Positions 1 to 64,000 of a stretch of DNA of 64,000 nt are shown here, piece after piece. The first letter of the stretch is position 1, and the number at the start of each line of letters is the position of its first letter. The notes under the pieces are model-generated. The model had not been told where the DNA came from. It saw only the letters and a program-made list of their open reading frames with translations, and did not search any database. The DNA comes from Micromonospora pallida (GTDB lineage: Bacteria; Actinomycetota; Actinomycetes; Mycobacteriales; Micromonosporaceae): positions 6,449,001-6,513,000 of the forward strand of contig NZ_FMHW01000002.1 of NCBI RefSeq assembly GCF_900090325.1. The letters run 5' to 3'. The position numbers were made by a program, and so were the translations under genes.

Positions 1-411
1 CGGCGTGGCAGCCCGGGGCGCTGCCGGCTCGACGGGCGGAGCGGATGGCTGGTGCGGAATCGGCAGCGGGTCGCGTCCGGGCCGCCGCAGTGGCGTCAGG
101 GGCTGCCGGGTGACCCCCGGTCGGGTGCCCCCGAAGAGGTCGAGGAAGGGTGAGTCGATGTCCGGACTCTCCGGCGCGGAACGCGGCGGCGCGGACTCCT
201 CGCCCGACGGGGCCGGCCGGCCACGGGCCGGTCGGGGTGCCTGGAAGACGCCGATGCTCCCCTGACCAGGGCTGGTAGCCAGCGCCGGGTCGAGGCTCAC
301 CTCGTCGACCGGGTCGTCCTGGGGGTAGTCGAGCGAGCGCGCACGGTGACCGTGCGGGGCGGCCTGATGTCCGGCCGGGTACGACTGCCCCGGCGTCGAC
401 GAGCGGCTCAT
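1..411 (-). CDS. N-terminal part of a T4SS-like gene, possibly a VirB4-type ATPase (partial)
   Basis: The frame opens at ATG 411 and runs to base 1 without a stop, so the gene leaves the window. An in-frame TGA lies three codons upstream, which fixes this start, and a GAGG ribosome-site core sits 7 nt before it. The 137 visible residues are rich in Pro, Arg, Ser and Gly, look disordered, and begin MSRSSTPGQSYPAG. No catalytic domain is reached. The two genes ahead of it resemble VirB2-like and VirB3/PrgI-like proteins, and in conjugation loci the next gene is usually the VirB4 ATPase. That assignment is inference from position only. Confidence 0.55.
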   Translation of the reverse strand, partial: MSRSSTPGQSYPAGHQAAPHGHRARSLDYPQDDPVDEVSLDPALATSPGQGSIGVFQAPRPARGRPAPSGEESAPPRSAPESPDIDSPFLDLFGGTRPGVTRQPLTPLRRPGRDPLPIPHQPSAPPVEPAAPRAATP

Positions 412-464
412 TCGATCGCCTCACCCGGATCACTCGACCGTCCGATCGGCGTACGCCCGGTCAT
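408..464 (-). CDS. 18-codon bridging mini-ORF
   Basis: ATG 464 overlaps the TGA of the preceding 120-residue gene (ATGA), and the mini-ORF's own TGA overlaps ATG 411 of the next gene (ATGA). The product would be MTGRTPIGRSSDPGEAIE. It has no recognisable domain. The double ATGA arrangement suggests translational coupling across the gap, but the next gene also has its own weak ribosome site, so this may be chance. Confidence 0.25.
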   Translation of the reverse strand: MTGRTPIGRSSDPGEAIE

Positions 465-823
465 GCCAGCTCCTCCCGGATCCTGATCCGGCTGCCGACC
501 AGGCGTGGGTCGCGTAGTTCGGCCGCCGGCTCCCGGGTACGTCGCCAGTCGGTCAGCGCGGTGCGGATCACCATGCGCGCCGGCCGGTCCGGGTCGACGT
601 ACCGGAAGATGAACGAGGTCGTCACGATGGCGAGCGCGATCTCCCAGGCAGGGAAGAGCTCGACCTTCAGCGTGAACAACCAGTGGATGAACATGTAGAG
701 GGGGACGAGCAGCATGAACAGGCCGTACTGCGCGTACGGCAGGTGAACGGGGAGGGTGTACCCCGGCGGGCCCAGGTAGACCAGACGGGCCCGGTAGATG
801 TCGTCGTCGGTGCGCAGCCGCAT
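461..823 (-). CDS. Small membrane protein, VirB3/PrgI-like
   Basis: A 120-residue protein with a short basic N-terminus, a conserved-looking YLGPPGYTLPVHLPY stretch, then two hydrophobic segments (about residues 30-50 and 58-72) followed by an Arg-rich cytoplasmic tail. The size, the two close membrane spans and the position between a VirB2-like and a putative VirB4-like gene match VirB3/PrgI proteins, the inner-membrane partners of VirB4 in type IV secretion. It starts 13 bases after the stop of the upstream gene and overlaps the next mini-ORF by ATGA, so it belongs to one operon. The family assignment rests on context and topology, not on motifs. Confidence 0.6.
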   Translation of the reverse strand: MRLRTDDDIYRARLVYLGPPGYTLPVHLPYAQYGLFMLLVPLYMFIHWLFTLKVELFPAWEIALAIVTTSFIFRYVDPDRPARMVIRTALTDWRRTREPAAELRDPRLVGSRIRIREELA

Positions 824-836
824 CTCGTGCCCGCGC

Positions 837-1151
837 CTATTCGAAGATCAGTTCGATCAGGTAGTCACCGACGAAGAAGAGCGTGGCGGCGCCGGCGATG
901 AAGGCGAGCCCGACGATGGCGATGGCCGAGCTGGTCAGCACCTTCGAGATCTCACCCCGGCTGGCCCGGCCGATGAAGATGACGCCCAGCACGGCGAGCA
1001 GGATGGGCGCGATCTTGCTGGCGAAGAAGGAGACGACACCATCGGTGTTGATCCCCTTGGGGGCCGGCTCGGCGAGCGGGGTCGACGCCAGGGCGTGGAG
1101 CATCGGGGCGACAGCTGTCGACACCGTGTCCACGAACTCTGTGGCGATCAC
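837..1151 (-). CDS. VirB2/TrbC-like pilin-type membrane protein
   Basis: A 104-residue protein with two hydrophobic helices (IAPILLAVLGVIFIG and AIAIVGLAFIAGAATLFFVG) separated by a short basic loop (RASRGEISK). This is the layout of VirB2/TrbC pilins. I chose GTG 1151 because a strong GGGGAGG ribosome site lies 6 nt upstream; ATG 1166 in the same frame would place that site inside the coding region. It is the first gene of the minus-strand operon that runs off the left edge. There is no adjacent relaxase in view, so a role in DNA transfer, protein secretion or surface appendages cannot be told apart. Confidence 0.6.
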   Translation of the reverse strand: MIATEFVDTVSTAVAPMLHALASTPLAEPAPKGINTDGVVSFFASKIAPILLAVLGVIFIGRASRGEISKVLTSSAIAIVGLAFIAGAATLFFVGDYLIELIFE

Positions 1152-1504
1152 TGAAAACCTCCCCATGGGCGCGGCCGGCGAAGCCGCTTGCGCTACTCGG
1201 GTGAACCTGACGGACGGTGCGTTTCGGGCGCGTCGTCACTGACGCTGCGTTCGCGCCCCACCACGCTAGGTGGCAGGCTTTGGGCGGATTTCCCCGCTTT
1301 GGTCCTCCCTCCGGGCTTCGGTCGCCTCAGTGCCGAAGCAATTCCAAAGCGTACGGGCCGCCCCTCTTTGGAACAAGCGGCGAAGAGTATGCCCGCTTCG
1401 CCCCCGGCGACCGATCGTACACCTGTTCCAATTGCCTTGTCAGGGGCGCGGACAACCGACCCCGACCCACCCCAGCCCCTCGGCGTGGCGGGTACGGTGC
1501 AGCG
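1152..1504. other. Divergent intergenic region between the T4SS-like operon and folP
   Basis: About 350 bases hold the divergent promoters. Open frames cross it in several frames but none has a family signature. On the folP side a TACGGT hexamer (1493-1498) ends 6 nt before GTG 1505, as expected of a leaderless -10 element. No operator palindrome or RNA gene was recognised. Confidence 0.5.
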
Positions 1505-2515
1505 GTGACCGATCTGGTAGGGGCGGATGTCCCGGTGGTGATGGGCGTCCTGAACGTCACGCCCGACTCCTTCTCCGACGGTGGCCGGTACGCCGACGTC
1601 GACGCCGCCGTCCGACACGGCGTGTGGCTGCACGCCACCGGCGCCCATCTGGTCGACGTGGGTGGCGAGTCGACCCGTCCCGGCGCGGATCGGATCGACG
1701 CCGAGACCGAGACGGCCCGGGTGCTGCCGGTCGTCCGGGAACTCGCCGCCGCCGGGGTGCCGGTCAGCATCGACACCACCCGGGCCCGGGTGGCCGAGGC
1801 CGTGCTGGCTGCCGGGGCGGCCGTGGTCAACGACGTCTCCGGTGGCCTGGCCGATCCGGACATGGCGCGAGTGGTCCGCGACGCCGGCTGCCCCTGGGTG
1901 CTGATGCACTGGCGCGGCCACTCCCGGGACATGCGTGACCTGGCCACCTACACCGACGTGGTCGCTGACGTACGGGCCGAGTTGACCCAGCGCGTCGAGG
2001 CGGCGCTGCGGGCCGGGGTGGCGGCGGACCGGATCATCGTCGACCCCGGTCTCGGCTTCGCCAAGACGGCCGCCCACAACTGGGAACTCACCGCCCGCCT
2101 GTCCGAACTGCTGACCCTCGGTTTTCCGCTGCTGTTCGGGGCGAGCCGGAAGTCGTACCTCGGTCGGCTGCTCGCCGGGCCGGACGGCGCACCGCGACCC
2201 ACCGACGGCCGGGCGGCGGCGACCATCGCCACCAGCGTCCTCGCGGTGGCCGCAGGCGCCTGGGGGGTACGGGTGCACGACGTCCGCGGCACCACCGACG
2301 CGCTGGCCGTCTGGCGGGCCAGCGGCCGGCCCCGACTGGCCGCACCGACGCCCGAGCACGGGCCGGACGCCCACACCGGCGCGGAGCGTGGGCCCGATGT
2401 CAGCACCGGCGGGGAGCGCGGGCCAGAGGCGGACGCCGGTGTGGACCGTGGACCGGAAATCAACACCGGCGCGGAGCGTGGACGCGGTGCCGACCGGGAA
2501 GAGGGAGCGGCATGA
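1505..2515 (+). CDS. folP: Dihydropteroate synthase
   Basis: Condenses dihydropterin pyrophosphate with p-aminobenzoate in folate synthesis (cytoplasm). The first pterin-site motif VMGVLNVTPDSFSDGG is at about residue 12, followed by DVGGESTRPGA, SIDTTRA, VNDVSGG, DPGLGFAKT and the SRKSYLG loop, covering a full TIM barrel in about 285 residues. GTG 1505 was chosen because the family starts just before the NVTPDSFSDGG motif; the open frame extends upstream without homology. An unusual C-terminal tail of about 50 residues carries four imperfect copies of a (G/D)xERGP(D/E)x motif and looks disordered. The stop overlaps folB by ATGA. Confidence 0.96.
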   Translation: MTDLVGADVPVVMGVLNVTPDSFSDGGRYADVDAAVRHGVWLHATGAHLVDVGGESTRPGADRIDAETETARVLPVVRELAAAGVPVSIDTTRARVAEAVLAAGAAVVNDVSGGLADPDMARVVRDAGCPWVLMHWRGHSRDMRDLATYTDVVADVRAELTQRVEAALRAGVAADRIIVDPGLGFAKTAAHNWELTARLSELLTLGFPLLFGASRKSYLGRLLAGPDGAPRPTDGRAAATIATSVLAVAAGAWGVRVHDVRGTTDALAVWRASGRPRLAAPTPEHGPDAHTGAERGPDVSTGGERGPEADAGVDRGPEINTGAERGRGADREEGAA

Positions 2516-2877
2516 GCGACCGGATCACGCTGACCGGGCTGCGGGCCCGTGGCCGGCACGGGGTCTACGACTTCGAGCGGGAACAGGGGCAGGACTTCGT
2601 GGTCGACGCGGTCCTCGAACTCGACCTCACCCCGGCGGCCCGTTCCGACGCGGTCACCGACACCGTCCACTACGGCGAACTGGCCGGCCGGCTGGTCGCC
2701 GTGGTGACCGGGGAGCCGGTCAACCTGATCGAGACCCTGGCCGACCGGCTGCTCGACGTCTGTCTGGCCGACGACCGGGTCACCACCGCCACGGTGACCG
2801 TGCACAAGCCCGAGGCGCCGGTACCGCACGCCTTCACCGACGTGGCAGTGACCATGACCCGGACGCGTGCCCGGTGA
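2512..2877 (+). CDS. folB: Dihydroneopterin aldolase
   Basis: Cleaves 7,8-dihydroneopterin to 6-hydroxymethyl-dihydropterin and glycolaldehyde. The 121 residues have the family hallmarks: LTGLRARGRHGVYDFEREQGQDF near the N-terminus (with the conserved GVxxxE), DTVHYGEL, VNLIETLADR and VTVHKPEAPVPHAFTDV. Start and stop overlap its neighbours (ATGA with folP, GTGA with folK), so folP-folB-folK is translated as a coupled operon supplying consecutive steps of the pathway. Confidence 0.96.
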   Translation: MSDRITLTGLRARGRHGVYDFEREQGQDFVVDAVLELDLTPAARSDAVTDTVHYGELAGRLVAVVTGEPVNLIETLADRLLDVCLADDRVTTATVTVHKPEAPVPHAFTDVAVTMTRTRAR

Positions 2878-3401
2878 CCCGGGCTGTGCTCTCGCTGGGC
2901 AGCAACCTCGGCGACCGGCTGGCCCACCTGCGTACGGGGGTGGCGTGCCTCGGCGACGCGGTCCGGGTGGTCTCCGGGGTCTACGAGACGCCGCCCTGGG
3001 GTGACACCGACCAGCCGGCGTACCTGAACGCGGTGCTGCTGGCGGAGGATCCGGCCGCCACGGCGCGGGACTGGCTGGACCGGGCCCGGGACGCCGAGCA
3101 GGCGGCCGGGCGGGTCCGCGACCCGGGACGCCGGTTCGGACCCCGCACCCTGGACGTGGACGTGGTGGCCGTCTGGGACGACGCGGACGAGCCGGTGCTC
3201 AGCGACGACCCGGAGCTGACCCTGCCTCACCCCCGCGCCCACCAACGCGCCTTCGTGCTGCGTCCGTGGATCGACATCCAGCCCTATGGGCGGCTGCCGG
3301 GGCACGGCTGGCTGACCGACCTGCTGACCGCGGAGCCGGTCGCCGGGGACACCTTGGAACTGCGTGCCCGGCCGGAACTGAGGTTAGAGTCGACGGCATG
3401 A
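2874..3401 (+). CDS. folK: 2-amino-4-hydroxy-6-hydroxymethyldihydropteridine pyrophosphokinase
   Basis: Transfers pyrophosphate from ATP to hydroxymethyl-dihydropterin, making the FolP substrate. Visible motifs in 175 residues: LSLGSNLGDR, YETPPWG, QPAYLNAV, the RFGPRTLDVDVV catalytic block (two Asp binding Mg), and LPHPRAHQRAFVLRPW. GTG 2874 overlaps the folB stop. Its own stop overlaps an ATG (3398), so coupling may continue downstream. Length is normal for the family. Confidence 0.96.
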   Translation: MTRAVLSLGSNLGDRLAHLRTGVACLGDAVRVVSGVYETPPWGDTDQPAYLNAVLLAEDPAATARDWLDRARDAEQAAGRVRDPGRRFGPRTLDVDVVAVWDDADEPVLSDDPELTLPHPRAHQRAFVLRPWIDIQPYGRLPGHGWLTDLLTAEPVAGDTLELRARPELRLESTA

Positions 3402-3424
3402 CCCATCGGAGCCGGGCGGCATGA
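3398..3424 (+). CDS. 8-codon bridging mini-ORF between folK and the DUF3180 gene
   Basis: Codes MTHRSRAA. ATG 3398 overlaps the folK stop and its TGA overlaps ATG 3421 of the next gene, ATGA at both ends. A TAGAGT hexamer (3385-3390) ends 7 nt before the ATG, which also fits a leaderless -10 element inside the end of folK. Expression of a peptide is unproven; a coupling role is inferred. Confidence 0.2.
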   Translation: MTHRSRAA

Positions 3425-3954
3425 CCCAGCCGCAGTCCCCGTCGCCCCGTGGTCCGCGGCCCGACCGTGACCGGTTGGGCCCGACCCGTCCCGCCACGTT
3501 GGTGGTGGCCGGTCTCGCCGCCGCCGCGCTGGCCTGGTTGCTGATCAGCGTCGCCTACGGCGCCATGCCGGACCTGCCCTGGCTGCCGGTGATCACCCTG
3601 GCCGGGCTCGCCGTGCTGGAGGGGTACGCGGCGGTCAACACCCGGGGCCGGATCGAGCGCCGGCCGGGCCGGGACCCGGTGAACCCGCTCATGGTCGCCC
3701 GGTTCGTCGTGCTGGCGAAGGCGTCCGCGCTGGCCGGCGCGATCTTCGCCGGTTTCTACGCCGGACTTTCCGGTTGGCTCTTCGTCGAGCGCACCCGCGC
3801 GGCGGCCGAGGACCGACCGGCCGCCCTGGCCGGACTGGCCGCCTCGTTGGCACTGGTCGCGGCGGCTCTCTGGCTGGAACGTTCGTGCCGGGTGCCCGAG
3901 CGGCCGGACGACGAACGCGAGCCCGACGACCGGGAGAACCGGCACATCCATTGA
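3421..3954 (+). CDS. DUF3180-type membrane protein
   Basis: A 177-residue protein with four predicted membrane helices (about residues 25-45, 52-70, 100-125 and 140-158) and a charged tail ending ENRHIH. Actinobacteria carry a DUF3180 membrane protein directly after folK (Rv3605c in M. tuberculosis), and size, topology and position all match. Its role is unknown. The conserved place in the folate operon suggests, but does not show, a link with pterin or folate metabolism. Confidence 0.8.
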   Translation: MTQPQSPSPRGPRPDRDRLGPTRPATLVVAGLAAAALAWLLISVAYGAMPDLPWLPVITLAGLAVLEGYAAVNTRGRIERRPGRDPVNPLMVARFVVLAKASALAGAIFAGFYAGLSGWLFVERTRAAAEDRPAALAGLAASLALVAAALWLERSCRVPERPDDEREPDDRENRHIH

Positions 3955-4083
3955 TCACGGGGTTACGTCTTCGCCCGGGCGCGGGTACGGTGCCTGCGAC
4001 CGGGTAGCCAAGGCCGACGCCGGTCCACGCACTCCGTTCTGCGCCGGGCTGGACCGGTCGGCCACCGTGGGAGGCGTGCGTCA

Positions 4084-5379
4084 ATGGGGTACGACGAGCC
4101 GGGCCGGGGTGAGTCCGTCGATCGGGACCAGTCCGGACCGGCCACAGCCGTCGTCGCCGAACCGCCGACTCCGGCCGAGTACGGCCCCGACCGGGTCGCC
4201 GTGCACGTGGCCTGGGAGGCCACCCTCGCCGTCGCGGTGGGCGTCCTCGGCCTGCTGCTCTGGCTCCAGGAGCCGCAGGCCCTGCGCGGCGACGGGCTGC
4301 GGGCACTCCTCGTCGGCGTGGTCGGGCTCGGTCTGCTCGCGCTCGCAGCCGGGCTGAGCCTGCGTACCGCCGCCCCGAACCTGGCGATCGGTCCGGTGGC
4401 GGTCGCCGCCGCCCTGCACTTCGCCGAGCAGGGCGACCGGGGGATGACCGAGGCGATCGTCCCGGCCGTGGTGACGGCGGCCGTGGGCGGTCTGGTCGTG
4501 GCGATGTTCGTGGTGCTGCTGCACGTGCCCGCCTGGGCGGCCAGCCTGGCCGCCGCAGCCGCGGTGGTGGGGTACGTCCAGCGCCGGCAGGTGCCGGTGC
4601 TGGTGCAGGCCGACTACGACCCAACCCCGCACGCCTACCACCTTTTCGCGGGATTCCTGGCGGTCGCCGTCCTCGGTGGTCTGTTCGGCGCGATCCGGCC
4701 GGTGCGCGGCCTGGTGGGACGGATCCGGCCGGTCCGGGACCCGGCGCTGCGGCGCGGGCCGGTGGCCGCCGTGGTCACTGCCGGCGCGCTGATCGGCTCC
4801 ACGGTGATGGCGACGCTGGCGGGTGTGCTGCTCGCCGCGAACGGCGTCGACCAGATCGTCCCCTACCCCGCTCTGGACTGGACGGCGCTCGGGATCGGCA
4901 TTGCTCTGCTCGGCGGGACGAGCGCCTTCGGCCGGCGCGGCGGGGTCAGCGGAACGCTGCTGGCGGTGGTCCTGGTCGGGCTCTTCCTCACCTACGTCAG
5001 GGCCGCCGGGTACGAGCTCAGTCGCTGGGCGGTCGCCGGAACGGCGCTCGCCGTCGGCCTGGTCGTCACCCGCCTGGTCGAGACGTACGGGCGGCCACGT
5101 CCGGCCGCCGTCGAGGCGTCCGATCCCGGTTCCGGCGACTCGACGATCTCCTCGGGCTGGGCGCTGCCGGGCGCCGGCACGTACGACACCTGGCCGCCGG
5201 CGTTGCCGGCCAACTCCCCGGAGGACCCGGTCGACCCGTGGGGGCGCTGGGACGGCGGCGGGCGGGACCGGTGGCGCGAAGACGGCGAGCAGGACCGGTG
5301 GCGCGGTGATGACGGTGGGCAGGACCGGTGGCGTGAAGACGGCGAGCGGGACCGGTGGCGCGGTGACGACCGCCGGTGA
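4084..5379 (+). CDS. Orphan membrane protein resembling ribose-type (RbsC-like) ABC permeases
   Basis: 431 residues with about nine hydrophobic helices. Two stretches resemble signature loops of the BPD_transp_2 permease family: APNLAIGPVAVAAAL (compare IDLSVGSVxAL of RbsC) and GIALLGGTSAFGRRGGVSGTLL (compare LGGTSLFGGRGSVxGTLLG). No ATPase or sugar-binding protein gene of that type lies nearby. The last 60 residues are hydrophilic with five copies of a DRWR-E/G-D-D/G repeat. ATG 4084 was used. It could be a permease-fold protein that has lost transport function or works with distant partners. Confidence 0.6.
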   Translation: MGYDEPGRGESVDRDQSGPATAVVAEPPTPAEYGPDRVAVHVAWEATLAVAVGVLGLLLWLQEPQALRGDGLRALLVGVVGLGLLALAAGLSLRTAAPNLAIGPVAVAAALHFAEQGDRGMTEAIVPAVVTAAVGGLVVAMFVVLLHVPAWAASLAAAAAVVGYVQRRQVPVLVQADYDPTPHAYHLFAGFLAVAVLGGLFGAIRPVRGLVGRIRPVRDPALRRGPVAAVVTAGALIGSTVMATLAGVLLAANGVDQIVPYPALDWTALGIGIALLGGTSAFGRRGGVSGTLLAVVLVGLFLTYVRAAGYELSRWAVAGTALAVGLVVTRLVETYGRPRPAAVEASDPGSGDSTISSGWALPGAGTYDTWPPALPANSPEDPVDPWGRWDGGGRDRWREDGEQDRWRGDDGGQDRWREDGERDRWRGDDRR

Positions 5380-5425
5380 GCCGACTCGACGGGCCGATAC
5401 CGATCTCGCCGGTTAGGCTCGCCGC

Positions 5426-5734
5426 ATGACCGAATCATCGTCCCCGGGCTCGGACGGTCGCTCCTTCGCCGAACTGGACGCGCTCTCCACCGAGGAGCTT
5501 CGTGAGCAGGCGTTCGCCCTGGCCAGGGAACGCCGGGACGTCAAGTTCTTCTGGTCCGTCCTGCGGCACCTGCCCAACGCCGACGAGGCGGCGGTGCTCG
5601 ACGGCGCGCCCAACTCGGTCGGGCCGACCATCGACGAGGCGGCGGCGCTGTGGCGGGAGCTGACCGGCCATGGCTACGAGGAATCCGCGCCGTTGCTGCG
5701 GGCCGCCTTCATCGACTACCTGATGAAGCACTGA
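5426..5734 (+). CDS. Conserved hypothetical protein, 102 residues
   Basis: An acidic, soluble, probably helical protein (LDALSTEELREQAFALARERRDVKFFWSVLRHLP as its core, split by charged residues) ending in YLMKH. Not recognised. A TAGGCT hexamer (5414-5419) ends 6 nt before ATG 5426 and no ribosome site is present, so the message is likely leaderless. It sits between an orphan permease-like gene and a small membrane protein, without overlap with either. Confidence 0.7.
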   Translation: MTESSSPGSDGRSFAELDALSTEELREQAFALARERRDVKFFWSVLRHLPNADEAAVLDGAPNSVGPTIDEAAALWRELTGHGYEESAPLLRAAFIDYLMKH

Positions 5735-5804
5735 ACCGATTCGTACGGTGAAGCGGATCGCCCTCAGGTTTGGCCGCCTCGGCTGGCCGGGAACTGGTCG
5801 GGGC

Positions 5805-6305
5805 ATGTCGCTGACCAGCCGAGGCGGGGTCGACCGCCGTCGTAGCACCGCGACGGGCACCGGCACCCTCGCCGTGCTCGTCCTGGTCGGTGTCGGCGGC
5901 AGCCCCGGCTACACCGGGTGGGCCGAGGCGAACACCGACCCGAACTCGGCGGCCGGCTGGTTCCTGCGCCTGCTCGCCTGGCCGAGCTGGCGGTTCGACT
6001 CGGACCGTCCGATGGAGACGCTTTTCACCGACGGGCTGCGTGCCCTGTTGCTGGTGGTTCTCGCCGCCGTCCTGCTCTACCTGCTGCCCGGACCGCAGTC
6101 CGCCCCGGCCGCCGGCCTGCTCAGCCAACTCTTCTCCGGTTGGGGCGCGTACGTCTTCGCGGCTGGCTTTGCCGCGCTGCTCAGTGCCCTGCTCGGGGCC
6201 GAGTCGTCACTCTTCGCCGCTGTCCAGTCGGCCGGCACCGGTGCCGCGTACGGCTTCTTCGCCGGCTGGATCATCGGCGTCGCCAGCCTCGGCGGCCGGG
6301 CCTGA
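5805..6305 (+). CDS. Small membrane protein of unknown function
   Basis: 166 residues from ATG 5805, or 185 from GTG 5748; the shorter form is preferred because the extra residues are poor in family-like features, but neither start has a clear ribosome site. Hydrophobic helices lie at about residues 20-35, 78-96, 108-128 and 140-158, with a polar PGYTGWAEANTDPNSAAGWF loop after the first. Not recognised. It precedes a short tandem repeat and the convergent opuCA gene. Confidence 0.65.
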   Translation: MSLTSRGGVDRRRSTATGTGTLAVLVLVGVGGSPGYTGWAEANTDPNSAAGWFLRLLAWPSWRFDSDRPMETLFTDGLRALLLVVLAAVLLYLLPGPQSAPAAGLLSQLFSGWGAYVFAAGFAALLSALLGAESSLFAAVQSAGTGAAYGFFAGWIIGVASLGGRA

Positions 6306-6319
6306 CCGACCCGCCGCTT

Positions 6320-6412
6320 CCAGGCCAGGAATGCGGCTGGCCTGACCTCCCAGGCCAGGAATGCGGCTGGCCCTGACCGGACCGCCGCTCCCAGGTAGGA
6401 AGCGGCCGGCCC
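6320..6412. repeat. Tandem repeat, 30-bp period
   Basis: CCAGGCCAGGAATGCGGCTG plus a few bases occurs at 6320 and 6350, with a third, degraded copy near 6390. It lies in the gap between two convergent genes (end of the small membrane protein and the stop of opuCA). Confidence 0.7.
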
Positions 6413-6428
6413 CAGCGCGAGCAGCCGG

Positions 6429-7448
6429 TCAGTTCTCCGGTCCGCCCAGATCCAGCAGTTGTCGCCGGCTCAGCACGCCGACCGGTTCGCCGTCGTCGAC
6501 CACGACCGCCCGGTCGGCGGCCGAGGTCAGCAGGACAGCCAGCGCGTCGTACGCCGAGCCGCCCAACCGGACCCGGGGCAGGTCCGCGCCGTCGTCGCCG
6601 GTCAGCGGACGCAGCGTCGCGCGGGTGACCGGGGTGACCGCCAGCCGGCGGATGCCCCGGTCGGCCCCGACGAAGTCGCGGACGAACTCCGACGCCGGCT
6701 CGCCGAGCACCGCGGCCGGCGTGTCGAACTGTTCCAGCCGGCCGCCCTCGGAGAGCACCGCGATCCGGTCGCCGAGCCGGACCGCCTCGTCCAGGTCGTG
6801 GGTGACCAGCACGATGGTCTTGCGTACCTCGGCCTGTAGCCGGAGGAACTCCTCCTGCAACCGGGTCCGCACGATCGGGTCCACGGCGGAGAACGGTTCG
6901 TCCATGAGCAGCACCACCGGGTCGGCGGCCAGCGCTCGGGCCACGCCGACCCGTTGCCGTTGCCCGCCGGAGAGTTCGTGCGGGTACCGGCGACCGAACT
7001 GCGCCGGGTCGAGCCCGACCAGCTCGAGCAACTCGTCGACCCGGTGGCGGCTGCGCTCCTTCGACCAGCCGAGCAGCCGGGGCACGGTGGCGACGTTGGC
7101 GCGTACGGTCTGGTGCGGGAAGAGGCCGACGTTCTGGATGACGTAGCCGATCCGGCGGCGCAGTGTCACCGGGTCGACCCGGGTGACGTCGTCGTCGCCG
7201 AGCAGGACCCGGCCGGAGGTTGGCTCGATCAGGCGGTTGATCATCCGGAGCACGGTCGACTTCCCGCAGCCCGACGGGCCGATCAGCACCACGAGTTCGC
7301 CGGCCCGTACCTGGAGGCTCAGGTCACGCACCGCCTCGGTGCCGTCGGGGTAGCGCTTGCCGATCCCGTCCAGGGTGATCGACGCGGCGGTGCCCGTCGA
7401 CGCGGTCGCGCGGTCGGCGACAAGATCGGGGTCCGGGGTAACGTCCAC
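6429..7448 (-). CDS. opuCA: Osmoprotectant ABC transporter ATP-binding subunit with CBS domain
   Basis: Powers uptake of glycine betaine/choline-type osmolytes. From GTG 7448 the protein has 339 residues: Walker A GPSGCGKST, Q-loop, signature LSGGQRQRV, Walker B VVLLMDEPFSAVDP and switch THDLDEA, then a single CBS-like region near the C-terminus (VVVDDGEPVGVLSRRQLL). A GGAAGG ribosome site precedes GTG 7448 by 6 nt. The permease gene starts divergently only 2 bases away, so the two 5' ends must overlap. An extension further upstream in this frame is a shadow of the permease. Confidence 0.93.
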   Translation of the reverse strand: MDVTPDPDLVADRATASTGTAASITLDGIGKRYPDGTEAVRDLSLQVRAGELVVLIGPSGCGKSTVLRMINRLIEPTSGRVLLGDDDVTRVDPVTLRRRIGYVIQNVGLFPHQTVRANVATVPRLLGWSKERSRHRVDELLELVGLDPAQFGRRYPHELSGGQRQRVGVARALAADPVVLLMDEPFSAVDPIVRTRLQEEFLRLQAEVRKTIVLVTHDLDEAVRLGDRIAVLSEGGRLEQFDTPAAVLGEPASEFVRDFVGADRGIRRLAVTPVTRATLRPLTGDDGADLPRVRLGGSAYDALAVLLTSAADRAVVVDDGEPVGVLSRRQLLDLGGPEN

Positions 7449-7450
7449 GC

Positions 7451-8137
7451 ATGTCCTTCCGCCTGAGCTACCGGGCCGATCCGGGTAACCCGTGGTTCTC
7501 CTGGCAGTACGTTCGGGACAACTCCGACAGCATCGTCGCCGCGCTGGGGGAGCACGCCTCGCTGACCGCCCGCGCGGTGGTGATCGCCGCGTTGGTGGCC
7601 CTGCCACTGGCGGTGGCGGCGTACTGGTTCCGGCCACTCACCGGCCCGATTCTCGCACTGACGGGTGTGCTCTACACGATCCCGTCCCTGGCGCTGTTCG
7701 CCTTCCTGGCGCCGTACCTCGGAATCGGGGCGGTGACCGTACTCAGCGTGGTGGTGCTCTACGCGCTGCTGGTCATCGTGCGCAACGTGCTGGCCGGGCT
7801 CAACCAGGTGCCGCCCGAGGTGCGGGAGGCCGCCCAGGGCATGGGGTACGGCCGCTGGGGCCGGCTGTTCCGGGTGGAGCTGCCGCTGGCGCTGCCCGGC
7901 ATCCTCACCGGGCTGCGGCTCGCCACCGTCTCCACGGTCGCGCTGGTGACGGTGGGCGTGGTGGTCGGCCGGGGCGGACTCGGCCAGCTCATCTTCGCCG
8001 GCTTCCAGAACAACTTCTACAAGGCGCAGATCATGACCGGCACCCTGCTCTGCGTGCTGCTGGCGCTGCTGCTCGACCTGGTGCTGGCCGGGGTCGGCCG
8101 GCTGCTCACCCCCTGGTTGCGGAGGACCACCCCATGA
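7451..8137 (+). CDS. opuCB: Osmoprotectant ABC transporter permease 1
   Basis: 228 residues, six predicted helices, with NPWFSWQYVRDNSDSIVAALGEH at the start and the EAA loop VREAAQGMGYGRWGRLFRVELPLALPGILTG that contacts the ATPase. This is the OpuC/OsmU permease type. Its stop overlaps the second permease by ATGA, so the two membrane subunits are coupled. It is head-to-head with opuCA, an unusual arrangement because the ATPase gene is normally in the same operon. Confidence 0.92.
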   Translation: MSFRLSYRADPGNPWFSWQYVRDNSDSIVAALGEHASLTARAVVIAALVALPLAVAAYWFRPLTGPILALTGVLYTIPSLALFAFLAPYLGIGAVTVLSVVVLYALLVIVRNVLAGLNQVPPEVREAAQGMGYGRWGRLFRVELPLALPGILTGLRLATVSTVALVTVGVVVGRGGLGQLIFAGFQNNFYKAQIMTGTLLCVLLALLLDLVLAGVGRLLTPWLRRTTP

Positions 8138-8856
8138 GCGCGATCGAGCAGGCGGTGCTCTGGCTCAACGACCCGCTGAACTGGACCAACCCGGGCGGCA
8201 TCCTGGAACGGCTCACGGAACACCTGACCATGTCGGCGGCGGCGGTCGCCCTCGGCTGTCTGGTGGCCTGGCCGGTCGGGTTCTGGCTCGGGCACACCGG
8301 CCGGGGCGGTGGCCTGGTGGTGCTCGTCTCCAACGTGACCCTCGCCGTGCCGACCCTCGCCCTGCTGACCATCCTGCCGTTGACCTTCCTCGGGTTCGGG
8401 CAGCCGGCGGTGGTGGTCGCGCTGGCCGTCTTCGCCGTGCCGCCGCTGCTGGCGAACGCGTACACCGGGATCCGGCAGGCGGATCCGGAGGCCCGCGACG
8501 CGGCCCGGGGCATGGGCTTCTCCGGTTGGCAGGTGCTGCGCCGGGTGGAGTTGCCGCTGGCGGTGCCGTACCTGGCGGCCGGGTTCCGGACCGCCACCGT
8601 CCAGGTGGTCGCCACCGCCGCGCTGGCCTCCTTCGTCAACGGGGGCGGGCTGGGCCAGATCATCCGGGCCGGCTTCGGCCTGGACATCGCGGCCGGCGGT
8701 GGGCAGATCCTCGCGGGCGGGGTGCTGGTGGCCGGGCTGGCGATCCTGGTCGAGTTGCTCCTGGCCCTGGTCGAGCGGCTGGTCACCCCGCGCCCGCTGC
8801 GGCGGGTCCGCCGCCGGGCCAGCCGCCGCGCGGCGGGTGCCGTGGCCGGCGGCTGA
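8134..8856 (+). CDS. opuCD: Osmoprotectant ABC transporter permease 2
   Basis: 240 residues beginning MSAIEQAVLWLNDPLNWTNP, with six helices and an EAA loop (PEARDAARGMGFSGWQVLRRVELPLAVPYL split over the loop). The pair of related permeases plus the ATPase and the downstream binding protein make a complete OpuC-type importer. The C-terminal 20 residues are Arg/Ala-rich. Translation is coupled to opuCB (ATGA). Confidence 0.92.
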   Translation: MSAIEQAVLWLNDPLNWTNPGGILERLTEHLTMSAAAVALGCLVAWPVGFWLGHTGRGGGLVVLVSNVTLAVPTLALLTILPLTFLGFGQPAVVVALAVFAVPPLLANAYTGIRQADPEARDAARGMGFSGWQVLRRVELPLAVPYLAAGFRTATVQVVATAALASFVNGGGLGQIIRAGFGLDIAAGGGQILAGGVLVAGLAILVELLLALVERLVTPRPLRRVRRRASRRAAGAVAGG

Positions 8857-9209
8857 GCCGCTGGCGGGGGTCGAGCACTGAGGTCAGCCGTGGCCGGCGG
8901 CTGAGTCGCCGGTGGGGGTGAAGCCGCCGATGTGCTCGCCGGTTGCCGGGCCCGAGGGAGCCGGAGCCGGGTCACCCTGGGGTGACGCATGGGTGACGAT
9001 CCGGTGACAAACCCGCCATGCGGACTTGTCGGGCCGCCCCCGAAAGTGTTTCGTGGAACTTCTGCGAGCGCGTCTCGCGTGATTCCGCGAGGATGTCTCG
9101 TGGGATCCCACGGGAATCGACTCGGGGAGACACACGGGCGGCAGGACGATCGCCCGTCGGACACGCGGCCGGCCCGGACGGGTCGCGCCGGGACACAGGA
9201 GGCGGGCTG
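8857..9209. other. Gap before the binding-protein gene, with inverted repeats
   Basis: About 350 bases without a supported gene. A near-repeat GGCCGGCGGCTGAG appears twice around 8846-8903. At 9071-9118 two similar short hairpins follow each other; the second contains the perfect 14-base palindrome CGTGGGATCCCACG (9099-9112). A strong AGGAGG ribosome site (9197-9202) belongs to the next gene. The region is long enough for an independent, osmotically controlled promoter. Confidence 0.5.
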
Positions 9210-10217
9210 ATGATGCGCGCGCGTACTCGACTGGCCATCGGCGCGGTGGGCGCCCTTGCCGCAGCGGGATTCCTCACCGCCTGCGGCGACGCGGGCTCCT
9301 CTGGCACCGAGGCGCCGGAGGCAGCGGCCTCCGGTGCGGGCTGCGCCCCGGTCGCCGGCGACCAGTTGGTCGTCCTCGAGGACGACAAGAAGCTCCAGAA
9401 CACCGACAACGTCATTCCGGCGATCAACGCCAAAGCGGCGAACCCGCAGCTCATCGCCGCCCTCGACAAGGTTTCGGCGGTGCTGGACACGCCGAAGCTG
9501 GTCGCGCTCAACAAGGCCGTCGACGTGGACCGCAAGACGCCCGAGGCGGCGGCCGAGGAGTTCGCCACGGCGAACAACCTGACCGACGGCATCGCCAAGG
9601 GACCGGGTGGCCCGATCGTGGTCGGGGCGGCCAACTTCAGCGAGAGCCAGACCCTCGCCGAGCTGTACCGGATCGCGCTCACCGCTGCCGGATACCAGGT
9701 CAAGGTGCAGCAGGTCGGCAACCGTGAGCTGTACGAGCCGGCCCTGGAGAAGGGCGATATCCAGGTGTTCCCGGAGTATGCGGCGACCCTGGCCGAGTTC
9801 CTCAACAAGAAGGCCAACGGCAAGGACGCCCCAGAGGTCTCCTCGCCCGACCTGGACAAGACCGTCGCCGCCCTCAAGACGGCTGGCGAGAAGGCCGGTC
9901 TGACCTTCGGTGCGCCCTCGGCCGCCCAGGACCAGAACGCCTTCGCGGTCACCAAGGCGTTCTCCGACAAGTACGGTGTGACAACCCTCACCCAGCTCGC
10001 TGAGAAGTGCTCCGGTGCCGACACCGTGCTCGCCGGCCCGCCGGAGTGCCCGGAGCGAACGAAGTGCCAGGCCGGCCTGGTCCAGGTCTACGACTTCAAG
10101 GCCGGCTCGTTCAGCTCGCTGGACGCCGCCGGACCGCAGACCAAGAACGCCCTGAAGACCGGTGCCGCCAGCGTGGGCCTGGTCCTCTCCTCGGACGGGG
10201 CGCTCGCGGTCAGCTGA
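9210..10217 (+). CDS. opuCC: Osmoprotectant-binding lipoprotein with circularly permuted domain order
   Basis: A 335-residue lipoprotein: signal peptide with lipobox LTAC (Cys25), Thr/Ser/Glu linker, then the OpuAC-type fold. Residues 51-122 (VVLEDDKKLQNTDNVIP ... NKAVDVDRKTPEAAAEEF) match what is normally the C-terminal end of OpuCC/ProX proteins, while residues 133-335 (PIVVGAANFSESQ ... VYDFKAGSFSSLDAAGP ... LVLSSDGALAVS) match the usual N-terminal lobe and middle. The protein ends just where the family normally continues into the segment found here at the front. ATG 9210 has AGGAGG 7 nt upstream. It is the binding protein for the permeases ahead of it. Confidence 0.88.
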   Translation: MMRARTRLAIGAVGALAAAGFLTACGDAGSSGTEAPEAAASGAGCAPVAGDQLVVLEDDKKLQNTDNVIPAINAKAANPQLIAALDKVSAVLDTPKLVALNKAVDVDRKTPEAAAEEFATANNLTDGIAKGPGGPIVVGAANFSESQTLAELYRIALTAAGYQVKVQQVGNRELYEPALEKGDIQVFPEYAATLAEFLNKKANGKDAPEVSSPDLDKTVAALKTAGEKAGLTFGAPSAAQDQNAFAVTKAFSDKYGVTTLTQLAEKCSGADTVLAGPPECPERTKCQAGLVQVYDFKAGSFSSLDAAGPQTKNALKTGAASVGLVLSSDGALAVS

Positions 10218-10262
10218 GTCCGTCCGCGCGCCGGCCGCCCGACGCGTGGAGCATGTCGTTCC

Positions 10263-10299
10263 GCCGACGGTGCCCGAAATCGGGCACCGTCGGCTTTTT
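10263..10299 (+). terminator. Intrinsic terminator after the binding-protein gene
   Basis: A GC-rich perfect stem GCCGACGGTGCCC / GGGCACCGTCGGC with a GAAATC loop, followed directly by TTTTT (10295-10299). It lies 45 bases after the stop of the osmoprotectant-binding protein. Confidence 0.9.
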
Positions 10300-10331
10300 C
10301 GTCCCAGGAACGCTCGGTAGGCTGCACACCC

Positions 10332-12503
10332 ATGCCCGCTTCCGACGACAAGCGCGCCGCCTCGCGGTCGACCCTTCTCTTCCGGGCTGGTCTGGCGGTC
10401 GCCGCGCTCGCGGCGTTGCTGCTGCTGGTCGCCGACGGCAACGGTGTGCTGCGCGTCGCCGCCGTGCTCGCGATCGCCTCGGTGGTCATGATCGGCCTGT
10501 CGATCACCCTCCGTCCGGACGCCGTCGGCGAGGTGCGGCAGCTCGCCGACGAGATCGACGAGTTGCGCGCCGAACTCACCGCTGTCGCCCACTCCGCCCG
10601 ACAGGCCGCCGCCCCCGACCGGTGGTCGCCGGAGCCGGCGGCGGCTCGGGCCCGGGTCGGTGACGTGGCGACGGCCCGGGTCGGTGAGGTGTCGACCGAA
10701 CCGGCCGGCGAGCCACCCCGGGCCGGGCGGGCGCGGGTGGCGCCGGCCGACGTGGCCGGGGTGGATCCGCTCCGGCGGGGCGCCGACGAACCGGAGCCGG
10801 AGGAGGCGATGCCGGACCACCGTCCGCGTCGGGTCGCCGAGACCGACCACTGGCGGGCCGAGCCCGCGTACGGCCGTCACCCCGAGGAGCACCGTCACCC
10901 CGAGGAACACCGTCACCCCGAGGGACCCCGCCACCCCGAGGGACCCCGTCGCGCAGAGGAACACGCAGCGGGCCGCCGTGCCGAGGACCACCGGCGTACC
11001 GACGAACACGGAGCGGGCCGGCGGACCGGAGAACCGGGTGAGGGCCGCCGCCGGGTCGAGGACCGGGACGACGCTCACCGGGCGGAGGACGACCACCGCC
11101 GGGCCGGGGCCGGTGGCCGGCGCCGCGCGGACGAACACGACGGGTCGGCGGAGCACGGCACCGGGCGTCGGCGGGCACCCGAGCCGGACGAGGAGTCGTT
11201 CGGCGACCACCGGTCGGCCGGAGACTGGTACGCCGACGAGGAGCCGGCCGCCCGGTCGCGGGCCACCCCCCGGTACGCCGAGCGGTCGGCGGGCGGGGTG
11301 TACGGCGCGCCGCCCCGCTCCGACCGGTCCGACGGCCGAGCCGGGGCCACGCCCGGCCCGGAGGTACCATCCCGCCCGGTCGGCATGGTGCGGCACACCG
11401 AGACCGTGCACGTGACCACCCGGCACACCATCGTCGACGGCACCGGCGCGGACCCGGGTCCGGGCAGCGGCTACGGCCGGTGGACGCCGGCTGAGGAGCA
11501 GCCGTGGACGGGGCACGCCCCGGAGCGAGACGACCGGTGGGACGGCTACCCGCCGTCGGAGGACCATGCCCGACCGGGCCGCCCGCGTGGGTCGGCGCGG
11601 CCGGCACCGCCGTCCGGACACCCCGACCGCTCCTGGGACGCCCCGCCGGCCGGGTCCGGTCCGGCCGAGGCGCGGTCCTGGTCCGGCCCGGCGGACCGGT
11701 CCGGGTCGGACGGTTCCCCCGACTGGTCCGGCCACCGCGCACCGAACCAGGGCGGAACGGACCGGCGCACGCCGGCCGGTGACCGGGGCTGGTACGGGGC
11801 CGACGACCGGTACGGACCGCCGGGCGGAGACGACGGGCGGTCCCGGCGGAGCGCGGCGGAGCGGTCGGGCCGGACGTACCCGTCGACGGAGGCCGGGGCC
11901 GGGGCCGACGACTGGTCCGAGGTCCAGGCCGGCGGCCGGTGGGCGACCGTCCGGGACGACGGACACGGTCGGGAACTGCGGATGGGTGAGCGGCGGGCGG
12001 CGGTGCACGCCGACGACAGCGGCACCGAACTGCGGGTGGAGGACCATTGGGCGGCCGTCCGGCGGCCCCGGCGCGGGCAACCCGACGACGGGTACGACCG
12101 CGACGAGCCGGGCCGCGGTTCCCGGTCGGCGTACCCGCGCGGAAACGACCGGGGCGATCACCGCCCCGACCTGAACCGGGCGCTGCCGCCGGGCGGGGTG
12201 CCGGTGCCGGAGCAGTGGCGGCCCGCGCGGGGCGACCGTCCGACGCACGGCTGGTCGACGCCCGACGAACCCGAACCCGCGCCCGGCTGGTCGACGTCGC
12301 CGCACGGGCCCGAGTCGGCGCACGGCTGGTCGGGGTCGCATGAGCCCGAGCCGTCACACGGGCGGTCGGCGTCGCGCGGACAGCGGCCGGCCGACGACTG
12401 GCCGGATCCGGCCCGCCGGCGCGAGCCCGGCTCGGACCGGTACGGCCGGTCGTACGGGGAGCCCGAGCGACGCGGCGACGACTCCCCGGGGCACTGGCGC
12501 TGA
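10332..12503 (+). CDS. Membrane-anchored protein with a very long disordered tail
   Basis: 723 residues. Two hydrophobic helices (about 18-38 and 42-60) are followed by a short coiled coil (VGEVRQLADEIDELRAELTAV), then about 620 residues of Arg, Asp, Glu, Pro, Gly and His-rich low complexity. This includes a His-Pro-Glu repeat block (EEHRHPEEHRHPEGPRHPEG) and many DRW/WSG motifs. The organisation resembles the Arg/Ala/Pro-rich membrane protein Rv3604c of the same mycobacterial cluster (DUF6779 from memory). A TAGGCT hexamer ends 8 nt before ATG 10332. Function unknown; the coiled coil and tail suggest a scaffold. Confidence 0.75.
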   Translation: MPASDDKRAASRSTLLFRAGLAVAALAALLLLVADGNGVLRVAAVLAIASVVMIGLSITLRPDAVGEVRQLADEIDELRAELTAVAHSARQAAAPDRWSPEPAAARARVGDVATARVGEVSTEPAGEPPRAGRARVAPADVAGVDPLRRGADEPEPEEAMPDHRPRRVAETDHWRAEPAYGRHPEEHRHPEEHRHPEGPRHPEGPRRAEEHAAGRRAEDHRRTDEHGAGRRTGEPGEGRRRVEDRDDAHRAEDDHRRAGAGGRRRADEHDGSAEHGTGRRRAPEPDEESFGDHRSAGDWYADEEPAARSRATPRYAERSAGGVYGAPPRSDRSDGRAGATPGPEVPSRPVGMVRHTETVHVTTRHTIVDGTGADPGPGSGYGRWTPAEEQPWTGHAPERDDRWDGYPPSEDHARPGRPRGSARPAPPSGHPDRSWDAPPAGSGPAEARSWSGPADRSGSDGSPDWSGHRAPNQGGTDRRTPAGDRGWYGADDRYGPPGGDDGRSRRSAAERSGRTYPSTEAGAGADDWSEVQAGGRWATVRDDGHGRELRMGERRAAVHADDSGTELRVEDHWAAVRRPRRGQPDDGYDRDEPGRGSRSAYPRGNDRGDHRPDLNRALPPGGVPVPEQWRPARGDRPTHGWSTPDEPEPAPGWSTSPHGPESAHGWSGSHEPEPSHGRSASRGQRPADDWPDPARRREPGSDRYGRSYGEPERRGDDSPGHWR

Positions 12504-12517
12504 CCCCGTCCCCGGCG

Positions 12518-12608
12518 GCCACCTGTCGGGGCCGTCGACCTGTAGCTACTTGTCGGGGCGGCGACCAAACGCCACCTGTCGGGGCCGTCGACCTGTAGCT
12601 ACTTGTCG
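12518..12608. repeat. 53-bp-period direct repeat including the nuoD-like gene's 3' end
   Basis: A 38-base sequence beginning GCCACCTGTCGGGGCCGTCG and ending CTACTTGTCG occurs at 12518-12555 and again, identically, at 12571-12608. The second copy contains the last codons and stop of the NuoD-like gene (minus strand), so the first copy is a duplicated remnant of that gene's end. Confidence 0.85.
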
Positions 12609-13753
12609 ACGTCGCCGACGACGAAGAACATCGAGCCGAGGATCGCGACGAGATCGGGGACCAGGCAGCCGGGGATCAGGGTGGCCAGCGCCTGCACGTT
12701 GGCGTACGACGCCGTGCGCAGCTTCAGCCGCCACGGCGTCTTCTCGCCCCGGGAGACCAGGTAGTAGCCGTTGATGCCGAGTGGGTTCTCGGTCCAGGCG
12801 TAGGTGTGCCCCTCCGGTGCCTTGACCACCTTCGGCAGCCGGGTGTTGACCGGTCCGGTCAGTTGGTCCACCCGGTCCAGACACCGCTGGGCGAGATCGA
12901 GTGAGACGTACACCTGGTCGAGCAGCACCTCGAAGCGGGCGTGGCAGTCCCCGGTGGTGCGGGTGACCACCGGGACGTCCAGTTCGCCGTAGGCGAGGTA
13001 CGGCTCGTCCCGGCGCAGGTCGAGGTCGAGCCCGGAGGCGCGGGCGACCGGGCCGGACGCGCCGAACGCGGCGGCGTCGGCGGCGGACAGCACCCCGACC
13101 CCGACCGTACGGGCCAGGAAGATCTCGTTGCGCCGGATCAGGTTGTCCAGGTCGGGCAGGCGGCGGCGTACCTCGTCGATGGCCGCGCGGGCGCGGCGCG
13201 TCCAGCCGGCCGGCACCTCCTCTTTGAGCCCGCCGACCCGGTTGAACATGTAGTGGATCCGGCCGCCGGAGACCTCTTCCATGACCGCCTGGAGCGTCTC
13301 CCGTTCCCGGAAGGCGTAGAACATCGGCGTGATCGCGCCGATCTCCAGCGGGTAGGACCCGAGGAACATCAGGTGGTTGAGCACCCGGTTCAGCTCGGCG
13401 AGCGCGGTCCGCAGCCAGACCGCCCGCTCCGGCACCTCCAGCCCCATCAGCCGTTCGACGGCGAGTACCACGCCCAGCTCGTTGGAGAAGGCCGACAGCC
13501 AGTCGTGCCGGTTGGCCAGCACGATGATCTGCCGGTAGTCGCGGACCTCGAAGAGCTTCTCGGCGCCCCGGTGCATGTACCCGATGATCGGCTCGCAGGC
13601 GACCACCCGTTCGCCGTCGAGCACCAGTTTCAACCGGAGCACTCCGTGGGTGGAGGGGTGCTGCGGGCCGATGTTCAGCACCATGTCGGCGGTGTCCAGA
13701 CCCGTCCCGGTGCCGACGGTCAACTCACGCAGGCTCCCGGCGTCGGTGGTCAT
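12599..13753 (-). CDS. nuoD2: NuoD-like protein (paralog of the 49-kDa complex I subunit)
   Basis: 384 residues related to NuoD/NDUFS2: [70 protein letters not shown] and a GDVDK C-terminus. It stands alone without other nuo genes. The quinone-site His of HPSTHG is present (His36), but the segment that reads RMDYL in complex I reads RHDWL here, so the quinone-site Tyr is replaced by Trp85. It is about 50 residues shorter than typical actinobacterial NuoD. It follows the MidA-type methyltransferase by about 11-20 bases in one operon. ATG 13762 is an alternative start. Confidence 0.85.
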
Positions 13754-13773
13754 GCCCGACATCGTGCCACGGC

Positions 13774-14910
13774 TCAGGACCGGGGTGGCGGTGGTGGCCC
13801 GGACCCCGCCAACGGCGCGGGGATGCCCACCGGCTGCAACAGCCACCAGTGTCCGCCCAGCCCGGCCGGCTCGGTCAGCTCGGCGACGGCCGACGCGGCG
13901 GCGAGCGCGCGGACGTACCCGGCCGGATCGGTGGCGGCCAGGGCCAGGGGTGGGCGACCACCGTCGGCCCCGAGCGACCGCAGTGCCTCCCGCTGACCGA
14001 GCAGCGCGTACGGCGTACCGGCCACCGCCGAGCCGGCGTCGCCGGCCGCGTCCACGGCGACGTGTGCGGTGAGGTCGCAGGAGCCGTCCGGCACCGGCGG
14101 CACCTGTCGACCGGCCCGGTATCCGGTCAGCGTCCCGGCGATCGGACGGTCGGCGCGCAGGTGGCCGTAGTCGACGGCCAGGGCGAGTCCCCGGTCGACG
14201 GCGCCTACCGCCTCCGCCCAGGCCACGTCCCGGGTCCGCCCGATCTCGGCCCGGCTCCCTGGGGCCGGGTCCGGCCACCAGGTCGCCAGCCACTCGGCGT
14301 CGGCCGGGTCGACCGGCCCGCCGACGGACTCGACGCCGGCCGCGTCGACCAGCACGGTGCGCCAGCCGTCGTCGGTGGCCACCGCCACGTCCAGCGGCAC
14401 GTTGTCCAGCCACTCGGTGGCCAGCAGCAACCCGGTGACGCCCGCCGGCGCGCGATCCCGCCAGTCGACGGCGGCGGTGAGCCCGGGCGGCCGGGACGCC
14501 ACCTCGACTGCGGTGAGTCGGAGCCGATCGGCCAACGGCTGCCCCGACCCACCGGCATCCTCCGTCGGCTGGTCCACGCCGTTCCCGTCCGTCGGCTGGT
14601 CGCCGCTGGTGGCCGCACCGGTGGTCGGCGACTGCCGGCCACCGGCCCCACCCGCCGTGCGGTCGGCGGCGAGCCGGGCGAGGGTGGTGAGCAGTTCACC
14701 CCGTCCCGCGCCGACGTCCACCACGTCGAGCCGGGCGGGACGCCCGAGCGCCGCGTCGACCCGCTCGACCAGCCGCAGCAGCGCCGCGCCGAACACCGGG
14801 GACGCGTGCACGCTGGTCCGGAAGTGCGCCGCCGGACCGGCGCCGGCCACGAAGAAACCGTCGGGGCCGTAGAGCGCCGTGGTCATCGCCGCCCGCCAAC
14901 CGGTGCCCAT
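13774..14910 (-). CDS. MidA/NDUFAF7-family SAM-dependent methyltransferase
   Basis: 378 residues of the COG1565 type. The family opening [17 protein letters not shown] and [13 protein letters not shown] is followed by the SAM motif [20 protein letters not shown]. Later motifs [15 protein letters not shown] and [13 protein letters not shown] also fit. In mitochondria NDUFAF7 methylates an Arg of NDUFS2 during complex I assembly; here the neighbour is a NuoD homolog. ATG 14910 is chosen because GAGGGA lies 7 nt upstream; ATG 14886 is possible. A Gly/Asp-rich insertion of about 40 residues follows motif I. Confidence 0.85.
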
Positions 14911-14973
14911 CAGTCCGTCCCTCGTCGAGGTGGGGGTCACCGTGTCGACCCTACGGCCCGTCCATCCCGGGAC

Positions 14974-15043
14974 GGCCGCTCGGGCCCGGTCGAACCGGTC
15001 ACCGTAGGGGCCGCTCGGGTGCGGTCGAACCGGCCACCGCAGG
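14974..15043. repeat. 35-bp tandem duplication
   Basis: Two adjacent copies, each starting GGCCGCTCGGG and containing CGGTCGAACCGG, with a few differences, lie in the divergent gap between the MidA-type methyltransferase and the DUF2520 gene. Confidence 0.7.
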
Positions 15044-15161
15044 GCCCCGTCCGCGACCCCACCGGTGCTGGTGAAGGTTTTCACACCTGTCTGTGCGTGC
15101 CGGTGCCCACGGCGCATACTTGCGCTTGACCGGTACCACCTTCGAGGACTGGATCATCGCC

Positions 15162-16130
15162 ATGAGCGCATCACTGCGCCCGCGCCCCGGCGCGCCCACC
15201 GGCAGCGCCGTCGAACCGCCGGGCCACCTCCCCGTTCTTCCCCGCCATCTCACCGTCGGCGTGATCGGTGCCGGCCGGGTCGGTGCGGTGCTGGGTGCGG
15301 CGCTCACCGCCGCCGGTCACCGGGTGGTCGCCGCCGCCGGTGTCTCCGCCGCCTCCACCGCCCGGATCGCCCGGTTGTTGCCCGACGCCCGACGCCGGTC
15401 GGTGCTGGCGGTCGCTCGCGCCGCCACCGACCTGCTGCTGGTGGCGGTCCCGGACGACGCGCTCACCGCCGTGGTGACCGGTCTCGCCGAGAGCGGCGTC
15501 CTGCGCGCCGGCCAGGTGGTCGCGCACACCTCCGGCGCGTACGGGTTGGGCGTGCTCGCCCCGGCCGTCGAGGTGGGGGCCCGGCCGCTGGCGCTGCACC
15601 CCGCGATGACCTTCACCGGTACGCCCGACGACCTCGACCGCCTGCCCGGCGTCTCGTATGGGGTGACCGCCCCGCCGGAGCTGCGGACACTGGCCACCCG
15701 TCTGGTCGCCGACCTCGACGGTGTGCCGGAGTGGATCGACGAGGCGGACCGGTCGCTCTACCACGCGGCCCTGGCGCACGGCGCCAACCACCTGGTCACC
15801 CTGGTCAACGAGGCGGCCGACCGGCTGCGCGACGCCGGGGTGGACGAGCCGGCCCGGGTGCTCGCCCCGTTGCTGCGGGCGGCGCTGGAGAACGCCCTGC
15901 GGCTCGGGGACGACGCGTTGACCGGTCCGGTGTCACGCGGGGACGCCGGCACGGTCCAGCGGCACCTCGAGCGGTTGACGGCGACCGCGCCGGACTCGGT
16001 CGGGGCGTACCTGGCTCTGGCCCGGCGTACCGCCGACCGGGCGATCGCCGCCGGCCGGCTCCGGCCGGTCGACGCGGAGTCGCTGCTCGGGGTGCTGGGC
16101 GGCGCGACGAACCGGGAGGCAGTGGCATGA
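15162..16130 (+). CDS. Rossmann-fold DUF2520 protein of the pantothenate cluster
   Basis: 322 residues from ATG 15162. The N-terminal dinucleotide site reads [22 protein letters not shown] (broken here only by length), followed by [23 protein letters not shown] and [13 protein letters not shown] helical C-terminal domain ([19 protein letters not shown]) resembles the dimerisation domain of ketopantoate- and 6-phosphogluconate-type dehydrogenases. It precedes panC with ATGA overlap, as Rv3603c precedes panC in M. tuberculosis. A reductase role in pantothenate synthesis is plausible but unproven. An in-frame TTG at 15126 and GTG at 15093 are alternative starts. Confidence 0.8.
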
Positions 16131-16975
16131 CCGAGGTGGTGCACACCCGGGCGGACCTGGCCCGGGCGCGGGGCGCGCTGACCGGCACGGTCGGGGTGGT
16201 GATGACCATGGGCGCGCTGCACTCCGGGCACGAGTCGCTGCTCAGGGCCGCCCGGGAGCAGGCCGACCACGTCCTGGTGACGATCTTCGTCAACCCGTTG
16301 CAGTTCGGCCCGAACGAGGACTTCGACCGGTACCCGCGCACCCTCGACGCGGACCTCGAGGTGTGCCGGCGGGCCGGGGCGGACCTGGTCTTCGCCCCCT
16401 CGGTCGCGGACATGTACCCGGACGGGCCACCCCACGTACGGCTCGAGCCGGGGCACCTCGGCGGCGAGTTGGAGGGGGAGAGCCGGCCCGGCTTCTTCCA
16501 CGGGGTGCTCACCGTGGTCCTGAAGCTGCTCCAGCTCACCCGGGCCGACCTCACCTTCTTCGGGGAGAAGGACTACCAGCAGCTCACCCTGGTCCGGCGG
16601 ATGGTCCGCGACCTCGAGGTGCCGGTCCGGGTCGTCGGCGTACCGACGGTGCGCGAGCCGGACGGGCTGGCCCTGTCCAGCCGCAACCGCTACCTGTCCC
16701 CGGCCGAGCGGGTCACCGCGCGGAGCCTCTCCGCCGCACTGCACGCCGGCTCGCTGGCCGCCTCGGACGGTGCGACCGCCGCCGACGCGCTGGCCGCCGC
16801 CCACGCCGCCTTCGACAAGGTCGGCGGCTCCGGCGCGGAACTGGACTATCTGGTGCTCACCGACCCCGACCTGGAACCCGGTCCGCTCACCGGCCCGGCC
16901 CGGCTGCTGATCGCGGCCCGGGTCGGCACCACCCGGCTCATCGACAACATGGCGATCCGGCTCGATCCCCGCTGA
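16127..16975 (+). CDS. panC: Pantothenate synthetase
   Basis: Joins pantoate and beta-alanine using ATP. The 282 residues show the nucleotidyl-transferase motifs [64 protein letters not shown] and SSRNRYLSP. Start overlaps the upstream DUF2520 gene by ATGA; panD follows after 53 bases, so substrate supply and condensation are co-transcribed. Confidence 0.97.
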
Positions 16976-17028
16976 CCATCCGACCCGGGCCGGACCGGTC
17001 CGGGGTACGACCGCGAGAGGCAAACCCG

Positions 17029-17454
17029 ATGTACCGCACCATGCTGAAGTCGAAGATCCACCGGGCCACGGTGACCCAGGCCGACCTGCACTACGTCGGC
17101 TCGGTGACCGTGGACCAGGATCTCCTCGACGCCGCCGACCTGCTCCCCGGTGAGCAGGTGGCGATCGTGGACATCACCAACGGCGCGCGGTTGGAGACCT
17201 ACGTCATCCCCGGCGAGCGGGGCAGCGGCGTGATCGGCATCAACGGGGCCGCCGCGCACCTGGTGCACCCCGGTGACCTGGTCATCCTCATCTCGTACGG
17301 GCAGATGGACGACGCCGAGGCGCGGACGTACCAGCCCCGGGTGGTGCACGTCGACGCCGACAACCGGGTGATCGAGCTGGGTGTCGACCCGGCCGGGGTG
17401 GCCCCGGGCATGGTCGGTGACCCGGTACGCGGAGACGTGCTCGCCGTCCGCTGA
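17029..17454 (+). CDS. panD: Aspartate 1-decarboxylase proenzyme
   Basis: Makes beta-alanine for PanC. The 141-residue proenzyme shows the self-cleavage site YVGSVT exactly at Gly24-Ser25, which generates the pyruvoyl group, with the conserved [16 protein letters not shown] start, [19 protein letters not shown] and [21 protein letters not shown] lies ahead of ATG 17029. The tail beyond about residue 115 is longer than in E. coli, as is usual in actinobacteria. Confidence 0.97.
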
Positions 17455-17604
17455 CCGCCGTGCCCGTTCCGGCTGCCGGCCGGCCCGGTCCTTGTCGCCG
17501 GTGTCCGGTTCCGGCCCGCACGTGCGGTCTGTTACCGGAGGGTCATTTGTTGTTACCCTCACCGCGCGCCGTCGGGCGACGGCCGCTGGCTGGGGGAGGC
17601 CGCG

Positions 17605-18531
17605 ATGAGCGGGATTTTCCGCTGTTCCCGGCGCGGGCGTCGGGCGGGGAGGAGCCTGGCCGCAGCGGTGCTGGCGGCCACCCTGCTGGCCGGCTGCGCC
17701 AGCTCCGACGGGCTGGACGGTGACCTGGTCGACGACTGGGCCGCCCTGGCCGCGCCCGGACCGTTCGTGCCGCCGGCCGGGGTCTGCCAGGTGGCCGACT
17801 TCGCGGACGTGGTCCCGCTCGCCACCTTCACGCCGGTGGACTGCGGCGTCCCACACCGGGTGGAGACCGCGCACGTGGGCACCTTCCCGCCCGCCGTCAC
17901 TGCCGTCCCGGCCGTCGACTCGCCGCCGATGCGGGGCGCCTTCGCCGACTGCGACACCCGCGCCTCGGCGTACGTGGGGGACGAGTGGCGGGCCGGGCGG
18001 CTACGGCTCGGGGTGGCCCTGCCGTCCAAGGTCGGCTGGACGTCCGGTGCCCGCTGGTACCGCTGCGACCTGACCGAGGTCGACACCGTGGAACGTGACG
18101 GCCGGACGGTGCTGCGCTCCGGCAGCCTGCGGGACGCCCTGAAGGGACCCTCGCCGCTCCGGCTGGGCTGTCAGAGTGCGCGTACCGGGCCGGAGTTGGG
18201 CGTGCAGGCGGTCACCCCGGCCGACTGCGCCAAGGCGCACAACGCCGAGTTCGCCGGGGTGTGGAAGGCCCCCGACACCCCGTTCCCGGTGAAGCCCGCT
18301 GACTGGGCTCCGCTCTACGCCGGCTGCCGGTCCGTCCTCGCCCGGTACGCCGGCCTGCCGGCCGACGACTACCTTCGGTTCCGCGTCGACGTGGTGGTAC
18401 GCCCACCCGGGGCGGGCCGGTGGAAGGCCGGCGACCGGGGCGTCCGCTGCTACCTCTGGCTCAGCGACCGCACGGTGACCCGCTCGCTCAAGGGCGCCGG
18501 CCCCACAGCCCTGCCGATCCGCACCCGCTGA
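17605..18531 (+). CDS. Septum-formation-domain lipoprotein
   Basis: 308 residues with a lipoprotein signal (lipobox LLAGC, Cys about 31). Two Cys-containing repeats follow: VCQVADFADVVPLATFTPVDCGVPHRVETAHVG, and a related LGCQSAR..VTPADCAKAHNAEFAG further on. The CxxxH-type pairs match the actinobacterial septum formation domain (PF13845 from memory), whose role in division is not established. A TTGTTGTTACCCT promoter-like stretch lies about 40-60 bases upstream and GGGGGAGG precedes ATG 17605. Not overlapping its neighbours. Confidence 0.75.
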   Translation: MSGIFRCSRRGRRAGRSLAAAVLAATLLAGCASSDGLDGDLVDDWAALAAPGPFVPPAGVCQVADFADVVPLATFTPVDCGVPHRVETAHVGTFPPAVTAVPAVDSPPMRGAFADCDTRASAYVGDEWRAGRLRLGVALPSKVGWTSGARWYRCDLTEVDTVERDGRTVLRSGSLRDALKGPSPLRLGCQSARTGPELGVQAVTPADCAKAHNAEFAGVWKAPDTPFPVKPADWAPLYAGCRSVLARYAGLPADDYLRFRVDVVVRPPGAGRWKAGDRGVRCYLWLSDRTVTRSLKGAGPTALPIRTR

Positions 18532-18705
18532 CCCCCTGCCACCGCCCGGCCCGGTGTCGCCGCCACGACCGGTGTCGCCGCCACGCCCTGCCCGGGAGCG
18601 GCCCCGCGACCGGCGTAGATGTGGTGGCGGGGGAGGAAGGTCGGCCGCGCCACTCGATGTGGCCCCGCCGCTGCGCGGGCGGTCCCGGCGCGGTTGACTG
18701 TGCCC

Positions 18706-20400
18706 ATGGAGCTGTCGACCGTCGCGCTGCCCCGCGTTCCCGACCTGCTGGCCGCGCCCGCGCCCGGATGGGTGGAGACCACGGACGTGATCGTGGTCGG
18801 GTCCGGGGTCGCCGGGCTGACTGCCGCGCTGCACCTGCGGGAGGCGGGGCTGCACGTCACCGTCGTCACCAAGGTCAGCATCGACGAGGGCTCGACCCGC
18901 TGGGCGCAGGGTGGCATCGCCGCGGTGCTCGACCCGGCGGACACCCCGGCCGCGCACGCGTACGACACCGAGGTCGCCGGGGTGGGGCTCTGCGACCCGG
19001 CGGCGGTGCGGGTGCTGGTGGAGGAGGGGCCGGCCCGGCTGCGGGAGCTGATGCGGATCGGGGCCGAGTTCGACCGGCACCCGGACGGCTCGCTGATGCT
19101 GACCCGGGAGGGCGGGCACCGGGCCGACCGGATCGTGCACGCCGGCGGGGACGCCACCGGTGCGGAGGTCCAGCGGGCCCTGCACGCCGCGGTCCGCCGT
19201 GACCCGTGGATCCGACTGGTCGAGCACGCCCTGGTGCTGGACCTTCTCCGTGCCCCCGGGGCCGGCCCTGGCGGGCTCGGCCGGGCCTGCGGGATCACCC
19301 TGCACGTGCTCGGCGAGGGGAGCGAGGACGGCGTCGGCGCGATCCTGGCCCGCGCGGTCGTCCTGGCCACCGGCGGCATGGGCCAGATCTTCGCCGCGAC
19401 CACCAACCCGGCCGTGTCGACCGGGGACGGCGTCGCGCTGGCCATGCGGGCCGGAGCGGACGTCACCGACGTGGAGTTCGTCCAGTTCCACCCGACCGCG
19501 CTGATCGTCCCGGAACACGCCCGGGTGCCCGGGGCCGGGCACGCCCAGCAGCCGTTGGTCTCCGAGGCGCTGCGCGGCGAGGGCGCGTACCTGGTCGACG
19601 CCGACGGCAAGCGGTTCATGGTGGGGCAGCACGAGCTGGCCGAGCTGGCCCCCCGGGACGTGGTGGCCAAGGGCATCCACCGGGTGCTGCTGGCCACCGG
19701 CACGGACCAGGTCTACCTCGACGCCCGGCACCTCGGCGGCGCCCACCTGGCCCGCCGCTTTCCGACCATCGTGGCCTCCTGTCTGGCCATCGGGGTGGAC
19801 CCGGCGACCGATCTGATCCCGGTCGCCCCGGCCGCCCACTACGCGTCGGGCGGCGTCCGTACGGACCTGCACGGCCACACCTCCATCCCCGGCCTGTACG
19901 CCTGCGGCGAGGTGGCCTGCACCGGGGTGCACGGCGCCAACCGGCTGGCCAGCAACTCGCTGCTGGAGGGGCTGGTCTTCTCCCGCCGGATCGCCGAGGA
20001 CATCGCCCGCAGCCTGCCGGAACAGGCGCAGCCCGCGCCGACCGGCGCGTGGTGCGGCGGGGGCGGCTGGGTCGTGCCGCCGGAGGTGACGCCGGTGCTG
20101 CAACGGGCGATGACCCGGGGAGCCGGGGTGCTCCGCTCGGCGGAGACGCTGGCCGCGACGGCGGCGACGCTGACCGAACTCGGCACGGGACGGAGCGCGC
20201 CCCGGACGGCGAGTTGGGAGGCGACGAACCTGGTGACAGTGGCGTCGACGCTGGTCGCCGCCGCCTACGCCCGCCGGGAGACCCGGGGCTGCCACTGGCG
20301 GGAGGACTTCCCGACCGCCGACGAGACGTGGCGTGGCCACCTGGTCGGGTCGATCGGGGCGGACGGCCGGCTGACCCAGCGGTGGCAGGGACCTGCATGA
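18706..20400 (+). CDS. nadB: L-aspartate oxidase
   Basis: Oxidises aspartate to iminoaspartate, first step of de novo NAD synthesis, with FAD. 564 residues: FAD site DVIVVGSGVAGLTAAL, STRWAQGGIAAVLDP, the active-site stretch EFVQFHPTAL, HYASGGVRTDLHG with the catalytic Arg region, and C-terminal NRLASNSLLEGLVFSRR binding FAD. TTGACT sits about 15 bases before ATG 18706. nadC follows, but nadA, which should make quinolinate from the product, is absent from this operon. Confidence 0.96.
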   Translation: MELSTVALPRVPDLLAAPAPGWVETTDVIVVGSGVAGLTAALHLREAGLHVTVVTKVSIDEGSTRWAQGGIAAVLDPADTPAAHAYDTEVAGVGLCDPAAVRVLVEEGPARLRELMRIGAEFDRHPDGSLMLTREGGHRADRIVHAGGDATGAEVQRALHAAVRRDPWIRLVEHALVLDLLRAPGAGPGGLGRACGITLHVLGEGSEDGVGAILARAVVLATGGMGQIFAATTNPAVSTGDGVALAMRAGADVTDVEFVQFHPTALIVPEHARVPGAGHAQQPLVSEALRGEGAYLVDADGKRFMVGQHELAELAPRDVVAKGIHRVLLATGTDQVYLDARHLGGAHLARRFPTIVASCLAIGVDPATDLIPVAPAAHYASGGVRTDLHGHTSIPGLYACGEVACTGVHGANRLASNSLLEGLVFSRRIAEDIARSLPEQAQPAPTGAWCGGGGWVVPPEVTPVLQRAMTRGAGVLRSAETLAATAATLTELGTGRSAPRTASWEATNLVTVASTLVAAAYARRETRGCHWREDFPTADETWRGHLVGSIGADGRLTQRWQGPA

Positions 20401-20414
20401 GTGCGAGGAGTGAG

Positions 20415-20476
20415 CCGGTTCTGCGAGCCCTCAGTCGCGAGCTAACCGGTTCTGCGAGCCCGCAGTCGCGAACTAA
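20415..20476. repeat. 31-bp tandem duplication before nadC
   Basis: Two adjacent 31-base copies begin CCGGTTCTGCGAGCCC and end TCGCGA(G/A)CTAA, differing at two positions. They fill the nadB-nadC gap; the frame from ATG 20397 (overlapping the nadB stop) passes through both copies into nadC. Confidence 0.85.
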
Positions 20477-20486
20477 GGAGACACGG

Positions 20487-21383
20487 ATGAGGGAGTCGAC
20501 CCAGCAGGCGCTGCGGGAGGGCGGGCTCGATCCGGCGGAGGTCCGGCGGATCGTCGAGTCCGCGCTGCGTGAGGACCTCGGCCCGGAGTTCCGGGACGTG
20601 ACCAGTGTCGCCACCATTCCGGCCGAGCAGACCGACACCGCCGACCTGGTGGCCCGGGCGGACGGGGTGGTCGCCGGGCTGGCCGTGGCCGCGGCCGTGT
20701 TCGAGCTGGTCGGGCCGCTGACCGGCGAGAGCCGTACGGTCGGGGTGTCCCTGGTGGCCGCCGACGGCGCGCGGGTGGCGCGCGGCGACGTGCTGGCGAC
20801 GGTGACCGGCCCGACCCGGCTGCTGCTGACCGCCGAGCGGACGGCGCTCAACCTGCTCTGCCGGATGTCCGGGGTGGCCACCCACACCCGGGCCTGGGCG
20901 GACGCGCTGGGCGGAACGAAGGCGATGGTGCTGGACACCCGGAAGACCACCCCGGGGCTGCGCTTGCTGGAGAAGTACGCGGTCCGCGCCGGGGGCGGCA
21001 CGAACAAGCGGATGGGCCTGTACGACGTCGCGATGATCAAGGACAACCACAAGTTCGCGGCCGGGGGCATCGCCGCCGCGTACCGGCGGGTCCGGGAGGC
21101 GTTCCCCGGGGTGGCGGTGCAGGTGGAGGTGGACACCCCGGCCGAGGCGCTGGAGGCGGTCGAGGCCGGCGCGGACTTCCTGCTGCTGGACAACATGTCC
21201 CCGGCGACCCTGGTCGAGGTGGTCGCCGCGGTTGGCGACCGGGCGGAACTGGAGGCGACCGGCGGGCTGACCCTCGACGTCGCCGCCGAGTACGCCGCCA
21301 CCGGCGTCGACTACCTCTCGGTGGGCGCGCTGACCCACTCCTCGCCGATCCTGGACATCGCGCTGGACCTGCGGACGGCGTGA
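20487..21383 (+). CDS. nadC: Quinolinate phosphoribosyltransferase (decarboxylating)
   Basis: Makes nicotinate mononucleotide from quinolinate and PRPP. 298 residues with ALREDLGPEFRDVTS, LLTAERTALNLLCRMSGVAT, the active-site DTRKTTPGLRLLEKYAV, GLYDVAMIKDNH, VEVDTPAEALEAVEAGADFLLLDNM and EATGGL. ATG 20487 has AAGGAG 6 nt upstream. The frame stays open back to ATG 20397 through the tandem repeat, so a 30-residue N-terminal extension is possible but unlikely. Confidence 0.97.
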   Translation: MRESTQQALREGGLDPAEVRRIVESALREDLGPEFRDVTSVATIPAEQTDTADLVARADGVVAGLAVAAAVFELVGPLTGESRTVGVSLVAADGARVARGDVLATVTGPTRLLLTAERTALNLLCRMSGVATHTRAWADALGGTKAMVLDTRKTTPGLRLLEKYAVRAGGGTNKRMGLYDVAMIKDNHKFAAGGIAAAYRRVREAFPGVAVQVEVDTPAEALEAVEAGADFLLLDNMSPATLVEVVAAVGDRAELEATGGLTLDVAAEYAATGVDYLSVGALTHSSPILDIALDLRTA

Positions 21384-21412
21384 GTCGTACCGGCGTTGTC
21401 TAGGCTTCGTGC

Positions 21413-22171
21413 GTGCTGCTCTGCATCGACATCGGAAACACCAACACCGTGCTGGCCACCTTCGACGGCGACCGGCTGGTGCACTCCTGGCGGGTCAAGA
21501 CCGACGCCCGCTCGACCGCCGACGAGCTGGGCCTGATGTTCCGGGGCCTGCTCGCCGGGGACGCGGTGGAGATCACCGGGGTGGCCGCCTGTTCCACCGT
21601 GCCGGCTGCGCTCCGCTCGCTGCGGACCATGCTGGCCCGCTACTACGGCGACCTGCCCAGCGTGGTCGTCGAGCCAGGGGTGCGGACCGGGGTGCAGCTC
21701 GCCATCGACAACCCCAAGGAGGTCGGCTCCGACCGGGTGGTCAACACGCTCGCCGCGTACACCCTCTACGGCGGCCCGTCGATCGTGGTGGACTTCGGCA
21801 CCACCACCAACTTCGACGTGATCAGCGGGCGGGGCGAGTTCCTGGGCGGGGCGTTCGCCCCCGGGATCGAGATCTCCTTCGACGCGCTCGCCGCCCGCGC
21901 CGCCCAGCTCCGCAAGGTCGAGGCGACGAAGCCCCGGTCGGTGATCGGCAAGAACACCGTGGAGTGCCTCCAGTCCGGCCTCTACTTCGGCTTCGCCGGG
22001 CAGGTGGACCGGATCGTCGACCGGATGACCGAGGAGTTGGGCGAGGTCAAGGCGGTGATCGCCACCGGCGGGTTGGCTCCGCTGGTGATCAACGAGTGCC
22101 GCACCATCACCCACCACGAGCCGATGATCACCCTCATCGGCCTCCGCCTCGTCTACGAGCGGAACGTCTGA
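21413..22171 (+). CDS. coaX: Type III pantothenate kinase
   Basis: First step from pantothenate to CoA. 252 residues of the acetate kinase/hexokinase fold: LCIDIGNTNTVLATFDG (phosphate loop), VEPGVRTGVQLAIDNPKEVGSDRVVN, IVVDFGTTTNFDVIS, GAFAPGIEIS and VIATGGLAPLV. A TAGGCT hexamer (21401-21406) ends 6 nt before GTG 21413, so the transcript is probably leaderless. It follows nadBC and completes the pantothenate genes panC and panD upstream. Confidence 0.96.
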   Translation: MLLCIDIGNTNTVLATFDGDRLVHSWRVKTDARSTADELGLMFRGLLAGDAVEITGVAACSTVPAALRSLRTMLARYYGDLPSVVVEPGVRTGVQLAIDNPKEVGSDRVVNTLAAYTLYGGPSIVVDFGTTTNFDVISGRGEFLGGAFAPGIEISFDALAARAAQLRKVEATKPRSVIGKNTVECLQSGLYFGFAGQVDRIVDRMTEELGEVKAVIATGGLAPLVINECRTITHHEPMITLIGLRLVYERNV

Positions 22172-22211
22172 CCCCGCTCCCTGCTACGCGGGCCCGCGAG
22201 GGGGCGGGGTC
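22170..22211. terminator. Bidirectional hairpin between coaX and a convergent methyltransferase
   Basis: GACCCCGC (22170-22177) pairs with GCGGGGTC (22204-22211) around an inner GC-rich loop, spanning both stop-codon regions of two convergent genes. There is no T-run. Confidence 0.5.
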
Positions 22212-22950
22212 AGGAGCGGTGGGCGCGGAAGGTGAGGGTGCGGTAGGGCAGGTCGAGGGTGGTCCGGCCGGCCAGGTCCGGGTGCTCGGCGAAGAGGGCG
22301 CGCAGCTCCCGGTCGACCCGCGCCCGCTCGGCCGCCCCGGCGGTCAGGTACGACGACCGGGTACGCAGCATCCCGACCACCTCGTCCAGGGTGCGCGTGA
22401 TCCGGTGCGCGACCTCGAACAGCTCCACCGGCCCGAAGGCCGGGCCGAAGTCGGTGATCTCCTCGACCAGGTCACCGGCAATGTCGTGCCAGCCGGCGAT
22501 CCGTCCCAGTTCGGCCACCCAGTCGACGCTCTCGTCCCGGCTGTTCCAGATTGGGGCGAACGTCCCGCCCGGCCGGAGCACCCGCGCGATCTCGGCGTGC
22601 GCCCGGTCCCGGTCGAACCAGTGGTACGCCTGACCCACCAGCACCGCGTCCGCCGTCCCGTCCGGCAGCGGTACCGCCTCGGCGCTGCCGGACAACGCGG
22701 TCACGCCCGGGGTGACGTCGGCCAGGGTCGCCCGCATGCCCGGGTCGGGTTCCACCGGGGTCACCTGGTGGCCGAGCGCCCGTACCCCGCGGGTGAGGAT
22801 GCCGGTGCCGGCGCCGAGGTCGACCACCCGGGCCGGGACGGTCAGGTCGGCCAGCGCCCAGCGCAGCGCCCGCTCCGGATAACGGGGGCGGTACCGGTCG
22901 TACTCGGCGGCGGCGGGGCCGAACGACAGGGCCTGCGTGGGGTTCACCAT
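22210..22950 (-). CDS. Class I SAM-dependent methyltransferase, substrate unknown
   Basis: 246 residues. SAM motif I is VVDLGAGTGILTRGVRALG, with the acidic residue of motif II in TPVEPDPGM, motif AVPLPDGTADAVLVGQAYHWFD and a post-motif ARVLRPGGTFAPIW. The YHWFD signature and AAEYDRYRPRYPE opening are typical of the UbiE/Methyltransf_11 group that acts on small molecules. It is convergent to coaX and divergent from lysS. Substrate not predictable. Confidence 0.85.
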   Translation of the reverse strand: MVNPTQALSFGPAAAEYDRYRPRYPERALRWALADLTVPARVVDLGAGTGILTRGVRALGHQVTPVEPDPGMRATLADVTPGVTALSGSAEAVPLPDGTADAVLVGQAYHWFDRDRAHAEIARVLRPGGTFAPIWNSRDESVDWVAELGRIAGWHDIAGDLVEEITDFGPAFGPVELFEVAHRITRTLDEVVGMLRTRSSYLTAGAAERARVDRELRALFAEHPDLAGRTTLDLPYRTLTFRAHRS

Positions 22951-23040
22951 GCCAGGAGGTTATCGAGTTCGGGCCGGCGGACGGCTTGAGTACGCTCGTG
23001 CCTTGAACCCACCCGATTTCTCCCGCTGAGGAAGCATGCC

Positions 23041-24549
23041 GTGACCGAGCAGAACGCCGTTCCGATCGACCCCGCCGACGACCTTCCGGAGCAGATGAAG
23101 GTCCGCCGGGAGAAGCGTGACCGGATGCTCGCCGACGGCGTCGAGCCGTACCCGGTCGGCTACCCCCGGACCAGCACCCTGGCCGCGGTTCGGGAGAAGT
23201 ACGCCGACCTGCCCACCGATACCGCGACCGGGGACACCGTCTCGCTCACCGGCCGGGTGATCTTCGTACGGAACACCGGCAAGCTCTGCTTCGCCACCCT
23301 CCGGGACGGCGACGGCACCGAGTTGCAGGCGATGTTCTCCCTGGACCGGGTCGGCCCCGAACGGCTGGAGGACTGGAAGCGTCAGGTCGACCTGGGCGAC
23401 CACGTGGGGGTCACCGGTGAGGTGATCACCAGCCGGCGGGGCGAGCTGTCGGTGCTCGTCTCCACCTGGGCGGTGACCGCCAAGGCGCTGCGTCCGCTGC
23501 CGGTGGCGCACAAGCCGCTCAGCGAGGAGGCCCGGGTCCGGCAGCGCTACGTCGACCTGGTCGTCCGTCCGCAGGCCCGGCAGATGGTGCGGACCCGGGC
23601 GTCGGCGGTCCGCAGCCTGCGCGACTCGTTGCACGGACAGGGATTCATCGAGGTCGAGACCCCGATGCTCCAGCTACTGCACGGTGGGGCCGCCGCCCGC
23701 CCATTCGTGACGCACAGCAATGCGTTGGGTACGGATCTCTATCTGCGAATCGCCCCGGAACTGTTTCTCAAGCGGGCCGTGGTCGGCGGCGTCGACCGGG
23801 TCTTCGAGATCAACCGCAACTTCCGTAATGAGGGCATCGACTCTTCGCACTCGCCGGAGTTCGCGATGCTCGAGACCTACGAGGCGTACGGCGACTACGA
23901 CACGATGGCCGCGCTCACCCGGAATCTGGTGCAGCAGGCGGCGGTGGCGGTCGCCGGCTCGACCACGGTGACCCACGCCGACGGCCGGGAGTTCGACCTC
24001 GGCGGCGAGTGGCGCTCGGTGTCCCTCTTCGGTGTGCTTTCCGAGGCGCTCGGCGAAGAGGTGACCGTCCGCACCGACCGGGCCCAGCTGGTGCAGTACG
24101 CGGAGAAGGTCGGCCTGTCGGTCGACCCGAAGTGGGGTCCGGGCAAGCTGGCCGAGGAACTCTTCGAGGAACTGGTGGTGCCCGGTCTCCAGGAACCCAC
24201 CTTCGTGCGGGACTACCCGGAGGAGACCAGCCCGCTCACCCGGGCGCACCGCACCGAGCCGGGCCTGGCCGAGAAGTGGGACCTGTACGTGCTCGGCTTC
24301 GAGCTGGCCACGGCGTACTCCGAGCTGGTCGACCCGGTTGTCCAGCGGGAACGGTTGGTGGCGCAGGCGTCGTTGGCGGCCCGGGGCGACGACGAGGCCA
24401 TGCGGCTCGACGAGGACTTCCTGCGGGCCATGGAGTACGGAATGCCGCCGGCCGGGGGTATGGGAATGGGAATCGACCGGCTGTTGATGGCCCTGACCGG
24501 CCTGGGAATTCGGGAGACTATCCTCTTCCCCTTGGTGCGCCCCGAGTAG
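23041..24549 (+). CDS. lysS: Lysyl-tRNA synthetase, class II
   Basis: 502 residues. The N-terminal OB-fold anticodon domain ([26 protein letters not shown]) is followed by class II motif 1 (FIEVETPML), motif 2 ([24 protein letters not shown]) and motif 3 ([14 protein letters not shown]). GTG 23041 has GAGGAAG 9 nt upstream. The position before lsr2 and clpC matches the mycobacterial order. Confidence 0.97.
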
Positions 24550-24583
24550 CGAGCCTACTCATCGGGTGGAATCGGCCGTCCTA

Positions 24584-24650
24584 TTGACGGGGTCAGCATC
24601 GTGCCCGCTATTGTGCTCTTGTTAGCAGGAGAACCTGCTCGAAAGGAATG
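24584..24650 (+). promoter_or_regulatory. lsr2 promoter and 5' hairpin
   Basis: TTGACG (24584-24589) and TATTGT (24609-24614) are 19 bases apart. A small hairpin AGCAGG-AGAA-CCTGCT (24624-24639) follows, just ahead of the AAAGGA ribosome site. The hairpin could modulate access to the start. Confidence 0.5.
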
Positions 24651-24654
24651 GCAC

Positions 24655-25005
24655 GTGGCCAAGCAGATCATTCACAAGCTGGTCGATGACCTGGACGGCG
24701 GAGACGCCGACGAGACCGTCAAGTTCGCGCTCGACGGCGTTCAGTACGAGATCGACCTCTCCAACAAGAACGCCGACAAATTGCGGGAGCTATTCAGCCC
24801 GTACGTCGCGGCCGGCTCGAAGGTCGGTCGAGGCGGCGTGGTGGTCGGCGGTCGGGCCGCGCGCGGCCGGGGTGGCGCGACCGCGGACCGGGCGCAGAAC
24901 AAGGCGATCCGGGACTGGGCGAAGCGGGAAGGGCGGGAGATCTCCGACCGGGGGCGGATCCCGCAGGAGATCGTCGACGAGTTCCACGCGAAGGCCGGCC
25001 ACTGA
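24655..25005 (+). CDS. lsr2: Lsr2 nucleoid-associated silencer
   Basis: A 116-residue histone-like protein that binds AT-rich DNA and silences acquired genes. The N-terminal dimerisation part reads MAKQIIHKLVDDLDGGDADETVKFALDGVQYEIDLS (in parts), and the C-terminal DNA-binding part has IRDWAKREGREISDRGRIPQEI with the RGR minor-groove hook. GTG 24655 is chosen from the family start and the AAAGGA site; the frame is open further upstream. A Gly/Arg-rich linker joins the two parts. Confidence 0.96.
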   Translation: MAKQIIHKLVDDLDGGDADETVKFALDGVQYEIDLSNKNADKLRELFSPYVAAGSKVGRGGVVVGGRAARGRGGATADRAQNKAIRDWAKREGREISDRGRIPQEIVDEFHAKAGH

Positions 25006-25030
25006 CGCCGACCCTCGACCGAGCAACACC

Positions 25031-25066
25031 GACGCCGGCCCGGAGCAGATGCTCCGGGCCGGCGTC
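25031..25066 (+). terminator. Strong hairpin after lsr2
   Basis: A perfect 16-bp stem, GACGCCGGCCCGGAGC pairing with GCTCCGGGCCGGCGTC around AGAT. The T-run is poor (GTTCC). Placed 25 bases after the lsr2 stop. Confidence 0.75.
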
Positions 25067-25181
25067 GTTCCGCTGGTGTCCCCGGGTGCGGGCGCGTGGA
25101 AGGGGTCATTCGCGAAATTCGTCCCACCTAGCCCTCAACTGGGGTGATTGACGGTGCCGGCGCCCGCCCGTGCCGCCGATC

Positions 25182-25304
25182 GTGCCGTCGTCCGTGCCGC
25201 CGCCGGTCGTGCCGTCGTCCGTGCCGTCGTCCGTGCCGCCGTCCGTGCCGCCGTCCGTGCCGCCGTCCGTGCCGCCGTCCGTGCCGCCGTCCGTGCCGTC
25301 GCCG
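25182..25304. repeat. 12-bp tandem repeat (about 10 units)
   Basis: Unit GTGCCGCCGTCC with a GTGCCGTCGTCC variant; the most regular copies run from 25209 to 25292. It could be a four-residue repeat on either strand but no flanking gene supports that. Confidence 0.85.
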
Positions 25305-25394
25305 GTCGTCTGCCGCCCGGCCTCCGGTGTCCGTTGCCCTGCTCGGCGCCCGGGAGCGTCTCCGCCGGCGGGAAGGAATCCGGCGGGGCGGGCG

Positions 25395-25425
25395 TTGTCC
25401 ACAACCGGTGGAGGCGTTGTCCACA
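25395..25425 (+). promoter_or_regulatory. Two perfect DnaA boxes (TTGTCCACA)
   Basis: TTGTCCACA occurs at 25395-25403 and 25417-25425, same strand, 22 bases apart (two helical turns). The actinobacterial DnaA box consensus is TTGTCCACA. The second is followed by GGCTGTGGAG, a partial inverted box. No dnaA, dnaN or parAB gene is in the window, so this is not oriC; DnaA titration or DnaA-controlled transcription of clpC are possible. Confidence 0.7.
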
Positions 25426-25699
25426 GGCTGTGGAGAGCCGTTCGGGGCCGCAGAGGCCCGCCCACCGGCCCATCGAATTTCGCTCTGCGCGTACAGGACG
25501 GGTGCCCGGAACACCTCCTGAGCGCGGACGGTTGGGTAAAACGACGCGTACCGGGCTCCGACCGGAGACACACGACCTCAGCGGAGTCGGCTCGCGGCGA
25601 TAGAGTAATGAGGCACGGGCGTCCACCCCGGTCGTCCGCGCACCGGCCCCGCCAAGATCTTGGCTATCAAGGCGCACGGCACGTGAGGAGCACGAGGGC

Positions 25700-28237
25700 A
25701 TGTTCGAGCGGTTCACCGACCGAGCGCGACGGGTTGTCGTCCTGGCCCAGGAAGAGGCCCGGATGCTCAACCACAACTACATCGGTACGGAACACATCCT
25801 GCTGGGCCTGATCCACGAGGGTGAGGGCGTCGCGGCAAAGGCCCTGGAGAGCCTCGGCATCTCCCTCGAGGGCGTCCGCCAGCAGGTCGAGGAGATCATC
25901 GGCCAAGGCCAGCAGGCGCCGAGCGGGCACATCCCGTTCACGCCCCGGGCCAAGAAGGTGCTGGAGCTGTCGCTGCGCGAAGCGCTCCAGCTCGGCCACA
26001 ACTACATCGGCACCGAGCACATCCTGCTCGGCCTGATCCGTGAGGGCGAGGGCGTCGCCGCCCAGGTGCTGGTCAAGCTCGGCGCCGACCTCAACCGGGT
26101 CCGCCAGCAGGTGATCCAGCTCCTCTCCGGCTACCAGGGCAAGGAGCCCGCCGCCGCCGGCACCGCGACCGGTGAGGCCGCGCCGTCGACCAGCCTGGTG
26201 CTGGACCAGTTCGGCCGCAACCTGACCCAGGCCGCCCGTGAGGGCAAGCTCGACCCGGTGATCGGGCGCGAGAAGGAGATCGAGCGGGTCATGCAGGTGC
26301 TGTCCCGCCGTACCAAGAACAACCCGGTCCTGATCGGTGAGCCCGGCGTCGGCAAGACCGCCGTGGTGGAGGGGCTGTCCCAGAAGATCATCAAGGGCGA
26401 GGTGCCCGAGACGCTGAAGGACAAGCAGCTCTACACCCTCGACCTCGGTGCCCTGGTGGCCGGTTCCCGCTACCGCGGTGACTTCGAGGAGCGCCTCAAG
26501 AAGGTGCTCAAGGAGATCCGCACCCGCGGCGACATCATCCTCTTCATCGACGAGATCCACACCCTGGTGGGTGCGGGTGCCGCCGAGGGGGCGATCGACG
26601 CCGCCAGCATCCTCAAGCCGATGCTGGCCCGGGGTGAGCTCCAGACCATCGGTGCCACCACCCTCGACGAGTACCGCAAGCACCTGGAGAAGGACGCCGC
26701 CCTCGAGCGGCGGTTCCAGCCGATCCAGGTGGGTGAGCCCTCGCTGGCCCACACCATCGAGATCCTCAAGGGCCTGCGCGACCGGTACGAGGCACACCAC
26801 CGGGTGAGCATCACCGACGCCGCGCTGGTCGCCGCCGCCACCCTGGCCGACCGGTACATCTCCGACCGCTTCCTGCCGGACAAGGCGATCGACCTGATCG
26901 ACGAGGCCGGCGCCCGGATGCGGATCCGTCGGATGACCGCGCCGCCAGACCTGCGCGACTTCGACGAGCGGATCGCCCAGGTCCGTCGGGACAAGGAGTC
27001 CGCGATCGACGCGCAGGACTTCGAGCGCGCCGCCCAGCTCCGCGACAAGGAGAAGCAGCTCCTCGGCCAGAAGGCCCAGCGGGAGAAGGAGTGGAAGGCG
27101 GGCGACCTGGACGTCGTCAGCGAGGTCGACGACGAGCAGATCGCCGAGGTTCTCGGCAACTGGACCGGCATCCCGGTCTACAAGCTGACCGAGGAGGAGA
27201 CCTCCCGCCTGCTGCGCATGGAGGACGAGCTGCACAAGCGCGTCATCGGCCAGGAGGACGCGGTCAAGGCGGTCTCGAAGGCGATCCGGCGTACCCGGGC
27301 CGGCCTGAAGGACCCGAAGCGGCCGTCCGGCTCGTTCATCTTCGCCGGCCCGTCCGGTGTGGGTAAGACCGAGCTGTCCAAGGCGCTCGCCGAGTTCCTC
27401 TTCGGCAGCGAGGACGCGCTGATCCAGCTCGACATGTCCGAGTTCCACGACCGGTACACCGTGTCGCGGCTGGTCGGTGCCCCTCCCGGCTACGTCGGCT
27501 ACGACGAGGGCGGGCAGCTCACCGAGAAGGTGCGGCGTCGGCCGTTCTCGGTGGTCCTCTTCGACGAGATCGAGAAGGCCCACCCGGACGTGTTCAACAC
27601 GCTGCTCCAGATCCTGGAGGACGGTCGGCTCACCGACGGTCAGGGTCGGATCGTGGACTTCAAGAACACGGTCATCATCCTGACCACCAACCTCGGTACC
27701 CGGGACGTGGCCAAGGCGGTGTCGCTCGGCTTCCAGGCGTCGGAGGACTCCGAGTCCAACTACGACCGGATGAAGCAGAAGGTCAACGACGAGCTGAAGC
27801 AGCACTTCCGGCCCGAGTTCCTCAACCGGATCGACGACACCATCGTCTTCCACCAGCTGCGTCAGCAGGAGATCCTCTCGATCGTGGACATCATGATCGC
27901 CCGGATCGAGACCCAGCTGCGGAACAAGGACATGGGTCTGGAGCTGACCGACAACGCCAAGAAGTACCTGGCCGTCAAGGGCTTCGACCCGGTGCTCGGG
28001 GCGCGTCCGCTGCGTCGCACGATCCAGCGCGACATCGAGGACAACCTCTCCGAGCGGATCCTCTTCAACGAGCTGACCCCCGGTCAGATCGTGGTGGTGG
28101 ACTGCGAGGGCGACCCGGAGAACATCGACAAGTCCAAGCTCGTCTTCCGGGGCGCGGACCGGCCGGCCACCGTGCCGGACGCCGTTCCCGCCGACCTCGG
28201 CGGCACCGCCGCCACGGGCGCGGACGAGGCGGCGTAA
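25700..28237 (+). CDS. clpC: ClpC AAA+ unfoldase
   Basis: 845-residue Hsp100 ATPase that feeds proteins to ClpP. Two ClpN repeats ([22 protein letters not shown] at about 20 and [22 protein letters not shown] at about 95). First AAA+ module with Walker A GEPGVGKT near residue 214 and [18 protein letters not shown]-type coiled coil near 430-460; ClpP-dependent second module with GPSGVGKT near 550 and [13 protein letters not shown]. The C-terminal extension matches ClpC1 proteins. Close to Rv3596c in size and setting. The stop is followed by a textbook terminator. Confidence 0.98.
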
Positions 28238-28285
28238 CGGTCGGACCCCGACAGGTCTCACCACCTGCGGAACGACGATCAACCG

Positions 28286-28329
28286 GAGCGAGGGCCCGGC
28301 GGCGCAAGCCGCCGGGCCCTCGCTCTTTT
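28286..28329 (+). terminator. Intrinsic terminator after clpC
   Basis: A perfect 18-bp stem (28286-28303 with 28308-28325), loop GCAA, followed by TTTT. Confidence 0.95.
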
Positions 28330-28330
28330 C

Positions 28331-28450
28331 GCATCCGCCGGAGGCTGCTCGCATCCGCCGGAGGCTGCTCGCATCCGCCGGAGGCTGCTCGCATCCGCCG
28401 GAGGCTGCTCGCATCCGCCGGAGGCTGCTCGCATCCGCCCGAGGCTGCGC
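28331..28450. repeat. Six tandem copies of a 20-bp unit
   Basis: Unit GCATCCGCCGGAGGCTGCTC: five identical copies (28331-28430) and a sixth with changes (28431-28450). It begins directly after the clpC terminator. No spacers, so not a CRISPR. Confidence 0.95.
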
Positions 28451-28454
28451 CACG

Positions 28455-28550
28455 TGGTAGCAGGGGTCCCCTGTTACCGCTTTTTGAGTAGCAGGGGACC
28501 CCTGCAACCACCCAGCGGCAGCGTAACCACGCTTCTGGTAGTGGTTACGC
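28455..28550. repeat. Dispersed 56-bp palindromic element, copy A, plus adjacent hairpin
   Basis: 28455-28510 begins TGGTAGCAGGGG and ends CCCCTGCAACCA. It holds two inner near-palindromes CAGGGGTCCCCTG and CAGGGGACCCCTG. A related 56-bp copy lies at 31508-31563. Immediately after copy A a separate hairpin GCGTAACCAC / GTGGTTACGC (28521-28550) lies just before the mutY stop. Confidence 0.85.
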
Positions 28551-28564
28551 CCCCGGCAACCGCC

Positions 28565-29473
28565 TCAGGCGAGGTTCTGGCCGACCGGTGCGGGGGTATC
28601 GCCGGCCAGGCGGTAGGTGGCTTCGCCGGCCGGTTCGACCAGACCGTCGGTGACCAGGGCGGCCAGGGCGCGGGAGCGCTGCACGTCGTCGGACCAGACC
28701 TGGTCCAGCCGGACGCGGGGCACCGGGCCGATGGCCTCCCGCAACACCGCGAGCAGCAGTCCGCGTACCTGCCGGTCGGTGCCGGCGTACCGCTGGGGAC
28801 GACGGGTCGGTCCGGTCGGCGCCTCCTGTCCGGAGGCCCGCCAGGCGCAGACCGACGCCACCGGGCAGACCGCGCAGCGTGGCGACCGGGCGGTGCAGAC
28901 CACCGCGCCCAACTCCATGAAGGCCGCGCTCGCCAACGCGGCGGCGGCCGGCTCGACCGGTAGCAGTTCCTCGGTCGCCACCAGGTCGGCCGGGCGGGTG
29001 GTCGGGCCGGCGTCCGGCTCCCCGGCCACCGCCCGCGCCACCACCCGCCGGACGTTGGTGTCCACCACCGGGTGCCGCTGCCCGAACGCGAAGGCCGCCA
29101 CGGCCCGCCCGGTGTACGTCCCGACGCCGGGCAGGGCGAGCAACTGGTCCAGCCGGTCCGGCACCGCGCCGCCGTGCCGTTCCACCAGGGCCACCGCGCA
29201 CTCGTGCAGGCGTACCGCCCGACGGGGATAGCCGAGCCGTCCCCACATCCGGATCGCGTCGGCGGGGCTCTCGGCGGCCAGGGCGGCCGGCACCGGCCAC
29301 CGGGCCAGCCACGCCTCCCAGGCCGGCAGCACCCGCACCACCGGGGTCTGCTGCAACATGACCTCGCTGACCAGGATCGCCCAGGGGCTCACGTCGGGGC
29401 CGCGCCACGGCAGGTCGCGGGCGTTCTGCTCGTACCACCGGCTGACCCGGTCGGCGAAACTCTGTTCTGTCAT
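28565..29473 (-). CDS. mutY: A/G-specific adenine glycosylase
   Basis: Removes adenine mispaired with 8-oxoguanine. 302 residues with catalytic Glu in SEVMLQQTPV, helix-hairpin-helix LPGVGTYTGRAVAAFAF, catalytic Asp in VVDTNVRRV, and the 4Fe-4S ligands C-x6-C-x2-C-x5-C (CTARSPRCAVCPVASVC). The C-terminal 8-oxoG-recognition domain is short, as in mycobacterial MutY. A second motif, FMELGAVVC, precedes the cluster. Confidence 0.95.
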   Translation of the reverse strand: MTEQSFADRVSRWYEQNARDLPWRGPDVSPWAILVSEVMLQQTPVVRVLPAWEAWLARWPVPAALAAESPADAIRMWGRLGYPRRAVRLHECAVALVERHGGAVPDRLDQLLALPGVGTYTGRAVAAFAFGQRHPVVDTNVRRVVARAVAGEPDAGPTTRPADLVATEELLPVEPAAAALASAAFMELGAVVCTARSPRCAVCPVASVCAWRASGQEAPTGPTRRPQRYAGTDRQVRGLLLAVLREAIGPVPRVRLDQVWSDDVQRSRALAALVTDGLVEPAGEATYRLAGDTPAPVGQNLA

Positions 29474-29568
29474 CGCGCCGCCGATGATGTCACGTCCGGT
29501 GCGTCCCGCAGCGTGGGCGGTCCGGGGCGGTCTCCGCCGTACCCGCCCCGATCAGGGAGAATGCCGGA

Positions 29569-30081
29569 ATGAACGAGCTCGCGATCACCGTCATCGGCCG
29601 GGACCGGCCGGGCATCGTGGCCGACGTCGCGGAGGTGCTCTCCGGGCTCGGCGCGAACCTGACCGACTCGACGATGACCCGGCTGCGCGGCCACTTCGCG
29701 ATGACCCTGGTCTGCGTCGGCCCGACCGCCGCCGAGGTCGAGGCCGCGCTCACCCCGCTCGTCGCCGGTGGGCAGCTCCTGGCGAGCGTACGGGCGGTCA
29801 CCCCGGACGGCACCACGGCCCAGCCCGGCGAGCCGTACGTGATGGCGGTGCACGGCGCGGACCGGCTCGGCATCGTGGCGGCGACGACCCGGGCGCTGGC
29901 CGACGTCGGCGGCAACGTCACCGACCTGACCACCCGGCTGACCGGGGACCTCTACGTGGTGGTCGCCGAGGTAGACCTGCCGCCCGGCGCGGCCGACCGG
30001 CTGCGGGAGCGGCTCGCCCGGACGGCCGCCGACCTTGGCGTCGAAGTGACACTCCGCCCGGCCGACCCGGATCTGCTGTGA
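29569..30081 (+). CDS. Double ACT-domain protein (GcvR-like)
   Basis: 170 residues made of two ACT domains: ITVIGRDRPGIVADVAEVLSG at the N-terminus and YVMAVHGADRLGIVAATTRALADVGGNVTDL near residue 85. ACT domains bind amino acids; GcvR-type proteins regulate glycine metabolism. There is no catalytic or DNA-binding part. GTGA overlap with the deformylase gene makes a two-gene unit. Ligand and target unknown. Confidence 0.85.
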   Translation: MNELAITVIGRDRPGIVADVAEVLSGLGANLTDSTMTRLRGHFAMTLVCVGPTAAEVEAALTPLVAGGQLLASVRAVTPDGTTAQPGEPYVMAVHGADRLGIVAATTRALADVGGNVTDLTTRLTGDLYVVVAEVDLPPGAADRLRERLARTAADLGVEVTLRPADPDLL

Positions 30082-30638
30082 CCACGCAGGTCACCGGCCT
30101 GGACGGCTGGACACCGGAGGAATTGGCCGTACCGGGTGCGGAGCGGCCGGTGGTGACCGCGCCGCACGCGGTGCTCAGCCGGGCCGGTGCCGAGGTCGAC
30201 CCGACCTCCGACGAGGTGGTACGCCTCGCCGCCGACCTGATCGCCACGATGCGGGTCTCCCCGGGCTGTGTCGGGCTGGCCGCGCCACAGATCGGGGTGA
30301 ATGCCCAGGTCTTCGCGGTCGACGTGACCGGTCATCCGAAGTCGGTGACCGTGCACGGCACGTTCGTGCTCTGCAACGCCCGGGTGGTCGAGGCCAGCCG
30401 GTGGAAGGCCGGCCGGGAGGGGTGCATGTCGGTGCCCGACCTCACCGGTGACGTCAAGCGGGCCGGCCGGCTGGTGGTGGAGGGGACGCTCCCCGGCACC
30501 GACCGTACGGTGCGGCTCGCCACCGACGGCTTCGAGGCCCGCGCCCTGCAACACGAGATTGACCACTGTGCCGGTCTGCTCTTCCTCGACCGGGTGGCCG
30601 GCGCGCACGCGATCTACCAACGCAAGGTCTACCTCTGA
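30078..30638 (+). CDS. def: Peptide deformylase
   Basis: Removes the formyl group from nascent proteins. All three motifs are present in 186 residues: GCVGLAAPQIGV, EGCMSVP (metal Cys) and QHEIDHCAGLLFLDR (two metal His and catalytic Glu). GTG 30078 overlaps the preceding stop. The N-terminal stretch of 30 residues before the core is longer than in E. coli. Confidence 0.95.
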   Translation: MTTQVTGLDGWTPEELAVPGAERPVVTAPHAVLSRAGAEVDPTSDEVVRLAADLIATMRVSPGCVGLAAPQIGVNAQVFAVDVTGHPKSVTVHGTFVLCNARVVEASRWKAGREGCMSVPDLTGDVKRAGRLVVEGTLPGTDRTVRLATDGFEARALQHEIDHCAGLLFLDRVAGAHAIYQRKVYL

Positions 30639-30726
30639 ACGCCGGAGAGGTTGGCGCGGTGAGCCGTTCCCGCTCCGGCGCGTCGTGCCCGGTCGGTGAC
30701 CGCTGCGCCGCTACCGTGGGGGCATC

Positions 30727-31461
30727 ATGCGTCTGACGGTTGGCCCCCTGCCGCCCGCCGTGTACTGGCGGCGTCGTGCCGTCGTACTCGGAGCGGGATT
30801 TCTGTTCCTGGTTGTCGTGCTCTACTCGTGCACCGTGTCGAGCGACAAGACCGCGAGCCCGGAGCGGTAACCCTCACCGACAGCGCCGGCGGGTGAGCCG
30901 GCCCCGAGCGGTTCGGTGCTGACCCCCCAGTCAGGCGAGCCGCCGGCGTCCGCCGAACCCGACCCTGGCGATGGTCCGGCCGGGGGCGGTCCGGGGGGCG
31001 GCGGCGACCCGACGCCCAGTGACGCGCCGGACTCCGATGCACCCGTCGTGCCGGCCGGCGACGGTGCCGGTTGCACCGACGCCGAGATCTCGGTGACCCC
31101 GGTGGTGGCGCCGAGCTCGGTCCGCTCCGGCGGCTCGGTAGACCTGCAACTCAGGATCAAGAACATCTCGGACCGGACGTGCCGCCGGGACGTCGGCGCG
31201 GACCTCCAGGAACTCTTCGTCAAGTCCGGTGCGGAGAAGGTGTGGTCCTCCGACACCTGCGGCACCGCGAAGGGCTCGGACGTGCAGTCCTTCACCCCCA
31301 ACTTCGAACGGTCGTACCAGGTGACCTGGAACGGGCAGGACGTCAGCCAGTGCGCCAACGGGGTGGCTAACGGAAAGCCGGCACCGGCCGGGACGTACCA
31401 GGTCTTCGGTCGGCTCGACACCAAGCTCAGCAGCCCGGTGAAGCTCACCATCACCAACTGA
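30727..31461 (+). pseudogene. Exported membrane-anchored protein gene interrupted by an in-frame TAA
   Basis: From ATG 30727 the frame encodes MRLTVGPLPPAVYWRRRAVV and then a membrane helix, reaching TAA at 30868-30870 after 47 codons. The same frame then stays open to 31461, giving a Pro/Ser/Gly linker and a folded domain (residues CTDAEISVTPVV ... LQLRIKNISDRTCRRDVGADLQ ... DTCGTAKG ... YQVTWNGQDVSQCANG) with four Cys. The linker continues naturally across the stop, and the second part alone (GTG 30916) has no export signal. So a single gene has apparently been broken by one base change, unless TAA is read through or is a sequencing error. Confidence 0.75.
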
Positions 31462-31507
31462 TCCCCCGGGACGACCCCTCCCTGCTGGGGAGGAACGTGC
31501 CCTCGGG

Positions 31508-31563
31508 TGGTAGCAGGGGACCCCTGCACGCCAGAAATGAGTAACAGGGGTCCCCTGCTACCA
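31508..31563. repeat. Dispersed 56-bp palindromic element, copy B
   Basis: Starts TGGTAGCAGGGG and ends CCCCTGCTACCA with near-palindromes CAGGGGACCCCTG and CAGGGGTCCCCTG inside; same length and plan as the element at 28455-28510. It lies between convergent genes (the interrupted gene and disA). Confidence 0.85.
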
Positions 31564-31582
31564 CCTGACGGGGTGGAGCGGG

Positions 31583-32773
31583 TCAGACGTAGCGTTCCAG
31601 GATCGAGGCCTCGGCCAGTCGGGAGAGTCCTTCCCGTACGCCCCGGGCCCGGGCGTCGCCGACCCCCTCGACGGCCTGGAGGTCCTCCACGGTCGCCCCG
31701 AGTAGCCGCTGGAGGCTGCCGAAGTGCAGCACCAGCCGGTCGACGATGGACACCGGCAGGCGGGGCACCTTGGCCAGCAGCCGGAAGCCGCGCGGGCTGA
31801 CCGCCGCTTCCAGCGCGTCGGAGGCGCCCGGGTAGCCGATCGCCTTGGCGACCGCGACCAGGTCGATGAGTTCGGTCGCCCCGAGCAGGTCCAGCTCGAC
31901 CAGGGCCTCGTCCAGGGTGCGGGACTTGCGCCCGCTGGGGAGGTAGTCCCGGATGACCAGGGTGCGGTCGGCGTCCACCCCGGCCATCAGCTCGTCGAGC
32001 TGGAGCGCGAGCAGTCGGCCGTCGGTGCCCAGTTCGACCACGTAACCGGCGATCTCGTCGGCGATCCGGCGGACCATCTCCAGCCGCTGCACCACCGCCA
32101 CCGCGTCCCGGACGGTGACCAGGTCCTCGATCTCCAGCGCGGAGAGGGTGCCGGAGACCTCGTCCAGCCGCAGCTTGTAGCGCTCCAGCGTGGCCAGTGC
32201 CTGGTTGGCCCGGGACAGGATGGCCGCCGAGTCGTCCAGCACGTGCCGCTGGCCGTTGACGTAGAGGCTGATGATCCGCATCGACTGGCTGACCGAGATG
32301 ACCGGGTACCCGGTCTGCCGGGCCACCCGCTCGGCGGTGCGGTGCCGGGTGCCCGACTCCTCGGTCGGGATGGACGGATCGGGCATCAGGTGCACGGCTG
32401 CCCGGACGATCCGGGTGCCGTCGCTGGAGAGCACCACCGCGCCGTCCATCTTGCAGAGTTCCCGGATGCGGGTGGCGGAGAACTCGACGTCCAGCGGGAA
32501 ACCGCCGGTGCAGAGCGTCTCGACGGTCTTGTCGTACCCCAGGACGATCAGCGCGCCGGTACGGCCGCGCAGGATGCGCTCCAGACCGTCGCGGAGCGCG
32601 GTGCCGGGTGCCATCAGGGCGAGGTTCGCCCGGAGCGGATCACCCCCGGCGCCGACGGTGCTCGGGACGCCGGTCACGCTGACGCTGATCGGTCGTGCCG
32701 GCGAACCCACGGGGCCGCTGCGGACGTGGAGAGTCGCGCCGGCTGGCTTGCTGGCATCGCGGTCGATCGGCAC
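31583..32773 (-). CDS. disA: DNA integrity scanning diadenylate cyclase
   Basis: Makes cyclic di-AMP from two ATP and scans DNA. 396 residues: DAC domain with the DGAVVLS and GTRHRTAER motifs (about residues 110 and 142), a central helical domain and C-terminal helix-hairpin-helix repeats ([16 protein letters not shown]). It lies downstream of radA, 113 bases away and in the same direction. RadA inhibits DisA in mycobacteria, so the pair is probably functional. A 40-residue N-terminal extension precedes the DAC domain. Confidence 0.97.
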
Positions 32774-32886
32774 GCGGACAGTCTACGGACTGCCGTGCGT
32801 TGGGTGCTGCGGCGGTTACTGTGATGTGCCACGTGCCCGACTCCCCTCACCTGCGACAGCGCGGTCGTACCCCGGGAGGCCGACCA

Positions 32887-34338
32887 TCATTCCGCCGAGG
32901 CCCGGGCGGCGCACTGCAACGCCGACCGTACGTCGGCCACCTCGATTACCTGCATGTTCTCCGGTCCGCTGACGCCCGAGGCGCCCGGCCCACAGCCGGT
33001 GGGCACCAGGGCCAGCCGGAACCCGAGTCGGGCCGCCTCGGCCAGCCGGCGCGGGACCGCGCCGACCCGGCGTACCTCGCCGGTCAGGCCCACCTCGCCG
33101 ATCGCCACCAGGTGCGGGGCGATGGCCAGGTTGAGCCCGCCCGAGGCGACCGCGAGCGCCACCGCCAGGTCGGCGGCCGGCTCGACCACCCGGATGCCGC
33201 CGACCGTCGCCGCGAAGACCTCCCGGTCGTGCAGGGTCAGCCGCTCGGTGCGCCGCTGGAGCACGGCGAGCACCATGGCCAGCCGGGCGCCGTCCAACCC
33301 GGAGACGGTACGCCGGGGCGAGCCGGCCACCGTGGCCCCGATCAGCGCCTGGACCTCGGTGACCAGCGCGCGCCGCCCTTCCATCGCCACCGTCACGCAG
33401 GTGCCTGGCACGGGTTCGGCGTAGCGGGTCAGGAACAGCCCGGACGGGTCGGCGAGGCTGCTGATGCCCCGCTCGTGCATCTCGAAGCAGCCGACCTCGT
33501 CGGCCGCGCCGAAGCGGTTCTTCACGCCCCGGACCAGTCGCAGCGAGGAGTGCTTGTCGCCCTCGAAGTGCAGCACCACGTCGACCAGGTGCTCCAGCAC
33601 CCGGGGGCCGGCGACCTGGCCGTCCTTGGTGACGTGGCCGACCAGGACGGTGGCGATGCCGCGCTCCTTGGCCACCGCGACCAGCGCGGCGGTGACCGCG
33701 CGCACCTGGGTCACCCCACCGGGGACGCCGTCGGTACCCGGGGTGGAGATGGTCTGCACCGAGTCGAGCACCAGCAACCCGGGCTTGACCGCGTCCAGGT
33801 GCCCGAGCACCGCGCCGAGGTCGCTCTCGGCGGCAAGGTAGAGCTGGTCGTGCAGGGCGTCCATCCGTTCGGCCCGCAGCCGCACCTGGCTGACCGACTC
33901 CTCGCCGCTGACCACCAGCGAGGGGCTGCCGGCACCGGCGGCCCACTGCTGGGCCACGTCGAGCAGCAGGGTGGACTTGCCGACCCCGGGCTCGCCGGCG
34001 AGCAGCACCACCGCACCGGGCACCAGACCACCGCCGAGCACCCGGTCCAACTCGGCCACACCGGTCGGACGGGCCTTGGCGGGGGCGGCGCTGATGGTGG
34101 CGATCGGCCGGGCCGGCTCGGCGGGCATCCGGGAACTGACCACCCGACCGGAAACCGTCGGGCCGGTGAGCGTGCACTCGACCACCGAACCCCACTCGCC
34201 GCACTCCGGGCAGCGCCCGACCCACTTCGGCGGCTGGTGGCCGCAGGCGTCGCACTCGTACGCGGGGCGGGGCTCGCGGGCCGCCCGGGAGCGGGCGGAA
34301 CCGGTCGCGCCGCGCGGGGTCGCTCGGGAGGTCGTCAC
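32887..34338 (-). CDS. radA: RadA DNA repair ATPase (branch migration)
   Basis: 483 residues: C4 zinc finger YECDACGHQPPKWVGRCPEC near residue 27, Walker A LLAGEPGVGKST near 112, Walker B LLVLDSVQT, RadA-specific KNRFGAADEVGCFEM, and a Lon-protease-like C-terminal domain. It lies upstream of disA in the same direction. Confidence 0.97.
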   Translation of the reverse strand: MTTSRATPRGATGSARSRAAREPRPAYECDACGHQPPKWVGRCPECGEWGSVVECTLTGPTVSGRVVSSRMPAEPARPIATISAAPAKARPTGVAELDRVLGGGLVPGAVVLLAGEPGVGKSTLLLDVAQQWAAGAGSPSLVVSGEESVSQVRLRAERMDALHDQLYLAAESDLGAVLGHLDAVKPGLLVLDSVQTISTPGTDGVPGGVTQVRAVTAALVAVAKERGIATVLVGHVTKDGQVAGPRVLEHLVDVVLHFEGDKHSSLRLVRGVKNRFGAADEVGCFEMHERGISSLADPSGLFLTRYAEPVPGTCVTVAMEGRRALVTEVQALIGATVAGSPRRTVSGLDGARLAMVLAVLQRRTERLTLHDREVFAATVGGIRVVEPAADLAVALAVASGGLNLAIAPHLVAIGEVGLTGEVRRVGAVPRRLAEAARLGFRLALVPTGCGPGASGVSGPENMQVIEVADVRSALQCAARASAE

Positions 34339-34427
34339 ACCAGGACGTTAGCCAACCCGTACGACGAGAACACCGCCGGCATGGGCCACGCCACGCCGAC
34401 GGTGTTCGGTGATCAGGGGGGAGGGGC

Positions 34428-35147
34428 TCAGTGGCCGCCCTCCTCCTCGCCGCCGCCGTGCCGCTCGATGATCGGCGACGGCGGGGCCTGCGGCGACAGC
34501 GGTACGCCGACCGGCGCCAGCGTGCTGACCTGCTTGCCGTTGCCGAAGTCGAAGACCACGTTGACCTGCTGGCCCGGACGCAGCTCCTCGTTCAGGCCGA
34601 TGAGCTGGAAGAACCGACCGCCCTGCTGGTTGAGCTGGGCGTACCCGTGCGGCGGGATGTCGACGGTGGCCGGCGCGCCGGCCGGGGCCGGCTCGGTCGG
34701 CGCGGGGCTGGCCTCGCTCGGCGACGGGCTCGCCTCACCCGTGGGGCTGGCCGAAACCGTGGGGCTGGCCGGGGCGGACGGGCTGGGCATGGCCGGCGCG
34801 CTCGGGCTCGCGGACGGGGATGCGCCGGCCCCGGCCAACACGATCTCCCGTGCGCTGTCGGTGCTGACGGTGACCGTCACCGGCTCCGCCGTGTCGTTGT
34901 AGAGCACCACGCTCAGCGGCGCGTTGCCGCCGGCCGGATAGCCCTCGCCGCCCGGGAAGTCGACCACCAGGCCGCGGACGAGGTACTTGCCGTCCGCAGT
35001 GCCGGTGTTGATGCCCTGGACCGACGGTTGCTTGACGGCGGTCTCGGCGATCTGCCCGGTACCACAGCCGGACACCAGCAGGCCCGTCGCCGCCGCACCG
35101 GCCAGCAGCACGGCCGCCCGTCGGGAGCCCCTGATCGAGCGCGTCAC
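34428..35147 (-). CDS. lpqE: LpqE-like lipoprotein
   Basis: 239 residues from GTG 35147 (AGGAGG 7 nt upstream). Lipobox LVSGC (Cys about 28) is followed by GTGQIAETAVKQPSVQG, matching the start of mature LpqE (Rv3584, beside radA in M. tuberculosis). The core resembles PCu(A)C/DUF461-like beta proteins. A Ser/Pro/Ala-rich insertion (about residues 108-165) splits it, and the tail is HGGGEEEGGH. Envelope-located, role unknown. Confidence 0.8.
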   Translation of the reverse strand: MTRSIRGSRRAAVLLAGAAATGLLVSGCGTGQIAETAVKQPSVQGINTGTADGKYLVRGLVVDFPGGEGYPAGGNAPLSVVLYNDTAEPVTVTVSTDSAREIVLAGAGASPSASPSAPAMPSPSAPASPTVSASPTGEASPSPSEASPAPTEPAPAGAPATVDIPPHGYAQLNQQGGRFFQLIGLNEELRPGQQVNVVFDFGNGKQVSTLAPVGVPLSPQAPPSPIIERHGGGEEEGGH

Positions 35148-35285
35148 GTCGCGTCCTCCTCGTTGCGATCCCCACCCGGGGCGTACCGGGCGCGGTGGCC
35201 ATACCCGCGCAGACCGCGCTCCAGCGTAGTTGGACCTGATCGAGCCGTGCACGCGACCCGGCAATGCCCGGTCCCCGACCACGGA

Positions 35286-36125
35286 TCAGAGCACCCGGCC
35301 GCTCGCCACCAGCAGCGCCACGTCGATCAACGCGACCAGGATCACCGCCCGGAACGCGCCGACCGGCCGGGTCCCGGCCCGGGCCGCCCGACGTCCGCCG
35401 TACCAGCTGACCGGCGGGACCACGGCGGCGGTCGCGACCGCCGACAGGCCCGCCCAGGACGGCGGGCCGGCCGGCCCCAGGACCAGGGTGACGGTGGCGG
35501 CGAGCAGCAGCCCGGCGGCGGCCACCGCACTGCCGGTGGTCCCGAGCCGGTGCGGCAGGCCCCGCACCCCGGTGCGGGCGTCGTCGGCCAGGTCGGGCAG
35601 GACGTTGGCGAAGTGCGCGCCGGCCCCGAGCAGCGCCCCGGCGGCGACCAGCCAGGCCGGTGGGACCGGCGCCTCCGGCAGGGCCAGCACCACGAACGCC
35701 GGCAGCGCGCCGAAGGAGACCGCGTACGGCAGCACGGAGACCGGAGTGGACTTCAGCGGACGGTTGTAGAGCAGGGCGGAGATCAGGCCGACCGTCGCGC
35801 AGAGCGCCGCCGTCGGGTTGGTGGTCAGTGCCAGCAGCGGGGCGGCCAGCGCGGCCAGCACCGCGCCGGTGCCGAGCGTCCGGCGGCTGACCGTGCCGGT
35901 GACGATCGGCTTGTCGGCCCGGCCGACCTGCTCGTCCCGGTCGGCGTCGAACCGGTCGTTGGACCAGCCGACCGCGAGTTGGCTGGCGAGCACGGTGGCC
36001 ACCACCGAGGCGATCCCGGCGGGGGTGTGCCCGACGCCCCAGGCGAGCAGTCCGGCCACTGCCGTCACTACCGCGGCCGGTTCCGGATGACACGCTCTGA
36101 CCAGCCCTAACACCGTTCGCCACAT
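35286..36125 (-). CDS. UbiA-family prenyltransferase
   Basis: 279 residues, about eight membrane helices, with the first prenyl-diphosphate motif NDRFDADRDEQVGRADKPI (NDxxDxxxD) and a second Asp-rich stretch LPDLADDARTGVRGLPHRLG. It transfers an isoprenyl chain to an aromatic acceptor at the membrane. ATG 36125 is followed by a TTA codon at codon 6 and a rare AGA at codon 10. It is divergent by 45 bases from a UbiG-like methyltransferase, followed by a type III PKS: a likely biosynthetic group (compare the agq cluster of Actinoplanes missouriensis, from memory). Confidence 0.85.
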   Translation of the reverse strand: MWRTVLGLVRACHPEPAAVVTAVAGLLAWGVGHTPAGIASVVATVLASQLAVGWSNDRFDADRDEQVGRADKPIVTGTVSRRTLGTGAVLAALAAPLLALTTNPTAALCATVGLISALLYNRPLKSTPVSVLPYAVSFGALPAFVVLALPEAPVPPAWLVAAGALLGAGAHFANVLPDLADDARTGVRGLPHRLGTTGSAVAAAGLLLAATVTLVLGPAGPPSWAGLSAVATAAVVPPVSWYGGRRAARAGTRPVGAFRAVILVALIDVALLVASGRVL

Positions 36126-36170
36126 AAGGGAAGTCTGGTCGTTACCGGCCGGTCGTGCCACGCTCGTTCC

Positions 36171-36962
36171 ATGCGAGACGGTCCGGCACCGCTGTCCACC
36201 CGCCCGCGTACGCTGCCGCCGAACGACCCCCGGCAGTACGACGACCTGGCCGGCGAGTGGTGGCGGCCGGACGGGGTGTTCGCGATGCTGCACTGGCTCG
36301 CGGCGGCCCGGGCGGCGCTGGTGCCGCCGGCCCGGCGGCCCGGCGCCCTCCTGGTCGACCTGGGCTGCGGTGCCGGGCTGCTCGCGCCCCACCTGGCCGG
36401 CAAGGGCTACCGCCACGTGGGGGTGGACCTGACCCGCTCCGCGCTGGAGCAGGCCGCCGCCCACGGCGTCACGGTGGTCAACGCGGACGCCACGGCGGTA
36501 CCGCTGGCGGACGGCTGCGCGGACGTGGTGGCCGCCGGTGAGGTGCTGGAACACGTGCCCGACTGGCGGCGGGCGGTGGCCGAGGCGTGCCGACTGCTCC
36601 GCCCCGGCGGGCTGCTCGTGCTGGACACCCTCAACGACACGGCACTCAGTCGCCTGGTCGCGGTCCGGATCGGCGAGCGGCTGCCGACGGTGCCGCGCGG
36701 CATCCACGATCCCCGGCTCTTCGTCGACGACCGGGAACTGGTGCGCGAGTGCGCCCGGCACGGGGTCGCGCTCCGGGTACGCGGGGTCCGTCCCGAGGTC
36801 GGCGGGCTGGTCGCCTGGCTGCTCCGCCGGGCCGTGCCGGGGCTGGCCGGGCGCATGTCCGACGCCGGCCGTCCGCCCCGGATCGTCCCCACCCGGTCCA
36901 CCGCCGTGCTCTACCAGGGGCGCGGGGTCCGTAGCGGGGTGGCCGACGCGGGCCGGGAGTAG
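36171..36962 (+). CDS. UbiG-like O-methyltransferase of the PKS cluster
   Basis: 263 residues. PNDPRQYDDLAGEWWRPDGVFAMLHWL is UbiG-like, followed by SAM motif I LLVDLGCGAGLLAPHLA, HVGVDLTRSALEQA, and DVVAAGEVLEHVPDW. UbiG-type enzymes methylate hydroxyls on prenylated or alkylated phenols, which fits the UbiA and PKS neighbours. It reads toward the PKS gene, 83 bases away. Confidence 0.82.
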   Translation: MRDGPAPLSTRPRTLPPNDPRQYDDLAGEWWRPDGVFAMLHWLAAARAALVPPARRPGALLVDLGCGAGLLAPHLAGKGYRHVGVDLTRSALEQAAAHGVTVVNADATAVPLADGCADVVAAGEVLEHVPDWRRAVAEACRLLRPGGLLVLDTLNDTALSRLVAVRIGERLPTVPRGIHDPRLFVDDRELVRECARHGVALRVRGVRPEVGGLVAWLLRRAVPGLAGRMSDAGRPPRIVPTRSTAVLYQGRGVRSGVADAGRE

Positions 36963-37045
36963 CGGGGACGCCGGGCAGGCGGACCGGGACGACCGGCTCC
37001 CTCGTTGGTCCTCCAGGCAGTTGGTGCGCGACGAGAGGTGGGAAC

Positions 37046-38095
37046 ATGGCCGTGCCGGTGATCGCGGGTCTCGGTACGGCGCAACCGTCGTCCGCCGCCC
37101 AGGACGAGCTCTGGACCGGCTTCTTCGCCGGCCACTACGCCGGCGCCACCCGGGCGCTGGCCCAGCGGATCTTCGCCAACTCCGGCGTCAGCCGCCGGCA
37201 GGCGGCGGTCAATCCGCTGCTGGAGGACGTCTCGGAGTGGCCGACCGAGCGACGGATGCGCCGGTACCAGATCGAGGCGCTACCGCTCGGCAAGGAGGCG
37301 GTCGAGCGGGCGCTCACCTCGGCCGGGCTCGCCGCCGGCGACATCGGACTCTTCGTCGTCTGCTCCTGCACCGGGTACGCGACCCCGGGGCTGGACATCA
37401 TCCTCGCCCGGGACCTGGGCATGGCGCCGGACACCCAGCGCGTCTTCGTCGGGCACATGGGCTGCTACGCGGCGCTGCCCGGACTCGGCGCGGCGGGTGA
37501 CTTCGTCGCCGCGCGAGGCCGACCGGCGCTGCTGCTCTGCGCGGAACTGACCAGCCTGCACATCCAGCCCGCCACGGCCCGGGTGGACACCCAGCAGATC
37601 GTCTCCCACGCGCTCTTCTCGGACGCCGCGGTCGCCGCCGTGCTCGTGCCCGGCGGCCCGGGGTACGCGCTGCGCGAGGTGACCGCCCTGACCGACAGCT
37701 CCACCGCCGACCACATGACCTGGGAGGTCACCGACACCGGCTTCCGGATGGGCCTCTCCCCGAAGGTCCCGCAGGTGCTCTCGACGCACGTCCGGGGGCT
37801 GGCGGACGGCCTGCTGGCCCGGCACGGCACGGACCGGTCCGGGGTGGACGGCTGGGCGGTGCACCCGGGCGGCCCACGCATCCTGAACGTGGTGGAGCGG
37901 GAACTGGCGCTGCCGGAGCGGGCCCTGGCCGCGTCCCGGGCGACCCTGGCCGAGCACGGAAACTGTTCCTCGCCGACGGTGCTGCTGATCCTCGACCGGC
38001 TGCTCCGGCAGCCCGTACCACCGGGGCGGGTGGTCATGCTCGCCTTCGGTCCCGGCCTGACGCTCTATGCCGCCCTGCTCGAGCGCCAGGACTGA
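37046..38095 (+). CDS. Type III polyketide synthase
   Basis: 349 residues of the chalcone/stilbene-synthase family. The triad is visible: Cys140 in FVGHMGCYAALPGL, His273 in GWAVHPGGPRIL and Asn306 in EHGNCSSPTVLLIL; CTGYATPGLDI precedes the Cys and AFGPGLTLYAALL ends the protein. It would extend an acyl-CoA with malonyl-CoA into a resorcinol, pyrone or phloroglucinol. With UbiA and UbiG-like neighbours an alkylated, methylated and prenylated phenol or quinol is inferred. No flavoprotein hydroxylase is adjacent. Confidence 0.92.
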   Translation: MAVPVIAGLGTAQPSSAAQDELWTGFFAGHYAGATRALAQRIFANSGVSRRQAAVNPLLEDVSEWPTERRMRRYQIEALPLGKEAVERALTSAGLAAGDIGLFVVCSCTGYATPGLDIILARDLGMAPDTQRVFVGHMGCYAALPGLGAAGDFVAARGRPALLLCAELTSLHIQPATARVDTQQIVSHALFSDAAVAAVLVPGGPGYALREVTALTDSSTADHMTWEVTDTGFRMGLSPKVPQVLSTHVRGLADGLLARHGTDRSGVDGWAVHPGGPRILNVVERELALPERALAASRATLAEHGNCSSPTVLLILDRLLRQPVPPGRVVMLAFGPGLTLYAALLERQD

Positions 38096-38119
38096 CCGGC
38101 CGGTGGTTAGGCTCGATTG

Positions 38120-38761
38120 GTGGACTCCCACGCGGAAGGACGGTCCGGCACCGGGTGGCTGGCCGGGCTGACCGTGCTCGTGCTGCTCGCCGGTGCCGGG
38201 TGGTGGACCACCGCCGAACCGGAAACCACGCCGGGCGCGGCGACGGCGCCCCGGGCCGACGCGGTCATGCGGGCCACCGCCGCCTCCCGCGCCGTCGTGG
38301 CCCAACCCGAGTCACCCCGGACCGACGACGGGATGCCGATGGTCGACCCCACGACCGGCCAGATCGTGCAGCCTTCGGGGAGCCGGGTCACCGTCGACCC
38401 CCTGTCGGGCCGGGTGCTCGGGGTGATCCCGGCCGGTCCCGCAGCCGGCGCGTCCCGGGTGGGCACCGTGGTGTGGCGGGAGACCCGGCTGCTGACCGAC
38501 AACGTCCGGGAGTTGCGCCGGGAGTCCGCCGGTGAGCCGGGCACCCGGTACCAGCTCCTGATCAGCTGTGCCGGCGACGGCGGCCTGCTGGTCCGGGCGG
38601 GCAGTGGACGGCTCCGGAACAGCCGGCAGGTCAGCGTGTGTGACGGGACGCTGCACCTGATCGGGGTCACCGCGACCAGCGCAGGTCCGATCTCGGTGCG
38701 GATCACGCACCCGCAGGTGGGCGCGGTGGAACTCACCGCCATGCTGGTCGCCCTTGACTGA
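38120..38761 (+). CDS. Exported or membrane-anchored protein of unknown function
   Basis: 213 residues from GTG 38120. One N-terminal helix (WLAGLTVLVLLAGAGWW) is followed by a linker and a C-terminal beta domain with two Cys (LLISCAGDGG ... SVCDGTLHLIGV). A TAGGCT hexamer ends 6 nt before the start. Its stop lies in the first copy of a 15-bp tandem repeat. Not recognised. Confidence 0.7.
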   Translation: MDSHAEGRSGTGWLAGLTVLVLLAGAGWWTTAEPETTPGAATAPRADAVMRATAASRAVVAQPESPRTDDGMPMVDPTTGQIVQPSGSRVTVDPLSGRVLGVIPAGPAAGASRVGTVVWRETRLLTDNVRELRRESAGEPGTRYQLLISCAGDGGLLVRAGSGRLRNSRQVSVCDGTLHLIGVTATSAGPISVRITHPQVGAVELTAMLVALD

Positions 38762-38810
38762 TCCGCCCTTGACTGATCCGCCCTTGACTGATCCGCCCTC
38801 GACTGATCCG
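38751..38810. repeat. Four tandem copies of a 15-bp unit
   Basis: CCCTTGACTGATCCG x3 and one CCCTCGACTGATCCG. The unit is a multiple of three and contains TGA in the reading frame of the upstream gene, so every copy holds a stop. Confidence 0.9.
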
Positions 38811-38825
38811 CGTCGGGCGGTGTGC

Positions 38826-39524
38826 TCAGCCCGTGAGGCCGACCAGTTCCCTCCGGTAGTCCTCGACCGAGTTGACCGCCGGGACGACCCGGACGACGGT
38901 GCCGGTGCGGTCCACCAGGAGGACGCCGACCGTACCGGGGGTGGGGGCGGCGTGCAGCAGGGCGCGTAGTCCGCCGGCCGGGTCGGCGAGGCGGCGTACG
39001 CCGGGCGGGGCGGCGGCCGTGGGGGAGGGGACGGTGCGTCCGCCGACCACGGCGACCACCTGTACCCCCGGCGGGGCGGCGCCCGCCGCCTCGGTCACCC
39101 GTTCGGGACAGGGGCAGGCGTCGACCAGCAGGATCACCGCTGGCAGGAGACTGCGCAGCGGGACCGGCGCCTGGGCCTCGTCGACCAGGTCGAGGGCGGG
39201 CAGTGGGCGTCCGACCGGATCGGCTGTCGAGGCTTGCGCCGGGGCGGACGACCGGGCCGTCGGGCGCTCGTCCCGGGGCCAGGTGACGGTGAGCAGCCCA
39301 GCGAGAGTGGTGAGGACCGCCACCACCAGGATCAGCAGCGGCCCGGTCAGCACGGACCGGAACGACCGCAGCCGGGCGGCCCGGTGGGCCTCGTGCAGCT
39401 CGCGGCGGACCTGCGCGGCCTCCTGGGCCAGCGCCGACGCGTCGTTCGGGACGACCACCCGGCCCCACTCGGGAGGTAGGTCGGGCAGGCCGTCGGTGGA
39501 CCAGTGGCCATTGGGGTCAGGCAT
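38826..39524 (-). CDS. Membrane protein with extracytoplasmic thioredoxin-like domain
   Basis: 232 residues from ATG 39524, chosen because GGAGGT lies 9 nt upstream (ATG 39530 is only 3 nt from it). A cytoplasmic helix (ASALAQEAAQVRRELHEAHR) precedes one membrane span (GPLLILVVAVLTTLAGLLTV). An outside domain with VILLVDACPCPE and VGVLLVDRTGTVVRVVP reads like a thioredoxin fold with a CPC site instead of CxxC. Function unknown; it is divergent from carD. Confidence 0.68.
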   Translation of the reverse strand: MPDPNGHWSTDGLPDLPPEWGRVVVPNDASALAQEAAQVRRELHEAHRAARLRSFRSVLTGPLLILVVAVLTTLAGLLTVTWPRDERPTARSSAPAQASTADPVGRPLPALDLVDEAQAPVPLRSLLPAVILLVDACPCPERVTEAAGAAPPGVQVVAVVGGRTVPSPTAAAPPGVRRLADPAGGLRALLHAAPTPGTVGVLLVDRTGTVVRVVPAVNSVEDYRRELVGLTG

Positions 39525-39885
39525 GCCCATGAGACCTCCGGGAGCCATGGTGGTGGTGGGGACGGAGTGGGTGTGTCCAATGTCCTCCACCCGGGCCGTC
39601 CAGCGCTACACCTGGGCGGGCCCTGGCGCCGGCCGGTACCATCGAACGAGTGCATTCCTTGGACCCCGCCCTCGGCGGGACACCGCTCCGGCGGACGGCC
39701 CGGACACCCGCACCGGGGCGTGTTCCAGTTGTCACGGAGCGTGTTCAAATCATCGATTTGACTGCGTGTCAAGCTGAAGAAATGCCTCTCACATGGCCCC
39801 TGAGCTGCGCTTACGGTCAGGACTGCGGTGAGACATCGGTGCCTGAGCGTGTTACCCTAGACACAGCGAAAGGGGTTTCGAACCT
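39525..39885. other. Divergent region upstream of carD
   Basis: About 360 bases with lower GC than the surroundings (39740-39870). A TACCCT -10 candidate (39854-39859) lies about 26 bases before carD ATG 39886, with an AAAGGGG ribosome site between. No gene or RNA was recognised. Confidence 0.5.
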
Positions 39886-40371
39886 ATGGTTTTCAGTGTC
39901 GGCGAGACCGTTGTTTACCCCCACCACGGGGCCGCACTCATCGAGGCAATCGAGACTCGGGTCATCAAGGGAGAGCCTAAGCAGTACCTCGTCCTGAGGG
40001 TTGCGCAGGGTGACCTCACGGTCCGGGTGCCCGCTGAGAACGCCGAGATCGTGGGTGTGCGCGAAGTGGTCGGCGAAGAGGGCCTGGGCAAGGTCTTCGA
40101 TGTCCTCCGCGCTCCGCACACCGAGGAGCCGACCAACTGGTCGCGGCGTTACAAGGCGAATCTGGAGAAGCTGGCCTCCGGTAACCCGCTGAAGGTGGCC
40201 GAGGTCGTCCGTGACCTGTGGCGGCGGGAGCGGGAGCGGGGCCTCTCCGCTGGCGAGAAGCGGATGCTGGCCAAGGCCCGGGACATTCTCGTCGGCGAGG
40301 TCGCGCTGGCCGAGAAGAGCACCAAGGACGAGGCGGAGACGCTGCTCGACAAGGTCCTGACCGAGGCCTAG
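39886..40371 (+). CDS. carD: CarD-family RNA polymerase-binding regulator
   Basis: 161 residues. The N-terminal Tudor-like RNAP-beta-binding domain reads [23 protein letters not shown], and the basic helical C-terminal part contains [31 protein letters not shown] with the Trp that stabilises the promoter bubble. CarD controls rRNA and housekeeping promoters. It is followed by ispD and ispF as in mycobacteria. Confidence 0.96.
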
Positions 40372-40425
40372 TTCCCACCGCATCGTCGTACCCACCCCGT
40401 AGCGAAGAAAAACGAGGACCGCGAC

Positions 40426-41121
40426 GTGACCGCGCAGCTCAATCCGCGCGGTGACGTCGCGGTCCTCGTGCCTGCGGCCGGTGCCGGCATCCGGCTCGGC
40501 CCCGGCGCTCCGAAGGCGCTCCGGCCGCTGGCCGGAGAACCCCTGCTCGTGCATGCCGTACGCCGAATCGCCGGCGCCCGGTCGGTGCACACGATCGTGG
40601 TGGCCGCCCCGGTCGCCGACGTTCCCGCTGTCCAGGAGCTGCTCGCCCCGGTCGCCCCGGTCACCGTCGTGCCCGGTGGGGCGCACCGGCAGGACTCGGT
40701 GGCCGCCGCGCTGGCCGCCGTACCGGCCGGGCCCGAAATCGTCCTGGTGCACGACGCGGCCCGGGCCCTCGTCCCCGCCGAACTCGTCGAGTCGGTCGCC
40801 GCAGCGGTCCGCTCCGGGCACGACGCGGTCATCCCGGTCCTTCCAGTGGTGGACACCGTCAAGGAGGTCTGCGCCGACGAGGTGGTCCGGGGCACGGTCG
40901 ACCGGTCCGTCCTGCGGGCCGTCCAGACGCCGCAGGGCTTCCGTCGGTCGGTGCTGGCCGCCGCGCACGCCGCCGCCGTCGACCCGCTGACCGACGACGC
41001 GGGGCTGGTCGAGAAGCAGGGCGTCCCGGTGGTCTGCGTGCCCGGCTCCGAGTACGCCCTGAAGATCACCCGACCGTTCGACCTGGCGCTGGCCGAGCAC
41101 CTGCTGACCGTACGACCCTGA
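40426..41121 (+). CDS. ispD: 2-C-methyl-D-erythritol 4-phosphate cytidylyltransferase
   Basis: MEP-pathway step 3. 231 residues with the nucleotide loop [46 protein letters not shown] and the [14 protein letters not shown] motif. GTG 40426 follows GAGGA. It is 54 bases from carD and 16 from ispF. Confidence 0.96.
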
Positions 41122-41137
41122 CGCGTACCCTGGCTCC

Positions 41138-41725
41138 ATGATCGTTCCCCGGGTGGCCGTCGGCACCGACATCCACGCCTTCGCGCCCGATCGCCCCTGC
41201 TGGCTGGCCGGACTGCACTGGCCCGGCGAGGTCGGGTTGGCCGGTCACTCCGACGCCGACGTGGTCGCGCACGCGGCCTGCAACGCGCTCCTCTCCGCCG
41301 CCGGCCTCGGTGACCTGGGATCCAACTACGGTGTCGCGGAACCGGAGTGGGCGGGTGCCGCCGGGATCGCGCTGCTCACCGAGACCGCCCGGCGGGTCCG
41401 CGCCGCCGGGTTCGAAATCGGCAACGTCTCGGTGCAGGTGATCGGCAACCGCCCGAAGATCGGCCCTCGGCGGGACGAGGCGCAGCAGGTGCTGACCACG
41501 GCGGTCGGCGCCCCGGTGTCGCTCTCCGCCGCGACCACCGACGGGCTCGGTTTCACCGGCCGGGGAGAGGGCCTGGCCGGCGTCGCGGTGGCCCTGGTGG
41601 TCCCGCTCGACCCGACCGCCGCCCCGGCGACCTCGGCCCGTGCGGCCGACCCGGGCTCCCCGGCCGACCCGGAACATGCGGCCGTGACGCCGCTGCCCGG
41701 CCACGACGGCGGTGGGCCGGCATGA
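41138..41725 (+). CDS. ispF: 2-C-methyl-D-erythritol 2,4-cyclodiphosphate synthase
   Basis: MEP-pathway step 5. 195 residues: metal site [37 protein letters not shown] (zinc His), and the substrate region [22 protein letters not shown]. An extra C-terminal tail of about 35 residues (Ala/Pro/Asp-rich, from [10 protein letters not shown]) is absent from the usual 157-residue enzyme. It overlaps the next gene by ATGA. Confidence 0.95.
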
Positions 41726-42735
41726 CCGAGGAACCGGAGTCCTCGGACAGCTACCTCCAGCGCGCCCAGCTCCTCGCCGAGCTGGGCCGCTACGACGAGG
41801 CGGCCGGTGAACTCGCCCACGTCCTCGGTCGGGATCCAGCGCACGCTCCGGCGCTGACCATGCTGGCCCGGGTACACCTGGCCGCCGACCGGGCCGCCGA
41901 GGCGCTCACCGCGGCCGAGTCGGCGGCCGCCATCGCCCCGGGCGAGGTCGAGCCCCTGGTCGCGCGGGGCCTCGCGCTGACCGACCTCCAGCGGTACGCC
42001 GAGGCCGCCCGTACCGCCGACGAGATCCTGGCGCTCGGCCCGGACGACGCGTACGCCCAGCGCAGCGCGGCGGCGATCCTGGCCGGCGCGCGCAACGGGC
42101 AGCCGGCGCTGAACGCGGCCTGGCGGGGGGTGGAGCTGGCCCCGGAGGAGCCGCAGGCGCACCTGGTGCTCGGCCTGGTCGCCGCCCGGATGGAACTGTT
42201 CGACCTGGCCGAGCGGGCCTACACCGAGGCGCTGCGGCTCGATCCGGAACTGGGCGAGGCCCAGCACGACATCGGCGTCATCCGGTTGGAGCAGCGGCGC
42301 TACGCCGAGGCGTTGGAGCACCTCGCCAGCGCCGCCGCGACCAGCCCCGGCCGGATCGACTCGGGGCACACCATCTCCGCCGGACTGCGTCAACTGGTGC
42401 TCTACGGCGCCGGCTGGTCCCTGGTGGCCACGGTGCTGGTCGCCTGCCTGGCGGCGGGCAGCGGCGGGTTGTCCCGGGCCTTCGCGGCCGTCGCCGCGCT
42501 CGGCGGGGCGCTGGTGGTCTGGCGGTACGCGGCGAAGGTGCCGAACCTGACCAGCAGCATCCTGCCCGGGCTGATGCGCACCGACCGGACACTGGCGCTG
42601 GCCGTCTACGCGGTGGCCGCCGCGCCCGCCCTGATCCTGCTCTACGCCCTGGTCGGCACCCCCTGGCCGCTGGTGCTCGCGATCGTCGCCACGGCGGTCG
42701 CCGAACTCGCGGCGTTCTCCCGCCCCGTGCGCTGA
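41722..42735 (+). CDS. TPR-repeat membrane protein
   Basis: 337 residues. At least four to five TPR units occupy residues 10-215 (for example [52 protein letters not shown] in part), then four hydrophobic helices (about 230-335). ATGA overlap with ispF. TPRs bind partner proteins; the membrane half is unrecognised. Similar TPR-plus-membrane proteins are common in actinomycetes with no known function. Confidence 0.8.
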
Positions 42736-42777
42736 GGTGGTCGCAGGCCCGGAACCCGCGGGCGAGCTACCACCTCA
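42733..42777. terminator. Bidirectional hairpin between convergent genes
   Basis: TGAGGTGGT (42733-42741) pairs with ACCACCTCA (42769-42777) around an inner GC-rich hairpin, between the TPR gene and hmgA stops. Confidence 0.6.
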
Positions 42778-42799
42778 CCGGGTGAGCGGCGGTGCTGGT

Positions 42800-43996
42800 T
42801 CAGGGGCGGCGGGCCCAGGTCCAGGCGTACCCTGGGTCCTCGCACTCGACCGCCGCGTCGCAGAGGTCCAGCGGGCGGAAGGTGTCGACCATGACGGCGA
42901 GTTCGTCGAAGAAGTCGGCGCCGATCGAACGTTCCGCCGCGCCCGGCTGGGGGCCGTGCGTGAAGCCGGACGGGTGCAGTGAGATCGACCCCTGCTCGAT
43001 GCCGGAGCCGCGCCGGGCCTCGTAGTTGCCGCCGGTGTAGAAGAGCATCTCGTCGGAGTCGACGTTGTGGTGGTTGTACGGCACCGGGATCGCGTCCGGG
43101 TGGTAGTCGACCTTGCGCGGCACGAACGAGCAGATCACGAAGTTCGGTCCCTGGAAGGTCTGGTGCACCGGCGGCGGCTGGTGGATCCGGCCGGTGATCG
43201 GCTCGAAGTCGTGGATGGAGAACGCCCACGGGTAGAGGTGCCCGTCCCAGCCGACCACGTCGAACGGGTGGTGGGCGTATACATGACGCGTCCAAGCCGT
43301 GCCGCTGCCGTTCGGGCCTGCGGCCCGGGAACGATGCCGGACCAGCACCTCCACGTCCTCGCCGTCGACCAGCAGCGGCGCGTCCGGTCCCCGGACGTCC
43401 CGCTCGCAGTACGGCGCGTGCTCCAGGAACTGGCCCCGGACCGAGAGGTAGCGCTTGGGCGGGCCGACGTGCCCGGCCGCCTCGATGGCCAGCAGCCGGA
43501 CCGGCTCGTCGCCGGTGGGCACCAGGCGGTGGATGGTCGAGGTGGGGATGACCACGTAGTCCCCGGCGGTCACGTCGAGCACGCCGAACGTCGACTCCAC
43601 CCGCAGCGTGCCGGACTCGACGTAGAGACAGTGGTCGCCGGTGGCGTCCCGGAACAGCGGGGACGGCCGGTCGGCGAGCACGTACGCGATCCGTACGTCG
43701 TCGTTGGCGAGCAGGTACCGCCGGCCCAGCACCGGGTCGGCGGGCCCGGCGTCGAGCTTGTGGGTGCGCAGGTGGCGGGGCTTGAGTGGCAGGTTCGGCA
43801 CCCGGGTCATGGCCGGCGGGGTGAACTCCTCGGCGGCGACGATCGCGGTGGGCGGGTACCGGTGGTAGAGCAGGGAGGAGTCGGAGGAGAAGCCCTCCTG
43901 GCCCATGAGTTCTTCGGCGTACAGGCTGCCGTCGGGCTGGCGGAACTGGGTGTGGCGCTTACGGGGGATGTCTCCGACGCTGCGGTAGTACGGCAT
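42800..43996 (-). CDS. hmgA: Homogentisate 1,2-dioxygenase
   Basis: Opens the homogentisate ring in tyrosine/phenylalanine breakdown. 398 residues, cupin fold. YNHHNVDSDEMLFYTGGNYEARRG and SLHPSGFTHGPQPGA carry the iron ligands (His, Glu, His); YYRSVGDIPRKRHTQFR is the usual start. AGGAGG precedes ATG 43996. Divergent from the next gene, which sits with fahA. Confidence 0.96.
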   Translation of the reverse strand: MPYYRSVGDIPRKRHTQFRQPDGSLYAEELMGQEGFSSDSSLLYHRYPPTAIVAAEEFTPPAMTRVPNLPLKPRHLRTHKLDAGPADPVLGRRYLLANDDVRIAYVLADRPSPLFRDATGDHCLYVESGTLRVESTFGVLDVTAGDYVVIPTSTIHRLVPTGDEPVRLLAIEAAGHVGPPKRYLSVRGQFLEHAPYCERDVRGPDAPLLVDGEDVEVLVRHRSRAAGPNGSGTAWTRHVYAHHPFDVVGWDGHLYPWAFSIHDFEPITGRIHQPPPVHQTFQGPNFVICSFVPRKVDYHPDAIPVPYNHHNVDSDEMLFYTGGNYEARRGSGIEQGSISLHPSGFTHGPQPGAAERSIGADFFDELAVMVDTFRPLDLCDAAVECEDPGYAWTWARRP

Positions 43997-44033
43997 CTCG
44001 CCTCCTGATCAGTTCCAGGTACCGGCCGAGTGT

Positions 44034-44082
44034 GTCCGATAGTCGGACGCTGTTGTCCGTTACTCGTAGCGTCCCGTAGATT
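44034..44082 (+). promoter_or_regulatory. Promoter with operator-like inverted repeat, divergent hmgA / 44091 region
   Basis: GTCCGA-TAG-TCGGAC (44034-44048) lies directly ahead of TTGTCC (44053-44058) and TAGATT (44077-44082), 18 bases apart, which ends 8 nt before GTG 44091. So the operator would sit just upstream of a leaderless promoter for the 44091-fahA unit and can also reach hmgA. Confidence 0.55.
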
Positions 44083-44090
44083 CTTCTCTC

Positions 44091-45065
44091 GTGTCAACGC
44101 AGGTGCCCCGGCTCCTCGCCGGACTCGTCGACGACGCCGCGGTCTTCCCGCCCGGCAGCGCGTCCCTGCCCGACGCCCTCGCCGCCCACCGCCGGCATCG
44201 CGCCTCCTGGTACGCCGACCTGGTCGGTCCGCTGCTCGTACCGGCCTCGGCCCTGCCCGAGCTGGCCCGGCTCCTCGACGCCCTGCCGGCCGCCGACAGC
44301 GGCGTCCTGCTGACCGCCGGCAACGACGCCCTGCCGGCCGCCGGCAACGACGCTCCGGCGACCTCCGACAACGGCGGCCGGGCGGCCGTCACGGCGACCG
44401 CCGGCCGGCTCGAGATCGGCGTGATCGGGGACGTCCCGCTCGACCAGCTCGGTGCGGCTTGCGCGGCGGCCGACCCCCGGCTGCGGGTCCGGCAGGTGGA
44501 GGCGGCGGTCGCCCGGCGCGGCGAGGACCCACTGCCCGGCCTCGCCGACCTGGTCACCCTCGCCGCCGGGCATCCCGACCTCGACGTGTACGCCGAGATT
44601 CCGCTGGCTTGGGGCCTGTCGAACGCCCTCGACGTGCTCGCCGAACAGCGGGCTGCCGGCACCCGGATCGCGGCCAAGTTCCGCACCGGTGGCCTGGCCG
44701 CCGAACTCTTCCCCACCCCCGGGGAACTGGCCACCGTGATCTGCGCCTGCCGCGACCGGGAACTGCCCTTCAAGCTCACCGCCGGGCTGCACCACGCGAC
44801 CCGCAACCTCGACCCGGAGACCGGGTTCACCCACCACGGCTTCGTCAACGTGCTGGCCGCCGCTCGGGCGGCGGCCGACGGCGCCGAGGTGAAGGAGGTC
44901 GCGGAGGCGCTCGGCAGGACCGATCCGCGTCCGCTGCTCCAGCAGGTGGAGTGTGGACGGGACGAGCCACGCCCGCTCTGGGTGGGCTTCGGCTCGTGCA
45001 GCGTGCAGGAACCCCTGGCCGACCTGGTCCGGCTGGGGCTGGTGGATGGAGGCTGGACGGAATGA
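44091..45065 (+). CDS. Conserved protein of the homogentisate operon, function unknown
   Basis: 324 residues, start GTG 44091. The order looks like alternating beta/alpha: LAGLVDDAAVFPPGSASLPDA, RLEIGVIGDVPLDQL, LDVYAEIPLAW, TRIAAKFRTGG, LPFKLTAGLHHATR, FVNVLAAA. The phrase KFRTGG and the repeated beta strands suggest a TIM barrel. Its coupling by ATGA to fahA and divergence from hmgA tie it to aromatic amino-acid breakdown, for example as an accessory enzyme. I do not recognise a named family. Confidence 0.72.
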   Translation: MSTQVPRLLAGLVDDAAVFPPGSASLPDALAAHRRHRASWYADLVGPLLVPASALPELARLLDALPAADSGVLLTAGNDALPAAGNDAPATSDNGGRAAVTATAGRLEIGVIGDVPLDQLGAACAAADPRLRVRQVEAAVARRGEDPLPGLADLVTLAAGHPDLDVYAEIPLAWGLSNALDVLAEQRAAGTRIAAKFRTGGLAAELFPTPGELATVICACRDRELPFKLTAGLHHATRNLDPETGFTHHGFVNVLAAARAAADGAEVKEVAEALGRTDPRPLLQQVECGRDEPRPLWVGFGSCSVQEPLADLVRLGLVDGGWTE

Positions 45066-46258
45066 GCTGGGTGCCGGGTGCTGTGGGGTCGCCGTACGGG
45101 GTGACGAATCTGCCGTACGGGGTGTTCCGGCACGATGGGCGGGAGCCCCGGATCGGCGTACGCGTCGCCGACCTCGTGCTCGACCTGGCCGGCGCCGAGG
45201 CGGCTGGCCTGGTGCTGGCCGCCGGGGCGTTCGGTCGGCCCACGCTGAACGATTTCATGGCGCTCGGTCGTCCGCAGTGGACGGCCGTCCGGCAGCGCCT
45301 GGTCGAACTGCTCACCGATTCGGAACACCGGTTGGCGGTGGAACCCCTGCTGGTGCCGCTGGCCGAGGTGGAACTGGCGCTGCCGTTCGAGGTTGCCGAC
45401 TACGTCGACTTCTACTCGTCCGAGCACCATGCGTCGAACGTCGGGCAGATCTTCCGGCCCGGCCAGCCACCGCTGCTGCCGAACTGGAAGCACCTGCCGG
45501 TCGGATACCACGGCCGGGCCGGCACGGTGGTGGTCTCCGGTACGCCGGTGGTCCGTCCGCAGGGGCAGCGAGCCAGCGGGGACGGTCCGGTCTTCGGCCC
45601 GTCGGTTCGCCTCGACATCGAGGCGGAGGTGGGCTTCGTGGTGGGTGTCGGGTCGCCGCTGGGCCACCGGGTCTCCGTCGCCGACTTCGCCGACCATGTC
45701 TTCGGCGTGGTGCTGGTCAACGACTGGTCGGCGCGGGACATCCAGGCGTGGGAGTACCAGCCCCTCGGTCCGTTCCTCGGCAAGTCCTTCGCCACCTCGA
45801 TCTCGGCCTGGGTGACCCCGCTGGACGCGCTCGCCGACGCCTTCGTGCCGGCTCCCGAGCAGGACCCGGCCGTGCTCGATTACCTGCGGGACGTCCCGCA
45901 CCAGGGGCTGGACCTGCGGCTGGCCGTGGAGTGGAACGGCGAGCGGGTCAGCGAGCCACCCTTCGCCGGCATGTACTGGACGCCGGCCCAGCAGCTCGCC
46001 CACCTGACCGTCAACGGAGCGTCGCTGCGTACCGGCGACCTCTACGCGTCGGGCACGGTCTCCGGGCCGGAACGCGGCCAGGCCGGCTCGTTCCTGGAGC
46101 TGACCTGGGGCGGTGCCGAACCGGTCCAGGTCGGCGGCGGCACCCGCACATTCCTGGCGGACGGGGACACCGTCACCCTCACCGCCACCGCCCCTGGCCC
46201 GGACGGCACCGTGGTCGCCCTCGGCGAGGTGACCGGCACCATCCTCCCCGCCCGCTGA
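45062..46258 (+). CDS. fahA: Fumarylacetoacetase
   Basis: Splits fumarylacetoacetate, the last step of tyrosine breakdown. 398 residues: N-terminal SH3-like domain, then FYSSEHHASNVGQIFRP with the catalytic His, VGYHGRAGTVVVSG, EAEVGFVVG, VLVNDWSARDIQAWEY and GKSFATSISAWVTPL with metal ligands. ATGA overlap with the preceding gene; no maleylacetoacetate isomerase gene lies between hmgA and fahA. Confidence 0.95.
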   Translation: MSWVPGAVGSPYGVTNLPYGVFRHDGREPRIGVRVADLVLDLAGAEAAGLVLAAGAFGRPTLNDFMALGRPQWTAVRQRLVELLTDSEHRLAVEPLLVPLAEVELALPFEVADYVDFYSSEHHASNVGQIFRPGQPPLLPNWKHLPVGYHGRAGTVVVSGTPVVRPQGQRASGDGPVFGPSVRLDIEAEVGFVVGVGSPLGHRVSVADFADHVFGVVLVNDWSARDIQAWEYQPLGPFLGKSFATSISAWVTPLDALADAFVPAPEQDPAVLDYLRDVPHQGLDLRLAVEWNGERVSEPPFAGMYWTPAQQLAHLTVNGASLRTGDLYASGTVSGPERGQAGSFLELTWGGAEPVQVGGGTRTFLADGDTVTLTATAPGPDGTVVALGEVTGTILPAR

Positions 46259-46466
46259 CCCGGTCGCCGGCCGCTGGAACCGGTTGCCTGCCCGCCCGCT
46301 GGCCCGCCGCCCGCCCGCTGGCCCGCCGCCCGCCCGCCGGCCGGTCGCCTGCCGTGGCCGTCCTGGCCGCTGCTCGGCGGTGGGACGCCGCGTCCCTCCT
46401 CCGGCCAGCCTGGTCGCACACCCGGTCCGACCAGGCTCTCCGCCTCCTCCGTTGATCGTCCCGGAT

Positions 46467-46514
46467 CGCGCCGCCCGGTTGGGCGGCGCGTACGGCATTC
46501 GTGGGACGTCCCAC
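46467..46514. promoter_or_regulatory. Hairpin and 14-bp palindrome upstream of the DUF397 gene
   Basis: CGCGCCGCCC-GGTT-GGGCGGCGCG (46467-46490) is a perfect hairpin, followed by the perfect palindrome GTGGGACGTCCCAC (46501-46514) just ahead of the ribosome site GGAGG (46522-46526). The palindrome may be an operator. Confidence 0.5.
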
Positions 46515-46536
46515 CGGACACGGAGGTAAGCGAGAA

Positions 46537-46746
46537 ATGAACGATTTCGTCGGCGCCGTCTGGCGCAAGAGTAGCCGCTCCAACGACCAGGGTCTGTGCG
46601 TGGAGGTGGCGGACAACCTCGTCGGTACGCGCGGCGTGGTCGGGGTCCGTGACTCCAAGGATCTGACCGGCCCCACCCTTGCCATCACCCCACCGGCCTG
46701 GACGGCGTTCCTGGCCGCCCTCCACCACGACCAGCTCCACCCCTGA
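46537..46746 (+). CDS. DUF397 domain protein
   Basis: 69 residues with the family pattern VWRKSSRSNDQGLCVEVAD and VGVRDSKDLTGPTLAITPPAWTAFL. DUF397 proteins normally lie beside an XRE-type regulator, with which they form a two-gene unit (as in WhiJ-like systems). No such partner is adjacent here, so it is an orphan. GGAGG precedes ATG 46537. Confidence 0.9.
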   Translation: MNDFVGAVWRKSSRSNDQGLCVEVADNLVGTRGVVGVRDSKDLTGPTLAITPPAWTAFLAALHHDQLHP

Positions 46747-46760
46747 CACCGCCACTCACA

Positions 46761-46814
46761 GATCAAGAGGTTCGCGTCACCTTCCGTCCGGATCGTGACG
46801 TGAACCTCTTGATC
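46761..46814. repeat. 54-bp inverted repeat (20-bp arms)
   Basis: GATCAAGAGGTTCGCGTCAC (46761-46780) pairs with GTGACGTGAACCTCTTGATC (46795-46814) with one mismatch. Located after the DUF397 gene. Short palindromes with GATCAAGAGGTT ends are, as I recall, scattered through Micromonospora genomes. Confidence 0.8.
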
Positions 46815-46936
46815 GTCGCGGGGTGGGAGCGGGACCGGCGCGGGGATGGTGGCGGGACTGGGACTGGGGCGGGTGGAGCGGGACGGGGGTGGGGGTGGGT
46901 GGCGTGGCTGGGTAGGGTGCCGGGCGGAGGTGCGGC

Positions 46937-48241
46937 ATGGGGATCCCGAAGGGCCGGCGGTGGATCGTCGGTACGGTCGCGGGGCTGCTCGTCGCCGGGC
47001 TGAGCGCCGTCACGGTGTACCGGGTGCTCGCCCCGGCCGAGGTGGTCACCGTCGCGCGCGGGGAACGGCCGCCGGCCGTCGACCCGGAGGTCGGCCCGAT
47101 CGGTCGGTTCGCCACCGCCCCGCTGATCGTGGACGGCCGGGTGCGGGTGTACGCCACCACCCGACAGGTCTGGGCCGACGGACCGGTCGACGACCGGCAG
47201 CGCAACACCCCGTACTGGTCGTACCGACGGTGGCCGGCCCAGCTCAGCGGGGTGGTGGCCGCCGGGACCACGGTGGTGAGCCGCTGGTCGGACGGTCGGC
47301 TCGTGGCACTCGACGCCGACACCGGCCGGGTCACCTGGCAGGCGGACGCCCCGACCGCGCCGGAGGGTTACACCGGGCGGCGTACCGGGGCGGGGACCGT
47401 CTGGCACCCGGACGGCCTGCACACCGCCACCGCCCCGGACGGCGGGACCATGGTGGTGGCCGTCGGCGACCGGCAGGTGCAGGGCACCGACCTGGCCAGC
47501 GGGCGGCGGCTCTGGCGGGTCGACGTCGAACCCGGTTGCCGTACCGCTGTCGGGACCACCGTCGCCGGCCGCCTCGCCACCCTGGACCGGTGTACCGGCG
47601 ACCCGGTCGTCGAGTTCCGCGACGTCGCCACCGGCGCGGTGACCGAACGCTGGAGCCCGCCGGGAGCCGGCGCGGAGGTGACGGTGACCCCGACCGGGTG
47701 CGCCACCGCCCGCTCGAACTGCGGCGGTCTGCACATCGCCGAGACCGGGACCGCCGACTCGGGAAGCGCCGTCGCGGCCCGGCAGGGCGGCCGGGGCTGG
47801 CTGGTGGACAAGGGGACACCGGTGGCCGCCCTGGGCCTCGACCGGGCCGGCACGGTGCTCGCCGGGGAGGTCGGCGTCACGGCCGAGGACGGTGTGGTGG
47901 TCGCCCGGTCCGCGCGGACCGGTGACGAGGTGTGGCGCCGCGCCGACCTGGGGCCGGGGAGCGTCGTGCTCGCCGCGCAGCCCGGTGCCGTGCACCTGCT
48001 GACCGGGGAGAGGGACCTGGTCACCCTCGACCCGGTGAGCGGCGTCGAACGGTCCCGCTTCCGGTTCACGGTCGGCCGGGACGGGACGGACTGGGCGCCG
48101 GGACTCGGGTACGCGGCCGACGGGTACGTGGGGCTGGAACGTCTCCGTACGCCCGTCGACCCGGCGGGGGACGACCAGCGCTACTTCGCAATGGCCGAGC
48201 CGGTGGTCCTCGCGGCGGTGGGTCGAGGAGCCGAGGGTTGA
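46937..48241 (+). CDS. PQQ-like beta-propeller membrane protein (1)
   Basis: 434 residues: one N-terminal helix (WIVGTVAGLLVAGLSAVTVY) and an extracytoplasmic propeller with blade motifs such as GRLVALDADTGRVTWQADAP, VQGTDLASGRRLWRVDV and DLVTLDPVSGVERSRF. No PQQ-binding residues or catalytic signature are evident, so it is likely a structural or binding protein like BamB. GGAGG (46926-46930) precedes ATG 46937. A paralog lies at 57163. Confidence 0.78.
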   Translation: MGIPKGRRWIVGTVAGLLVAGLSAVTVYRVLAPAEVVTVARGERPPAVDPEVGPIGRFATAPLIVDGRVRVYATTRQVWADGPVDDRQRNTPYWSYRRWPAQLSGVVAAGTTVVSRWSDGRLVALDADTGRVTWQADAPTAPEGYTGRRTGAGTVWHPDGLHTATAPDGGTMVVAVGDRQVQGTDLASGRRLWRVDVEPGCRTAVGTTVAGRLATLDRCTGDPVVEFRDVATGAVTERWSPPGAGAEVTVTPTGCATARSNCGGLHIAETGTADSGSAVAARQGGRGWLVDKGTPVAALGLDRAGTVLAGEVGVTAEDGVVVARSARTGDEVWRRADLGPGSVVLAAQPGAVHLLTGERDLVTLDPVSGVERSRFRFTVGRDGTDWAPGLGYAADGYVGLERLRTPVDPAGDDQRYFAMAEPVVLAAVGRGAEG

Positions 48242-48272
48242 AAAGGACAAATCTCCCCCTATAGTGGTTACG
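48238..48272 (+). promoter_or_regulatory. Sigma-70-type promoter for the WxL-like module (leaderless)
   Basis: TTGAAA (48238-48243) and TATAGT (48260-48265) are 16 bases apart. GTG 48272 follows after 6 nt and no ribosome site is present, so the transcript probably begins at the start codon. Confidence 0.75.
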
Positions 48273-48817
48273 TGCGCATATCACCGTTCCTTGTGGGGTT
48301 GCTGCTCGGTGTCGGCGGGGTTCCGTTTCTCGGCGAGCCGGCGTGGGGGCGGGCGGCCCCGGCCACCGTGCCGATTCCGCAGGCCGTGAACCTCGACATC
48401 ACGGTGCCGGAGTCGGTCAGCATCGGTTCCACCACCGCCGGCGGTACGATCACGGGCTCGCTGGGCACGGTGGTGGTCGAGGACCACCGGGGTTCGTTGA
48501 ACCCGAACCTCTGGACGGTGACCGTCTCCGCGACGGTCTTCGTCACCGGGGCGGGCGGCAGTGGCCGGACCATCGCCGCCTCGCAGGTGGCGTACTGGTC
48601 CGGGCCGGCGACCCGGAGCACCGGCGGCGGCATCCTGGTGCCCGGCCAGTTGACCGCCGCGCAGGCGGTGACCCTCGGCGCGACCCGGGTCGCCTTCCGG
48701 AAGACCGCCGGCAACGGCAACAACACCGTGTACTGGTCGCCGACGTTGCGCGTCACGGTGCCGGCGGGGGTGGTGGCCGGCACCTACTACGGCACGGTCA
48801 CGCATTCCATCGCCTGA
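48272..48817 (+). CDS. WxL-like cell-surface protein (1)
   Basis: 181 residues with a signal peptide (ISPFLVGLLLGVGGVPFLG, cleavage near AWG-RA). The mature part is a single beta domain: VVVEDHRGSLNPNLWTVTVSATVF, and the C-terminus PTLRVTVPAGVVAGTYYGTVTHSIA. D-x-R followed by W-T-V resembles the Trp motif of WxL domains, which bind peptidoglycan in Firmicutes. The next gene is a paralog, and a DUF916-type anchor follows, as in WxL loci. No LPXTG anchor. Confidence 0.7.
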   Translation: MRISPFLVGLLLGVGGVPFLGEPAWGRAAPATVPIPQAVNLDITVPESVSIGSTTAGGTITGSLGTVVVEDHRGSLNPNLWTVTVSATVFVTGAGGSGRTIAASQVAYWSGPATRSTGGGILVPGQLTAAQAVTLGATRVAFRKTAGNGNNTVYWSPTLRVTVPAGVVAGTYYGTVTHSIA

Positions 48818-48836
48818 CCGTTATGTCTTATTTTTT
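48795..48836 (+). terminator. Weak terminator or attenuator between the two WxL-like genes
   Basis: CGGTCA (48795-48800) pairs with TGACCG (48815-48820), followed by an AT-rich stretch with TATTTTTT ending at 48836. The stem is short, so partial termination is more likely than full. Confidence 0.4.
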
Positions 48837-48872
48837 CCAGTATGGGGCCTTTGTCGTGATGTACTGCCGGGC

Positions 48873-49415
48873 ATGAGGAAGCCACTTCTTGCCCTGTCCG
48901 TGCTGGCCGGCGTCGTCGTCACCGCCGCCGCGCCCGCCGCCGCCGCGCCCACCGACAGCACCGTCGTCACCTTCGCGATCGGCACCGCCAACCTGGAGAT
49001 CTTCGCGCCGCACTCGGTGAACCTCGGCTCGACCTTCGCCGGCACCCCCATCCAGGGGGCTATCGGCCCGGTCCAGGTCGTCGACGCGCGGGCCGCTCTG
49101 ACCGCGACCTGGGTCGCGACGGTGAGCAGCACCGAGTTCTCCACCGGCACCGGATCGGCCGCCGAGACCATCCCGCCTGCCCTGATCGAGTACTGGTCGG
49201 GACCGCTGGTCAGCAGCACCGGCAGCGGGACCTTCGTGCCGGGCCAGCCCACCCAGGCGGACGCGGTCACGCTCAGCGTCCCAAGGACCGCCTTCTCGAA
49301 GACCTCGGGCAGCGGCAACAACTCGGCCACCTGGAACCCGACGATCCGGGTCAACGTGCCGGCGACCGTGGTGGCCGGCACCTACTCCGCGACGGTGACC
49401 CATTCGGTGGCGTGA
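48873..49415 (+). CDS. WxL-like cell-surface protein (2)
   Basis: 180 residues. Signal peptide KPLLALSVLAGVVVTAAAPAAA. The mature domain matches the first: FAPHSVNLGSTFAGTPIQGAIG, VQVVDARAALTATWVATVSSTEF and VNVPATVVAGTYSATVTHSVA. The AT-rich leader (48825-48865) differs in base composition from its surroundings. It sits 55 bases after paralog 1 and 10 bases before the DUF916-type gene, so these are probably secreted partners of that anchor. Confidence 0.7.
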   Translation: MRKPLLALSVLAGVVVTAAAPAAAAPTDSTVVTFAIGTANLEIFAPHSVNLGSTFAGTPIQGAIGPVQVVDARAALTATWVATVSSTEFSTGTGSAAETIPPALIEYWSGPLVSSTGSGTFVPGQPTQADAVTLSVPRTAFSKTSGSGNNSATWNPTIRVNVPATVVAGTYSATVTHSVA

Positions 49416-49425
49416 CCCGGCCAGG

Positions 49426-50442
49426 GTGGCCGCCCTGGTGCTGACGCTGGTCGCCGCCGCCGGTACGCCGGCGGCGGCGGACCGGGGCTCCCCCACCCGG
49501 AGCCCCAGCCCCCAGCCCGCTCCGGAGGTGAAGACGGGGGTCGGCATCCGTCTGCTGGACGCACCGGCCAACCGCCGCGAGGACAGCCGGGCGCACCGGT
49601 ACATCGTCGACCACGTGGCACCCGGCACGACGATCAAGCGGCGCATCGTGGTGGAGAACAAGGCCGAGATGCGCCGGCCGGTGGCGGTCTACCCGGCCGC
49701 CGCCGAGGTCGGCCCGGACGGGTTCGTCTTCGCTCCCGGCCGGACCCCGAACGAGCTGACCAGTTGGATCTCCGTCGAACGCGGCGAGGTCCCCCTGAAC
49801 CCGGACGAGGAGAAGACCCTCTGGGTCACCATCGCCGTGCCGCGCAAGGCGTCCGCCGGGGAGCGGTACGGGGTCGTCTGGGCCGAGGTGCCCGGCACCG
49901 GCACCAACATGGTGCGCAACGTCGGCCGGGCCGGCATCCGGATCTACCTCTCGGTGGGTCAGGGTGGGGAGCCTCCCTCGGCCTTCGAGGTGGCACCCCT
50001 CGTCGGCGGGCGGGACGCCGACGGCCGGCCCACCGTCACCGCCGAGGTACGCAACACCGGGCAGCGCGCCCTCGACCTGGCGGGGGAACTCTCCCTCGCC
50101 GACGGTCCCGGTGGTCTCTCGGCCGGTCCGGTCAAGACGGAGACCGTCACCCTCGGTCTGGGTGGGACCGCCACCGTGCGGATCCCGCTGGACAAGCGCC
50201 TCCCGGACGGCCCCTGGGCAGCCACGCTGGCGTTGGCCAGCGGCTGGACCAAGCGCACGGTCTCCAGCACGGTCACGTTCTCCGGGAAGGCTGCCACCGC
50301 ACCCGCCAGCGGGGAGCGGGACCGCACGGTCGCCGTGCTCACCGGTGGACTGCTCGTCTCCGCGCTGGTGCTGGCGACCTTCCTCGGCCTGGTCCACCGT
50401 CGTCGCAACCGGGCGATGCGGCCGCCCCTGCGGGCCGGCTGA
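49426..50442 (+). CDS. DUF916/WxL-interacting-type membrane-anchored protein
   Basis: 338 residues from GTG 49426. Signal peptide, then a domain with GVGIRLLDAPANRREDSRAHRYIVDHVAPGTTIKR and RRIVVENKAEMRRPVAVYPAAA, then RAGIRIYLSVG. A second beta domain (VTAEVRNTGQRALDLAGELSLADG) and a C-terminal membrane helix (VLTGGLLVSALVLATFLGLV) with basic tail HRRRNRAMRPP follow. This is the layout of DUF916 proteins, which anchor WxL proteins. The start is only 10 bases after the WxL-like gene. The short N-terminus before the signal is unusual: ATT 49402 would give a more basic start. Confidence 0.7.
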   Translation: MAALVLTLVAAAGTPAAADRGSPTRSPSPQPAPEVKTGVGIRLLDAPANRREDSRAHRYIVDHVAPGTTIKRRIVVENKAEMRRPVAVYPAAAEVGPDGFVFAPGRTPNELTSWISVERGEVPLNPDEEKTLWVTIAVPRKASAGERYGVVWAEVPGTGTNMVRNVGRAGIRIYLSVGQGGEPPSAFEVAPLVGGRDADGRPTVTAEVRNTGQRALDLAGELSLADGPGGLSAGPVKTETVTLGLGGTATVRIPLDKRLPDGPWAATLALASGWTKRTVSSTVTFSGKAATAPASGERDRTVAVLTGGLLVSALVLATFLGLVHRRRNRAMRPPLRAG

Positions 50443-50443
50443 G

Positions 50444-50472
50444 CCGACGGGCGGCGACCCGCCGCCCGTCGG
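50444..50472. terminator. Hairpin between convergent genes
   Basis: CCGACGGGCGGCG (50444-50456) pairs perfectly with CGCCGCCCGTCGG (50460-50472), loop ACC, between the DUF916-type gene and the aminotransferase gene. Confidence 0.7.
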
Positions 50473-50481
50473 TCGGGGCTC

Positions 50482-51585
50482 TCAGGCCAGCTCGGTCCGG
50501 GCCACGGCCAGGAAGGCGTCGTTCTCCGCCGGGGTGCCGATGGTTATCCGGACGCCGTCGCCGGGGAACGGCCGGACGATCACGCCGCGCGCCTCGCAGG
50601 CCCGGCCGAACTCGACCGACCGGTTGCCCAGCGGCAACCAGACGAAGTTGCCCTGGCTGGTCGGGACGTCCGGCACGAGCGCGCGCAGCGCCTCGGTCAC
50701 CCGCTCCCGCTCGGCGACCACCAGGGCGCACCGCCGCTCGACCTCGTCGGCCTGGGCCAGCGCGGCCAGAGCGGCGGCCTGGGCGGGCAGGCTGATGGAG
50801 AACGGGGTGACCACCTTGCGCACGGCGGCGACCAGGGCCGGCTGGGCGACCATGAAACCCACCCGCATCCCGGCCAGACCCCATGCCTTGGAGAGGGTAC
50901 GCAGCACCGCCACATTGGGCCGGTGGACGTAGTCGAGCCCGTCCGGCACCTCCGGGTCGGTGACGAACTCCCGGTACGCCTCGTCGAGCACCACCAGCAC
51001 GTCGTCCGGCACGGCGTCGAGGAAGCGCTCCAGCTCCGGCCGGCGCAGGAAGGTGCCGGTGGGGTTGTTCGGGTTGCAGACCACCACCATCCGGGTCCGG
51101 TCGGTCACCGCCGCCGCCATCGCGGCCAGGTCGTGGCCGTGCTCCGGCGTGTTGGGCACCTGCACGCTGGTCGCCCCGCTGGTCGCCACGACGATCGGGT
51201 ACGCCTCGAAGGAGCGCCACGAGTAGACGACCTCGTCACCGGGGAGGCAGGTAGCCCGGACCAGGTGCTCGGCGAGCGCCACCGAACCGCAGCCGGTGAC
51301 GACGCTCTCCGGCGCCACGCCGTACCGCTCGGCCAGCGCGGCGTGCAACGCCACCACGCCCATGTCCGGGTAGCGGTGCGCTCCGGCGGCGGCCTCGGTG
51401 ATCGCCTCCACCACACCGGGCAGCGGACCGTAGGGCACCTCGTTGCTCGCCAGCTTGATGGCCTCCGGGATGCCCAGCTCACGGGCCAGATCCGCCGGAC
51501 TGCGACCGGGGACGTAGTTGGGCAGCGCGTCGAGGTCGGCGCGGGTGAGCCGGATCGGGGACCCGGGGCGGGCGGTGTCGGTCAC
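50482..51585 (-). CDS. pat: Aromatic amino acid/histidinol-phosphate-type aminotransferase
   Basis: 367 residues, PLP fold type I: SNEVPYGPLPGVVEAI, TGCGSVALAEHLV, VVVCNPNNPTGTFL, VVLDEAYREF, and the PLP lysine in LRTLSKAWGLAGMRVGF. It is closest in pattern to HisC/Pat of actinobacteria (M. tuberculosis Rv3772). GTG 51585 overlaps the RDD gene stop. Because hppD and an Lrp-type regulator are neighbours, tyrosine-to-hydroxyphenylpyruvate transamination is more likely than a histidine role. Confidence 0.85.
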   Translation of the reverse strand: MTDTARPGSPIRLTRADLDALPNYVPGRSPADLARELGIPEAIKLASNEVPYGPLPGVVEAITEAAAGAHRYPDMGVVALHAALAERYGVAPESVVTGCGSVALAEHLVRATCLPGDEVVYSWRSFEAYPIVVATSGATSVQVPNTPEHGHDLAAMAAAVTDRTRMVVVCNPNNPTGTFLRRPELERFLDAVPDDVLVVLDEAYREFVTDPEVPDGLDYVHRPNVAVLRTLSKAWGLAGMRVGFMVAQPALVAAVRKVVTPFSISLPAQAAALAALAQADEVERRCALVVAERERVTEALRALVPDVPTSQGNFVWLPLGNRSVEFGRACEARGVIVRPFPGDGVRITIGTPAENDAFLAVARTELA

Positions 51586-52631
51586 TTGGCGTCTCCCTCT
51601 GGGCGGTCGTGCGCTTCGGCAGGGGTGGAGGTGGTGCGGGGGACCTGGACCACCACGGTCTGCGCGCGCTTGTCGTGCAGCGCCTGGCGCAGCGGATGAT
51701 CGAACAGGGGGGACAGGGCGTCGAGGAGTTGGAGCAGCAGACCCAGCCCGCAGCAGAACCAGAGCAGGGTGGGCAGACCCAGGGTGTTCCAGCGCCGGAA
51801 CGACCGCCCGAAGCCGAGCGGCTGGTCCCCGGCGAGGGGCACCGCGCGGATGCCCATCACCCGCTTGCCGAAGGTCTGTCCGCCGCTGGCCATCGACGGG
51901 ACCTCGTAGGCGAACCAGAGGGCGGTCGCGATCAGCAGGATCGCCACCTGGAGACCACCGGCCTGCTCGCCCGGCGGGGGGAACGGGTCGGTGGAGGTCG
52001 AGCCGCTCGACACCCGGGCCCCGAACTCCCGCCAGACCGGCGTCATCTCCTGTACGTACCGCCAGACGAACCAGCCGTTCACCACCACGTTCAGGGCGAG
52101 GACGATGCCGAAGTCGATCAGGCGGGCGAGGAAGCGGGCGCCGTATCCGGCCAGCGCCAGGCCGTGCGGACGCGGCTCCGGGGGCTGTGCCGGGTACCCG
52201 GGGTACGGCCAGCCGGGCGGCGGCACGTAGCCGGGCGGGGGAGCGTAGCCGGGCGGTGGCATGTGGCCGGGCGGCGGCGGGGGATGGTGGCCGTGCGGTG
52301 GCCCGTACCCGTGCGGTGGCGGGGGAGCGTACCCGGGCGGCGGGGGAGCGTGGCCCGGAGGCATCGCTTGTGGGGGGAACTGCCCGCCGGGCGGGTACGC
52401 GGGCGACGCCGGCTGCCCGGCCGGGCCGGACCCCGGGGTGCCGGCGACCGGGCCGGTCGGAGCGGAGGTCGGCGCCGCCGGGGTCACCGGTGTGGCCGGC
52501 TCGGCCGGCGGTGGGCCCTCGGGTGGGGTGGCCTCGGCGGATATCGGCGCACCGAGCCACCCCTCGCCATCCCAGTAGCGCTGGGTCTCGGGGTCGGCGG
52601 GGTCGACGTACCAGCCGGGTTGCACACTCAC
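51582..52631 (-). CDS. RDD membrane protein with DUF2510-type start
   Basis: 349 residues. The N-terminal PGWYVDPADPETQRYWDGEGW is a DUF2510 motif (GWYxDP...RYWDG). A 100-residue Pro/Gly/His/Tyr-rich region (PPPPGYAPPPPHGYGPPHG) follows, then an RDD domain with two to three helices (RFLARLIDFGIVLALNVVV with the RxxxxxxD signature, TFGKRVMGIRAV). RDD proteins are small membrane transporters or stress proteins. The stop overlaps the aminotransferase start. Confidence 0.83.
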   Translation of the reverse strand: MSVQPGWYVDPADPETQRYWDGEGWLGAPISAEATPPEGPPPAEPATPVTPAAPTSAPTGPVAGTPGSGPAGQPASPAYPPGGQFPPQAMPPGHAPPPPGYAPPPPHGYGPPHGHHPPPPPGHMPPPGYAPPPGYVPPPGWPYPGYPAQPPEPRPHGLALAGYGARFLARLIDFGIVLALNVVVNGWFVWRYVQEMTPVWREFGARVSSGSTSTDPFPPPGEQAGGLQVAILLIATALWFAYEVPSMASGGQTFGKRVMGIRAVPLAGDQPLGFGRSFRRWNTLGLPTLLWFCCGLGLLLQLLDALSPLFDHPLRQALHDKRAQTVVVQVPRTTSTPAEAHDRPEGDAK

Positions 52632-52736
52632 GCAGCTACCTTAACGACGCCTTCGCTGGCGGTTGGCCCACCTGCCGGGCGGATTGGACCGGTCGCCGTC
52701 CAGCGGGTGGACGGCGACCGGGTGCCGGTCACCGGT

Positions 52737-54012
<1,276 letters not shown>

Positions 54013-54104
54013 TGCCCCTGAGGTGAGGATCGCGGCCGTACCTCCGGTGGGCAACAGTCAGCACATCCGCTGGTCAGGTTGCGCATTCGGTAGGGTCCTC
54101 ACCC

Positions 54105-54599
54105 GTGACCACTAGTCAGTTTGTCCAGCTCGACGAACTCGACGCGAGACTCGTCGAGTTGCTCGCCGCCGAGCCGCGGATCGGGGTGCTGGAGTGCTCC
54201 CGCCGGCTGGGCGTGGCCCGGGGGACCGTCCAGGCCCGTCTCGACAAGCTGGTCGACCGGGGCGTGGTGACCGGCTTCGGGCCGGACGTCTCCCCGGCGG
54301 CCATCGGGTTCGGGGTGACCTCCTTCGTCACCCTGGAGATCAGCCAGCGGCAGGGGCACGATCCGGTCACCGCGCACCTCGCCGAGATCCCGGAGGTGCT
54401 GGAGGCGCACACCATCACCGGCTCCAGTGACCTGCTCTGCCGGATCGTCGCCCGCTCGAACACCGACCTCCAGCGGGTCATCGACCAGATCGTGTCGTAC
54501 GAGGGCATCCGCCGCGCCTCGACGATCATCGCGCTGGCCGAGCAGATCCCGTACCGCGTGCTGCCCCTGGTCCGCTCCGCCGTCACCAGCCGCCCCTGA
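54105..54599 (+). CDS. Lrp/AsnC-family regulator
   Basis: 164 residues: N-terminal winged helix (QLDELDARLVELLAAEPRIGVLECSRRLGVARGTVQARLDKLVDRGVV in parts) and a C-terminal RAM/ACT-like domain (TSFVTLEISQRQ, VLEAHTITGSSDLLCRIVAR). It is divergent from hppD and likely responds to tyrosine or a catabolite. TAGGGT (54092-54097) ends 7 nt before GTG 54105, which suggests a leaderless transcript. Confidence 0.9.
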   Translation: MTTSQFVQLDELDARLVELLAAEPRIGVLECSRRLGVARGTVQARLDKLVDRGVVTGFGPDVSPAAIGFGVTSFVTLEISQRQGHDPVTAHLAEIPEVLEAHTITGSSDLLCRIVARSNTDLQRVIDQIVSYEGIRRASTIIALAEQIPYRVLPLVRSAVTSRP

Positions 54600-54608
54600 C
54601 CCGTTCCG

Positions 54609-55607
54609 CTACCCCGTCGGACCGGCGGGCGTGTCCCGGGCCAGGGCGTCGCCGAGCGGGGTGCGCGCGTACCGGACCGCCCGCCCGGTGCGGGTCCGGG
54701 TGACCAGTCCGGCGTCCCGCAGTACCGCCAGGTGCCCGCCGGCCCCGCCCAGGGTCAGCTCGAGCTGCTGGACGAGTTGGCTGGTGGTGGCGGGTACGGC
54801 CAGCGCCCGCAGCACCGCCGCCCGGGTGCGCCCGAGCAGCCGGTCCAGGGCGTCCGGCGGTCGGTCCGGGTCGGGCGGGCCGAGCAGGTCGACCACGCCG
54901 GAGGCCCGGTAGACCAGCGCGAACGGCCACGGCGGCTCGACGTAGTTGATCATCATCCCGAAGACGGTCGGTACGAAGAGCAGCCCCTTACCACCCAGCG
55001 AGTAGACGTCCGGCTGCCGGTCGGCCACCACGATGGCACCACCGGGCTCCCAGCTCAGCCGGGGGTCGAGACCGGCCACGGCGGCCCCCCAGCCGTAGGT
55101 GACCAGCCGCCCGGCCCGCTGGACCACGTCCCGTTCCAGGATGGTCCGCAGCCGGGGCCAGTCCGGCTCGACCAGGGCCGTCCAGACCGCCTCGACCGCG
55201 TCCGCCAGCCGGTCCACCACGCCCGGCGAGCGGTAGATCCGCATCGCGTACGCCGGCGGGGTGCGGAGCCCGGCGAGGTTACGGGCCAACTCCTCGCGGG
55301 CCTGCGCCAACGGGGTCGCCCGGACCACCGCCAGTTCGTCGGCGAAGCTGCGGCCGGTGCCGTTCGGCGGCGGCTGGATGAAGTCCGCGTTGTAGCCGCC
55401 CCGACGCAGCAGGGCCAGCAGCGCCCCCACCTCCGGCAGCTCGCGGCGCAGTCGTTCGTACACCGGCCGTACCCGGGCCACCCACGGGGCGAGGCCGGGC
55501 GCGCTGTGCTGGCCGGCGCAGAGCCGCAGCGCCGACACCGCCTCGCCCAGTGGCGAGATGGCGTACCGGCTCGCCGCGATGTCGGCCGGGGTCACCTGGA
55601 TCCGCAC
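54609..55607 (-). CDS. ArsR-type winged-helix regulator with N-terminal effector domain
   Basis: 332 residues. N-terminal domain starting VRIQVTPADIAASRYAISPLGE (DUF5937-type layout, from memory). C-terminal ArsR-like winged helix LDRLLGRTRAAVLRALAVPATTSQLVQQLELTLGGAGGHLAVLRDAGLVTRTRTGRAVRYART (in parts). GTG 55607 is divergent from an MFS exporter 69 bases away, with an inverted repeat between them. Autoregulation and exporter control are inferred. Confidence 0.78.
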   Translation of the reverse strand: MRIQVTPADIAASRYAISPLGEAVSALRLCAGQHSAPGLAPWVARVRPVYERLRRELPEVGALLALLRRGGYNADFIQPPPNGTGRSFADELAVVRATPLAQAREELARNLAGLRTPPAYAMRIYRSPGVVDRLADAVEAVWTALVEPDWPRLRTILERDVVQRAGRLVTYGWGAAVAGLDPRLSWEPGGAIVVADRQPDVYSLGGKGLLFVPTVFGMMINYVEPPWPFALVYRASGVVDLLGPPDPDRPPDALDRLLGRTRAAVLRALAVPATTSQLVQQLELTLGGAGGHLAVLRDAGLVTRTRTGRAVRYARTPLGDALARDTPAGPTG

Positions 55608-55618
55608 GTACCGGCCTA

Positions 55619-55640
55619 CCTTTCGCTTCAGAGCGAAAGG
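55619..55640. promoter_or_regulatory. Inverted repeat, likely operator of the ArsR-type regulator
   Basis: CCTTTCGCT-TCAG-AGCGAAAGG: perfect 9-bp arms, located between the regulator start (55607) and the MFS gene start (55677). Confidence 0.75.
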
Positions 55641-55676
55641 ATAGAGCGGCCGGCGGAGCCCGGACAGGATGCCGCC

Positions 55677-57110
55677 GTGAACGTCACCCGCACCACCGCG
55701 CCGCCTGTCGCGCCGGACCGCCCGGCCACCTTCCGGGACGTCTTCGCCGTCGCCGAGTTCCGGGTCCTCTTCGCCAGCTACGGCGTCTTCCTGATCGGCG
55801 AGACGGTCAAGATGCTCGCCCTCTCCGTGCTCGTCTACGAACGCACCGGCTCCGGCCTGATCGCCGCCCTGGCGTACGTCACCGGATTCCTGCCGCACGC
55901 GTTCGGCGGGGTGTTCCTGCTCGCCCTCGCCGACCGGTGGCCGCCCCGCGCCGTGATCGTCGGCTACGAACTGGTCCGGCTGGCCCTGGTGGCGGTGCTC
56001 GCCGTCGGGGTGCTCTCCCCGGCCGGCATGCTCGGGCTGGTCTTCGTCGTCGGCCTGTTCGGCCCGGTCAGCAGCGCCGCCCGGACCGCGCTGCTGCCGG
56101 AGATCCTGCACGGCGACGCGTACGTGCTGGGCCGGTCCCTGCTCACCGTGGCGTCCGGCGGCACCCAGGTCGTCGGGTTCGCCGTCGGTGGCCTTCTGCT
56201 CGGCGTGGTCGGGCCGTACGGGGCGCTCTGGCTGACCGCCGCCACCTGCGCGCTCGCCGCACTGCTGGTCCGGACCGGCCTGCGGGCCCGCCCCGGCCGG
56301 CACCGGAACGACCCGACCGGCCCGGCCGAAACCCACGGGAGCGGTCCGACCCGGACCCACGAGACCGGCCCCACCGGGAACCACGGAACCGGCCCGACCG
56401 GGACCGACGGAACCGGCCCGACCGGGACCGACGGGAGCAGTCCGACCAGCCCGAGACGGACCGGGGCGGTGCGGGAGACCTGGCGCGGCAACCGGGAACT
56501 CCTCGCCGACCGGCGGATCCGGGGCCTGCTGCTGGCCCAGTGGCTGCCCGGGTCGATGCTGGTCGGGGCCGAGGCGGTCGCGGTGCCGTACGCGGCCGAA
56601 CTCGGCCCCGGGGCGAGCGCCGGCGTACTGCTGATGGCCGGCGCGTTCGGGATGCTCCTCGGGGACCTGGTGGTGGGGCGGTTCGTGGCACCCGCCGCCC
56701 GGGAACGGCTCAGCCGGTGGTTCGCGCTGCTGCTCGGCGTACCGATGCTGGTCTTTCCGCTCCGACCCGGCCTGGTGGTCGCCGCGCTGCTCTTCGCGGT
56801 GTCCGCCGCCGGCTTCGCCTACCAGCTCGGGCTGGCGCGGCGGTTCCTCGACGCGCTGCCGGCGGCCCGGCGCGGCCAGGCGTTCGGGCTGACCGGCACG
56901 GGGATGATGACCGCCCAGGGGCTCGCCGCGGCGGCGGCCGGGGCACTGAGCGAGGTGACCGGTCCGGCGGCGGCGATGACCCTCGCCGGGCTCGCCTCGC
57001 TCGTCGCCACCGGGGCCCTGTGGCGGGTCCTCACCCCGGAACCCGGGACCGATCGACCGGCCCGACCGAACCCGCCTGACCTCGTCGGGGACGACGATCG
57101 GCCGGATTAG
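55677..57110 (+). CDS. MFS efflux transporter
   Basis: 477 residues with about 12 helices. The N-terminal half shows FRVLFASYGVFLIGETVKMLALSVLVYERTGSG (in parts) and loop motif ALADRWPPRAV (related to MFS motif A). A long hydrophilic loop between helices 6 and 7 carries six GPT-centred repeats (for example GTGPTGTDGTGPTGTDG). GTG 55677 follows AGGA at 8 nt. Controlled by the divergent regulator; substrate unknown, drug efflux likely. Confidence 0.85.
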   Translation: MNVTRTTAPPVAPDRPATFRDVFAVAEFRVLFASYGVFLIGETVKMLALSVLVYERTGSGLIAALAYVTGFLPHAFGGVFLLALADRWPPRAVIVGYELVRLALVAVLAVGVLSPAGMLGLVFVVGLFGPVSSAARTALLPEILHGDAYVLGRSLLTVASGGTQVVGFAVGGLLLGVVGPYGALWLTAATCALAALLVRTGLRARPGRHRNDPTGPAETHGSGPTRTHETGPTGNHGTGPTGTDGTGPTGTDGSSPTSPRRTGAVRETWRGNRELLADRRIRGLLLAQWLPGSMLVGAEAVAVPYAAELGPGASAGVLLMAGAFGMLLGDLVVGRFVAPAARERLSRWFALLLGVPMLVFPLRPGLVVAALLFAVSAAGFAYQLGLARRFLDALPAARRGQAFGLTGTGMMTAQGLAAAAAGALSEVTGPAAAMTLAGLASLVATGALWRVLTPEPGTDRPARPNPPDLVGDDDRPD

Positions 57111-57162
57111 TCCACCGACACGGCCCCCCGGAGGGCACCAGGGCCTTGCCGACCTGGCTACG

Positions 57163-58620
57163 GTGTCCGTTGTGGCTCAGCAGGGCGGCCGGTGCGTCAT
57201 TTGCTACGTGATCCTCGCGTTGATCGCGGTCCTGGTGCTGACCGTGACCGGCGTGTGGAACCCGTGGCCGGGGGTGTGGGACGCGGTCAACCGTAGCCAA
57301 CCCATCTCCGAGCCCGACGTGACCTGGCAGCGTCGTATCGGCGGCACCCCGCAGAGCGTCACCGTCGCCGGGGACGCCGTGGTGGTGGAGCAGCGGACCC
57401 GGGTGGAGGGGCTCAGCCTCGCCACCGGCGCGCCGCTGTGGGAGCGCAAGGCGGACTGGGCCGCGGTCGCCGGGGACGGCCGCGACGCGGTCGTCGCGGT
57501 CGGCAAGCTGCTGGTCAAGGGGTACGAACTGCTCGACCCGGCGACCGGTGCGGTCCGTCGCCGGGACAACGAGGCGGTGGCCGTGTGGACGTACCGGAAC
57601 ATGGTGCTGGACGCCCGCTGCGCGCAGGCCACCGACTGCACGGTCAGCGCCTGGGACGTGCGCGGCAGCCGTCCGCTCTGGACGGCCTTCCTGCCCGGTG
57701 TGGAGAGCGGCTTCTTCGCCGACAACCCGGAACTGCTGGGCACCCGGCGGCTGACCGGCCTCCGGATCGACCCCGACGTGGCCGGCCCGGAGGCGATGCC
57801 CGCGCTGCTCGGCTTCCCGATCGACGGCCGGGTGCACGTGCTGGACACGGCGACCGGCCGGGTGGTGCGCGACGTCGAGCCCGGCCGGGAGGAACGGCTG
57901 GTCACCGTGGGCGGGCGGCTGCTGCGGATCGAGGCGAAATCGGAGGACGGCGGCTGCTACTTCACCCTCTCCGGCCGGGACGCGACCACCGGGCGGGAGG
58001 TGTGGCGACGGGCCGGGATCAACCTGCGGACCGCCGACAGCGCCGGGTGCGTGCAGCGGGAGGACCCGCAGGGCGCGCGGAACGTGGTGGTCGGGGTGGC
58101 CCCGGACGCCCGGGAGACGGTCGTCGACGCGTACGACGGGCGGCTGCTCTGGGTCGGCGCGGACGGGGAGAAACTGGTCGCCGTGGACGACCGCCGCCTG
58201 CTGGTCCGCTCGGCGGACAAGCGCTCGATCGCCGGCCGGGAGTTCGGCGTGGACCGCCCGCGCTGGACCCGCCGGTCGGCGGAGAAGACGGCCGGGGCGC
58301 TCACGCCGTACGCGGCGGTGCTCACCGAGGACAAACCCTCCCGGGTGGTCGCCCTCGACCCCCGCACCGGGCGGGAACTGGCGAACCTGCGTACCTCGGC
58401 GAACGTGCTGGCGGTCGGACCCGCCGGCATGGTGATCGGCGAGGGACGGGAGATCGGATACGTCCGGTTCGCCGGTGCCACCGGCGGTGCGCCACCGGCC
58501 GGCGACGAGGGGGCCGGCGGGAACCCCGGAGACGCCCCGGAACGCGGCCCGGACCCGAACGCGAGCTGCGGTCCGAAGGGTGAGAGCTGCCCGGAATCCG
58601 ACGGGGGTAAGGACGGGTGA
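57163..58620 (+). CDS. PQQ-like beta-propeller membrane protein (2)
   Basis: 485 residues from GTG 57163 (GTG 57172 is the alternative). One N-terminal helix (VILALIAVLVLTVTGVW), then about seven repeats of the propeller type (VEGLSLATGAPLWERKADW, YELLDPATGAVRRRD, HVLDTATGRVVRDVEPG, TTGREVWRRAG). The tail is Gly/Pro/Asp-rich with two Cys. Paralog of the protein at 46937. Function unknown. Confidence 0.75.
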   Translation: MSVVAQQGGRCVICYVILALIAVLVLTVTGVWNPWPGVWDAVNRSQPISEPDVTWQRRIGGTPQSVTVAGDAVVVEQRTRVEGLSLATGAPLWERKADWAAVAGDGRDAVVAVGKLLVKGYELLDPATGAVRRRDNEAVAVWTYRNMVLDARCAQATDCTVSAWDVRGSRPLWTAFLPGVESGFFADNPELLGTRRLTGLRIDPDVAGPEAMPALLGFPIDGRVHVLDTATGRVVRDVEPGREERLVTVGGRLLRIEAKSEDGGCYFTLSGRDATTGREVWRRAGINLRTADSAGCVQREDPQGARNVVVGVAPDARETVVDAYDGRLLWVGADGEKLVAVDDRRLLVRSADKRSIAGREFGVDRPRWTRRSAEKTAGALTPYAAVLTEDKPSRVVALDPRTGRELANLRTSANVLAVGPAGMVIGEGREIGYVRFAGATGGAPPAGDEGAGGNPGDAPERGPDPNASCGPKGESCPESDGGKDG

Positions 58621-58732
58621 AGGGGGATGACCGCCCGGACGGGCGGCGACGACCGGGACGGATGAGAGCGGTGTCGCACGACTCACCCGGCGGGTACGAC
58701 GACCCGGCCCGACTGCCCTAGGCTTTCCGCTC

Positions 58733-60400
<1,668 letters not shown>

Positions 60401-60427
60401 CCCCCGGCTTCCGCCGACCGTTACGCC

Positions 60428-60460
60428 GACGGGGCGCCCGGCCGCAGCCGGACGCCCCTG
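60428..60460. terminator. Hairpin between fumarase and a secreted-protein gene
   Basis: GACGGGGCGCCCGGCCGCAG begins an imperfect hairpin ending GGACGCCCCT; it lies between two convergent stops. A near-copy lies at 62449-62475, beyond the stop of the paralogous gene. Confidence 0.65.
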
Positions 60461-60474
60461 GTGGATGTCGCGCG

Positions 60475-62319
60475 TCAGCTCGCCTTGCTGGCGTAGAACG
60501 TTCCGGTGAAGGTCTCCGAGACGACCCCGTCGGCGGTGCGACCGTAGACGGTGATCCGGTAGATCTTGGAAGTCGCCGGCGTGTAGCTCATCGACGCCGA
60601 GCCGTCGGGTCCGGCCGCGACCGTCTGCGCAGGGCCGAAGGCGATCGAGTAGACGTACTCCGTCACCCCGGGCATGCCCGGCTGGAAGACGAACGTGCCC
60701 GGTGTCCCGGCGGGTGCCCCCGTCATCTTGTTGATCGGGTACTCGACGGAGCTGACGGTCGGCTTGGTCGCCAGGTAGATGTAGTACCTACCCTCCCCGG
60801 ACGGCAGGTCGTCGACGGTACGGCTCCGCACGTAGACGTTGTTCCCGCCCGGCTTCGCCGGGACGACCGTGACCGTGGCGGTGCCGTCGGCCCCGGCGGC
60901 CACCGTCTGCTCCGGCCCGTCGTTCAGGCGGTAGGTGTACTCGACGACGTTCTCCATCCCAGGCTGGAAGGTCAACGTACGAGCCTCGCCGAAGCCGGCG
61001 GTCGGGTTGCCGTCGACGATCGTCGGGCTGGTGGTCCGTACCCGGAAGCGGTAGGTCGTGACCGTCGACATCCTGCCGGCCCGATCCACGGCGTGGACGG
61101 AGAGGGACGCCGGCCCCTCAGATTGCGGCGCGATGGGCACGGTGACCGAACCACCCGGTGCGTCGGCCGCCACCTCGACGGGCGACCCGCCTGGCAACGA
61201 ATAGCGATAGCGCACCGTGTCGGTGCTGCCGTTCGCGCCGAAGGTGAACTCGCCCGGGATACCCGGACCGCCGTACGAGGCGTCGTCGTCCGGGTAGTCG
61301 GTCGAGCTGACCGTCGGCGGGGCCGGAGAGGTGGTGTCGACCGTGAACCGGCACTCCGACGACCAGGCCGAGACGGCACCGTTCGGGTCGGTCGCCCGGA
61401 CCACGAAGACGTAGGTTTCCCCGTCGGCCAGGAGCCCGGCCGGCACGTCGTAGCGGAAGGGCAAGCCCGACGACATCCATCCGGTCGTCCGCTCGGTCCG
61501 CTCCGCCGGCCGGTCGGCTGGCCACCAGGCGAACGTCGCGGTCAGTTGCTCGGCGTGGGCCGAGGCGTGGTCCGGGTCGGTCAGCACGGTGGTGAGATAC
61601 GGGGTCGCCTCCGGGACGAACATGTCCGTCGTGCAGGGCTTGCCGAGGACGCTCAACGCGCCAGGCGCGTTCGGTGCGCCGTTGACGTGCAACGAGAGAC
61701 CGAGCGGCTTGATGTGGCGGCCGTACTGCGCGTCGTCCTCCAGATCGCCGGCGACCCGGACCAGGTAGGTGACCGAGTCCCAGCCGGCCGTGACCGCCTG
61801 CTGAAGCGCCGGGGTGATCACCGTCTGGAAGGAGGTCGCGCCGCAGGGAACGTCCGGTGCGAGGTCCGCGACCTTCTCCCGTACGGTGGGGGCGTCTCGC
61901 CAGGTCGGCGGGGTGACCGGGGTGTCGGTGCGCCAGAGTTCCAGCGCGCGGGGCTTGTCGCAGTCGTTGACGGACGTCTCCCCGGTGATGGCCCCCGCCG
62001 AGATGACCTGCTTGCCGTGGTACGGCGTCAGGTCAAAGGTGAAGTAGACCCGGGACGGTTCGCCACCGTTCCCGTCCTCCCCACTGCCGACCGGTGCGCT
62101 GCCGGTGAGCGGGAGGGCGGTGGTGGGTTGGCCGGCGTTGACGACGGTGGCGCTGGTCGCGTCGACGTAGGTGTAGAAGCCCGCGCTGGCGGGCTCGCCA
62201 CCACCGACCAGAACGGCCGGGACGGCGAGGAGGGCGGCGAGGCCCGTGACGACGACCCGGCGAGACGATCGGCGTAGGCCGACGGCGGGACCGGTCAGAC
62301 CCCCGTGTGGATACGACAA
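60475..62319 (-). CDS. Secreted protein with DNRLRE-like domain and Ig-like repeats
   Basis: 614 residues from TTG 62319 (GGAGGT 8 nt upstream). Signal region RRSSRRVVVTGLAALLAVP ending PASAG, with a possible twin-Arg. Residues about 35-210 resemble a DNRLRE beta domain (FYTYVDATSATVVNAGQP, VYFTFDLTPYHG). Next an Ig/Fn-like domain with WWPADRP and CRFTVDTTSP, then three repeats of about 90 residues each ending in a YxYxL..GxxQTVAAGxDGxAxVxxxP motif. Likely a wall-associated or extracellular binding protein; function unknown. Confidence 0.75.
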   Translation of the reverse strand: MSYPHGGLTGPAVGLRRSSRRVVVTGLAALLAVPAVLVGGGEPASAGFYTYVDATSATVVNAGQPTTALPLTGSAPVGSGEDGNGGEPSRVYFTFDLTPYHGKQVISAGAITGETSVNDCDKPRALELWRTDTPVTPPTWRDAPTVREKVADLAPDVPCGATSFQTVITPALQQAVTAGWDSVTYLVRVAGDLEDDAQYGRHIKPLGLSLHVNGAPNAPGALSVLGKPCTTDMFVPEATPYLTTVLTDPDHASAHAEQLTATFAWWPADRPAERTERTTGWMSSGLPFRYDVPAGLLADGETYVFVVRATDPNGAVSAWSSECRFTVDTTSPAPPTVSSTDYPDDDASYGGPGIPGEFTFGANGSTDTVRYRYSLPGGSPVEVAADAPGGSVTVPIAPQSEGPASLSVHAVDRAGRMSTVTTYRFRVRTTSPTIVDGNPTAGFGEARTLTFQPGMENVVEYTYRLNDGPEQTVAAGADGTATVTVVPAKPGGNNVYVRSRTVDDLPSGEGRYYIYLATKPTVSSVEYPINKMTGAPAGTPGTFVFQPGMPGVTEYVYSIAFGPAQTVAAGPDGSASMSYTPATSKIYRITVYGRTADGVVSETFTGTFYASKAS

Positions 62320-62448
62320 GATGGAAAACCTCCGAGGTGGGGCGATCAATTCGATGATCGTAACTATCCAGCGACTCCCTGTCGCCAGTGTTCTGCGGGG
62401 CCGGGACTGAACCGCCAGCTCCCGCTGACCAGCACGCCGACGGGGCGC

Positions 62449-62475
62449 CCGGCCGCAGCCGAACGCCCCGTCGTC
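62449..62475. terminator. Terminator hairpin shared with the paralog
   Basis: GACGGGGCGCCCGGCCGCAG followed by CCGAACGCCCC; nearly identical to the hairpin at 60428 and located directly after the stop (minus strand) of the next gene. Confidence 0.65.
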
Positions 62476-62476
62476 G

Positions 62477-64000
62477 TTACCCGTCGATCCAGAAGCTGTA
62501 GTAGTTGGAACCGGAGAGCACGCCCGTGGCCGTCCGGGCGCGTACGGTCAGCTCGTGGACGTACGCCGACTCGGCGGTCCACGTCAGCGTCGCCGTGCCG
62601 TCCGGACCGACCGGCACGGTCTGCTCGCTCCCGCCGTCGAAGACGTAGACGAACTCCGTTGCACCGGGCAGGCCGGTGGTGAACACGAAGTCGCCGGTGG
62701 TGCCCACGGGGCCGCCCTGCCAGCCGAAGACCTCCGAGATGATCGTCGGGGTGTACGGCTCCACCCGGAACGAGTAGAACGCCGCGTCGGTGGTCGTGCC
62801 GCTCGCCGTGCGGGCCCGGACCCGCAGCTCCACCCAGCCGTAGTTCTGTTCGTCGTACGCCTGGGGCGTCCACTCGACGGTGGCGCTGCCGTCGGCGTTT
62901 GCGGTCACCGTCTTCTCCGCCTCACCCCGGAACGTGTAGACATACGAGGTGACCCCGGTGACCTGGGCGTGCGGCCGGAACGTGAACGACCCGGTCACCC
63001 CCGGCCCGCCCCCGGTGAGGTTCCGCCGATAGACCTCGGAGGCCACCGTGGGGGCGACCGACGTCACGTAGAACTGGTAGGTGACGGTCTCGGACACGAC
63101 GCCCGTGCTGGTCCGGCTGAACACCTCCAGGGTGTGACCGTGGGCGGCGGCTGGGGTGTAGTCGATGGTGGTGGTGCCGTCCGGCCCGGCCGCCACCGTC
63201 CGCTGCTCCCCGTAGTTGAACGAGTAGACGTACTCGGTGACGTCGTCCATCGCCGGCTGGAAGCGGAAGCTGCCGGCCGTGCCGACCGGTGCTCCGTCCT
63301 CCCACTCCGGCCACTGCGCGGACGAGACCACCGGCTCGGTCCGGACCCGGAAGGGGTAGGCAGCCCGGCCGGAGACCAGGCTGTCCCGGGTCCGGCTGGT
63401 CACGTACAGCGTGTTCTCCGTCCGGGTGGGCACCACGGTCACCGTGGCGGAGCCGTCGGCACCGGCCGCGACGGTCTGCTCGGGCTCGTCGTTCAGCCGG
63501 TAGGTGTACGACACCACGTCGTCCATGCCGGGAGCGAAGACGAAGCCGCGCGGCGCGCCCAGTCGGGCGTTCGGGTCGTTGTCGGTGACCCGGGGCGTGG
63601 TGTCCCGGACGATGAACTCGTAGACGACCAGGTCCGACGGAAGACCGGCCCGGTCAACGCTGCGCACGTAGATCCGGTTCGGGCCGTGCCGCTGCGGGGC
63701 GTGGCTGATCGTCGCCGCGCCGGTCGCGTCGGCGGTGACGTGGTTGCTCGGACCCGCGGTGCCCCACTGGTAGCCGGCCACGTCGTCCGCCCCGTTCGGG
63801 CCGAAGGTGAACGTGCCGGGCAGGCCGGCACCGCCGTGCCCGGGGTAATCCCCACCGGACGGGTAGTCGGTTGAGGAGACGGTGGGGGTCGGTGGCCGGA
63901 CCGTGTCGACGGTGAACCGGCACTCCGCCGACCAGCCCGAGTTGGCGTGCTGGTCGCTGGCCCGCACCTGGAAGGCGTACGTGCCACCGTGGGCCAGGTG
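62477..64000 (-). CDS. Secreted Ig-like repeat protein, paralog of 60475-62319 (partial, 5' end missing)
   Basis: 508 residues are visible; the frame is open to base 64000 (HLAHGGTYAFQ ... VRASDQHANSGWSAECRF), so the start lies outside. The first part matches the paralog's Fn-like domain (CRFTVDTVRPPTPTVSSTDYPSG, compare CRFTVDTTSPAPPTVSSTDYPD), followed by at least five Ig-like repeats with the QTVAAGxDGxATV-type motif (paralog: three). It ends in YYSFWIDG. The gene is duplicated together with its terminator. Confidence 0.75.
   Translation of the reverse strand, partial: HLAHGGTYAFQVRASDQHANSGWSAECRFTVDTVRPPTPTVSSTDYPSGGDYPGHGGAGLPGTFTFGPNGADDVAGYQWGTAGPSNHVTADATGAATISHAPQRHGPNRIYVRSVDRAGLPSDLVVYEFIVRDTTPRVTDNDPNARLGAPRGFVFAPGMDDVVSYTYRLNDEPEQTVAAGADGSATVTVVPTRTENTLYVTSRTRDSLVSGRAAYPFRVRTEPVVSSAQWPEWEDGAPVGTAGSFRFQPAMDDVTEYVYSFNYGEQRTVAAGPDGTTTIDYTPAAAHGHTLEVFSRTSTGVVSETVTYQFYVTSVAPTVASEVYRRNLTGGGPGVTGSFTFRPHAQVTGVTSYVYTFRGEAEKTVTANADGSATVEWTPQAYDEQNYGWVELRVRARTASGTTTDAAFYSFRVEPYTPTIISEVFGWQGGPVGTTGDFVFTTGLPGATEFVYVFDGGSEQTVPVGPDGTATLTWTAESAYVHELTVRARTATGVLSGSNYYSFWIDG

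Follow-up and report, generated by a model that had tools for sequence, protein, structure and literature searches.

A substrate-binding lipoprotein with a circularly permuted segment order in Micromonospora pallida and a cysteine pair that may staple its new N-terminus

Circular permutation among glycine betaine-binding proteins has been known since 2008, when OpuAC of Bacillus subtilis and ProX were described as circular permutants of one another (betaine-binding structures 2B4L, 1R9L and 1SW1; PMC2395249), OpuAC (2B4L, 2B4M, 5NXX, 3CHG) having a type II betaine-binding fold permuted relative to ProX. What seems new here is thus the site of the cut, its recurrence and a probable staple. A permuted type I substrate-binding protein (SBP), TpMglB-2 (Tp0684) of Treponema pallidum, was reported in 2016; this ‘type Ic’ glucose-binding protein is, like the one described here, a natural permutant of a membrane-anchored SBP, and those who described it likewise bring up anchoring as a reason for permutation (PMC4990184). 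It differs in its Type I (cluster B) fold, its cut and, by its authors’ account, its four lobe crossovers, whereas our protein appears to keep the usual two. The linear OpuC-type proteins (ProX of Archaeoglobus fulgidus, OpuBC/OpuCC, YehZ/OsmF and EgtUC) are homologous to it over every segment but have the canonical order. In the titles and abstract openings searched, with subscription papers mostly outside coverage, we found no account of this segment order (here type W), of its cut site and recurrence or of the cysteine pair, and the remark in the initial annotation that permuted proteins of this family are little described is fair within that literature.

The window, a 64,000-nucleotide stretch of the M. 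pallida genome, carries the type W gene and adjacent transporter genes (Table 1). The Pfam OpuAC profile (PF04069) matches the window protein at 4.2e-37 (128.6 bits, cut-off 21.2) in two stretches, the better of which pairs residues 135–332 with profile positions 2–183 of 257. In a profile search of the genome, positions 187–255 come first (E 2.0e-9) and 2–184 second (E 1.1e-26), breaking the canonical order from 1 to 257, and both matches lie within one open frame that has no internal stop. Against the solved ProX (1sw1), residues 136–297 correspond to 8–163 and residues 53–119 to 201–268, the latter match being weak alone (12.2 bits). Once the segments are re-ordered (133–335 followed by 48–128), a single unbroken alignment runs from ProX 8 to 268 at E 1.9e-12 (native order, 1.2e-10), and the rotated protein matches 20 distinct solved chains at E <= 0.001, in one stretch each. 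The initial annotation had placed the usual C-terminal segment (51–122) before the usual N-terminal segment (133 on) and read this as circular permutation; the order of the profile and ProX matches bears this out, the boundaries are correct within a few residues, and continuity of the rotated form with linear ProX supports the reading. A circularly permuted OpuC/ProX-type SBP is thereby confirmed at the level of sequence. That a frameshift, assembly or annotation artefact created the order has negligible probability: nothing was found in favour, and besides the single open frame, the same swapped order is found in all 120 listed relatives (the best 120 of 4,958), which come from many projects and refute the frameshift or assembly error that the initial annotation had named as what would overturn its reading.

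Table 1 Features of the type W gene and its transporter locus (window coordinates).
Feature	Position	Strand	Basis or remark
ABC transporter ATPase, divergent	6429..7637	-	Closest NCBIfam model is the betaine/proline/choline class; 313.2 bits narrowly misses its cut-off of 326.6
Permease 1	7451..8137	+	Profile matches
Permease 2	8125..8856	+	Profile matches
Circularly permuted substrate-binding lipoprotein, type W	9210..10217	+	335 aa plus stop; translation, profile matches, ProX alignment
Signal peptide and lipobox LTAC (residues 22–25), putatively acylated Cys25	9210..9284	+	Sequence; lipobox rule
Cys45, in the new N-terminal arm; proposed disulfide with Cys267	9342..9344	+	Conservation
Usual C-terminal segment, residues 52–122: lobe 2 strand beta4 (53–57), crossover into lobe 1 (C1)	9363..9575	+	Profile, ProX alignment, model; lobe as predicted
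New linker, residues 123–134, old C-terminus to old N-terminus within lobe 1	9576..9611	+	ProX alignment, order in relatives, model
Usual N-terminal and middle segments, residues 135–335: rest of lobe 1 (N1), lobe 2 to past beta3 (322–326)	9612..10214	+	Profile, alignment, model
Cys267, end of helix 260–267 just before strand 269–276 (beta1, lobe 2), proposed partner of Cys45	10008..10010	+	Conservation, model
Cys280 and Cys286 (ECPxRxxC), older pair, also in linear relatives	10047..10067	+	94/94 W, 45/46 linear

The genes upstream of the type W gene, an ATPase and two permeases, give the locus the layout of an OpuC-type importer, the true start of the ATPase probably lying inside the frame listed. 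Among the 78 loci that exceed 9 kb, every one of type W, the order ATPase (-), permease (+), permease (+), SBP (+) recurs in 75, one has the same order plus a further ATPase match and two miss genes; the linear SBPs of L118 and L120 lie in loci with the gene order of W loci. To our knowledge, natural circular permutants with close linear relatives in the same kind of locus are rare. Its sequence and surroundings suggest that the type W SBP serves an OpuC-like ABC importer as substrate-binding lipoprotein. The gene has AGGAGG directly 5′ of the ATG, and Cys25, which we take to be the lipobox cysteine of LTAC, is invariant in 45/45 aligned W proteins. A perfect 14-base palindrome (CGTGGGATCCCACG; 9099–9112) about 98 bases 5′ of the gene is absent from the fetched relatives, being present in 3 of 229 loci, all of them the window’s own gene; with two mismatches allowed, about one chance match is expected. 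On the other side of the gene, a 723-residue open frame with many charged and low-complexity stretches (10332–12503, + strand) has no Pfam or NCBIfam match at E <= 0.001.

Of ProX tyrosines 63, 111, 190 and 214, presumably the residues of the aromatic cage, only one is kept in a low-identity sequence alignment, as distinct from a structural one (the counterparts are Y190, N243, L326 and D66). The osmoprotectant annotation of the W clade is doubtful because three of the four tyrosines are not conserved, so that the binding-site residues lend it weak support at most. The OsmF equivalog model NF049931 gives 60.7 bits against a curated cut-off of 400. The altered cage positions could also point to a degenerating or non-transport paralogue, as could broken copies elsewhere (the W-type gene of L206 is broken across two frames, and the match in G774 contains one TGA); such a paralogue is nevertheless very improbable, since the gene encodes the sole strong OpuAC match of its genome (the two others score 20–21 bits), stands within a complete, conserved transporter locus and belongs to a well-conserved group (66% mean column identity over 45 aligned W rows).

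An AlphaFold2 model of the window protein (pLDDT 88.9; residues 1–35 under 50) runs through strand 53–57, strand 67–73, three helices and 135–140, and on to strand 322–326. If strands and lobes are named after what we take to be the usual type II element order, 53–57 would be the last strand of lobe 2, 67–73 and 243–248 would be the antiparallel strands of lobes 1 and 2, respectively, and the new termini would separate beta3 from beta4 in lobe 2, with both crossovers kept. An early idea, that the cut fell in the hinge crossover with a disulfide replacing the lost interlobe link, was dropped because the predicted secondary structure makes 53–57 resemble the closing strand of lobe 2 and leaves the two crossovers in place. 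The mature chain would then supply beta4 first, cross to lobe 1, complete it, cross back and end past beta3, leaving an ordinary two-lobed fold whose old ends are joined within lobe 1 by a short linker. With the new ends in lobe 2, the membrane anchor would lead into that lobe instead of lobe 1. The best structural matches of the model are OpuA- and OpuC-type proteins. In a sequential aligner, linear OpuC-type structures match it from residue 126–135 on and OpuAC matches 39–265, partial matches such as permutation predicts. The best Foldseek TM-scores, at only 0.36–0.41 over the model, count against the reading; a sequential aligner would give such values for a permutant, but they are no proof of one. 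OpuAC probably resembles type W in having C1 and N1 consecutive in one stretch, but its chain order is lobe 2, C1, N1, and 2b4l aligns in order only to model residues 39–265.

Type W is widespread in the family of the host. Of 121 Micromonosporaceae genomes, 103 have a match at E <= 1e-20 and 18 have none; 97 of the 103 match over W-type ranges (in one the match is truncated by a contig end, in another it contains a TGA) and six have linear-type ranges only, four of which were fetched and proved linear. Homologs in this family, which the initial annotation proposed to check, thus share the order, by match range, in 97/121 sampled genomes. Wider sampling gave matches at E <= 1e-30 in 98 of 249 genomes of the order (in the window’s own genus, 33 of the 34 listed genomes match and G955 does not), with W in families f1, f4, f119, f121, f123 and f126, and at E <= 1e-3 in 277 of 394 genomes of the class, with W also in f11, f20, f31 and f42; among the class matches listed, all 17 full-length ones are permuted and the next 13 fetched are linear. 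Named carriers outside Micromonosporaceae among the database relatives include Motilibacter, Angustibacter and a Sporichthyaceae MAG. Linear and permuted forms can be close: G051 (W) and G068 (linear) belong to the same genus, and the linear protein of L022 is 54% identical over residues 124–333. Two genomes of one genus of f4 (L201, L227) each carry two neighbouring W-type SBP genes, and the W-type gene of L206 is split across two frames. W-type proteins also occur in MAGs labelled Spirochaetaceae and Candidatus Limnocylindria (P0245, P0335), perhaps mis-binned or transferred.

C45 and C267, which the initial annotation had left unmentioned together with the other permutants described below, are invariant in the 45 aligned W proteins. 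The two positions were scored in 210 distinct genomic proteins whose order is known: 143 W, 50 linear and, from two further permuted orders, 15 X and 2 Y. Four single-segment frames, of which L206 contains two and L026 and L124 one apiece, were left out. Both cysteines are present in 132 of the W proteins, neither in 11 and one alone in none; neither position is cysteine in any of the 50 linear or two Y proteins, and the C45 counterpart, the only position scored in X, is absent in 15/15. A W row that seemed to lack C267 in an earlier alignment disappeared on pair-by-pair alignment. The 11 exceptions are all the W proteins fetched from f123, a family in which three more genomes (G942, G985, G1008) have linear-type ranges only, and they form the sister of the cysteine-bearing W group (tree support 97 and 99), so that the pair was either gained after the permutation or lost once. 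The pattern should accordingly be read as roughly a single change on the tree, whether gain or loss, and not as many independent events.

We think that C45 and C267 form a disulfide, which would pin the otherwise loose N-terminal arm and its strand to lobe 2 at the start of beta1 in every sampled W lineage but f123. The model docks the arm, with a bridge at residue 43, and beta1 is longer in the W model (269–276) than in the X model (53–56), which fits an extra contact and is no proof of it. Since 11 W proteins manage without the cysteines, the staple is not essential. The permutation could instead be real and the two cysteines not bonded together, each pairing elsewhere, for instance across two molecules or to a partner in the membrane, or serving as a free thiol. 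C280/C286, by its presence in linear relatives the older pair, is also there and could exchange with C45/C267; against such separate cysteines, C280/C286 occur together in 45/46 linear relatives, whereas C45/C267 are missing from all 50 linear proteins and follow a both-or-neither rule in 143/143 genomic W proteins, and we regard separate cysteines as unlikely. An OpuC-like SBP permuted in place, cut in lobe 2 and stapled by C45–C267 is, in our estimate, the best explanation of the whole, with a probability of about 0.78.

Other permutants of the same sequence family were identified in Actinomycetota: type X in L145, L151, L115–L117, L190–L194 and others, and type Y, which starts at beta2 of lobe 2, in L137 and L152 (f114). 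Both share with W a contiguous lobe 1 and a cut in lobe 2, where all the cuts seem to fall, but the chain is opened before beta1 in X, before beta2 in Y and before beta4 in W. The X cut is that of OpuAC, 2b4l aligning end to end with the X model. X as a plain OpuAC orthologue was not kept as a candidate, as in sequence X matches linear OpuC-type chains (27 matches listed, no OpuAC among them); on a tree built without OpuAC, it lies among linear proteins.

The trees come from quick searches throughout, with SH-aLRT as their sole measure of support. A single origin of W was not rejected, while single origins of X (with no later return to linear order; p-AU 0.00025) and of X and Y together (p-AU 0.00018) were; the groups had been fixed ahead of these tests, though once an initial tree was available. 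W as a whole, L021 apart, has support 98 in a later tree from which the long branches L160, L161 and L200 were omitted and for which 41 W rows were hand-picked from 143. L021, itself a long branch, is placed apart from the other W rows by the free tree; constraining W to one group that includes it raised the likelihood by 6.07, and an earlier 83-row tree had W with L021 as one group (support 77). Most likely, the W permutation was a single event that took place in situ, in the transporter locus’s own SBP gene.

The order could also have come about by fusion, the C1 segment of another SBP being put before a truncated one, instead of by duplication. Segment order alone does not separate the two, no 1.5-copy W intermediate was found, and in the C-segment tree the C segment of L021 is nearest to linear rows. 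Fusion is still quite improbable: within the 13 linear proteins fetched, the top matches of the two segments are from a common set of groups (L022, L023, L024, L027), separate segment trees each keep W together (the C part having only 76 columns), and X includes two proteins with a 1.5-copy layout by segment matches, as duplication predicts. These (P0163 and P0124, 442 and 465 residues) have the appearance of duplication intermediates on the way to a permutant, but may be chimaeras; both are known from one sequence apiece, that of P0124 lying on a contig of 1,531 bases and that of P0163 having no contig, and the order script had filed them as one linear protein and one W protein without cysteines.

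We lean slightly towards a broader history, in which this SBP family underwent four or more circular permutations within Actinomycetota (one for W, two or more for X, one for Y), always by cutting lobe 2, in three loops, and so moving the anchor from lobe 1 to lobe 2; the lone N-terminal strand of W would later have been stapled by a disulfide closing the cut, with f123 showing the earlier state. Sister lineages seem to have been re-cut elsewhere, so that a single transporter component offers what looks like a natural series of cuts and rejoinings. As linear proteins, W with and without the cysteines, X and Y are available side by side, the effects of chain order on folding, hinge and anchor position could be measured with natural proteins. 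Sensors such as iNicSnFR and iAChSnFR are already built on SBPs of this family, and the new termini that nature tolerates in lobe 2 may be of help in such designs.
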